Shown here: positions 1-36,443 of the stretch, piece after piece
How positions within the stretch are numbered: position 1 is the stretch's first letter
How the letters are laid out: every line of letters starts with the position of its first letter
DNA from: Gluconacetobacter azotocaptans
Lineage (GTDB): Bacteria > Pseudomonadota > Alphaproteobacteria > Acetobacterales > Acetobacteraceae
Direction: 5' to 3'
DNA length: 36,443 nt
Assembly (NCBI RefSeq): GCF_014174355.1
Contig: NZ_JABEQF010000023.1
Location: forward strand, 1-36,443
The notes under the pieces: model-generated
The model's database searches: none
What the model was told of the DNA's origin: nothing
What the model saw: the letters and a program-made list of their open reading frames with translations, nothing else
Made by a program: the position numbers and the translations under genes

Positions 1-183
1 CACCGACAGGTTCCGCAGGTCCGCCGGGCACGATACCCGGTCCAGCAGCGGAAAACGACCGTGCGTCGGAACCGTTCCCGCCTGCTGCTGCCCCTCTGAC
101 TTCTGCTCGGTACGACCGGTCACGACGCCGGTGGGGCCGGTGGGGAGGGTAGGGTTCGGTTGATCCATGACGACGACGTCCAT
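1..183 (-). CDS. dxs: 1-deoxy-D-xylulose-5-phosphate synthase, N-terminal fragment (cut by window edge)
   Basis: Reading the minus strand from an ATG at 183 gives 61 open codons running off the left edge. The last 20 residues, which include PLLDRVSCPADLRNLS, match the characteristic start of Dxs (usual form PLLDxIxxPxDLRxLS). Dxs condenses pyruvate and glyceraldehyde 3-phosphate with thiamine diphosphate, the first step of the MEP isoprenoid pathway. The roughly 40 residues before this motif are Gln/Thr/Pro-rich and probably an unstructured extension. A second in-frame ATG at 168 is equally possible; neither has a clear ribosome-binding site. The gene diverges from hpnH, and ispE of the same pathway lies at 8343. 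The thiamine-binding and catalytic parts are outside the window. Confidence 0.8.
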   Translation of the reverse strand, partial: MDVVVMDQPNPTLPTGPTGVVTGRTEQKSEGQQQAGTVPTHGRFPLLDRVSCPADLRNLSV

Positions 184-565
184 TGTGGTTTGCCGGGATA
201 TCGCCCGGGGGCGGGCGCATCCTGGTCCGGTTTGTATGTGACGTTTCCCGAGCCGGACACTCGTAACGCCCCTGGGTCTGTTACAGTTCAGGATTTACTC
301 CCGCGGCGGAAGCAAAGACAGACTCTCCCTGACAGGTGTGGTGATTAGGGCACAGTGCACGCGATGGGAATTGAGTATAAGACCCGAGTTGTCCTATACC
401 CCCCGGAACGGGATCGCGTGGCGTAACATGTCCGCAACCTCGATATGTCTTTCGCGCACGGCTTGGGGCCGCCGGGGTTGTTAACTGCCGTACGGGCGTG
501 TCCATAATAGGGCCACTTGATTTGAAGAAGGCCGGCGATCGCGCCGGCGCAGGAGCAGAGGTTTC
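184..565. promoter_or_regulatory. dxs-hpnH divergent intergenic region with candidate hpnH promoters
   Basis: This 382-base gap holds no convincing gene; the open frames crossing it are shadows. It should carry promoters for dxs (leftward) and hpnH (rightward). Two sigma-70-like candidates face hpnH: TTGAGT at 371-376 followed after 18 bases by TATACC at 395-400, and GTTAAC at 480-485 followed after 17 bases by CATAAT at 503-508. A GC-rich self-complementary stretch, GCCGGC at about 531-536 and again at 543-548, sits just before the hpnH ribosome-binding site AGGAG (551-555) and could fold near it. Promoter calls were made by eye and are weak. Confidence 0.35.
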
Positions 566-1753
566 ATGGCCGTTCCTATTATGCAGGCTGTCAGGGTTGG
601 TGCTTACGTCGTGAAGCAGCACGTGACAGGCCGGAAGCGTTACCCGCTTGTGCTGATGCTCGAACCGTTGTTCAGGTGTAACTTGGCCTGCGCGGGATGC
701 GGCAAGATCGATTATCCGGCGCAGATCCTGAACCAGCGCATGAGCGTGCAGGAATGCCTCGACGCGGATACCGAGGCCGGCGCCCCCGTCATCGCCGTCG
801 CGGGGGGCGAGCCCCTGCTGCACAAGGAAATGCCGGAGATCGTCCGGGGCCTGATCGCGCGCAAGAAGTACGTCTATCTCTGCACGAACGCCCTTCTTCT
901 GGAAAAGAAGATGGACGATTACGAACCCTCGCCCTTCTTCTCGTGGGACGTGCATCTGGACGGCGACCAGGACATGCACGATGCCTCGGTCTGCCAGGAT
1001 GGCGTGTACGAACGCGCCGTGGCCGCGATCAAGAAGGCCAAGGCCCGCGGCTTTCGCCTGTCGATCAACTGCACGGTGTTCGACGGTACCGACCCCAAGC
1101 GCCTCGCTGCCTTCTTCGACGAGGTCATGGCCATGGGCGTGGACGGCATCATGACCGCGCCGGGCTATGCCTACGAGCGCGCGCCCGACCAGGCACACTT
1201 CCTGAACCGCCAGAAGACCAAGCAGCTGTTCCGCGACGTCTTCCGTCTGGGCAAGGGCAAGAAATGGCGCTTCACGCAATCGCCGCTGTTCCTGAACTTC
1301 CTTGCGGGGAACGAGCAATATCATTGCACGCCGTGGGGCAAGCCTCTGCGCAACGTCTTCGGGTGGCAGCGTCCGTGCTACCTGCTCGGCGAAGGGTATG
1401 CCAAGACCTTCAACGAGCTGATGGAAGACACGAAGTGGGATGATTACGGCACCGGCAACTATGAAAAATGCGCCGACTGCATGGTCCATTCCGGGTACGA
1501 ATCGACGGCGGTGATGGATGCGGTGCGCCGTCCGTGGCACATCGCCAAGGTCGCCCTGTTCGGGCCGGAGACCGAGAAGCCGATGGCGCCCGAGATCTCG
1601 CTGGCCAACCAGCGTCCGGCCGAATACGTCTTCACCCAGCATGTCGATGCGCGCATGGCCGAACTCGCGGCCGCCAAGAAGCCGGCCAAGCCGCCCCGCG
1701 TCACGGTCGTCGATGCCGCCCCGGCGGTCGAGGCCGCGGATGCCGCGGACTGA
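566..1753 (+). CDS. hpnH: Adenosyl-hopene transferase HpnH (radical SAM)
   Basis: HpnH joins the 5'-deoxyadenosyl group of S-adenosylmethionine to diploptene (hopene), making adenosylhopane, the first step to C35 extended hopanoids such as bacteriohopanetetrol. The 395-residue protein has the radical-SAM CxxxCxxC motif at C38, C42 and C45 (RCNLACAGCGK), then a glycine-rich AVAGGEPLLH segment typical of the SAM-binding strand. A second Cys cluster (EKCADCMVHSGYE) near residue 305 belongs to the C-terminal DUF3463 region of HpnH. Length fits the family (about 380). The last 30 residues are an Ala/Pro/Lys-rich tail. The start is supported by AGGAG at 551-555. It stands alone, away from any squalene-hopene cyclase cluster in this window, but next to dxs, and is followed by a terminator at 1785. 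Confidence 0.93.
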   Translation: MAVPIMQAVRVGAYVVKQHVTGRKRYPLVLMLEPLFRCNLACAGCGKIDYPAQILNQRMSVQECLDADTEAGAPVIAVAGGEPLLHKEMPEIVRGLIARKKYVYLCTNALLLEKKMDDYEPSPFFSWDVHLDGDQDMHDASVCQDGVYERAVAAIKKAKARGFRLSINCTVFDGTDPKRLAAFFDEVMAMGVDGIMTAPGYAYERAPDQAHFLNRQKTKQLFRDVFRLGKGKKWRFTQSPLFLNFLAGNEQYHCTPWGKPLRNVFGWQRPCYLLGEGYAKTFNELMEDTKWDDYGTGNYEKCADCMVHSGYESTAVMDAVRRPWHIAKVALFGPETEKPMAPEISLANQRPAEYVFTQHVDARMAELAAAKKPAKPPRVTVVDAAPAVEAADAAD

Positions 1754-1784
1754 AGACCGGCCCGCAAGGACGGATGACTGATGG

Positions 1785-1813
1785 AATGGCGGGACCTAGT
1801 TCCCGCCATTTTC
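1785..1813 (+). terminator. Intrinsic terminator after hpnH
   Basis: A perfect 10-bp stem, AATGGCGGGA (1785-1794) with TCCCGCCATT (1802-1811), closes a 7-base loop and ends in a short T run. It lies 32 bases after the hpnH stop and before the next gene on the same strand, so hpnH is probably monocistronic. Confidence 0.75.
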
Positions 1814-1902
1814 ATGTCTGCCTCCATCCTGGGATTCGTCCTGGGGCATTCCTTCCGGGTGGATTTGCGCCGGGGGCGCGTTGATCTAGGATCGCGGCCA
1901 TC

Positions 1903-3192
1903 ATGATCGTGCCGTTTCTCGTCATTCTCTTTCTTGTCATCCTCAATGGCGTGTTCGCCATGGGGGAACTGGCGCTGATCTCGGCGCGGCCCGCGCGCCT
2001 GGCGGTACTGCAGCGCAAGGGGGTCAAGGGCGCCGAGCGGGCGTTGCGCCTGGCCGGAGATCCGCAGAGCTTCCTGCCCACGGTGCAGGTCGGCATCACC
2101 TTGGTGTCGATCCTGGAAGGCACGTTCGGCGGCACCCGGATCGAGGCGTACCTGACGCCGTGGCTGGCCCGTTTCGTCCTGCTGCGCCCGTTCGCCGCCG
2201 AGCTGTCGATGGCGGTGGTGGTCGTGGCGATCACTTCGCTGATGCTGGTGCTGGGCGAACTGGTGCCCAAGCAGCTCGCGCTGCGCCATCCTGAAACCAT
2301 CGCGGCGCGTCTGTCCCTGCCGCTGGAGGGGCTGGCCCTGCTGACCCGCCCGGTGGTCTGGCTGCTGGGCCACTCCTCGGGGCTGGTCCTGCGGCTGATG
2401 GGCGTGGGCGCGATGACGCGCGAGGCCCTGACCGAGGAAGAGCTGAAGGCCTATATCGCCGAGGGCGCGCAGTCCGGCGTGCTGGAGCAGGAGGAGCGCA
2501 ACATGATCGAGCGCCTGCTGCGGCTGGCCGACCGGCCGGTGCGCGCCATCATGACCCCGCGCAACGAACTGTTCTGGATCGAGCGGCGGGCCAGCCGCGA
2601 GGAACTGCGCCGCATACTGCGCACCACGGCCCACACGCGCATCGTGGTGTGCGACGGCGGGGTCGACAATCCGGTCGGCGTCATTCTGGCCAAGGACATG
2701 CTGGACCGCATGCTGGACGGCAAGCCGGTCTCGATCGAATCGGGCCTGCGCAAGCCGGTGGTGGTGCCGGATACGATCTCGGCCTTCGACATGGTCGAAC
2801 GGATGCGGTCGGTTTCCATGGGTATCGCGCTGGTGCTGGACGAGTACGGGTCGTTCGAGGGGATCGTCACCGCATCGGACCTGTTCGCCGCCATCGTGGG
2901 CGAACATCACGAACCCGGCAGCACGCCCAAGCGACTGCTGATGCAGGAGGACGTGCTGATCCTGGACGGTTTCATGCCCGCCGACGAGGTCAAGGACCGC
3001 CTGGGTCTGGCGGACCTGCCGCAGGAAGGCAGCTACCACACACTGGGCGGGCTGATCCTGGCCCTGCTGCGCCGGGTGCCGGCGGCGGGCGACAAGGTCG
3101 TGTTCTCGGGCTGGCTGTTCGAGGTCATGGAAACCGAACAGCGTCGGGTGGTGAAGGTGCGGGCCAGTCGCCAAATCCTGGCCGAAAACTGA
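1903..3192 (+). CDS. CNNM/CorC-type (hemolysin-family) membrane protein with CBS domains
   Basis: This 429-residue protein has the order of the HlyC/CorC (CNNM, TlyC, YtfL) family: a DUF21/CNNM transmembrane region at about 1-190 (hydrophobic start MIVPFLVILFLVILNGVF followed by AMGELALISAR), a CBS-domain pair at about 205-330 (IMTPRNELFWI, ... VLDEYGSFEGIVTASDLFAAIVGE) and a CorC/HlyC C-terminal domain at about 345-425 (GSYHTLGGLIL ... GWLFEVMETEQRRVVKV). Family members are linked to Mg2+/Co2+ export or magnesium homeostasis; the old label 'hemolysin' is mostly historical. It sits in the inner membrane with the CBS part in the cytoplasm. No partner gene adjoins it. Its stop codon overlaps the first base of the inverted repeat that follows. 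Substrate is not established from sequence. Confidence 0.88.
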   Translation: MIVPFLVILFLVILNGVFAMGELALISARPARLAVLQRKGVKGAERALRLAGDPQSFLPTVQVGITLVSILEGTFGGTRIEAYLTPWLARFVLLRPFAAELSMAVVVVAITSLMLVLGELVPKQLALRHPETIAARLSLPLEGLALLTRPVVWLLGHSSGLVLRLMGVGAMTREALTEEELKAYIAEGAQSGVLEQEERNMIERLLRLADRPVRAIMTPRNELFWIERRASREELRRILRTTAHTRIVVCDGGVDNPVGVILAKDMLDRMLDGKPVSIESGLRKPVVVPDTISAFDMVERMRSVSMGIALVLDEYGSFEGIVTASDLFAAIVGEHHEPGSTPKRLLMQEDVLILDGFMPADEVKDRLGLADLPQEGSYHTLGGLILALLRRVPAAGDKVVFSGWLFEVMETEQRRVVKVRASRQILAEN

Positions 3193-3355
3193 AAATCCGG
3201 CTGGAGACGCTGTTTGCCGGCGATCCGACGCGCTTTTCCTGCGCGTCGATGCTCACGGCCCACAAGGCCGCTCCGCTTCGATGCTCGGAAAAACACGCCG
3301 GGCGCGCCGCGTTGCGGCGCTCTCGCTCGGCAAACAGCGTCTCCAGCCGGATTTT
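3192..3355. repeat. 164-bp intergenic element with perfect 28-bp terminal inverted repeats
   Basis: The arms 3192-3219 (begins AAAATCCGGCTGGAGACG) and 3328-3355 are exact reverse complements over 28 bases and enclose 108 bases. The interior has two copies of TCGATGCTC (about 3246-3254 and 3278-3286) and a small GGCC/GGCC hairpin around 3257-3269. It fills the gap between two convergent genes and touches the stop codon of the CNNM gene. The arm core GGAGACGCTGTTTGCC resembles the arm at 17667-17682, which suggests a dispersed palindromic repeat family. No target-site duplication and no transposase are visible. It could act as a bidirectional terminator. Confidence 0.8.
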
Positions 3356-3358
3356 AGG

Positions 3359-3394
3359 CGGCTTCAGGGGGGGCTCCGCGCGCCACTGAAGCCG
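3359..3394. terminator. Stem-loop downstream of the lytic transglycosylase gene
   Basis: CGGCTTCAG (3359-3367) pairs with CTGAAGCCG (3386-3394) around an 18-base GC-rich loop. It lies 28 bases beyond the stop of the leftward transglycosylase gene. No clear T run follows on either strand, so termination is a guess. Confidence 0.35.
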
Positions 3395-3421
3395 GTGGCC
3401 CCCGGCCGTCGACCGGAGGGA

Positions 3422-5389
3422 TCAGTGCAGGGTGTGGAAATGATGTCCGGCCAGGTCGCGTTCGGCGGCGAAGGCCGGCCATTCGCCGTGGGCCAGGGTG
3501 TCCAGCGACGGGGTGGGCAGGCCCAGCCGGTCGGCATAGATCCACAGAAAGGTGAAGGCGCGGTGGACGTAGTCCCGCGTTTCCGGGTTGGGCAGGCTCT
3601 CGATGAACAGCAGCGGGTCGTCGCCGCAATCGTTCAGGGCATCCTGGCGCGAGATGGCCGACGGCCCGGCATTGTAGCTGGCCAGCATGCGGATCATGTC
3701 GCCACCCGGCGCCCGCCGGCCGGCAGCGTGCTGTTCGGTCAGGTGCGCCAGGTAGAGGACGTAGAGCTGCCCGATTTCCAGGTTCAGGGCCGGGTCATGC
3801 AGCAGCGCCGGGGCGGCTGCATATTGTCGTGCGCGTCCGGTCACGAATCCGGCGGTCACCGGCATGATCTGCAACAGCCCGTGGGCGCCGGCCCCGGAGA
3901 CCGCGCCGCTGTCGAAATTCGATTCCAGCCGCGTCAGCGCATAGACCAGCGCCGGATCGATCCTGAAGCCGTGGCTGGGGGCAAGACGGGGCGTGGGGAA
4001 GCGGGCCTGCGTGGTCGGCGGAGTTGCGCCGCGCGCCAGCAGCAGGGCCGACAACTGGTCGGACAGGCCCTTCAGCCCGGCGGCGTCGGCCACGAGCTGG
4101 ATCGAACGGCACAGCGCCGCGTCCCCTTGCACGTCGGGCCACAGGCGGCGCAGGGCAGCCTCCGCCCGTCCGGTTTCGCCGACCTGCAGCAGGGCGAAGG
4201 CCCTGCGGCCCGCCGGCGTGGCGGCCACGGCTTCGACGTCGATTTCGCTCAACACCGGCGCGCCGGCCACCAGCAGCGTCCGGTCGGCGGCCAGCGTCGC
4301 GCCGTCGGGCAGGTGGCCCTCGGTGGCGGCGGGCCGGGGACGCTGGCCCAGCATCTGGGCCGCCAACAGGCCGTAGAACGTGTGGGGCGCGGCTGCGGCA
4401 CGGTGCAGCCACGGCCGGAAGGCCGCGATGTCGCCGGTGTCGCGGTGCGCCCGCGCGGCCCAGAAGGCGGCGCCGGCACGGATGCTGGCCGGAGTCAGTT
4501 CGGCGCGCGACGCGGCCTCGAACAGCGATTCGGCGATGTCGGGCCGCCCCCGCCGCCAGGCCGCGAGGCCGGCGACATATCCCGCCAGGCCGATCCGGCC
4601 GGCGGACTGGGTGAAGGCGTCCTGCCCGGTGCGCAGGGCGAAGGCGGTTTCGCCCGCGCTGAACATCGCCATGGCGACCTCGGCGCGCAGCTGCGCCGCA
4701 TACAGGTCGCTCATGCCCGGGGTGATCTTGATCAGGTGCAGGGCGCTGCGCGCGCCTTTCAGCCCTTGTACGGCGCGCTCGTGGACCGTGCGGTCCAGCA
4801 GGGCGTTGCGGATGAAGGCGCGGCTGGCCGGGTCGTCTTCCTCGGGCGCGCGGCTGGGCGCCGCCTCGGCGCCGGCGGCCAGGGCCATCGGGGCCGGGGG
4901 GGGCGGAACGCTGCCGCGCGGCGACAGGCCGGCCAGCAACGCATGGATCGCCGGGGCGTCGGCCAGGGTGGAAAATGTCCGCAGCCACAGGCGCAACTGG
5001 CCCTGCGTCGGATGGTAGGCGGGGTTCAGGTAGCGGTCGGCCAGGATATCGGCCAGCAGGGTATCGTCGGGCAGCGATGCGGTCTCGCGGATCGCGGCGT
5101 CGAACGCCCCGGCACGTTGCAGGCCGAAGATCCGGCGAACGCGGCGTGCGACATCGGGGGGCAGCGGTTGGGCCAGCCCGACCGCCCCGCCGCCCTGGGG
5201 GGCGATCCGTGGCATGGCCAGGGCCGTTTCCTCGTTCCGCTCGCCCGGACCGGACGGGCTTCCGTCGGGGGGCTGGGCGTTGGCGCTCTGGCTACGCAGC
5301 GGAACCATCGCTGCGCCTGCCAGAAATGCGGCGCCGGCCAGGAAGGCCCGAACCGCGAACTGGGGGGGGGTATGTGTTGTCCCTCGCAT
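3422..5389 (-). CDS. Soluble lytic murein transglycosylase (SLT family)
   Basis: Lytic transglycosylases cut the MurNAc-GlcNAc bond of peptidoglycan, leaving 1,6-anhydro-MurNAc, in the periplasm. This 655-residue protein has an N-terminal hydrophobic export signal (about residues 12-30, AVRAFLAGAAFLAGAAMVPL), a long Ala-rich helical region as in the Slt70 superhelix, and a C-terminal SLT domain: catalytic Glu near 489 in TRLESNF, then GAHGLLQIMP, then ASYNAGP near 550. Length and layout fit Slt70-type enzymes. The first codons contain an 8-base C tract (complement at 5363-5370), a possible slippage site. No clear ribosome-binding site precedes the ATG at 5389, so the start is uncertain. The adjacent upstream gene on this strand is the uracil-DNA glycosylase, 205 bases away. 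Confidence 0.9.
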   Translation of the reverse strand: MRGTTHTPPQFAVRAFLAGAAFLAGAAMVPLRSQSANAQPPDGSPSGPGERNEETALAMPRIAPQGGGAVGLAQPLPPDVARRVRRIFGLQRAGAFDAAIRETASLPDDTLLADILADRYLNPAYHPTQGQLRLWLRTFSTLADAPAIHALLAGLSPRGSVPPPPAPMALAAGAEAAPSRAPEEDDPASRAFIRNALLDRTVHERAVQGLKGARSALHLIKITPGMSDLYAAQLRAEVAMAMFSAGETAFALRTGQDAFTQSAGRIGLAGYVAGLAAWRRGRPDIAESLFEAASRAELTPASIRAGAAFWAARAHRDTGDIAAFRPWLHRAAAAPHTFYGLLAAQMLGQRPRPAATEGHLPDGATLAADRTLLVAGAPVLSEIDVEAVAATPAGRRAFALLQVGETGRAEAALRRLWPDVQGDAALCRSIQLVADAAGLKGLSDQLSALLLARGATPPTTQARFPTPRLAPSHGFRIDPALVYALTRLESNFDSGAVSGAGAHGLLQIMPVTAGFVTGRARQYAAAPALLHDPALNLEIGQLYVLYLAHLTEQHAAGRRAPGGDMIRMLASYNAGPSAISRQDALNDCGDDPLLFIESLPNPETRDYVHRAFTFLWIYADRLGLPTPSLDTLAHGEWPAFAAERDLAGHHFHTLH

Positions 5390-5594
5390 GGTCGGGGGGC
5401 GTCTAAGGGGTTATCGGGGGAAACGCAACCCTTATGATCGCGCGCCTGGAAATACGCACGCAGAACAGTTGGGTAAACGGCGGTAAAAAGGGGCTTATCC
5501 GTATCGGTTCCGCCGGGTGAATAAATCGTGTGTTGTGATGGTATGGCCACAGTTTGAACACGGTTCGCGCCATGTTCGCATCTTACTGTTTCAT

Positions 5595-6431
5595 TTATGT
5601 ATCCGCGTCCGCATCCAATGTTGTGCGCAGCAACAAAAGGTCTTTCCACGCGTCGCGCCGGGCGGCGGGGCTGGCCCCCAATTGCGAGGGATGGCGCATC
5701 GGCAGGACGGGCAGGGGCGAGGATCGGCCGGGGAGGGTGATGTCGCGCCAACGGCCCCGCAGCCGGGCGATTCCGCCCTGTTCGCCGGTCAGCAGGCGGG
5801 CCGGCATGTTGCCCATCAGGATCACCCGCCGCGGCGCGGCCAGCGCGATCAGGCGATGCAGAAACGGTTCGCAGATTCGCAGTTCGGCGGGCGAGGGTGG
5901 GCGCTCGCCAGGGGGGCGCCACGGAATGACCGGGGCCAGCAGCAGGTCGTCGCGCCGCAGCCCGATGCTGGCCAGCATGCGGTCCAGCATTTGTCCCGTC
6001 GGCCCGGCGAAGGGAGTGCCGCCCCGGTCTTCGGTCGCGTCGGGTGGCTCGCCGATCAGCATCAGGCCGGACCCGGCCCGGCCCGCGGGCGCGATGGTAT
6101 GGGTGGCGGTCTCGCGCAGGGCGCAGCCATCGAACGCGGTCATGGCGGCGTGCAGGTCGGCGATCGACGATGCGGCCTCGGCCGCCTGGCGGGCGCGCAG
6201 GACCGCGCGGTCGATCAGCGTCAGGCCGTCCTCCGGCCCCGTCGGCCCGCCAGGTGGGGCGGCCCGGGCGGGGGAAGCCTGGCGCGTGGGCGGGGCCGCG
6301 TCCCGGGGCGGGGAGAGAGGGCGCGCCGGCGGCGGCGGGGCGGCGGCCAGGCGATCGGTGGGATCGTCGTCCAGCGCGGCATCCGCCCCCCAGTCCACGT
6401 AAAGGCGCAGCAGGGCGAGGGCATCCATCAT
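5595..6431 (-). CDS. Family-4-like uracil-DNA glycosylase
   Basis: The 278-residue protein matches the alphaproteobacterial branch of family 4 uracil-DNA glycosylases, which remove uracil from DNA to start base-excision repair. Key segments are LIGEPPDATEDRGGTPFAG (motif 1), LDRMLASIGL, PVIPWRPPGERPP, ICEPFLHRLIAL and the C-terminal MRHPSQLGASP. Family 4 enzymes normally bind a [4Fe-4S] cluster through four Cys; here only two candidates remain (FDGC and ICEP), and the third position is Trp (PWRPPG). Residues about 28-70 are a Pro/Ala-rich linker. A longer open frame exists, but the ATG at 6431 begins the MMDALALLRLYVDWGAD segment typical of the family and leaves a 103-base promoter gap to the divergent TPR gene. 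Confidence 0.82.
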   Translation of the reverse strand: MMDALALLRLYVDWGADAALDDDPTDRLAAAPPPPARPLSPPRDAAPPTRQASPARAAPPGGPTGPEDGLTLIDRAVLRARQAAEAASSIADLHAAMTAFDGCALRETATHTIAPAGRAGSGLMLIGEPPDATEDRGGTPFAGPTGQMLDRMLASIGLRRDDLLLAPVIPWRPPGERPPSPAELRICEPFLHRLIALAAPRRVILMGNMPARLLTGEQGGIARLRGRWRDITLPGRSSPLPVLPMRHPSQLGASPAARRDAWKDLLLLRTTLDADADT

Positions 6432-6534
6432 CCGGTCGGTGCGGCCTTGTCCTAAAAACGAGTACGGCCGGCGGGGCGTGGGATCCACCGGCAGGGTTTG
6501 GCAGTTTACCCGACGCGGGGTAGGGTTCGCCATC

Positions 6535-8334
6535 ATGCAGTGTTTCCGCGTCGTGTGCACGTCCGTGCTTGCCGTCACCGTTTCAATGGCCGCGTGCCTG
6601 CCGCACGGCAGGGCCCAGGCGGCGCCGTTCGCCCCGACCGACGCCGTGCACGCGGGGGGGGCGCAGCCCCCGGGTCTGGCGGGGGCCGTGCTGGTCGCGA
6701 CCGTCGCGGCCCTGGAAGGCGATAACCGCACCGCCGGGCAGGCCTTCGGTGACGCCGCGCGGCTCGACCCGTCGCGCCCGAACCTGCTGCGCCAGGCTTT
6801 CCTCTACAGTGCCCTGGCCGGCGACGGCACGGCCAGCCAACTGGCCGCCCAGTTGCCGGGGCAGGCCATGGCCGAACTGGTGATGGGCGACGATGCGGTC
6901 CTGGCCGGCCGGTGGGCCGAGGCAAAGGCCCATTACGGGCGCGCGCCGCAGGATGCGATGCTGGCCATGTTGCGGCCGTTGCTCGAGGCCTGGAGCCTGG
7001 CGGGCGATGGGCAGGTCGACGCGGCGCTGTCCGTCCTGGCCCCCTGGACCGGCGCGCATGCGACCGGGGAGGGCGGCCTGGGTGGCTATTACGCGATCCA
7101 TGCCGCGCTGATCGCCGAGGCAGCGGGGCAGCGGCAGCGTGCCGACGCGCTTTATCGCACCGCCCTGGCCCTGTCGCCGGGGCATGATGTGTTCACGACC
7201 CGCGCCCTGGGCCACTGGCTGGTGGGGCAGGGGCGCCGGGACGAGGCCGTCCGGTTGGCCGACAGGCTGATCGACGCCCTGCCGGGCCTGTCCCTGGCGC
7301 GCGACGGCATCGTCGCGTCATTCGGCCGCCCGCCCGCCACGACACCGCGACAGGGGTTGGCGCAGGCCTATTTCTTTCTGTCCGCGCTGATCGGCCAGGA
7401 AGCGGCGCGTCTGGCCGATCCGTCGGGGCGGCCGGTCCGTGAGGAGGGGATGCGCGACGTCCAGATGCTGCTGCTGCGGTTCGCGCTGGCGCTGGATCAC
7501 GGTTTCGGACAGGGGCGGCTGATGCTGTCGTCTTTGCAGTCCGATGCCGGGCAGCCGGCCCTGGCCCGCGACACGATCGACCAGGCGGCACCCGACGACC
7601 CGCTTTCGACCATCATCCGGTTGCAGCAGGCGCGTCTGGATGCCGCGACCGACCATTCGGCCGACGCGCAGCAGATCCTGACACGCCTGGCGCGCGAATA
7701 TCCCGATCAGCCGCAGATCTGGCAGATGCTGGGCAATCTGTATTCCGGACGGCAGGACTGGAATGCCGCGATTGCCGCGTTCGACCGGGCCGTCGCCGTT
7801 TCGGGCCATCTGGCCGGGGACGGCTGGACGCTGCTGTTTGAACGCGCCGTCGCCTACGACCGGTCGGGCCGGTGGCCGCAGGCCCAGGCCGATCTGCAGC
7901 GCGCGCTGGACCTGGCCCCCAATGAGGCCATGCTACTGAATTATCTGGGCTATTCTCTGGTCGAGCGGAGCCAGGATTTGCCGAAGGCCGAGGCGCTGCT
8001 GCGCCGGGCGGTGGCGATCGCGCCCGGCGACGCGGCGATTCGCGACAGTCTGGGCTGGGCGCTGGTGCGGCAGGGGCGCATCGCCGACGGGCTGGGGCTT
8101 CTGGAAGGCGCGGCCGAGCAGACGCCCGAGGACCCGGCGGTGAATTATCATCTGGGGGTCGCATACTGGCAGTCGGGCCGCCCGCGCGAGGCGGTCAGCC
8201 AGTGGCACATGGCCGAATTGCTGCCCGGCGAGGCGTCGGACGCGCAAAAGATCCGTGCCGCCCTTGCCGATGCCGCCCGATCCGGCCACGAAGAGCCGCC
8301 GCCCGGTCAGCAGATCGGCCAGAAGAAGGACTGA
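6535..8334 (+). CDS. Exported TPR-repeat protein upstream of ispE
   Basis: The 599-residue product starts with a Sec-type signal peptide (MQCFRVVCTSVLAVTVSMAA, cleavage near AQA at about 27-29). It is otherwise built of helical tetratricopeptide repeats, clearest in the C-terminal half: LGNLYSGRQDWNAAIAAFDR, LNYLGYSLVERSQDLPKAEA, RDSLGWALVRQGRIADGLGL and YHLGVAYWQSGRPREAVSQW. TPR arrays are protein-protein interaction scaffolds. Alphaproteobacteria often carry a protein of this kind immediately before ispE; its function is not known to me. The start was chosen because it yields the signal peptide; AGGG lies about 11 bases upstream. An 8-base G tract at 6654-6661 falls just after the signal peptide. 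Only 8 bases separate it from ispE, so the two are probably co-transcribed. Confidence 0.82.
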   Translation: MQCFRVVCTSVLAVTVSMAACLPHGRAQAAPFAPTDAVHAGGAQPPGLAGAVLVATVAALEGDNRTAGQAFGDAARLDPSRPNLLRQAFLYSALAGDGTASQLAAQLPGQAMAELVMGDDAVLAGRWAEAKAHYGRAPQDAMLAMLRPLLEAWSLAGDGQVDAALSVLAPWTGAHATGEGGLGGYYAIHAALIAEAAGQRQRADALYRTALALSPGHDVFTTRALGHWLVGQGRRDEAVRLADRLIDALPGLSLARDGIVASFGRPPATTPRQGLAQAYFFLSALIGQEAARLADPSGRPVREEGMRDVQMLLLRFALALDHGFGQGRLMLSSLQSDAGQPALARDTIDQAAPDDPLSTIIRLQQARLDAATDHSADAQQILTRLAREYPDQPQIWQMLGNLYSGRQDWNAAIAAFDRAVAVSGHLAGDGWTLLFERAVAYDRSGRWPQAQADLQRALDLAPNEAMLLNYLGYSLVERSQDLPKAEALLRRAVAIAPGDAAIRDSLGWALVRQGRIADGLGLLEGAAEQTPEDPAVNYHLGVAYWQSGRPREAVSQWHMAELLPGEASDAQKIRAALADAARSGHEEPPPGQQIGQKKD

Positions 8335-8342
8335 CCCTCGTC

Positions 8343-9278
8343 GTGACCGCAATCCTGCATGAATCCGCCCATGCGAAAATCAACCTGCATCTGCATGTGA
8401 CGGGACGGCGTCCGGATGGCTACCATCTGCTGGACAGCCTGGCGGTCTTCGCGGGGGCGGCGGACCATCTGGCCGTGCACCCGGCCGAGGGCATCCCCGG
8501 ATCGGTGATGCTGGAGATCACGGGGCCGTTCGGCGCCGGGCTGGTCGCCGAGTCGGACAGCAATCTGATCCTGCGGGCCGCCCGCCTGCTGCGTGCCACC
8601 GCCGATGCGGACGTGCCGGCGCGCCTGCCTCCCTTGCGGATCGTTCTGGACAAGAGGCTTCCGGTCGCCTCGGGGATCGGGGGCGGGTCGGCCGACGCGG
8701 CGGCGGCGCTGCGCCTGCTGTTGCGCGCCTGGCCCGAAGTGCGCGTGTCCCGCGCGCGGCTGATGGAACTGGCGGCGGAACTGGGCGCGGACGTGCCGGT
8801 TTGCGTCGATCAGGTCGCCGCCCGGATGGGGGGCGTGGGCGAGGTGCTGGAAGCCGCGCCGGACTTGCCGGCCTGCGGCATGATGCTGGTCAATTGCGGC
8901 GAGGCGGTACCGACCCCGGCGGTCTTCCGGTCGCGCGCGCCGGTCTTCCACCCGGCCGCCGCTCTGCCGGCCGGCTGGGCGGACGTGGGTGCCATGGTGC
9001 GGGACCTGTCGGCCCTGACGAACGATCTGGAGGACGCGGCCTGCGCCATCTGCCCCACGATTCGCACGGTGTTGCAGGTGCTGGCGGCGGCGCCGGGCTG
9101 CCGGCTGGCGCGGATGAGCGGCTCTGGCGCGACCTGCTTCGCCCTGTTCGACAGCGCGCAGGCGGCACGCGATGCGCGGGTCGCGGTCGAACGGCCCGGC
9201 TGGTGGGTCTGGGCCGGGGGCCTGCGCGGCGAGGAATGTGGCGCACAGACAGGGGGTACGGTCGGCCGGGCGGTATGA
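8343..9278 (+). CDS. ispE: 4-diphosphocytidyl-2-C-methyl-D-erythritol kinase
   Basis: IspE phosphorylates CDP-methylerythritol at the 2-hydroxyl using ATP, the fourth step of the MEP pathway to IPP and DMAPP. The 311-residue product has the GHMP-kinase landmarks: N-terminal AKINLHLHVTGRRPDGYH (substrate region), the ATP-binding loop PVASGIGGGSADAAAALR near residues 105-122, and the C-terminal RMSGSGATCFALF glycine motif. Length agrees with the family (about 280-310). The GTG at 8343 is the only sensible in-frame start after the TPR stop; AGAAGAAGGA at about 8322-8331 is the probable ribosome-binding site. Coupling to the TPR gene looks likely. Together with dxs at the left edge it supplies precursors for hopanoids and quinones. 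Confidence 0.93.
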   Translation: MTAILHESAHAKINLHLHVTGRRPDGYHLLDSLAVFAGAADHLAVHPAEGIPGSVMLEITGPFGAGLVAESDSNLILRAARLLRATADADVPARLPPLRIVLDKRLPVASGIGGGSADAAAALRLLLRAWPEVRVSRARLMELAAELGADVPVCVDQVAARMGGVGEVLEAAPDLPACGMMLVNCGEAVPTPAVFRSRAPVFHPAAALPAGWADVGAMVRDLSALTNDLEDAACAICPTIRTVLQVLAAAPGCRLARMSGSGATCFALFDSAQAARDARVAVERPGWWVWAGGLRGEECGAQTGGTVGRAV

Positions 9279-9340
9279 TATCGTTCTCCTGACCCCCGTG
9301 CACCGATCTCCGTGGCACGAGGACGAAGAGGCCCAATCGC

Positions 9341-9733
9341 ATGAGTGCTCGAATGCAGGTCGGCTTGTCCGACGATCGCCGCACCGCGACCCTGACCTTC
9401 CTGGACGGCAGCGGCCTGGACGGGACGATTGCGCTTTCGCTGGACCAGATGACGCAATTGATCGCCAGCCTGGGGGTGGTGCGGGCCGCGATGGTCGAAC
9501 ACGATCCCCCGCCGCCGATCGAAGGCGTGCCCGTGACGCCGGTGTTCCGCACCAACTGGGCGGTGCAGCCCGAGGCGCTGACCGAAGGCTCGCTGATCGC
9601 GTTCCAGCATCCGGCCTATGGCCCGGTGGGGCTGGCGCTGTGCCCGGCGGATGCGCGCCGGGTGGTCCAGGCGCTGACCCGCCACCAGGGCATGGTGCAC
9701 TCCCGTCGCGATCCGGCCAGCAAGCCGAACTGA
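9341..9733 (+). CDS. Conserved protein of unknown function, 130 aa
   Basis: I do not recognise a named family. The protein is soluble, mixed alpha/beta in appearance, and has no signal peptide or membrane segment. It begins with short beta-like stretches (MQVGLSDDRRTATLTFLDGS), then a helix-like part (LDQMTQLIASLGVVRAAMVE), a Pro-rich loop (HDPPPPIEGVPVTPV) and a C-terminal helix containing [15 protein letters not shown]. Codon use matches its neighbours, the start has a GAGGACGAAGAGG purine-rich stretch just upstream, and the frame is not shadowed by a better gene. It follows ispE on the same strand after 62 bases and may share its transcript. Confidence 0.7.
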   Translation: MSARMQVGLSDDRRTATLTFLDGSGLDGTIALSLDQMTQLIASLGVVRAAMVEHDPPPPIEGVPVTPVFRTNWAVQPEALTEGSLIAFQHPAYGPVGLALCPADARRVVQALTRHQGMVHSRRDPASKPN

Positions 9734-9794
9734 TATCAGCTTCGCTTCATTGAAGCCTGGCGTCCCGGGGTCTTTGGCCTTTGGCGGGGGGCGT

Positions 9795-10790
9795 CTATGA
9801 CGCAACGCCCCGGCGGCGCAGGGCGGACAGGATTGCCCCAACGCCGGCCAGCAGCAGAGTGGCGCCGATCGCGGTGCGGATCGTCGTCGTCACCAGCGGC
9901 GGCATGGTCTTGCGGCTGATCATGTCGAACCGGCCATGGGCGGCATAGGCCCCCTGGACCGGTGCGAACAGGCTGTCCGGCGCGTCGGCCTCGGCGGCAT
10001 TCTTTTCCAGTTGCGCCTTATAGGCGTGGGTCGACAGCCGCCGGTCCCGCAGCGTCGGGGCGAACAGTCCCGCCAGCCAGCCGGCGATCCCCGACAGCCC
10101 CACCCACACGTCGCGGTGGCGTCCGAAGGCGGCGCGGCTGATGGCCTCGGCCGCGATTTCGGGTTCGTAGACCGGGCCCGACGGGCGCAGCAGTTTGCCC
10201 GTATGGTTGCGCGTCCACGAAAAGCGCGGCGTGTTGATGGCCGGCAGATGCACCAGGGCGACATGAATGCGGTCGCCGTCATGCAGGATCTCGGGCCGCA
10301 GGCTTTCGGTGAAGGCGCGGATCGCCGCCCGGGCGCCGCTTTCGATCGAGCGCAGCGGACGGGGCAGCGCCAGCGCGTCGAGATTGACCACCGTGCCGTA
10401 GCCCCGGCGTCGCATCCGGACCAGCGCCGTCTGCGTGCCGTAGACGGTGCCCAGATAGGTAACCTCGGTCGCGCGGCGGATCTCGTCGGCGGGCAGGGCG
10501 ATCAGTTGCCCGGTCACGCTGGCGCCCGCGCAATTCACCCACAGGGTAATGGGGCCCAGGGTCGCCTCGATCTCGTCCGCCGCGCGTTCGATGGCGTCGG
10601 GGTCGGCCACGTCGGCGCAGATGACGGCCGTGCGGATATGCAGGCCGGCCAGTTCGGCCGCCGCGTCGTCCAGCCGCGCGCGGTCACGGCCGATCAGGGC
10701 GACGTCGCATCCGGCGCGGGCGAGCGTCCGGGCGGTGGCCCGGCCGATGCCGGCCCCGGCTCCGGTAACGACGGCGACCTGTTTTGGCAT
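9795..10790 (-). CDS. SDR-fold protein with degenerate active site and C-terminal membrane anchor
   Basis: The 331-residue protein has a clear short-chain dehydrogenase Rossmann start (VAVVTGAGAGIGRATA, cofactor motif at residues 9-16), the WVNCAGAS strand and a typical ITLWVNCAG/FTESLRPEI framework. Where active SDRs have Ser then YxxxK, this sequence reads LRSIESGARAAIRAFTESLR: about five residues are missing and neither Tyr nor Lys is present. The usual catalytic Ser position is also unclear (VVNLDALALP). The C terminus (about 303-325, TAIGATLLLAGVGAILSAL) is one hydrophobic helix followed by arginines, so it is probably membrane-anchored. NAD(P) binding may persist without dehydrogenase chemistry. 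The start was chosen at MPKQVAVV with GGAG upstream; a longer open frame is a shadow of the next gene. Confidence 0.8.
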   Translation of the reverse strand: MPKQVAVVTGAGAGIGRATARTLARAGCDVALIGRDRARLDDAAAELAGLHIRTAVICADVADPDAIERAADEIEATLGPITLWVNCAGASVTGQLIALPADEIRRATEVTYLGTVYGTQTALVRMRRRGYGTVVNLDALALPRPLRSIESGARAAIRAFTESLRPEILHDGDRIHVALVHLPAINTPRFSWTRNHTGKLLRPSGPVYEPEIAAEAISRAAFGRHRDVWVGLSGIAGWLAGLFAPTLRDRRLSTHAYKAQLEKNAAEADAPDSLFAPVQGAYAAHGRFDMISRKTMPPLVTTTIRTAIGATLLLAGVGAILSALRRRGVAS

Positions 10791-10864
10791 TGGCGAAGGC
10801 TCCGCGATGACTCGGGCGGCGGCCGCCCGAAATGCTCTGTGACCCGACCGTGTTTGCGCCGGAA

Positions 10865-10890
10865 GCCGCCGCTTCGCAAGGTGCGGCGGC
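10865..10890. other. GC-rich stem-loop between YqaA-like and SDR-like genes
   Basis: GCCGCCGC (10865-10872) and GCGGCGGC (10883-10890) form a perfect 8-bp stem with a 10-base loop in the 131-base gap downstream of the YqaA-like gene. No T run follows in the leftward direction, so it is not a standard terminator; it may stabilise the mRNA end. Confidence 0.4.
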
Positions 10891-10921
10891 GTGTTTGGCG
10901 CGCCGGGACGATTCGGGGCCT

Positions 10922-11500
10922 TCAGAGATATTTGAGAGCCAGGACGCCGCCGACCAGTGTCACGCCGAAGACCGAGGCGACCAGCGTCAGGCGGCGTTCG
11001 ATGAAGCTCTGGATCGGCGCGCCATAGAGCCGCAGCAGGCCGGCGATCAGGAAGAAGCGCGCGCCCCGCGTGATCAGGCAGGCCACGACGAAGGGCAGGA
11101 TCGGGAAATGGGCGGCGCCGCTGGCGATGGTGACGATCTTGAAGGGAATCGGCGTCAGGCCCTTGATGAGGATGATCCAGACGCCCCACTCGCGAAACCG
11201 GTCCTGCATGGCGGCGAGGCTGGCCTCGGCATGGTAGAAATGCACGATCGGCATCGCGGCGTACTGCAGCAGGAACGCCCCGATATACCAGCCCAGTATC
11301 CCGCCGCAGACGCTGGCCAGGGTGCAGGTGGCCGCCAGCCGCCAGGCCTGGTCCCGGCGCGACAGCACCATGGGGACCAGCAGCACGTCGGGCGGCAGGG
11401 GAAAGACGCTGGCCTCGGCGAAGGCGATGATGGCCAGCCACAGCCCCGCCCGGGGGCCGGCCGCCAGTTTGAGGACACGGGTATAGAGACGGTCGAGCAT
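10922..11500 (-). CDS. YqaA-family (DedA/VTT-related) inner-membrane protein
   Basis: The 192-residue protein resembles COG1238/YqaA, a branch of the VTT (SNARE-associated/DedA) superfamily of membrane proteins. Visible features are FAEASVFPLPPDVLLVPMVL near residues 27-46, a glycine-rich GGILGWYIGAF segment, and the reentrant-type IKGLTPIPFKIVTIASGAA at about 115-135, followed by two more hydrophobic segments. About four to five membrane spans are expected. DedA relatives act in lipid carrier recycling and membrane homeostasis; YqaA itself is poorly characterised. The start at MLDRLYTRV (11500) gives the normal family length; a 20-residue upstream extension is possible. It lies downstream of the two-component genes on the same strand, 97 bases from the kinase. 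Confidence 0.8.
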   Translation of the reverse strand: MLDRLYTRVLKLAAGPRAGLWLAIIAFAEASVFPLPPDVLLVPMVLSRRDQAWRLAATCTLASVCGGILGWYIGAFLLQYAAMPIVHFYHAEASLAAMQDRFREWGVWIILIKGLTPIPFKIVTIASGAAHFPILPFVVACLITRGARFFLIAGLLRLYGAPIQSFIERRLTLVASVFGVTLVGGVLALKYL

Positions 11501-11597
11501 GGCGGGGCTACCGGATCGGAGGTCAGGGGAGCAGAGGCTGCGCGAAAAGCGGCCTCGCACGCAACGTCATTCGCCGCCCCGACCGGCAACTGCCGGG

Positions 11598-13109
11598 TCA
11601 ACACACCAGCGTGATCGTCGCGCGCAGGCCATGTGGCGTGCGGTTGCCCAGGCGGATGTCCCCGCCCAGCCCCCAGATAATGTTGCGCGTGATGGCCAGC
11701 CCCAGCCCGGTTCCGCCGGTTTCGCGGTTGCGGCTGCTCTCGGCGCGGACGAAGGGTTCGAACATCCGTTCCAGATCCTCGGGCGGCAGGCCGGGGCCGT
11801 CGTCCTCGATCAGGATGGTCACGATTTCCTCGTCCGTCGCCGCCCCCGTGCCGCTGGTGCCCCCCGGGCGGGGCGGTTGCAGGGTGATGCGCACCCCGCC
11901 GCCGTAGTTGATCGCGTTCTGCACCAGATTGTTCAGCGCGCGCTTCAACGCCACGGGCCGCGCATGGATCGTTACGGTGGGGGGCTCCTCGGCGAAGCCG
12001 ATGGCGTCGGCGAGGTCGGGATGGGTTTCCGCCGCTTCGTCCAGGACGGTCTGCAGCAGTGCCGTCAGGTCCAGCCGTCCCATCGGTTCGCGCCGCGACG
12101 TGTCGCGGCCGAAGGACAGGGTCGCGGCAACCATCGATTCCAGCTCGTCCAGGTCGGACAGGAACTTGCCCCGCAGTTCGTCGTCGTCGATGAATTCCGA
12201 GCGCAGCTTCAGCCGCGTGATCGGGGTGCGCAGATCATGCCCGATCGCCGTCAGCAGCAGGGTGCGATCGGTCAGGAACCGCCGGATGCGGCTGGCCATG
12301 GTGTTGAAGGCCCGCCCCGCCTGCGCGATTTCCAGCGGCCCGTCCTCGGGCATCGGCGGGGCATTGACATCGCGACCCAGGGCCTCGGCGGCGGCGGCCA
12401 GGGTGCCGACAGGCGCGATCAGGCGCCGCACGCCCCAGACGATCAGAATACTTCCGGCCACCGTCATCAGGACGAAGGCCGTCGGGAAGGTCGGCGAACG
12501 GAACGGGTTGGGCGGCGGGGGGACGAAATGGATGGTCAGCCATCGTGTCTCGTCGGGCAGCAGGAAGGCCACCGCGCGGCGAGGCGAATGGCGGTCGGGC
12601 TGGAACATGATGTGGCGGGGGCGCAGATGCGGCGGCAACGGCGGCAGATTGTCCGTCGGGTGCATCAGCACCATCCGCGTCATCCGGTCCATCCGGTCCA
12701 TGCCCGGCGGGCCGGGGGGGCCGCCCACCGCGTGGTCGACCATGTCCGGGTCCGGCCCCGGGGTCAGGGTGGCATGGAAACTCGGCGGCAGGTGCAGCGC
12801 CTCCAGTTCGCTCTGGCGATCGGCGGGCGGCGTCTCGACGATCGAGCGGTAGATCATGCCGACGCGGTTCTGGGCCTCCTGCTCGACCATGCGGCGGTCG
12901 AAATCGATCCGGTCCAGCGCGTGGATGGTCAGGCCGATGGCCTCGATGATACCCAGGCCGACGATCAGCAGCAGGCTGGTCCGCGCCGCCAGCGACCGGG
13001 GCCGCAGCCTGGCGGCAATCCGGCGCGCCAGACCGTGCCCGGGCGCCCGGGGGGCGTCGGGGGCGCCGCCTGCCGCCGACGCCCGCACGGCGTCAGTTCC
13101 GTTCGACAT
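11598..13109 (-). CDS. EnvZ-type sensor histidine kinase with Met-rich periplasmic region
   Basis: The 503-residue kinase has a first membrane helix at about 44-62, a periplasmic domain to about 208, a second helix at 209-227, a HAMP segment (LIAPVGTLAAAAEALGRDV), the phosphoacceptor His291 in AIGHDLRTPITRLKLR, and an ATPase domain with N box (LVQNAINYGG), G1 (EDDGPGLPPEDLERMFEPF) and G2 (GGTGLGLAI). Layout and H-box match the EnvZ branch of OmpR-linked sensors. The periplasmic part contains M137, M140, M143, M146 and M149 at three-residue spacing followed by several His (MDRMDRMTRMVLMH), which resembles Cu(I)/Ag(I)-binding MxxM patterns. The signal is unknown. The start overlaps the response-regulator stop by 17 bases, so the pair is translationally coupled. 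Confidence 0.9.
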   Translation of the reverse strand: MSNGTDAVRASAAGGAPDAPRAPGHGLARRIAARLRPRSLAARTSLLLIVGLGIIEAIGLTIHALDRIDFDRRMVEQEAQNRVGMIYRSIVETPPADRQSELEALHLPPSFHATLTPGPDPDMVDHAVGGPPGPPGMDRMDRMTRMVLMHPTDNLPPLPPHLRPRHIMFQPDRHSPRRAVAFLLPDETRWLTIHFVPPPPNPFRSPTFPTAFVLMTVAGSILIVWGVRRLIAPVGTLAAAAEALGRDVNAPPMPEDGPLEIAQAGRAFNTMASRIRRFLTDRTLLLTAIGHDLRTPITRLKLRSEFIDDDELRGKFLSDLDELESMVAATLSFGRDTSRREPMGRLDLTALLQTVLDEAAETHPDLADAIGFAEEPPTVTIHARPVALKRALNNLVQNAINYGGGVRITLQPPRPGGTSGTGAATDEEIVTILIEDDGPGLPPEDLERMFEPFVRAESSRNRETGGTGLGLAITRNIIWGLGGDIRLGNRTPHGLRATITLVC

Positions 13110-13809
13110 CGCAGGCCAGGACGTATCCGCCGCCGCGTACCGTCTTGATCAACTGGGCGTTGCGGCCGTTATCTTCCAGCTTGCGGCGCAGTCTGCTGAT
13201 CGCGACGTCGATCGCGCGGTCGAACGGCCCCGCCTGCCGCCCGCGCAGCAGGTCGAACAGCATGTCGCGCGTCAGCACCCGGTTCGCGCGGTCCAGCAGG
13301 GCCATCAGCAGATCATATTCGCCGCCGGTCAGCGGGACCTCGGTGCCCTCGGGGTTCAGCAGCCGCCGCCGCGTCGGTTCCAGCGTCCAGCCGGCAAAAT
13401 GCAGGTTGCGCTGCTCGCCGGAGTGCGGGTCCGCCCCATCCCCGCTGCGGCGCATCACGGCGCGGATGCGCGCCAGCAGTTCGCGCGGGTTGAACGGCTT
13501 GGGCACGTAATCGTCGGCCCCCAGTTCCAGGCCGATGATGCGGTCGGTCTCCTCGCCCATCGCGGTCAGCATGATGATCGGCACGTTGGCCTGCGACCGC
13601 AGCCAGCGCGCCAGTTCCAGGCCGCTTTCCCCCGGCAGCATCAGGTCCAGCACCACGATCTGGTAATGTCCGCCCAGCCACGCCTTGCGTGTTTCGCGCC
13701 CGTCGCGGGCGGTGGTTACGCGGAACTGGTTGCGCTCCAGGAAACGGGCCAGAAGGTCACGGATTTCACGGTCGTCATCGACGACAAGGATATGCGGCAG
13801 GGGGTCCAT
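13093..13809 (-). CDS. OmpR-family response regulator
   Basis: This 238-residue regulator has a receiver domain with the acidic pocket VVDDDREI (residues 9-16), phosphoacceptor Asp55 in VVLDLMLPGESG, and the conserved Lys in DDYVPKPFNPRELL, then a winged-helix OmpR/PhoB DNA-binding domain (TGGEYDLLMALLDRANRVLTR ... DVAISRLRRKLEDN ... IKTVRGGGYVL). It is the partner of the overlapping kinase gene downstream. The ATG at 13809 begins MDPLPHILVVDDD, normal for the family. It diverges from the PRC-barrel protein gene across a 163-base gap, which makes that gene and its own operon reasonable targets. Physiological target not known. Confidence 0.93.
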   Translation of the reverse strand: MDPLPHILVVDDDREIRDLLARFLERNQFRVTTARDGRETRKAWLGGHYQIVVLDLMLPGESGLELARWLRSQANVPIIMLTAMGEETDRIIGLELGADDYVPKPFNPRELLARIRAVMRRSGDGADPHSGEQRNLHFAGWTLEPTRRRLLNPEGTEVPLTGGEYDLLMALLDRANRVLTRDMLFDLLRGRQAGPFDRAIDVAISRLRRKLEDNGRNAQLIKTVRGGGYVLACDVERN

Positions 13810-13972
13810 GACCCCATCCTACCGTCAAAACGTCCGGGTCACATCAGGTGTTTCATTCGGTTGCAATCGGTCGCCCGGCTGCCCTTTGCGTCGCCGCGGG
13901 GGGCCGAAAAAAACACGCGCCGGCGTGTCGAAGCCTGTGACAGGACGGCCCGGTTCGTGCACAGGATGGGAC

Positions 13973-14755
13973 ATGGAACATCCTTCTCTGTCCCCGGCCG
14001 GGTCCCAGTCCGGCCGTTCCGTACGCATGGCGGCCGCCTGGAGCGGCGTGCTGCCCCTCGTGTTGCTGCCGTTCCTGGTGCTGCCCGGAATCGGCCATGC
14101 GGCGGAGCCGGCCGGCCCCACCGTCCTGCCGGGGGCCGGAAGCATGATACCGGGCAATCCGGCGGTCGACATGCCGACGGGCGACGAACCTGAACTGGCC
14201 GGGCCGCCCACGCCCATGGCGCCCCCCGCGCCGCAGGCCGGCCCTGCGGCCAAGACGACGGTGTCCAGCCGCCATCTGGGCAGCCTGATCGACCGCGATG
14301 TCGTGGCGCCCGACGGCAGCCATGTCGGGCAGGCCATCGACGTGCTGCTGGACCACGACGGGCATCCCGCCGCCGTGGTCGTGGATGTCGGCGGCTTCCT
14401 GGGCGTGGGCAACCGCCGCATCGCCATCGCGTGGGACCAGTTCAACCTGGCCGGCATGACCGAGAAAAGCCCCGTGACCTTGCGGATCGGCGCGGCCGAG
14501 GTCCGGTCCGCGCCGGCCTATGACGCCTCGTCGATGGACGTGACGGTGGTGCATGGCGCGCCGCCTCCGCCGCCCGCCCCGCCGCCCGTGGCGCCCGAGC
14601 CCGAGGTCCCGCCCGTTCCGGTCGAGATGCCGCTGCCCCCGCCGCCCGCGGCGATGCCGCCGTCCCCGCCCGCGCTGCCCGATTCGTCCAGCCGCGGCGG
14701 CACGTCGTCCACTACGCGGCCGCCCGCCGCACGCTCGGGGCAGATGGTGCGATGA
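13973..14755 (+). CDS. Exported PRC-barrel protein with proline-rich tail
   Basis: The 260-residue product has an N-terminal signal peptide (hydrophobic core WSGVLPLVLLPFLVLPGIG, cleavage near GHAAEP at about 42-46), a low-complexity Pro/Ala/Gly linker, one PRC-barrel domain at about 98-165 (SRHLGSLIDRDVVAPDGSH ... AVVVDVGGFLGVGNRRIAI), and a C-terminal tail of Pro-rich repeats from about 192 onward (PPPPPAPPPVAPEPEVPPVP). PRC-barrels are small beta folds found in photosynthetic reaction centres, RimM and many envelope proteins. The ATG at 13973 has AGGATGGGAC just before it; an internal ATG 18 codons later would start the signal peptide more tightly. It diverges from the two-component operon. 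Function unknown; envelope location is the best inference. Confidence 0.75.
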   Translation: MEHPSLSPAGSQSGRSVRMAAAWSGVLPLVLLPFLVLPGIGHAAEPAGPTVLPGAGSMIPGNPAVDMPTGDEPELAGPPTPMAPPAPQAGPAAKTTVSSRHLGSLIDRDVVAPDGSHVGQAIDVLLDHDGHPAAVVVDVGGFLGVGNRRIAIAWDQFNLAGMTEKSPVTLRIGAAEVRSAPAYDASSMDVTVVHGAPPPPPAPPPVAPEPEVPPVPVEMPLPPPPAAMPPSPPALPDSSSRGGTSSTTRPPAARSGQMVR

Positions 14756-14819
14756 TGCTGCCGTGCTTGCCCCTTTCGGGGCCGAATGCTCCGCGCCGGG
14801 ACTCCCAGGGTGGTACTAC

Positions 14820-16157
14820 GTGAGGCCTCTGCCGCAGAACAGTCAGCGCGGGCTGGATTGGCTGAACTTCTTCGTCGCGAACCTTCAGGCCGCCTTCGGT
14901 TCGTTCATCGCGGTGTATCTGACCGGGCAGCACTGGACCCAGGGCCAGATCGGCTTCGCGCTCAGTATCGGTTCGATCACCGCCATGGTCAGCCAGGTGC
15001 CCGCCGGCATCATGGTCGATCGCCTGCGCGACAAGCATCGCGTGGCGTTCCTGTCGGTCCTGGCGGTGATCTTTTCCTGCCTGCTGCTGGCCATGTTTCC
15101 CCAGCAACTGCCGGTGGCGGTGGCCGAAATCCTGCATGGGCTGGCCAGCTGCACGCTCAACCCGGCGATCAGCGCCATTACGCTGTCGGTGGTGGCGACG
15201 CAGGTCATGCGGTCGAGCGGCACGGGGGCGGGCCTGCTGGGCGAGCGATTCGGCCGCAATGCCAGCTTCGCCGCCGTGGGCAACGCCATCGCCGCCGGGC
15301 TGATGGGGGCGGTGGGCTATTGGGTATCGGCCCAGGCGACGTTCTTCCTGGGGGCGGCAATGGCGGTGCCGGGCCTGCTGGCGCTGCTGATGATCGAACG
15401 GTCCGAGCCCCCGGCGTCGGTGAATACCGCGGCGATGGCCGAGGGCGACCGGGCGCCGCACGAGAAGGGACGGATGTGGGACCTGCTGCGGGACCGGCGC
15501 CTGTTCGCCTTTGCGATATGCGTGGCGTTCTTCCACCTGTCCAACGCCGGCATGCTGCCGCTGGCGGCCGGGCAGGTGACCCAGAAGGCCGGCAACGTGG
15601 CCGAGATCGTGATCGCCGCCTGCATCCTGCTGCCGCAGCTGGTCGGCGCGGCCCTGTCGCCGCATATCGGCCGGCTGGCGGAAACGGTGGGCCGCCGGCC
15701 GGTCATGCTGGTGACGTTCGCCGCCCTGCCCCTGCGCGGGGCGCTGCTGGCGACGACCAGCAACCCCTATCTGATCGTGGCGATCCAGATGCTGGACGGG
15801 CTGAGTTCGGCGTCGTTCGGGGTGATGATGCCGCTGGTGGCCGCCGACCTGACCCGGGCCAGCGGGCGGTTCAACCTGTGCATGGGCATCCTGGGCCTGG
15901 CCATGGGGGCGGGGGCCAGCTTTTCCACCACCCTGGCCGGGACGGTGGCCGACCGGTCGATGGCGCTGGCCTTCCTGATGCTGGCCGGGGCCGGGCTGGT
16001 CTGCGTGATCCTGGTCTGGCTGCTGATGGGCGATACGTCGCGGCCGGACGGGGCGCGGTGGTCGCTGTTCCGGCGCGCCGCCCGGCCCCGTCCGTCCTTC
16101 AACGATCAAGCCAGGCGGGAACCGGCAGGCTCCGTTCCCGCAGGAACGTCGGATTGA
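14820..16157 (+). CDS. MFS transporter
   Basis: The 445-residue protein is a major facilitator with roughly 11-12 hydrophobic helices. Recognisable parts are LNFFVANLQAAFGSFIAVYL (helix 1), the loop 2-3 motif GIMVDRLRDKHRV, the cytoplasmic central loop around residues 200-235, and LGLAMGAGASFSTTLAG (helix 10-11). Substrate cannot be told from sequence. The GTG at 14820 was chosen because AGGGTGG precedes it and the next residues fit; a GTG at 14763 would add 19 residues. Its last 59 bases overlap the end of cysK on the other strand, and the overlapped tail (about 20 residues, basic and Pro-rich) is probably dispensable. Confidence 0.82.
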   Translation: MRPLPQNSQRGLDWLNFFVANLQAAFGSFIAVYLTGQHWTQGQIGFALSIGSITAMVSQVPAGIMVDRLRDKHRVAFLSVLAVIFSCLLLAMFPQQLPVAVAEILHGLASCTLNPAISAITLSVVATQVMRSSGTGAGLLGERFGRNASFAAVGNAIAAGLMGAVGYWVSAQATFFLGAAMAVPGLLALLMIERSEPPASVNTAAMAEGDRAPHEKGRMWDLLRDRRLFAFAICVAFFHLSNAGMLPLAAGQVTQKAGNVAEIVIAACILLPQLVGAALSPHIGRLAETVGRRPVMLVTFAALPLRGALLATTSNPYLIVAIQMLDGLSSASFGVMMPLVAADLTRASGRFNLCMGILGLAMGAGASFSTTLAGTVADRSMALAFLMLAGAGLVCVILVWLLMGDTSRPDGARWSLFRRAARPRPSFNDQARREPAGSVPAGTSD

Positions 16158-17136
16158 ACAGCTTGGACTGATACCGGCTGCCGCCGTCCGACAGGATGGT
16201 GACGATCCGGTGCCCCGGCCCCATCCGCCGGGCCACCCGGATGGCGGCGGCGACGTTGATGCCCGACGAGCCGCCGATCGACAGCCCTTCATGGATCAGC
16301 AGGTCGTAGATCAGCTCCAGGGCCTCGGGGTCGGGGATCCGCTCGGCATCGTCGATGGCGACACCTTCCAGATTGGCCGGCACCCGCGACTGCCCGATCC
16401 CCTCGGTGATCGACGAACCCGTGATGCTGAGGTCGTCGGCCTTCACCCAGCCGTACAGGCCCGACCCCTCGGGGTCGGCCAGGACGATGTGCGGGCGGGC
16501 CCGGCCGGCGGCGCGGGCGCAATCCTCCAGCCCCAGCGCGACACCGGCCAGGGTGCCGCCCGTCCCGCACGCGCAGGTGAAGGCGTCGATCCGGCCGTCG
16601 GTCTGCGTCCAGATCTCGGGGCCCGTGCCGGCCCGGTGTCCCTCGCGGTTCGCCAGGTTGTCGAACTGGTTCGCCCAGACGCCGCCGATCTCCTCGGCCA
16701 GCCGGCGCGAGACGTGGACATAATTGCCGGGGTCGCGGAAGGGCTTGGCGGGAACCAGCCGCAGGTCGGCGCCGATCATGCGCAGGAAATCGATCTTCTC
16801 CTGGCTCTGCGTCTCGGGCATGACGATGACCGAGCGATAGCCCCGCGCGTTGGCCACCAGGGTCAGGCCGATGCCGGTATTGCCCGCCGTGCCTTCCACC
16901 ACAACGCCGCCGGGCGTCAGCACGCCGCGCCGTTCGGCGTCGTCGATGATCGCCAGCGCGGCGCGATCCTTGACCGACCCGCCCGGATTCATGAATTCGG
17001 CCTTGGCCAGGATTTCGCACCCCGTCGCTTCGGACGCCCGCCGCAGGCGGATCAGCGGCGTATGGCCGATCGCCGCGGTCATGTCGGACGAGGACGTGGT
17101 CCATCCGACGGAGGACGGATTTGCACTTTCGGCCAT
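16099..17136 (-). CDS. cysK: Cysteine synthase A (O-acetylserine sulfhydrylase, alphaproteobacterial type)
   Basis: CysK makes L-cysteine from O-acetylserine and sulfide with PLP. The 345-residue protein has AIGHTPLIRLRRASEATG near the N terminus, the PLP lysine in NPGGSVKDRAAL (near residue 52), the phosphate-binding loop EGTAGNTGIGL, ETQSQEKIDFLRMIGA, the CACGTGGTLAG glycine loop and C-terminal EGLSIGGSSGINVAAA. It matches the longer alphaproteobacterial CysK branch that also ends in LFNPTFLRERSLPVPAW. The start at MAESANPSS has AAGG a few bases upstream; an internal ATG 19 codons later is possible. It diverges from a rhodanese gene, a sulfur-handling neighbour, and overlaps the convergent MFS gene by 59 bases. 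Confidence 0.9.
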   Translation of the reverse strand: MAESANPSSVGWTTSSSDMTAAIGHTPLIRLRRASEATGCEILAKAEFMNPGGSVKDRAALAIIDDAERRGVLTPGGVVVEGTAGNTGIGLTLVANARGYRSVIVMPETQSQEKIDFLRMIGADLRLVPAKPFRDPGNYVHVSRRLAEEIGGVWANQFDNLANREGHRAGTGPEIWTQTDGRIDAFTCACGTGGTLAGVALGLEDCARAAGRARPHIVLADPEGSGLYGWVKADDLSITGSSITEGIGQSRVPANLEGVAIDDAERIPDPEALELIYDLLIHEGLSIGGSSGINVAAAIRVARRMGPGHRIVTILSDGGSRYQSKLFNPTFLRERSLPVPAWLDR

Positions 17137-17248
17137 AAGGCAGCACCTTCTCTGGATCGTGCGTGGCGGTCGGGCCGCCGGGTGCGCCCCCGCCGGGACA
17201 AGGGCGCGCGATTGGCGCACAATGTGCATTCTTGCGATTGGAAACAAG

Positions 17249-17656
17249 ATGATCGAGGACGTAACGCCCACCGGGGCCTGGGCGGCGCTGGATGACCGGC
17301 CGCAGGCGCAACTGGTCGATGTCCGCACGGACGCCGAATGGATGTTCGTCGGGCTGCCGGACCTGTCGGCCACGGGCAAGCGGGTCCTGCCGATCTCGTG
17401 GCAGAGCCTGAACGGCCAGCCCAACCCCCGATTCGTGGAACAGCTGACCTCGGCCGGCCTGACGCCGGAGAACGAGATCTATTTCATCTGCCGGTCGGGC
17501 GCGCGCAGCCATTCCGCCGCCGTGGCGGCGCGGGAGGCAGGATTTGCGCATGTCTTCAACGTCGCCGGAGGCTTTGAAGGGCCGCCCGACGCGGAAGGCC
17601 ATCGCGGCGGTGTCGCCGGATGGAAGGCCGACGGCCTGCCCTGGCGCCAGGGCTGA
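17249..17656 (+). CDS. Single-domain rhodanese (sulfurtransferase)
   Basis: Rhodanese domains carry sulfane sulfur on an active-site Cys as a persulfide. This 135-residue protein is one domain: PQAQLVDVRTDAEWMFVGLP (CH2A-like Asp/Arg motif), an ISWQSL strand, and the catalytic loop FICRSGARSHSAA with Cys at about residue 77, a six-residue loop (CRSGAR) typical of sulfur-carrying rather than phosphatase-like members. The C terminus ends in the usual GGVAGWKADGLPW. The ATG at 17249 is preceded by GGAAA; an in-frame ATG at 17222 would add nine residues. It diverges from cysK and converges on cowN. Physiological sulfur acceptor unknown; supply of sulfur for Fe-S assembly is a reasonable guess in this context. 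Confidence 0.88.
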   Translation: MIEDVTPTGAWAALDDRPQAQLVDVRTDAEWMFVGLPDLSATGKRVLPISWQSLNGQPNPRFVEQLTSAGLTPENEIYFICRSGARSHSAAVAAREAGFAHVFNVAGGFEGPPDAEGHRGGVAGWKADGLPWRQG

Positions 17657-17666
17657 ACGCCCGTGT

Positions 17667-17717
17667 GGAAACGCTTTTTGCCCGCGCGCCGCATGGACGC
17701 CCGGCAAAAGGCGTTTT
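17667..17717. repeat. Palindromic repeat / bidirectional terminator between rhodanese and cowN
   Basis: AAACGCTTTTTGCC (17669-17682) pairs with GGCAAAAGGCGTTT (17703-17716), with one mismatch, around a 20-base GC-rich loop. It is followed by T, and the other strand also ends in an A/T-rich arm. It sits 12 bases after the rhodanese stop and 16 bases after the cowN stop, so it probably terminates both. Its left arm (GGAAACGCTTTTTGCCCGCG from 17667) matches the left arm of the 3192-3355 element at 17 of 20 positions. Confidence 0.65.
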
Positions 17718-17732
17718 CGCAACGAACGCCTG

Positions 17733-18008
17733 TTACATGCAAAGAACCTCCAGTTCCTCCAGAAGCAGGAGGGTTTCGGTGTCGTTCAGTTCTTCAAGCA
17801 GATCGCGCAGGGTGGGCAGGAAATTATGCAGAACCCTCAGATCGTCCAGCCCCTGCCTGTGGGAAATGGCCCTCTGCTTCAGGAAATAGGGCCAGAAGGG
17901 ACTCGTCTCCTGATCGAAATGGGGCTGAAGCGCCGCGAAGATACGGTCGGCGCGTTCCTCCCAGTTCAAGTCCTTGAAAGTCAGATAACGATCGAACTGC
18001 TCTGTCAT
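17733..18008 (-). CDS. cowN: N2-fixation sustaining protein CowN
   Basis: CowN is a small cytoplasmic protein that lets Mo-nitrogenase keep working when carbon monoxide, a strong inhibitor, is present. The 91-residue product has the family's start FDRYLTFKDLNWEERADRI, the aromatic SPFWPYFLKQR segment at about 36-46, and the most typical stretch QGLDDLRVLHNFLPTLRDLL near 52-71, then an acidic Leu-rich helix. The length matches CowN (about 90). A longer open frame starts 13 codons earlier, but MTEQFDRY is the family start. The gene diverges from a CooA-like CO sensor with a perfect CTGTCA-N6-TGACAG palindrome between them. A CATTAG -10-like box at 18051-18056 could place transcription start near 18044, with the palindrome at about -38. 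Confidence 0.9.
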   Translation of the reverse strand: MTEQFDRYLTFKDLNWEERADRIFAALQPHFDQETSPFWPYFLKQRAISHRQGLDDLRVLHNFLPTLRDLLEELNDTETLLLLEELEVLCM

Positions 18009-18073
18009 ACTCAACCCCAACTTGCAGGCCTGGTTACATGAGGGCACGTCCTAATGCCTTTCACGGGGCGTGT

Positions 18074-18091
18074 CTGTCAGATGGGTGACAG
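18074..18091. promoter_or_regulatory. Perfect palindrome CTGTCA-N6-TGACAG, candidate CooA-type operator
   Basis: The 6-bp arms CTGTCA (18074-18079) and TGACAG (18086-18091) are exact inverted repeats with a 6-base spacer, the geometry of CRP/FNR sites and close to the TGTCA-N6-CGACA type bound by Rhodospirillum CooA (from memory). Its centre is 74.5 bases upstream of the cowN ATG and 108.5 upstream of the cooA-like ATG. It also satisfies the loose NifA pattern TGT-N10-ACA, but lies close to cowN and no -24/-12 sigma-54 promoter is visible. Confidence 0.7.
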
Positions 18092-18190
18092 TTGGCGGGC
18101 GGTCGTGGATGCCGTGGCTGTAATTGACAGTCTTTTTCGTCTTCCGCGCCATTGCCCGATGGTAGGGCCGCAGCCGGATTGCCGCCCGAC

Positions 18191-18853
18191 ATGATCCCGC
18201 AGCTTCCCCTTCTCGATCTGATCGACAGCGAGGAAGGCGCCGGTCTGCGGCGTATCTTTCATGAGAAACGTCTGGAAAGCGGCAGCCTTCTGCGCGCGCC
18301 GAACGGAGAAGATCAGGTTTTCATCGTAAGATCGGGGCGCATCCGGGTTTATTTCGCCACGCCCGAGCAGGAACTCAGCCTGGGCTATCTGACCGCGACC
18401 GATATGTTCAGCACGCACAGCCGTGCCTTGCTCCAGGCCACGCAGGCGACCGAACTGCTGGTCGCGCGCCGGGATGTGCTGGAGCGCCAGCTTGGCCGCT
18501 ATCCGGCGTTGCAGGCGACGATCGTGCGTGTGCTCGCCATGGTGCTGAGTCAGGCGATGACCTTGATCGAGGATCTGGCCTTCCATCCGGTCAAGCGGCG
18601 GATCGCCCGTTATCTTCTGCGCAGTGCCGCCCGGCACAAGATCCCGGTCGCCGTGGACAGTCTGATCCTGGTTGAACTGAGCATGGAGGAAATCGCGGCA
18701 TTGCTGGGCACGACGCGGCAGACGGCCTCGACCGAACTCAATGCCATGATCCATGCGGGGGGCATTGCCCGGCAGGGACGTCGCCATATCCGCATCTGCG
18801 ATCCGGAGCGCCTTTATCTGTGGGCCGGCGCCGATCATCCGGCGGGCATCTGA
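18191..18853 (+). CDS. cooA: CooA-like CRP/FNR-family CO-sensing regulator
   Basis: CooA is a haem-containing CRP-family activator that binds DNA when CO displaces a haem ligand. This 220-residue protein aligns with Rhodospirillum CooA along its length: GSLLRAPNGEDQVFIVRSGR, LSLGYLTATDMFSTHS, QATELLVARRD, TLIEDLAFHPVKRRIAR, and the helix-turn-helix MEEIAALLGTTRQTASTELN. His76 here aligns with the ferrous-haem ligand His77 of CooA; the ferric ligand Cys75 is replaced by Ser74. The N-terminal amine that supplies the other ligand cannot be judged, as residue 2 is Ile rather than Pro. The ATG at 18191 gives the same N-terminal length as CooA; a TTG at 18152 would add 13 residues. No strong ribosome-binding site is seen. 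It diverges from cowN, its probable target. Confidence 0.75.
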   Translation: MIPQLPLLDLIDSEEGAGLRRIFHEKRLESGSLLRAPNGEDQVFIVRSGRIRVYFATPEQELSLGYLTATDMFSTHSRALLQATQATELLVARRDVLERQLGRYPALQATIVRVLAMVLSQAMTLIEDLAFHPVKRRIARYLLRSAARHKIPVAVDSLILVELSMEEIAALLGTTRQTASTELNAMIHAGGIARQGRRHIRICDPERLYLWAGADHPAGI

Positions 18854-18866
18854 TGTCCTGGCCGCG

Positions 18867-19757
18867 TCAGTCGCGGCCGGGCGGTTCGGCGTCATAGAGG
18901 ATCTGCAGCACGGCGCACCATGGATAGCGGGGGTCGTAGCTGTGGCCGGTGGGGTCGGCCAGACGCCCGTCCGCCCCCACCGGGACGTGGGTCAGCGTCA
19001 CCGCATCGTCGACATTGCCGCCGACGATGCTGATCTGATGGCCGAAGGGCGGCCCGTTCTGGTCGGTGGCCACCACGATTCCGCAATGGGCGGGAAAGCC
19101 GTAGGTGGTGGGCAGGTCGGCGAACTGGACCGCCTTGCTGGCGCCGCGTCCGACACAGATCAGATCGCCCAGCAGGGGGGTATAGGTCGCGGGATCATGC
19201 GCGCGCACGCCGCTTTCGGTACCGGCGGCGGCGGCGTTGATGTAGGTCGAATGGTTGGGGGAATAGGCGAAGCGGTCATTGGCCCCCGCCACCCGCATCA
19301 CATAGGAAATGAAGGCTGCCGACCAGGCATAGAATCCGTCATGCACGTAATCCGTCAGATGTCCGCTCGCGTCGTGCTTGCCCGTCCAGCCGACCTCGGT
19401 CTCCGACGGGTCCTGGCCGATCCACCAATATTCGCCGATGCGCTGCCACAGGCCGGGCGCGCGCTCGGGCTTGACGCTGGCCGAGTGGGCTTCGGGGCGC
19501 AGCTCGGGGTCGTCGTCGTCGACCGGCTGGCCGAACAGCCGCCATTCCCGCAGGGCGATGGCCGCCACGTCCTGCCGGGTGAAGGGTTCGAAATTCCGCG
19601 TGGCGAAGTCGGGCACGTGATCGTCCACCGCCAGCGGCCCCTGTCCGACGGCATATTGCGCCACCGGCGTACGCGTCGGAGGGTGGGAGGAAACAGGCGG
19701 GCTGGCGCAGGCGGCCAGCAACCCCAGAGGCGCCAACGATACGATCTTGCGCGGCAT
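18867..19757 (-). CDS. DUF2272 lipoprotein
   Basis: The 296-residue product begins with a lipoprotein signal (MPRKIVSLAPLGLLAACASPP; lipobox LAAC with Cys at about 18), so it should be lipid-anchored in the envelope. The rest matches DUF2272, a family of CHAP/NlpC-like appearance: IALREWRLFGQ, EYWWIGQD, FYAWSAAFISYVMRVAGA, LLGDLICVGRG and FPAHCGIVV. The spaced Ser/Cys-His pattern (PAHCGIVV) and LIGDLIC-like strand are compatible with a peptidase/amidase fold, but activity is not established. The start at 19757 is fixed by AGGAG seven bases upstream; the longer open frame of 335 codons is not needed. It converges with the cooA-like gene 13 bases away. Confidence 0.85.
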   Translation of the reverse strand: MPRKIVSLAPLGLLAACASPPVSSHPPTRTPVAQYAVGQGPLAVDDHVPDFATRNFEPFTRQDVAAIALREWRLFGQPVDDDDPELRPEAHSASVKPERAPGLWQRIGEYWWIGQDPSETEVGWTGKHDASGHLTDYVHDGFYAWSAAFISYVMRVAGANDRFAYSPNHSTYINAAAAGTESGVRAHDPATYTPLLGDLICVGRGASKAVQFADLPTTYGFPAHCGIVVATDQNGPPFGHQISIVGGNVDDAVTLTHVPVGADGRLADPTGHSYDPRYPWCAVLQILYDAEPPGRD

Positions 19758-20074
19758 TGCATCTCCTGTTCGGCGCGTGCCGGGTGGCTCGGTGCCGACC
19801 GCCCCACCCTCTACCCATAGGACGGGGCGCGGGCGCGGGGAAGAGGCGGCATCCGCCGGGAGGGTGGCGCGCATAACGACTCGATAGGGTGTTCACGATG
19901 ATGGCAAGTTGATAAAACGATTTTTTATTGTGCATTTCCTTATTTGGCGGACGATGGGGGCGGCGGAACATCCGTCACTTGCATACGAGGGAAACTTGGC
20001 CGGGATGGCGACATCCCGGTCCTTTTTTTCGGTTCCCGTCGTCCCGGCCTGAAAATGACAGGAAGGAAGAACCC
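19758..20074. promoter_or_regulatory. Divergent region and structured leader of the aldo/keto reductase gene
   Basis: This 317-base gap separates the divergent lipoprotein and reductase genes. It contains an A/T-rich stretch at about 19909-19945 with TTGATA at 19909-19914 as a possible -35 for the rightward promoter, then a leader of about 130 bases. Within the leader lies a terminator (20000-20029) and a downstream segment TCCCGGCC (20042-20049) that can pair instead with GGCCGGGA (19998-20005). The ribosome-binding site AGGAAGGAAG is at about 20060-20069. No convincing small gene is seen. Confidence 0.5.
20000..20029 (+). terminator. Intrinsic terminator inside the aldo/keto reductase leader (attenuator candidate)
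   Basis: CCGGGATG (20000-20007) and CATCCCGG (20012-20019) form a perfect 8-bp stem with loop GCGA, followed by TCC and seven T (20023-20029). It faces the reductase gene, and no rightward gene ends before it, so it is more likely regulatory than a plain end-of-operon terminator. Confidence 0.7.
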
Positions 20075-21055
20075 ATGTCAGTGGAAACCCTCGCCATTGC
20101 CGGCATTCCCTTTCCCATTTCGCGCATCGCGCTGGGTACCTGGGCGATCGGCGGCTGGATGTGGGGCGGTCCCGACGACCGCAAGGCGATCGCCACCATT
20201 CACGAGGCCCTGGATCTGGGCATCAACCTGATCGACACGGCCCCGGTCTATGGATTTGGCCATTCGGAGGACGTGGTGGGCCAGGCCCTGGCCGGGCGCC
20301 GCGACGGCGTCGCCATCGCCACCAAGGTCGGGCTGGACTGGAAGGACGGCAAGCCGTTCCGCAATGCCTCGTCCGCGCGCATCCGCCAGGAAATCGAGGA
20401 CTCGCTGCGCCGCCTGCGCACCGATCGCATCGACCTGTACCAGGTGCACTGGCCCGACCCGTCGGTGCCGATCGACGACACCGCGCGCGAACTGGAACGC
20501 CTGCATCGCGAGGGCAAGGTGTTGGCGCTGGGGGTCAGCAATTTCTCGGTCGCGCAGATGGAACTGTTCCGTTCGGTTGCCCCGCTGGCGGCGATCCAGC
20601 CACCCTATAATCTGTTCGAGCGCGAGATCGAGAAGGACATCCTGCCCTGGGCGGCCGCGCATGATCTGGCGGTGCTGGCCTATGGGCCACTGTGCCGGGG
20701 GTTGCTGTCGGGCCGGATGACCGCCGAAACCGTGTTCGGCGCCGACGATCTGCGCGGCGCCGACCCCAAATTCCGTGCGCCGCGCTTTGCGCAGTATCTG
20801 GCCGCCGTGTCGGCCTTGCAGGATTTCGCCCGCCAGCGCGGCCGCTCGATCCTGGCGCTGGCGATTCGCTGGGTGCTGGACCAGGGGCCGACGATCGCCC
20901 TGTGGGGGGCGCGCAAGCCTGAACAGATCGCCGGTATCGACCAGGCCTTCGGCTGGACGCTGTCGGCGGACGACAAGGCCGAGATCGACCGGATATTGAA
21001 GAGCTGCATCACCGACCCGGTCGGGCCGGAATTCATGGCGCCGCCGGGCGCCTGA
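20075..21055 (+). CDS. Aldo/keto reductase
   Basis: The 326-residue protein is a TIM-barrel NADPH-dependent aldo/keto reductase that reduces carbonyl compounds in the cytoplasm. The catalytic tetrad is present: Asp and Tyr in DTAPVYGFGHSEDVVG, Lys in IATKVGLDW, and His in LYQVHWPDPS. The cofactor-binding end is seen in LGVSNFSVAQ, QPPYNLFER and the GARKPEQI segment. Substrate cannot be inferred; it resembles the AKR11/YajO-like group. The start has a strong AGGAAGGAAG site. A structured leader with a terminator precedes it, so expression may be controlled by attenuation. Confidence 0.9.
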   Translation: MSVETLAIAGIPFPISRIALGTWAIGGWMWGGPDDRKAIATIHEALDLGINLIDTAPVYGFGHSEDVVGQALAGRRDGVAIATKVGLDWKDGKPFRNASSARIRQEIEDSLRRLRTDRIDLYQVHWPDPSVPIDDTARELERLHREGKVLALGVSNFSVAQMELFRSVAPLAAIQPPYNLFEREIEKDILPWAAAHDLAVLAYGPLCRGLLSGRMTAETVFGADDLRGADPKFRAPRFAQYLAAVSALQDFARQRGRSILALAIRWVLDQGPTIALWGARKPEQIAGIDQAFGWTLSADDKAEIDRILKSCITDPVGPEFMAPPGA

Positions 21056-21102
21056 GGCCCCCGGGACAGTACGCTCCGGCCTCGGGGTGCTGCGGCCTGC
21101 CG

Positions 21103-21285
21103 CTAATGCGGGCCGCCCAGGCCGGGCGGATTGGCGGTGCGGTCGCCGTAATCGTCGAATCCGTAGGAATTGTGAAGGGCCATGTTGTGTTGGGCAGCCT
21201 TCTGGCTGGCCGGCTCCCTGGGTGCGCATCCGCCCAGGACGAGAAGAACGCCGATGGTCAGCATGATCGGTGTCGAGGCGCGCAT
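21103..21285 (-). CDS. Small lipoprotein, 60 aa
   Basis: A short but well-supported gene: a strong GGAGG site precedes the ATG, and the product starts with a lipoprotein signal peptide (MRASTPIMLTIGVLLVLGGC, lipobox LGGC, Cys20). The mature part is only about 41 residues, polar, ending NPPGLGGPH. No family is recognised. It lies 47 bases from the convergent reductase gene and 62 bases downstream of lutC on the same strand, so it might ride on the lut transcript. Confidence 0.7.
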   Translation of the reverse strand: MRASTPIMLTIGVLLVLGGCAPREPASQKAAQHNMALHNSYGFDDYGDRTANPPGLGGPH

Positions 21286-21347
21286 GTGTCCCTCCGGTCA
21301 TCCGCCATGATGACGCATCGGGCAATGCAGGGTTTCACATCGGAATG

Positions 21348-21935
21348 TCAGAGGGAATCGAAGCAGACCGACAGGCTGCGTACGCCTTGCGCCCCCCGGA
21401 TCAGGACGCCCTGGATATCGGCGGTGGCGGACGGGCCGCTCATCAGCACGCCATAGCGGGCGGTGCGGAATTCCGGCCGCTGGTAGGCCGTATGCAGGTT
21501 CGCGGTCAGCTGCGCCGGGTCCAGCAGCACGACCAGATGCTGGGCCAGGTGGGCCAGGGCGTTGAGATGCAGTTGCGCCTCGCTCAGGAAGATCGACCCG
21601 GTTTCGGCGATGCCGAAGGCGGCGCGGACGACGGCGACATCGACCGGGTCGGCCGCCTGGGCATTCGGCAGATCCTGCACCGGTACCGCGCCGTCCACCC
21701 CGGGCACCGCCGAGCAGATCAGGCGCGCGTCGGGGAAACGGCGGGCGATCGCGGCGGCCAGCGGCTCGCCCGGCGCGCGTTCCAGCAGGTCGCCGCCCAG
21801 CAGGCGCAGGCCGGCGACGAACCGCGCCTGCCCCGCGTCGAGGTCGCCCAGCATCACCGGCGGCGGCAGCGGGTGCGACGCCGGGTCGGGCCGATTGCGA
21901 CGCAGCGCGTCCAGGATCGTGTCGCGCGCGTTCAT
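21348..21935 (-). CDS. lutC: Lactate utilization protein C (LutC/YkgG family)
   Basis: LutC is one part of the LutABC complex, which oxidises L-lactate to pyruvate and feeds electrons to the membrane quinone pool. The 195-residue protein has the LutC/DUF162 core: VDVAVVRAAFGIAETGSIFL, followed by LNALAHLAQHLVVLLDPAQL and the C-terminal LMSGPSATADIQGVLIRGAQG with the conserved SGPSxTxDI signature. LutB carries a related DUF162 domain. It is the last gene of the lutABC operon; its ATG overlaps the lutB stop by four bases (ATGA), which implies translational coupling. Confidence 0.9.
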   Translation of the reverse strand: MNARDTILDALRRNRPDPASHPLPPPVMLGDLDAGQARFVAGLRLLGGDLLERAPGEPLAAAIARRFPDARLICSAVPGVDGAVPVQDLPNAQAADPVDVAVVRAAFGIAETGSIFLSEAQLHLNALAHLAQHLVVLLDPAQLTANLHTAYQRPEFRTARYGVLMSGPSATADIQGVLIRGAQGVRSLSVCFDSL

Positions 21936-23368
21936 CGGCCGGTGTCCTTCGCCTGTTCGGGTCCTGCCTTTCCGCTGTCCCCCGGGCCGTCGTTGGCGCG
22001 GTTGCGCCGGTACCAGCCGTGGAAGGTTTCCTTGACCGGATGCGGCAGTTCGCGGTGCCTGCCCCACGGGTTCAGCCAGTTGTACAGCGCAAAGCGCGGC
22101 AGCGTGCCCAGCGCCGTTTCGGTGCCCGCGATCGCGGCGCGATACAGGCGGGGCTGACCCATCAGCCTGCCGGCCATGTGCATGATCTCGCGCTTCACGA
22201 AGGGCATCTGGTGATGGTCCACCAGCACCCGCCGCCATTTGTAGAGTTGGTCGTGAATGTCGATCCGCACCGGGCAGACGTTGGTGCAGCTGCCGTTCAG
22301 GGTCGAGGCGAACGGCAGGGTGCTGTATTTCCGTTCGTTGAAGGTCGGGTCGATGATCGCGCCGATCGGCCCGGAATAGACCGCGCCGTAGGACAGGCCG
22401 CCCGACCGGCGATAGACCGGGCAGGTGTTCATGCACGCGCCGCAGCGGATGCATTTCAGCGACGTCCAGAAATCCGCCATGCCCAGGCGCGCCGAGCGGC
22501 CGTTGTCCACCAGGATGACATGCATCTCCCCCCCATCCTGCGGGCCGCGGAAATGGGTGGTGTACTGCGTGATCGGCGACCCCAGGGCGCTGCGCGACAG
22601 CATGCGGACGAACACGCCCAGGTCGGACATGCGGGGCACCAGCCGTTCGATGCCCAGCGTGGCGATATGCACGCCCGGCACGGTGGCGCTGAGGTCGGCA
22701 TTGCCCTCGTTGGTGCAGACGACGAAGGTCCCGGTCTCGGCCACCGCGAAATTGGCGCCGGTCATGCCGGCGTCGGCATGCAGGATGACGGGCCGCGCCG
22801 CCTGCCGCTGCGCCTCGGCCAGCTGGCGGGGGTCGTCGGCGTTGGGGTCGGTGCCGTAATGCGTCGCGAACACCCGCGCCACGTCGCCCGTCAGCTTGTG
22901 CACCGCCGGCACGACGATGTGGCTGGGCAACTGGTCGTCCAGTTGCTGGATGCGTTCGCCCAGGTCGGTCTCGGTCACGGTGATGCCCCGCGCCGCCAGG
23001 TAGGGGCGCATGTCGCATTCCTCGGTCACCATCGACTTGCTTTTGATCAGCGTCGTCGCGCCGCGCGCCTGCAGGATCTCGGCGACGATGCGGTTATGTT
23101 CCGCGCCGTCGCGGGCCCAGTGGACATGGATGCCGTTGCGGGTGGCATTCTGCTCGAACTGTTCCAGATAGTCCGGCAGGTTCGCCAGCGCGTGTTCCTT
23201 GATCTGTGACGCCAGGGTCCGCAATTCCTGCCATTCGGGCAGCAGGTGCATCTGGGCGTCGCGCTTCTGCCGCATGTCCCACAGGCGCTCGTCGTGGAAC
23301 GCCAGGTGCGGCGCGTCGGCGATGAAGGCCGCCGCCGCGCCGGCATGGTCGATACGCTTGTCCTTCAT
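21932..23368 (-). CDS. lutB: Lactate utilization iron-sulfur protein B
   Basis: LutB is the iron-sulfur subunit of the L-lactate-oxidising LutABC complex. The 478-residue protein has an N-terminal DUF162 (LUD) domain, including IVVPAVHKLTGDVARVFA and VAETGTFVVCTNEGNADLS, then a ferredoxin-like part with CIRCGACMNTCPVYRRSGG near residue 313 and a second cluster GSCTNVCPVRIDIHDQLY near 362, giving ligands for two [4Fe-4S] clusters. The C-terminal DUF3390-type region includes HPVKETFHGWYRRN. Its start overlaps lutA by four bases and its end overlaps lutC by four. Length fits LutB (about 475). Confidence 0.93.
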   Translation of the reverse strand: MKDKRIDHAGAAAAFIADAPHLAFHDERLWDMRQKRDAQMHLLPEWQELRTLASQIKEHALANLPDYLEQFEQNATRNGIHVHWARDGAEHNRIVAEILQARGATTLIKSKSMVTEECDMRPYLAARGITVTETDLGERIQQLDDQLPSHIVVPAVHKLTGDVARVFATHYGTDPNADDPRQLAEAQRQAARPVILHADAGMTGANFAVAETGTFVVCTNEGNADLSATVPGVHIATLGIERLVPRMSDLGVFVRMLSRSALGSPITQYTTHFRGPQDGGEMHVILVDNGRSARLGMADFWTSLKCIRCGACMNTCPVYRRSGGLSYGAVYSGPIGAIIDPTFNERKYSTLPFASTLNGSCTNVCPVRIDIHDQLYKWRRVLVDHHQMPFVKREIMHMAGRLMGQPRLYRAAIAGTETALGTLPRFALYNWLNPWGRHRELPHPVKETFHGWYRRNRANDGPGDSGKAGPEQAKDTGR

Positions 23369-24108
23369 TCCCGTGTCCCGTTCAGGATTTCGGCGATATG
23401 GATGAAGCGCAGCGGGATGCCGGCGCGCTCGGCGCAGCCCTGCTGGTGCATGATGCACGAGGAATCGGCCGACACGATATATTCGGCCCCCGCGTTGTGA
23501 TGGTCGCGGACCTTGTCCAGGCCCATGCGGGCGGATACGGCCTCTTCGGCGACCGAGAAGGTGCCGCCGAAGCCGCAGCATTCGTCCGGTCGCGCGGGGG
23601 TGGCGAAGCGGATGCCCCGGACCCCGGACAGCAGATCCATCGGCTTGGAAAACGGGGGCTCGCCCAGTTCGGACATGCTGGCGGTCCGCAGCGCGCGCAA
23701 CGTGCCGCAACTGTTGTGCAGCCCGACCGTGTGCGGGAATTCGGCCCACGGAAAGTCGCGGACCTTCAGCACGCCGTGCAGGAATTCCACCAGTTCGTAG
23801 GTATGGGCGCGCACATGGCGCACGGCGTCGGTCTGTGGGATGGCGTCGAAATGGTCGCGCACATGATGGGCGCAACTGCCCGAGGGCATGACGATGGCGT
23901 CGAACCGTTCGAAATTGCGCACGAACAGGGCCTCGGCGGCGGCGGCGTCGGAATTGCAGCCCGAATTGGCCATCGGCTGCCCGCAGCAGGTCTGCTCCAG
24001 CGGATAATCGACCTGCTGGCCCAGCCGTTCCAGCAATTCCAGGGTTGCGATGCCGACGCGGGGATAGAATGCGTCGATGTAGCAGGGGACGAACAAGCCG
24101 ACCTTCAT
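23365..24108 (-). CDS. lutA: Lactate utilization protein A (CCG-domain Fe-S oxidoreductase)
   Basis: LutA is the third subunit of the L-lactate-oxidising system. The 247-residue protein has two cysteine-rich CCG domains: TCCGQPMANSGCNSD near residues 40-54 with MPSGSCAHHV, and HNSCGTLRALR with ECCGFGGTFSVAE near 186-198. These bind Fe-S clusters or quinone-facing centres as in heterodisulfide reductase-like proteins. It is the first gene of the lutABC operon and diverges from glcD across 214 bases. No lactate permease gene is visible on either side. The ribosome-binding site is weak (GGATGG). Confidence 0.92.
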   Translation of the reverse strand: MKVGLFVPCYIDAFYPRVGIATLELLERLGQQVDYPLEQTCCGQPMANSGCNSDAAAAEALFVRNFERFDAIVMPSGSCAHHVRDHFDAIPQTDAVRHVRAHTYELVEFLHGVLKVRDFPWAEFPHTVGLHNSCGTLRALRTASMSELGEPPFSKPMDLLSGVRGIRFATPARPDECCGFGGTFSVAEEAVSARMGLDKVRDHHNAGAEYIVSADSSCIMHQQGCAERAGIPLRFIHIAEILNGTRE

Positions 24109-24322
24109 CAGGTACCATCCGTTCGGGGCAGGGACGGGCCGGCGGGCGTCGCCCGATGCGCCGCGTCGGTGGACGCTGTCGGGAAACGCGGCGACCCGGC
24201 CTGCGCGGCGCGGAGCTTTTCGGCTTCTGTTTCCGTCGGCGGGACGTTATTACATAAAGCCGCGCGGACTCAAGGTCGCGGCGCGCCGACGTGCCATCCG
24301 GCGACGCAAGAAGGGACGAACC
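24109..24322. promoter_or_regulatory. lutABC-glcDEF divergent promoter region
   Basis: A 214-base gap between divergent hydroxyacid-oxidation operons must hold both promoters. It is mostly GC-rich, with one A/T-rich island at about 24247-24258 (GTTATTACATAAAG region), the best place for a -10 box or operator. No regulator gene (FadR/LldR or GlcC type) is adjacent. I see no clear palindromic operator. Confidence 0.4.
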
Positions 24323-25816
24323 ATGCGCATGCCCGATCCGGACCAGGGGGTCATCGCGCGGCGCGGCGCACTGGCCGCGCGGCTGCGCGCGATCGTCGGC
24401 GCGCAATGGGTTCTGGATGACGAGGCCGAGCGCCGCCCCTATCGCTGCGACGGCATCACCGCCTATCAGGCCACGCCGTTGCTGGTGGTCCTGCCCGCCA
24501 GCACGGCGGAAATCCGGGCCGTGCTGGCCGTGTGCCGCGAACAGGGCGTGAAAATCGTGCCGCGCGGGTCGGGCACGTCGCTGTCGGGCGGCGCCCTGCC
24601 GCTGGAGGACGGGGTGCTGCTGGTCACGTCGCGGCTGTGCGCGATCGTGGCGATGGACGTGGAAAACCGCGTGGCGCGCGTGCAGTGCGGGGTGCCCAAT
24701 ATCCGGATTTCCGAAGCCGCGCGTCCGTTCGGCCTGTGCTACATGCCCGACCCTTCCAGCCAGATGATCTCGACCATCGGCGGCAATGTCGCCGAGAATT
24801 CGGGTGGGGTGCATTGCCTGAAATACGGCATGACATCCAACCATGTCGTGGGGCTGGAAGCCGTGCTGATGTCGGGCGAGGTCATACGCCTGGGCGGCGG
24901 CTTCCAGGGCGCGGCGGATGGCGAGCTGGACCTGATCGGCCTGCTGACGGGCTCCGAGGGCCTGCTGGCGGTGGTGACCGAGATCACCGTCCGCCTGGTG
25001 CCGCTGCCCGAGGCCGCGCGCGTCATGTCGATGAGCTTTGCCAGTGTCGAGGACGCCTGCCGCTGCGTCGGCGCCATCATCGGCGCGGGCATCATCCCGG
25101 CGGGACTGGAGTTCATGGACCGCAAGGTGCTGAACGCGGTGGCATCCCTGCTGCGCGAGGAGCACGATCCGCGCACGGCGGCATTATTGCTGTGCGAGTT
25201 GGACGGCACGGCGGCGGAAATCGACGCGCTGATCGAGCGGGTGAGGGGCCTGGCGGAACAGGCCGGCGCCATCGACATCCGCGCCAGCCGCACGGAAGAG
25301 GAACGCGAGCGGATTTGGCGCAGCCGCAAGCTGGCTTTTTCCGCCATCGGCAAGATGTGCAAGGATTATTACTGCACCGACGGCACCATCCCCCGCAACC
25401 GCCTGCCCGACATCCTGGACCGGATGGCGGAATTGTCGCGGACCTACGGGCTGGATTACGCGAACTGCTTCCATGCCGGGGACGGCAACCTGCATCCCAT
25501 CATCATGTACGACGCCGCCCGCCCCGGCGACCTGGACAAGGCCGAGGCGTTCGGGGCGGATGTGCTGCGGGCCTGCGTCGACATGGGCGGGGTATTGAGC
25601 GGCGAGCATGGCGTGGGAGTGGAAAAGCGGGACCTGATGACCCACCAGTTCGCCCCCGCCGACCTGCGGCAGCAGCAGGTGCTGAAATGCGCGTTCGACC
25701 CCGAGGAACTGCTCAACCCCGGAAAGGTCTTTCCCTCGCCCTGCCGCTGCGCCGAATTCGGCCGCATGCATGTCCGGGGCGGCGAAATGCGCTTTCCCGA
25801 TATTCCGCGTTTCTGA
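24323..25816 (+). CDS. glcD: Glycolate oxidase FAD-linked subunit
   Basis: GlcD is the FAD subunit of the membrane-associated glycolate oxidase GlcDEF, which oxidises glycolate (and often D-lactate) to the 2-oxoacid and passes electrons to the respiratory chain. The 497-residue protein has a PCMH-type FAD domain (VKIVPRGSGTSLSGGALP near residue 74, PDPSSQMISTIGGNVAENSG near 143, GLLTGSEGLLAVVTEITVRL) and the FAD-oxidase C-terminal domain (NCFHAGDGNLHPIIMYD and GGVLSGEHGVGVEKRDLM). The start has GAAGGGA eight bases upstream. A 16-base tandem duplication spans its stop codon. Confidence 0.93.
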   Translation: MRMPDPDQGVIARRGALAARLRAIVGAQWVLDDEAERRPYRCDGITAYQATPLLVVLPASTAEIRAVLAVCREQGVKIVPRGSGTSLSGGALPLEDGVLLVTSRLCAIVAMDVENRVARVQCGVPNIRISEAARPFGLCYMPDPSSQMISTIGGNVAENSGGVHCLKYGMTSNHVVGLEAVLMSGEVIRLGGGFQGAADGELDLIGLLTGSEGLLAVVTEITVRLVPLPEAARVMSMSFASVEDACRCVGAIIGAGIIPAGLEFMDRKVLNAVASLLREEHDPRTAALLLCELDGTAAEIDALIERVRGLAEQAGAIDIRASRTEEERERIWRSRKLAFSAIGKMCKDYYCTDGTIPRNRLPDILDRMAELSRTYGLDYANCFHAGDGNLHPIIMYDAARPGDLDKAEAFGADVLRACVDMGGVLSGEHGVGVEKRDLMTHQFAPADLRQQQVLKCAFDPEELLNPGKVFPSPCRCAEFGRMHVRGGEMRFPDIPRF

Positions 25817-25836
25817 TTGGCCCCGTTTCTGATTGG
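25808..25836 (+). repeat. Tandem duplication across the glcD stop codon
   Basis: CGTTTCTGATTGG occurs at 25808-25820 and again at 25824-25836, period 16 bases. The first copy contains the glcD stop codon TGA (25814-25816); the second lies in the glcD-glcE gap immediately before the glcE ribosome-binding site. A recent slippage duplication is the likely cause. Confidence 0.85.
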
Positions 25837-25845
25837 CAGGAAGTG

Positions 25846-27075
25846 ATGATCGCCCACCTTCATGACCCGGTCGTCTGCCGCCCCGCCTGCGTGGCCGATG
25901 TGGCCGATGTCGTCCGTGCCGCGCGGTCCAAGGGCCAGGCGCTGGAGGTCGCGGGCAACGGCACGCGGCGGGGCCTGGGCAACCCCGTGGCCGCCGCCGT
26001 GCGGCTGGAACTGGGCGGGTTGGGCCATGTGCATTTCTACGAACCCGACGATCTGGTGATCCGCGTCGATGCGGGCGTGCCCCTGGCGGACGTCGAACGG
26101 ATGCTGGCCGGGCAGGGCCAGTATCTGCCGTTCGAGCCCCCCTGCCACGCGGCGCTGTACGGGGGCGTGCCCGCGCGGTCGACGATCGGCGGGGCCATCG
26201 CCACCGGGCTGTCGGGGCCGCGCCGCTTTCAGGTGGGCGCCGCGCGCGATTTCGTGCTGGGGGTGGACGGGGTGAACGGGCAGGGCGAAGCCTTTTCCGC
26301 CGGCGGCCGGACGATGAAGAACGTGACCGGATACGATCTGTCGAAGCTGCTGTGCGGTTCGTTCGGGACGATGGCCGCGCTGACCCGCCTGACCCTGAAG
26401 GTGCTGCCGGCGCCGGAGACGGAACGGACGATGCTGTTCCCCTCGGCGGGGCTGGCGCGGGACGTCGCGGTACTGGCGGCGATCCTGTCCCGTCCGCTGG
26501 CGGTGACGGGGGCTGCCATCGTGCCCGCTGAGGGGGGCATGGCGGTGGCGGTGCGCCTGGAAGGCAGCGCGCCCGGGGTTGCCGAGCATGCCGGGCGATT
26601 GGATGGGGCCGGCCTGCCCCCCGGGCGGGTGCTGGCGGCGGCGGAAAGCCGCCTCTTCTGGTCCCACGTTCGCGAACTGGACGTGCTGGGGGCCGGGAGC
26701 GACGATATGCTGTGGCGTATCCATGTGCCGGCGACGGGTGCTGCGGCCCTGGCCGACGCCCTGCGGCAGGCGGCTCTGGTGTCGTCCCTGATGCTGGACT
26801 GGGGGGGCGCACTGATGTTCTGCACCATGCCCGCCGCCGTTTCGGGCGGCCCGGACGGCGCCGTTCCCCGCCTGCGCGCGCTGGCGGCGCAGGCCGGTGG
26901 GCGGGCCATCCTGCTGCGCGCGCCCGACCCCATCCGCGCGGCCCATGGTGCCTTTCCCGCGCAGGCGCCGGGGGTGGCTGCGCTTGCGGCGCGTACGCGC
27001 CGCGTCTTCGACCCCGCCGGAATCCTCAATCCCGGCCGAATGGCCCCCGCTGGGGAAAGTGCAGAGGCATGCTGA
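25846..27075 (+). CDS. glcE: Glycolate oxidase FAD-binding subunit
   Basis: GlcE is the second flavin-binding subunit of the glycolate oxidase complex. The 409-residue protein has the PCMH FAD-binding fold: ALEVAGNGTRRGLGNP near residue 36, YGGVPARSTIGGAIATGLSG near 105, and AGGRTMKNVTGYDLSKLLCG near 152, the GlcE signature. Its C terminus ends TRRVFDPAGILNPGRM as in this flavoprotein family. The ATG at 25846 has AGGA five bases upstream; a GTG one codon earlier is equally usable. It overlaps glcF by seven bases, so the two are translationally coupled. Confidence 0.92.
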   Translation: MIAHLHDPVVCRPACVADVADVVRAARSKGQALEVAGNGTRRGLGNPVAAAVRLELGGLGHVHFYEPDDLVIRVDAGVPLADVERMLAGQGQYLPFEPPCHAALYGGVPARSTIGGAIATGLSGPRRFQVGAARDFVLGVDGVNGQGEAFSAGGRTMKNVTGYDLSKLLCGSFGTMAALTRLTLKVLPAPETERTMLFPSAGLARDVAVLAAILSRPLAVTGAAIVPAEGGMAVAVRLEGSAPGVAEHAGRLDGAGLPPGRVLAAAESRLFWSHVRELDVLGAGSDDMLWRIHVPATGAAALADALRQAALVSSLMLDWGGALMFCTMPAAVSGGPDGAVPRLRALAAQAGGRAILLRAPDPIRAAHGAFPAQAPGVAALAARTRRVFDPAGILNPGRMAPAGESAEAC

Positions 27076-28364
27076 ACACGATTTCCCCGGCGGCGAAGGC
27101 CGACCCGAACATCGCCCTGGCCGGCGAGATTATCGGTGCCTGCGTGCATTGCGGGATCTGCCTGTCGCATTGTCCGACCTATCAGGTCCGGCATGAGGAA
27201 AATGACAGTCCGCGCGGGCGCATTTTCCTGATGAAGGAGATGTACGAACGCGGCGGCGCGCCGGATGCGCGCACGGTGGAACATCTCGACCGCTGCCTGA
27301 CCTGCCTGGCGTGCGAGGCGATCTGCCCGTCCGGCGTCGAATATTCCAGGCTGATCGGCCATGGGCGCGAACATGTGGCCGCGCACTATCGCCGGCCGCC
27401 GGCCCAGGCGGCCCTGCGCCGGGTGCTGGCGATGCTGCTGTCCCGGCCCCGGCTGTTCCGGATGGGGTTGGCTGCCGGGCGCGTCGGGCGGCCGTTCCGC
27501 GCGCTGCTGTCCGGCCCGTTGCGCGCCATGCTGGACATGGTGCCCACGGCGCCCCTGCCGGCGCCCAGCCCGGTCGACCGGCCGCAGGTCTTTGCGGCGG
27601 AAGGGACGCGGCGGATGCGCGTGGCCCTGCTGACCGGCTGCGTGCAGACGGTGCTGGACACCGCGATCAACGAGGCGACGATCCGCCTGCTGCGCCGGCA
27701 TGGGGTGGAAATCGTGGTGGCGGCGGGCGCGGGGTGCTGCGGCGCGCCGGCCGAACACATGGGCGACAGCGGCCGGGCGCTGCCGCTGGTGAAGGCGAAC
27801 ATCGCGGCCTGGCTGCGCGAGGCCGACGGCCCGTACGGGCTGGACGCGGTGGTGGTCAATGCGTCGGGTTGCGGCACGTCGATAAAGGCGTACGGCCACG
27901 CCCTGCGCCTGGACCCTGCCTGGGCCGGGCGCGCGGCGCGGATTTCCGCCATGACGCTGGATATCAGCGAACTGATGGAGCGGATCGGCCTGCTGCCCCC
28001 GGTGGTTCCCACCGGCCTGCGCGTCGCCTACCACGCCGCCTGTTCGATGCAGCACGGCCAGCGCATCACCCGCCAGCCCCGCGCCCTGCTGGCGGCGGCG
28101 GGCTTCACGGTGCTGGACATCCCGGACGGCTATATGTGCTGTGGCTCGGCGGGGACCTACAATCTGCTGCAACCCGCCATCGCCGGCGAACTGAAGCAGC
28201 GCAAGGTGGCTGCCATCCGCGCGGTCGGCGCGCAGGTGGCGGCCAGCGGCAATATCGGCTGCATGACGCAGCTTGCCGGTGAGGTCGGCATCCCGTTCGT
28301 GCATACCGTGCAGTTGCTGGACTGGGCGACCGGGGGGCCGCGTCCGGCCGGGCTGGAAGGCTGA
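27069..28364 (+). CDS. glcF: Glycolate oxidase iron-sulfur subunit
   Basis: GlcF carries electrons from the flavin subunits to the membrane. The 431-residue protein has two [4Fe-4S] ferredoxin motifs, CVHCGICLSHCPTYQ near residue 25 and CLTCLACEAICPSGVEY near 78, and two CCG domains, AGAGCCGAPAEHMGD near 222 and YMCCGSAGTYNLLQP near 357, with HAACSMQHGQRI between. This is the standard GlcF layout and length. Its ATG lies inside the last codons of glcE (ATGCTGA overlap). It converges on the MFS gene after 27 bases. Confidence 0.93.
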   Translation: MLNTISPAAKADPNIALAGEIIGACVHCGICLSHCPTYQVRHEENDSPRGRIFLMKEMYERGGAPDARTVEHLDRCLTCLACEAICPSGVEYSRLIGHGREHVAAHYRRPPAQAALRRVLAMLLSRPRLFRMGLAAGRVGRPFRALLSGPLRAMLDMVPTAPLPAPSPVDRPQVFAAEGTRRMRVALLTGCVQTVLDTAINEATIRLLRRHGVEIVVAAGAGCCGAPAEHMGDSGRALPLVKANIAAWLREADGPYGLDAVVVNASGCGTSIKAYGHALRLDPAWAGRAARISAMTLDISELMERIGLLPPVVPTGLRVAYHAACSMQHGQRITRQPRALLAAAGFTVLDIPDGYMCCGSAGTYNLLQPAIAGELKQRKVAAIRAVGAQVAASGNIGCMTQLAGEVGIPFVHTVQLLDWATGGPRPAGLEG

Positions 28365-28373
28365 GTCGCCCCA

Positions 28374-28400
28374 GGGTCAGGTAATCCGGGGTCAGGTAAT
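28374..28400. repeat. Tandem duplication across the MFS gene stop
   Basis: GGGTCAGGTAAT occurs at 28374-28385 and 28389-28400, period 15 bases. The right copy contains the stop codon of the leftward MFS gene (28392-28394); the left copy is in the 27-base gap before glcF ends. Confidence 0.8.
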
Positions 28401-29627
28401 AGGTTCCCGGACCTCCACCACGCCGCTCCGCTTCAGAAGCACCACGGCGACGAGGTAGACCAGCAGGCCCGTTGCGGACAGGATCGCGCCCCCCGTTCCC
28501 AGCGCGCCGTACCCGAACTGCCGGGCCAGAAGAACGCTGCCCAGAAAGGCGCCAAGGGCGTTTGCGATGTTGAACGCGGAATGGTTGAGCGAAGCGGCAA
28601 GCGTCTGCGCGTCGCCCGCAAAATCCATCAGCCGTGTTTGCAGGGCCGGGCCGAGCGCGTTGACGAAGGCCGGAACCAGAAAGACGTCGAGCATCAGACC
28701 GATGCCGTTGTGCAGCATGGCGGGGAAGACCAGCATGGCGACGGCGCTGCCTGCAAGGGCCAGGACTGCGGCCAGATCGAGGTTGCGGTCCACCAGCCAC
28801 GCGCCGATATTCGTGCCGGCGAGCATCCCCAGACCCCAGACGACCATATAGAGCATGACCTCCCATTCCGGGACATGCGTGACGTTCTGAAGAACACTGG
28901 TGAGGTAGGTATAGATGGCGAACATGCCGCCAAAGCCGATGGCGGCGGTCAGCAGCGTCAGCAGCACCTGCGTGTTTCCAAGCGCCCTGACTTCCCTGAG
29001 CGGCGAGTTGGTGCGGTTGGGGCGATCGGCGGGGATGTAGCGCCAGACGCCGAGAAAGGTGATGAAGCCGAACACGCCGATGATCAGATAGGCGACACGC
29101 CACCCAAGATGATCGGCCGCAAAGGTCGAGAACGGCGCGCCGACGAGGGTGGAGATCGCAATGCCCGAAAGGACCCGCCCCACGGCCCAGCCGCGCCGTG
29201 AACGTTCCACCATGGAGGCCGCGACGAGGGCCGAAATGCCGAACAGGGCGCCATGGGGCAGACCGGTGATGAAGCGCGCGGCCTCGATCAGCCCGGCCGT
29301 GGGCATCGCGATGCTCAGGAGGTTCCCGAAGCAGAACAGAAGAAGCAGGGTGAGAAGGAGTTCGCGGCGTGACAGGCGCGCGCCCAGAATGGTGATGAGC
29401 GGCGCGCCCACCACGACCCCCAGCGCATAGGCCGTGATCGCGTAGCCCGCGTCGGCAGGCGGAAGATGCAGGGACGCCGCGAATTCGGGAAGCATGCCCA
29501 TGATGGCGAACTCCCCTGTCCCGACAACGAATGTGCCGAACGTGAGGGTGAGCAGGGCAGCCGTCTTCCCGTGAGGAGGCGCGACCGGCGCGACACTGGT
29601 TTCGGGTAGCGTGGGTTCTATTGTCAT
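28392..29627 (-). CDS. MFS transporter, DHA1-type (AraJ/arabinose-efflux-like)
   Basis: The 411-residue protein is a 12-helix major facilitator of the DHA1 drug/sugar exporter type. Landmarks are TFGTFVVGTGEFAIMGMLPE at about 29-48 (helix 1), PPADAGYAITAYALGVVVGAP (helix 2), the motif ILGARLSRRELL after it, and LPHGALFGISALVAASMV (helix 4-5). Such proteins usually export small molecules; the substrate is not known. It follows the HbpS-like gene by 24 bases and the IclR gene further upstream on the same strand, a plausible three-gene unit. The region looks less GC-rich than glcDEF next to it, judged by eye. Confidence 0.88.
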   Translation of the reverse strand: MTIEPTLPETSVAPVAPPHGKTAALLTLTFGTFVVGTGEFAIMGMLPEFAASLHLPPADAGYAITAYALGVVVGAPLITILGARLSRRELLLTLLLLFCFGNLLSIAMPTAGLIEAARFITGLPHGALFGISALVAASMVERSRRGWAVGRVLSGIAISTLVGAPFSTFAADHLGWRVAYLIIGVFGFITFLGVWRYIPADRPNRTNSPLREVRALGNTQVLLTLLTAAIGFGGMFAIYTYLTSVLQNVTHVPEWEVMLYMVVWGLGMLAGTNIGAWLVDRNLDLAAVLALAGSAVAMLVFPAMLHNGIGLMLDVFLVPAFVNALGPALQTRLMDFAGDAQTLAASLNHSAFNIANALGAFLGSVLLARQFGYGALGTGGAILSATGLLVYLVAVVLLKRSGVVEVREPIT

Positions 29628-29651
29628 GGGAAGTCCGGCGGAAGGGGGGGA

Positions 29652-30050
29652 TCAGGCGGTCAGGGCGTTGGCGGCGGCTTGCGCAATGGCGATGTCGTCT
29701 TCCGTGCTGGCGCCCGACACGCCGATTGCGCCGAGCAGCGTGCCGTCCTTCGCCTTCAGCGCGATGCCGCCACCGAAGCTGGTCAGGCCGCCGTTGGTGT
29801 TTTCCAGTGAATACGCCCCGCCGCCCGGGCAGGCAATCAGGGCGAAATCGGCGCTGTCCATCTGGAAGACGGCTGCTGTCCGCGCTTTCTTGTTGCTGAC
29901 ATCGATCGCGCCCAGGATGGTGCCTTCCATGCGGATGAAAGCCATGGGCCAGGCCGCGGCGTCCACGATGGAGACGCAGACGGTGACGCCCAGCTTTTCG
30001 GCTTCCGCCCGGGCGGCGGCAAGCATGGCGGTTGCGGAGGAGAGCAGCAT
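29652..30050 (-). CDS. HbpS/GlcG-like (DUF336) haem-binding-type protein
   Basis: The 132-residue protein matches the PF03928 family (GlcG, HbpS, the adenosylcobalamin-binding PduO C-terminal domain). Visible signatures are VTVCVSIVDAAAWPMAFIRM, AIDVSNKKARTAAVF and the C-terminal GGGIALKAKDGTLLGAIGVSGASTEDD, ending in the usual helix. Members bind haem or cobalamin or have unknown roles; GlcG is found near glycolate-oxidase genes in other bacteria, but here the gene is on the opposite strand from glcDEF and in a separate unit. A GAAGG site precedes the start. No signal peptide, so cytoplasmic. Confidence 0.87.
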   Translation of the reverse strand: MLLSSATAMLAAARAEAEKLGVTVCVSIVDAAAWPMAFIRMEGTILGAIDVSNKKARTAAVFQMDSADFALIACPGGGAYSLENTNGGLTSFGGGIALKAKDGTLLGAIGVSGASTEDDIAIAQAAANALTA

Positions 30051-30139
30051 ACGATTGACCTTCGTCGTTCACCGAAAAGCCGCACCCTATCTTCCGGGAC
30101 GGACGAGGGAATGCGCAAAACAATGAAATCGGTATTTAT

Positions 30140-30871
30140 TCAACAATGTTGAACAGCGGCGCGTTCGACATGTTTCATCATCATCCAGCCCAGGCGGATC
30201 AGCCGGTGACGGGGAAGGGCGGCCGCCGGCCCGGTCAGGCTGATGCTGGCCCGCACTTCGCCGTTCTCCCGCCATGGTATGGCCACGCAGTTCCAGCCCG
30301 GACGATAGGCCTCGATGTCGAGCGCGTAGCCGTTGATCCGGACGTCCTCGATACGGGTCAGAATATCGTCATCGAGCGCATCGGCACGCATGGCCAGCAC
30401 CCGTTTGCCCAGGCCGGGGACGAAAGCGAGGAATACCAGCCCTACGGCGGATCCCTCCAGTTTCTCGCGGCAATACATGCATGATGCGGCGGAATCCCGG
30501 CCGCCGGCGTCCACGATGTCGAGATAAGCGGCCTCATCGCCGCTGGGTACGGCCAGGAAGACGGTTGCGCCACTTTCATGGGCAATGGCTTCCAGCGCGG
30601 GGCGCATGCGCGTGCGCAGCGCATTGTCATCCCCCGCGACGCGTGCGAGGTTCAGGATCCGGCCGCCAAGGTGATATCGCATGTCACCCTGGCGACGCTG
30701 CACATATCCCAGATGGTCGAGCGTCTGAAGGATGTTGTGGACCGTCGTTTTTTCGAGGCCCGAGAGGGCGGCGATGTGCTGCAGCCGTGCGCTCCCGCCC
30801 TCTTGTGCAATGATCTCCAGGATCGCCGCCGAGCGTTCAATGGACTGGATCAGCTTCGGCGCCTTGCCCAC
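30140..30871 (-). CDS. IclR-family transcriptional regulator
   Basis: The 243-residue protein has an N-terminal winged helix-turn-helix (SIERSAAILEIIAQEGGSAR ... IAALSGLEKTTVHNILQTLDHLGYVQRR, about 8-62) and a C-terminal IclR effector domain (ATVFLAVPSGDEAAYLDIVD ... SAVGLVFLAFVPG ... NGYALDIEAYRPGWNCVAIP). Such regulators respond to small organic acids or aromatics. It is followed on the same strand by the HbpS-like protein (89-base gap) and the MFS gene, its likely targets. GTG at 30871 was chosen because AGGAG precedes it; a TTG at 30910 would add 13 residues. Effector unknown. Confidence 0.87.
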   Translation of the reverse strand: MGKAPKLIQSIERSAAILEIIAQEGGSARLQHIAALSGLEKTTVHNILQTLDHLGYVQRRQGDMRYHLGGRILNLARVAGDDNALRTRMRPALEAIAHESGATVFLAVPSGDEAAYLDIVDAGGRDSAASCMYCREKLEGSAVGLVFLAFVPGLGKRVLAMRADALDDDILTRIEDVRINGYALDIEAYRPGWNCVAIPWRENGEVRASISLTGPAAALPRHRLIRLGWMMMKHVERAAVQHC

Positions 30872-31012
30872 GTGACCGTCTCTCCTGTCATCGTCCGCCT
30901 TGGACCACAACCAGGCCGGCTTTTTGCGTTCGGCAGGCTGGTAAATCAGTTTTCAAAAGGAAGGTATCTGCCGAATGGCAGCGCGGGGTCCGCGCCGCCA
31001 GGGCCGTGCGGA

Positions 31013-31645
31013 TCAGTCGCTCGATTTCTCGGTGATCTGATAGGTCAGGACGACATGGTTGTCGTTGTTCGGCTGGGTCGGCACGACCTGGATCGCGACG
31101 CCGACATTCTTCTTCTGGTACAGCGCCTGAACGGCCTTCTGGTCGGCTATGACCGCGGCCTCGTCCACCGGCGCACCCGGACGCAGCTTGGTCGCCGCCG
31201 TCAGGTCGGCGGCCGAGATGGCCTTGTTTCCCTGGAACACCACCTTGTCGACCACCAGCGCCGCTGCCGGGGCCGCCGCCTGCGGGGCCTGTTCCTCGAT
31301 CACCCACTGGACCTGGACGGCGTTGCCCAGGAATTTCAGCTTCTCGCCGAACTTCAGGCCGACATTCTTCTTCTGGTAGACCGCCATGACATCCTGGGCG
31401 CCGGCGTCGATCTGGTTCCGGGTAACGGTGTCGCCCTCGTGGAACGGCACGGCGGCCAGGATATCGGCGGTCGCGACCTGCTGGTTGCCGACGATCGACA
31501 GCGACTTCAGCTTCAGCGGCGTCGTGGGCGACGGCGGGGCGGCGGCGAATACCGCCGCCTGCGGAACGGCCAGGGCGGCGACGCCGCCGGATGCGATCAC
31601 GACAGCCAGCGCGGCGCGGGCAACGATATGACGGGTGGTGCGCAA
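31013..31645 (-). CDS. Secreted protein of two POTRA-like domains, no barrel
   Basis: The 210-residue product has an export signal (ALAVVIASGGVAALAVPQAA, cleavage near VFAAAPP at about 34) and two repeated POTRA-type domains of about 75 residues: LKLKSLSIVGNQQVATADIL...VYQKKNVG, then VVDKVVFQGNKAISAADLTA...LYQKKNVG. Each has the beta-alpha-alpha-beta-beta pattern of BamA/FtsQ/TpsB POTRA domains, and the shared YQKKNVG segment points to duplication. No beta-barrel follows, unlike BamA or TamA, so the protein is a freestanding periplasmic pair. TTG at 31645 has GGGGAG eight bases upstream and is the best start; a longer upstream frame has no comparable signal. Confidence 0.72.
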   Translation of the reverse strand: MRTTRHIVARAALAVVIASGGVAALAVPQAAVFAAAPPSPTTPLKLKSLSIVGNQQVATADILAAVPFHEGDTVTRNQIDAGAQDVMAVYQKKNVGLKFGEKLKFLGNAVQVQWVIEEQAPQAAAPAAALVVDKVVFQGNKAISAADLTAATKLRPGAPVDEAAVIADQKAVQALYQKKNVGVAIQVVPTQPNNDNHVVLTYQITEKSSD

Positions 31646-31789
31646 AACGGAAAACTCCCCATGACAACAGGCGCGGGCGGGTGCTTGGCGCACCCGCCGG
31701 ACGCCCGGTCCTTCATGATGCACACCTGTCCGCGGATGCCAATGTCGCACCGGCCCGGACGTGCGGCCTGGCTCAGGGCGCACCTTGTC

Positions 31790-32365
31790 TCAGATCGACA
31801 CGTGGGCGCCCAGTGCTGCGATGAACTGGGCCAGCCAGCGCGGATGGGCGGGCCAGGCGGGCGCCGTGACCAGAAGGCCGTCCGTCACCGCATCGTCCAC
31901 GGCGATGTCGGCATAGATCCCACCGGCAAGCTCGATCTCCGGCCGGCAGGCCGGATAGGCGGAAACGGTGCGCCCCTCGATGATCCGGGCGGCGGCCAGA
32001 AGCTGCCCGCCATGGCAGACCGCGGCGATCGGCCGGTCGGCGAAGGCGCGCACCAGGGCGATGACCCGCGCATCCAGGCGCAGGTATTCCGGCGCGCGGC
32101 CGCCGGGGATGATCAGGCCCGCATAGTCCGCCTCGTGCACCGTGGCGAAATCGGCCGTCAGGGCGAAGCGGTGTCCCGGCTTCTCGCTATAGGTCTGCGC
32201 GCCCTCGAAATCATGGATGGCGGTCAGGACGTACTCCCCCGCGATCTTGCCCGGGCAGACCGCATCGACCTGGTACCCCAGCATCGACAGCGCCTGGTAG
32301 GGCACCATGATTTCGTAGTCCTCGACATAGTCGCCGGCCAGCAGCAGCAGTTTCTTCATGCTCAT
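31790..32365 (-). CDS. DJ-1/PfpI family protein
   Basis: The 191-residue protein is a DJ-1/PfpI-type class I glutamine amidotransferase fold. It has the acidic-pocket Glu in [17 protein letters not shown] (near residue 18), the [13 protein letters not shown] strand-loop, and the nucleophile-elbow Cys in [15 protein letters not shown] (near residue 116). Relatives include proteases, chaperones and glyoxalase III-like or deglycase proteins; activity cannot be told from sequence. The start at 32365 has GGGGA upstream, with an alternative ATG two codons later. It lies 16 bases after moaB on the same strand and is probably co-transcribed with it. Confidence 0.88.
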
Positions 32366-32381
32366 GATCCCCGTGTTCCGT

Positions 32382-32930
32382 TCAGTCGTGGGTGGGGTCC
32401 AGATGCTCGCGCAGGCGCGGCATCAGTTCCACGAAGTTGCAAGGCATGTGCCGGCTGTCCAGTTGCCACACCAGGATGTCGTCCCATCCGTCCTTCACCG
32501 CGCCGGACGAGCCGGGCAGCGCGAACAGATAGGTGCCGTTGGCGACACCCGCCAGCGCCCGCGACTGGATCGTCGAGGTGCCGATCTTCTGGTAGGACAG
32601 CATGCGGAACAGTTCGCCGAAGCCTTCGATCCGCTTTTCGATCACGCGGTCGAACGCCTCGGGCGTCACGTCGCGGCCGGTGACGCCGGTGCCGCCGGTG
32701 GAAATCACCACGTCGACGTCCGGGTCGGCGATCCAGCCCGCCAGGCGTGCCGCGATACGATCGGCATCGTCCGGTTCGATGATGCGGTCGGCCAGATGGT
32801 GGCCGGCGGCCGCCAGCCGTTCGGCCAGAATGGCGCCCGACGTGTCGGTCGCCAACACGCGGGTGTCCGAGACGGTCAACACCGCGATGCGGACCGGCAG
32901 GAAGGGTCTTGTATGATCCAGTCGTGACAT
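32382..32930 (-). CDS. moaB: Molybdenum cofactor biosynthesis protein MoaB/MogA family
   Basis: The 182-residue protein belongs to the MoaB/MogA/MoeA fold that binds molybdopterin in molybdenum-cofactor synthesis (MogA adenylylates it; MoaB's role is less clear). Motifs are [19 protein letters not shown] (near 14-32), [19 protein letters not shown] (near 84-102, the GGTG loop) and [16 protein letters not shown] (near 140-155). Both MoaB and MogA share these; the N terminus is more MoaB-like. An upstream in-frame ATG at 32939, close behind GGGGGA, would add three residues and is nearly as good. It precedes the DJ-1 gene in a likely two-gene unit. Confidence 0.87.
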
Positions 32931-33004
32931 GGGGCGCATGTTTCCCCCAGGCGGCCCCGCCGTCAATGCATTTGGGCGCGCCCCCGTGGGCGCCCCGTAG
33001 GGGA

Positions 33005-34510
33005 TCAGAACGTCAGGCCGGTTTCCATGTCGATGATCAGGGCGTTGCGGTAGCGGTTGGTGCCGCCCGGGTGCCACAGATATTGCAGGCCCGGCCGCAG
33101 GGTCGCCCAGGGCGTCGGCCGCCAGCCATAGTTCAGTTCGATTCCCGGTTCGTTCGAGGGGCGCAGGGCCTTCTGGCCCGCCTGCTGCAGGGTCGCGGCA
33201 TATTCCCCCAGCTTCGGGTTCAGTACGGCCATCTTGCCGCCGAAGCTGATGGTGTCGTTGGGCCGGTTGGCCAGCGTGCCCTTGCGGATGATGCCCCAGG
33301 TCGCGAAATACGGCGTGAGCGCGGTGCGGGGATCGCCCCAGATGAACGAGCCGAAAATGATCGTGCCGCGTCCGCTGCCGGAATGGTCGCGCTGGATCAT
33401 CTGGTCGGCTTCGACCCATCCGCCGAACCGGCCGCGGATCTGGTTGTTTGGCAGGTCGATCAGGGCCACGCCGGGCGGCTGATAGGCCCCGGTCCTGGAC
33501 GAGACGATCGCGACCTCGGACGTATCCCAGTAGCCGCCCACCCGGATATTGCCTTCCATCTCGCCGGTGAAATCGTTGCCGTGATGCCAGCCGAGCTGAA
33601 ACGGCAGATAGACGCCCGTCGTGTTGTTCAGGCCCAGCTTGAAGCCGTTATGCGTGTTCGAGATGGTGTTATCGACGTTGTAGATACCCGCCGAGATCAG
33701 GTAATGGTCGTTTCCGGCCGGATACAGTTTCAGCCACGCGCCGGGATGGGCCGTCGGGTACCAGCCATAGCCCCCGTTCATCGCCAGGCCCTGCGGCATG
33801 CCGCAGATGGCGTTGGTCTGGAACTGGCAATAGATCGACATGCCCCAGTGCTGGGTCGACTGGCCGAAATCGTTTTCGGTGTTGATCCAGCCGGCTTCCA
33901 TGGACACGTAGCGGTTGAAGTTCTTTTCCAGCGACAGGCGCGTCAGGCGCACCGTTTCGCCCGAACCGAAGATCTGCTGCACCGAATCCACCGCGCCGCC
34001 CAGCGGGGCGGCGGCAAGGCTGAGGCCCGCGCGTTCGGTCAGCAGAATATGCAGCGTGCCGATGTCGTGGTGGATCAGCCGGGCGAAATCGATGTCCGCG
34101 CCCAGGCCGAATTCATGGGCGTAGCGCACGGCGGCATAGTTGCCGCCCACCGGGTTCCCGGACCCTTCTCCCAGGTAATGGCCCTGAAGATGCACGCCCC
34201 GGTTTTCCAGATGGGTACGCAGCCCGCCCCAGTCCCCCGTCATGGTGCTGCCGCGAATCCAGCTTTGATAGCTGTCGGGGAAATAGCCGCCCAAGGTGGG
34301 CGGCGGAACGTAATGATCGGTGCCGGTCGCGGGGCTGGGGGCCGGCGGGGCAGGGGCCGGCGTCACGACCCGCCCGGGCACGCGGCCGGAATACCCCCCG
34401 ATCCGCTTTCCGCCGGTGGTCGCCGGGACGGACTGCGCATGGACGGAGCCGGCGGCCAACACACAAGACACGGACAGCAGAAGGGCCGTCCCATACACAC
34501 CTTGAATCAT
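33005..34510 (-). CDS. OprB-family carbohydrate-selective porin
   Basis: This 501-residue outer-membrane protein has a clean signal peptide ([20 protein letters not shown], cleavage after VHA at about 26) and a Pro/Ala-rich region to about 75, then the OprB barrel. Family marks include [20 protein letters not shown] near 90, the acidic/aromatic strands [20 protein letters not shown], and C-terminal [27 protein letters not shown] ending in METGLTF (terminal Phe). It likely admits sugars into the periplasm, where acetic acid bacteria oxidise them. The ATG at 34510 has GGAG six bases upstream; an adjacent TTG is not needed. Confidence 0.9.
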
Positions 34511-34659
34511 CAAGCTCCAACTATCTCTCGTTCTCCGGATGACGGCCGAGGGGCCAACCGGTTGTCATCACGTCTGCACGCGGTCCATTTCGGATTTTGT
34601 GACACGAACTCTGCCGCGGCGCCGGTTTCGGGCAGATCCGTATAACATTTTTATTACCC

Positions 34660-34728
34660 GACCCCGAAAGGAAGATTAATTACAAATCGCACGTGACCGG
34701 GATACGTCGTCCACCGTCTTTCGGGGTC
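34660..34728. repeat. Inverted repeat upstream of the OprB porin gene
   Basis: GACCCCGAAAG (34660-34670) and CTTTCGGGGTC (34718-34728) are perfect 11-bp inverted repeats 47 bases apart in an A/T-rich part of the region between the ATPase and porin genes. They could form a large stem or two operator half-sites. A -10-like TTATAC faces the porin gene at 34640-34645. Confidence 0.6.
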
Positions 34729-34731
34729 AAT

Positions 34732-34751
34732 ATATTGTTTTAAAACAATAT
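34732..34751. terminator. 20-bp A/T-rich perfect palindrome at the end of the ATPase gene
   Basis: The sequence at 34732-34751 (ATATTGTTTTAAAACAATAT) is a perfect palindrome centred between 34741 and 34742, immediately beyond the ATPase stop. It stands out in this GC-rich genome. It may act as a weak terminator or protein-binding site; a loop-free palindrome is a poor standard hairpin. Confidence 0.45.
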
Positions 34752-34752
34752 T

Positions 34753-36443
34753 CTATTGAACCTTGTCCACCGCCTCGACCGTCAGGGGCCGGGCGCCCAG
34801 GCCGGTGAACAGCTCGGCCCGGCAGGTCAGGACCAGGATCTGCATCCTGTCGGCCGCATCGGTCAGGATGTCGAACAGCCGTTCCAGCCGCCCGGCGTCG
34901 GAATAGGTCAGCGCGTCGTCCAGCACCAGCATCGCCGGCCGGCCCCTGGCCCGCAGCAGGTCGGCCAGGCCCAGCCGCACCAGCACCGCGATCTGCTCGC
35001 GCGTGCCATCCGACAGGGTGTCGAACGGTTCGTCCATGCGCCGCGTCAGGCGGGACACGCTGAAATCGGCCTCCATCGTCACCCCGGCGCGAGGAAACAG
35101 CGCCGCCAGCGCCGGCTGGATCGCCCGGCACAGCGGGGCCAGGTACCGTTCGGTCGCCGCGCGTTCCGCCGCCGTGAGGGTATCGCGCAGGCAGTGCAGG
35201 ATTTTGACCTCGCGCGTGCAGACCGCGCATTCGGCGGCGCAGGACTCGCGCAGTCGCTCCTGGCCGGCGATCCGTTCGTCCAGGCCGTCGCCTTCGGCCG
35301 CACGGATCCGCGCCTCCAGCGCCGCCATATCCTGCCGCAAGGTGCCCAGCCGGGCCTGGCCGTCCTGAATAAGGCGTTCCTGCCGCCGGATGGCGGCATC
35401 CGCCAGGGCCTCGGTCCCCTCGGGCCGCGCGGCCTCGGCCCGCTGCACGGCCTGCCCGGCCTGGGCCAGCGCGGCGCGCGCGGTTTCCTGGCGGGCGGAC
35501 AGCACGTCGTCGGCTTCGGCCGTGCGGGCTGCCGCCATGTCGCGGACCAGCCGCGCGGCGGCCTCGCGCGCGGACTGTTCCTCGGCCCGCACCCCCGCAA
35601 GGTCGGCGGCGGCCTGACGCAGCGTCTCGTCCGGGGCGAAAAGGGCCTGCCGGGCGTCGGCGGCCCGGGCGTCGGCGGCCTGCATCGCCCGCAGCGCCGC
35701 ATCGTGCGTGGCCGCGACATCGACGCCCGGCTCTCCCCCGGCTGCGTCCGCCGGGTTCGGCCCGTGCGCCAGGGACGCCGCCTGACGCGCGATCCGTTCG
35801 TCCAGTGCCGCCACGCGCCGCCGTGCCTCGGCCATCGCGGCCGCCACGTCCTGTGTCCCCGGCAGCAGATGGCTCAGCACGGATCGGGCGGCGTTCAGCG
35901 CCAGGTCCGCCTGGCGCCGCTGGGCCAGGGCGGTTTCGGCCGCATCCGGATCGGCGCATCCGGCCTGGTTCAGCATCCGGCGCAGCGCGTCCTCCGCCGC
36001 CGTCAGTTCGGCGCGCAGGCGCGCCCGATCGCCGCTGGCCGGTTCGATCCGGATGGTGCCGACGCCGTCGATGCGCAGGGTGGCGCTGTCGGTGAGATCA
36101 ACAGACCCCGTTTGCAGCACCCGGCCGTCCAGAACCAGCCGGCCCTCGGCCCCGTCTTCCAGCACCACGTTCAGCACGGTGGCCTGGGCGCGGCTGGCGG
36201 CGCGGGCGGTCTGGACCGCGCGCTCGGCCTGGCGGATCGCGGCCATGCGGGCGTCATCCATGGTGCAGGCGGCCAGGCGCAGGCCGGCGCGCGCCACCTC
36301 GGCCTCGGCATGCTCCAGCCTGTCCAGGCGGGTGGCCTCGTCGTGGCGTTCGCGCTCCAGCCGCCCCAGCGCGATATGGGCCTCCACCCGGTCCAGCGCC
36401 CGCCGCGCCGCCGCCCGCGCGCGTTCGGCGGCCTCGGCCGCCT
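34753..36443 (-). CDS. SMC/SbcC-like coiled-coil ATPase, C-terminal part (cut by window edge)
   Basis: The frame is open for 562 codons to the right edge, so the N-terminal Walker A part is outside. What is present: long Ala/Glu/Arg-rich coiled-coil segments, a small insert of about 70 residues that is not coiled (VLNVVLEDGAEGRLVLDGRV region), a CxxC (ECAVC) beside the last coil, then an ABC-type head half with signature LSDGTREQIAVLVRLGLADLL and Walker B PAMLVLDDALTYSDAGRLER followed by ILVLTCR. These match alphaproteobacterial SbcC/YhaN-like ATPases (COG0419/COG4717) that act in DNA-end processing, often with an SbcD-type nuclease gene next door. The partner, if any, would be beyond the window. 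Confidence 0.85.
   Translation of the reverse strand, partial: AAEAAERARAAARRALDRVEAHIALGRLERERHDEATRLDRLEHAEAEVARAGLRLAACTMDDARMAAIRQAERAVQTARAASRAQATVLNVVLEDGAEGRLVLDGRVLQTGSVDLTDSATLRIDGVGTIRIEPASGDRARLRAELTAAEDALRRMLNQAGCADPDAAETALAQRRQADLALNAARSVLSHLLPGTQDVAAAMAEARRRVAALDERIARQAASLAHGPNPADAAGGEPGVDVAATHDAALRAMQAADARAADARQALFAPDETLRQAAADLAGVRAEEQSAREAAARLVRDMAAARTAEADDVLSARQETARAALAQAGQAVQRAEAARPEGTEALADAAIRRQERLIQDGQARLGTLRQDMAALEARIRAAEGDGLDERIAGQERLRESCAAECAVCTREVKILHCLRDTLTAAERAATERYLAPLCRAIQPALAALFPRAGVTMEADFSVSRLTRRMDEPFDTLSDGTREQIAVLVRLGLADLLRARGRPAMLVLDDALTYSDAGRLERLFDILTDAADRMQILVLTCRAELFTGLGARPLTVEAVDKVQ

Follow-up and report, generated by a model that had tools for sequence, protein, structure and literature searches.

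What would a carbon monoxide (CO) sensor control in a genome in which we found no CO dehydrogenase? The locus analyzed here raises this question because a cooA-like regulator gene lies beside cowN, which encodes the nitrogenase CO-protection protein, in Gluconacetobacter azotocaptans. The window (the whole stretch of DNA that was analyzed, 36,443 nucleotides) is contig 23 of a 4.13-Mb genome in 57 contigs; the two genes are divergent, with 182 bases between the regulator ATG at 18191 and the ATG of cowN. We propose that the pair is very probably a CO-responsive switch for nitrogenase protection, in which the CooA-like sensor would activate cowN through a palindrome between the genes. The features on which this proposal draws are the following.

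17733 to 18008, minus strand: cowN, 91 amino acids, nitrogenase CO-protection protein, above the cut-offs of NF033689 and PF20543.

18179 to 18853, plus strand: cooA-like CO sensor/activator; probable start TTG 18179 (MPPDMIPQ..., 224 amino acids), alternative start ATG 18191 (220 amino acids).

18074 to 18091, no strand: CTGTCA-GATGGG-TGACAG palindrome, putative CooA operator, with the core TGTCAGATGGGTGACA at 18075-18090; the unique perfect copy in the genome, identical in G. johannae.

18053 to 18048, minus strand: putative cowN -10 hexamer TAGGAC, at the 21-nt gap found in nine of nine promoters; predicted transcription start about 18041.

18051 to 18056, minus strand: CATTAG, an earlier -10 candidate at a position that is not conserved in relatives.

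18121 to 18165, plus strand: conserved block upstream of cooA, holding TTGACA (18124-18129), near-identical in G. johannae where 18092-18118 has drifted; no clear -10.

The target gene was correctly named in the initial annotation, as profile searches matched 17733-18008 on the minus strand to the CowN equivalog NF033689 with 97.6 bits (cut-off 48) and to Pfam CowN, PF20543, with 75.1 bits (cut-off 27), and it is the sole CowN match in the whole genome. The annotated neighbors of the pair are a PLP enzyme, a rhodanese, a DUF2272 protein and an aldo/keto reductase. In Gluconacetobacter johannae, the nearest named relative found, the two genes are likewise divergent and the regulator is 95% identical to that of the window; the wider neighborhood of the pair also matches in genome G123. 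Antisense to cooA runs a 272-codon open frame (18077-18895, minus strand); its matches in relatives track the cooA matches, and it looks like a by-product of high-G+C coding sequence, not a gene.

The regulator had been described as CooA-like, and comparison with the CooA, RcoM and FNR families places it with CooA rather than with FNR or cAMP-CRP. Among proteins of known structure searched with phmmer, it matched Rhodospirillum rubrum CooA (1ft9, E 1.7e-36) and Carboxydothermus hydrogenoformans CooA (2fmy, 6.2e-33), followed after the CooA chains by an unnamed Crp/Fnr protein (4k8f, 3.5e-18) and a next match at 3.2e-13. In profile searches HTH_Crp_2 was found with 58.4 bits (cut-off 27), and cNMP_binding reached 21.5 bits, below its cut-off of 27.5. 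The best of five AlphaFold models (mean pLDDT 85.0, range of the five 58.4-85.0; pTM 0.77) returned CooA chains as its top four Foldseek matches, with a TM score of 0.83 to 2hkx and 0.52-0.53 to 2fmy and 1ft9. The fold, the heme histidine, the C-helix leucines and the DNA-reading residues are common to the regulator and the CooA proteins of R. rubrum (1ft9) and C. hydrogenoformans (2fmy, 2hkx): in the alignment the regulator keeps the equivalents of R. rubrum His77, Leu116, Leu120, Arg177, Gln178 and Ser181, and the axial heme histidine at position 77 occurs in all 11 CooA rows, the window included, and is Ala in the CRP-type control row. FNR proteins have four cysteines for a 4Fe-4S cluster; the regulator has one in its 224 residues, so an FNR-type cluster is not expected. 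RcoM combines PAS and LytTR domains; the regulator carries HTH_Crp_2, and as no LytTR match occurs anywhere in the genome, no RcoM-type sensor was found there. A class-wide search of 385 genomes with a CooA profile returned, besides the window's own protein, a single match, a CRP-type protein (L044) without the histidine.

Two positions depart from R. rubrum CooA, with Ser in place of Cys75 and Ala in place of Gly117. Position 75 is Ser in eight of nine cowN-linked CooA sequences (window included) and Val in the other (L042). R. rubrum CooA swaps Cys75 for His77 upon reduction, whereas C. hydrogenoformans CooA uses no such switch and is ligated by Ala2 and His82 (PMC6955866). With Ser at this position, redox ligand switching in the regulator cannot match that of R. 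rubrum CooA, and in this respect it is more likely to resemble the C. hydrogenoformans protein. Cys75 is present in both of these CooA proteins, and the window has Ser. The same two substitutions could instead point to a Crp/Fnr protein with a signal different from CO (redox, NO or O2), acting on cowN via the same site; CooA-like proteins with altered sensing do exist, as PgRsp, a relatively close CooA homologue, is a redox sensor (PMC6955866). We consider this reading very unlikely, given that the ligand histidine and leucines 116 and 120 are kept, that the gene paired with it serves CO protection specifically, that C. hydrogenoformans CooA likewise does without the Cys/His switch, and that a single cysteine leaves no FNR-type cluster.

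As the second heme ligand of CooA is the N-terminus (PMC9670170), the choice of start codon matters. The start first assigned, ATG 18191 (Met-Ile-Pro), should probably be replaced by TTG 18179, from which the protein begins Met-Pro-Pro-Asp and aligns gap-free with the Met-Pro-Pro-His of two other cowN-linked sequences (L027 and L028). Relative to G. johannae, the codons from TTG to ATG hold two changes, both silent; 5' of the TTG five codons differ, four of them altering the residue. These codon counts are small, so the TTG start is probable only. The second-ligand residue (Pro2 in R. rubrum) would stand in Met-Pro-Pro or Met-Ile-Pro depending on the start, in a part of the model (residues 1-7) with low confidence.

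Between the divergent genes, the perfect palindrome CTGTCA-N6-TGACAG was indeed found at 18074-18091. Its TGTCA-N6-TGACA core contains the CooA target TGTC-N8-GACA, in keeping with the retained equivalents of the DNA-reading residues R177, Q178 and S181, and the CooA consensus quoted in PMC8047169 is tGTCg-N6-tGACa. A genome scan, which had been suggested as a check, showed that 18075-18090 is the sole perfect TGTCA-N6-TGACA in 4.13 Mb; by window composition the expectation is 0.84 copies genome-wide and about 4e-5 in the 182-base gap. The 36-kb window holds six sites when up to two mismatches are allowed, against 6.36 expected, which is chance level, so the informative features are the perfect match and its location alone. 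Besides the cowN site, the form TGTCR-N6-TGACA occurs once more in the genome, within an unrelated ORF, and it is unenriched genome-wide (1 forward and 2 reverse, versus 3 and 2 for a backwards control). One mismatch in TGTCA-N6-TGACA yields 35 forward matches, the perfect one included, versus 19 for the backwards control, so weaker CooA targets elsewhere in the genome are possible; the surroundings of one of the 34 one-mismatch places were inspected. It is location and conservation, rather than rarity alone, that make the site convincing.

To place the operator relative to its promoter, we compared 15 cowN loci including the window, eight with a neighboring cooA and seven without a detected one. 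The sequence TGTC[A/G]-N6-TGACA was present at all eight cooA-linked loci, starting 68 to 83 bases before cowN, and also at a ninth, on a Rhodobacter plasmid (9/9 in total), and was absent from all seven cowN loci without a detected cooA neighbor (L020, L022, L023, L036, L037, L038 and L039). The range searched for cooA was about 9 kb on each side for L020, L022 and L023 (via L051, L049 and L050) and about 1.5 kb for L036, L037 and L039, with less on one side for L038; the absence at L038 is weak, as only 139 bases lie upstream of its cowN, and the cowN starts of L020 and L036-L039 are approximate. The locus of G123 (L025) was not counted beside that of G. johannae (L002). No LytTR (RcoM-type) domain was found in three genomes that hold cowN without a detected cooA (G258, G076 and G395).

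In all nine cooA-linked promoters a gap of exactly 21 nt separates the site from a downstream -10-like hexamer, whose second base is A and whose sixth is T in seven promoters and C in two. The mean -10 score is +3.6 at a gap of 21 and -3.7 at the next best gap, and none of 2,000 shuffles reached +3.6 at its own best gap. The 21-nt spacing had been seen by eye before scoring, for which the shuffle control allows by taking the best of 23 gaps; the letter weights are approximate, and near-identical locus pairs were averaged to leave six groups. The initial annotation had put the operator at an activating class II position near -38, using CATTAG at 18051-18056 as the -10. The class II spacing stands, with different coordinates: CATTAG is present in the sequence, but its gap of 18 scores a mean of -4.0 against +3.6 for the gap of 21, and with the conserved hexamer TAGGAC (18053-18048) as the predicted -10 the site is centered at -41.5, which is class II geometry.

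The same palindrome fits the pattern TGT-N10-ACA, with no other such match in the 300 bases before cowN or the 350 before cooA, and might accordingly be taken for an upstream activator site of NifA, which, and not the CooA-like protein, would then drive cowN (or the divergent cooA) with sigma-54. For Gluconacetobacter diazotrophicus, Medina et al. (2021, PMC8047169) describe cowN as also NifA-dependent and designate a NifA site that overlaps the CooA site. This reading is nevertheless unlikely for the window. No sigma-54 element (GG-N10-GC) scoring at least 9 of 12 was found in the 110 bases before cowN at any of the nine loci; the top score there, 8, belongs to an element that overlaps the operator, and before cooA the window reaches no more than 7. 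By contrast, a sigma-54 element with a score of 11 precedes nifH of this genome, accompanied some 90 bases upstream by a TGT-N10-ACA of its own. Moreover, the inner TGTC...TGACA letters, for which the NifA pattern has no requirement, are conserved in all nine sites, and the cowN -10 box stands at CRP class II spacing.

The sigma-54 signal lies instead before cooA at some loci. Four of the nine (L024, L026, L027 and L028) have a strong element just before the cooA start, with scores of 11-12; the best scores at the other five are 7 in the window, 9 at -308 in L002, 8 at -204 in L003, 7 in L021 and 8 at -14 in L042. Because of the strong element at cooA in the G. diazotrophicus type, NifA probably acts via cooA there. 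The nine-promoter comparison also makes it doubtful that the overlapping TGT-N10-ACA of G. diazotrophicus is a NifA site. Before the window's cooA no strong sigma-54 element was seen, and the connection from NifA to cooA is not apparent here. The conserved block at 18121-18165 is a possible promoter or leader of cooA. A class II site serving cooA on the plus strand was considered and rejected, as the mirror-position hexamer, CCGTGG, is no -10. Elsewhere, one locus (L021, genome G143) carries a second TGTC-N8-GACA sequence, TGTCGCAAACCCGACA, 92 bases before cooA, which is a possible self-regulation site of CooA there. A genome of the G. diazotrophicus type (G247) has a perfect TGTCA-N6-TGACA (L063 1501-1516; G247:C3:427478-427493) some 40 bases upstream of where nifA (TIGR01817, 578 bits) probably starts; through this site, CooA or NifA could act on nifA. 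The same palindrome letters occur in G215 (G215:C1:1754739), about 6 kb from nifH.

That the pair might be a decayed or accidental neighborhood with no regulatory link is suggested by the divergent layout, which among the nine cooA-linked loci is seen in two species only, this one and G. johannae, and by G247, where no other gene of the window was found near cowN. We regard this as extremely unlikely: neither reading frame is disrupted, G. johannae has the identical operator despite drift in the flanking bases, and nine loci from at least three families share the site and its spacing.

The target of R. rubrum CooA is the set of CO oxidation genes (PMC9670170). In the genus examined here, nifH (over cut-off), cowN and cooA occur in the same four of 14 genomes, and none of the 14, this genome included, has a match to the nickel CO dehydrogenase (cooS) profile or a form I CoxL over cut-off; weaker xanthine-oxidase-family matches to the form I profile occur in all 14. 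The best CoxL-like protein of this genome covers the form I profile in full but, at 474.8 bits, falls short of the 991.15-bit cut-off; it lacks the active-site motifs of both form I and form II CoxL and was rejected as an aerobic CO dehydrogenase. The initial annotation had seen no CO dehydrogenase cluster nearby and judged the sensor to be devoted to nitrogenase protection; finding none in the whole genome (nickel type, or form I over cut-off) agrees with that view, which is the likeliest reading.

The arrangement is known in kind. In Rhodobacter capsulatus, the work of Hoffmann and colleagues from 2014 is said to have shown that CooA activates cowN directly on CO and that mutation of the site abolishes expression, with NifA reportedly controlling cooA. 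Experimental proof of CooA-cowN control has thus reportedly been obtained in that species, whereas for the window the case is built from sequence. The novelty implied at the outset does not hold, since in G. diazotrophicus cooA is already described as adjoining cowN, in an algH-cooA-cowN cluster with a CooA-type site about 60 bases before cowN that overlaps a TGT-N10-ACA (Medina et al. 2021, PMC8047169). There, cowN is raised 30-fold in diazotrophic growth and further with CO; nitrogen-fixing conditions suffice to induce it when CO is absent, and CO fails to do so in the presence of ammonium, so its control in that species does not depend on CO alone (PMC8047169). In Rubrivivax gelatinosus CBS, cooA also adjoins cowN, and two relatives without anaerobic CO oxidation genes also have both (Wawrousek et al. 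2014, PMC4257681); in the excerpted text of that paper the role of the pair is left open and no operator is described, whereas the window has the palindrome. What differs here is the divergent layout, against cooA and cowN in tandem with a sigma-54 promoter at cooA in the G. diazotrophicus type (G215, G247), no sigma-54 promoter being seen at cooA in the window; a CooA 44% identical to its congeneric counterpart; and annotated neighbors that do not include algH, which adjoins the cluster in G. diazotrophicus.

In phylogenetic trees, the window CooA groups with Beijerinckia (support 91/89; 89/87 without L042 and L044) and the window CowN with the G. diazotrophicus type (80/83). We considered whether cooA had been replaced horizontally in this lineage but do not claim it, because a common clade of window-type and G. 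diazotrophicus-type CooA was not rejected (p-AU 0.097) and CowN has only 91 residues. A tblastn search with the window CowN found no plasmid match, though a diverged cowN is annotated beside a CooA match on a Rhodobacter plasmid; that it was missed means that this search is too insensitive.

We infer a mechanism in which a CooA-like dimer would hold heme via the conserved histidine (R. rubrum His77) and a protein N-terminus; CO binding would displace the N-terminal ligand and allow the protein to bind DNA at the palindrome (18074-18091). Bound at -41.5 before the -10 box at 18053-18048, it would activate a sigma-70-type cowN promoter in class II fashion, and CowN would keep Mo-nitrogenase working in CO, with cowN as the sensor's putative main target. 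A known circuit for CO defense would thereby be extended to one more nitrogenase-bearing Gluconacetobacter. Comparison of the nine promoters makes the proposal precise, predicting that the operator is centered at -41.5, that cowN has no sigma-54 element and that the sensor lacks the Cys75 switch. Much more tentatively, and with more doubt than confidence, we suggest that the cowN-linked CooA proteins may be a type that is specialized in protecting nitrogenase and no longer has the Cys75 redox switch, and that in the lineage that includes this genome and G. johannae the sensor gene may be free of direct NifA/sigma-54 control, with a single operator serving both it and cowN, through which it may also regulate itself. 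If true, CO defense in these bacteria would be wired directly to CO, and not through the nitrogen-fixation regulator.
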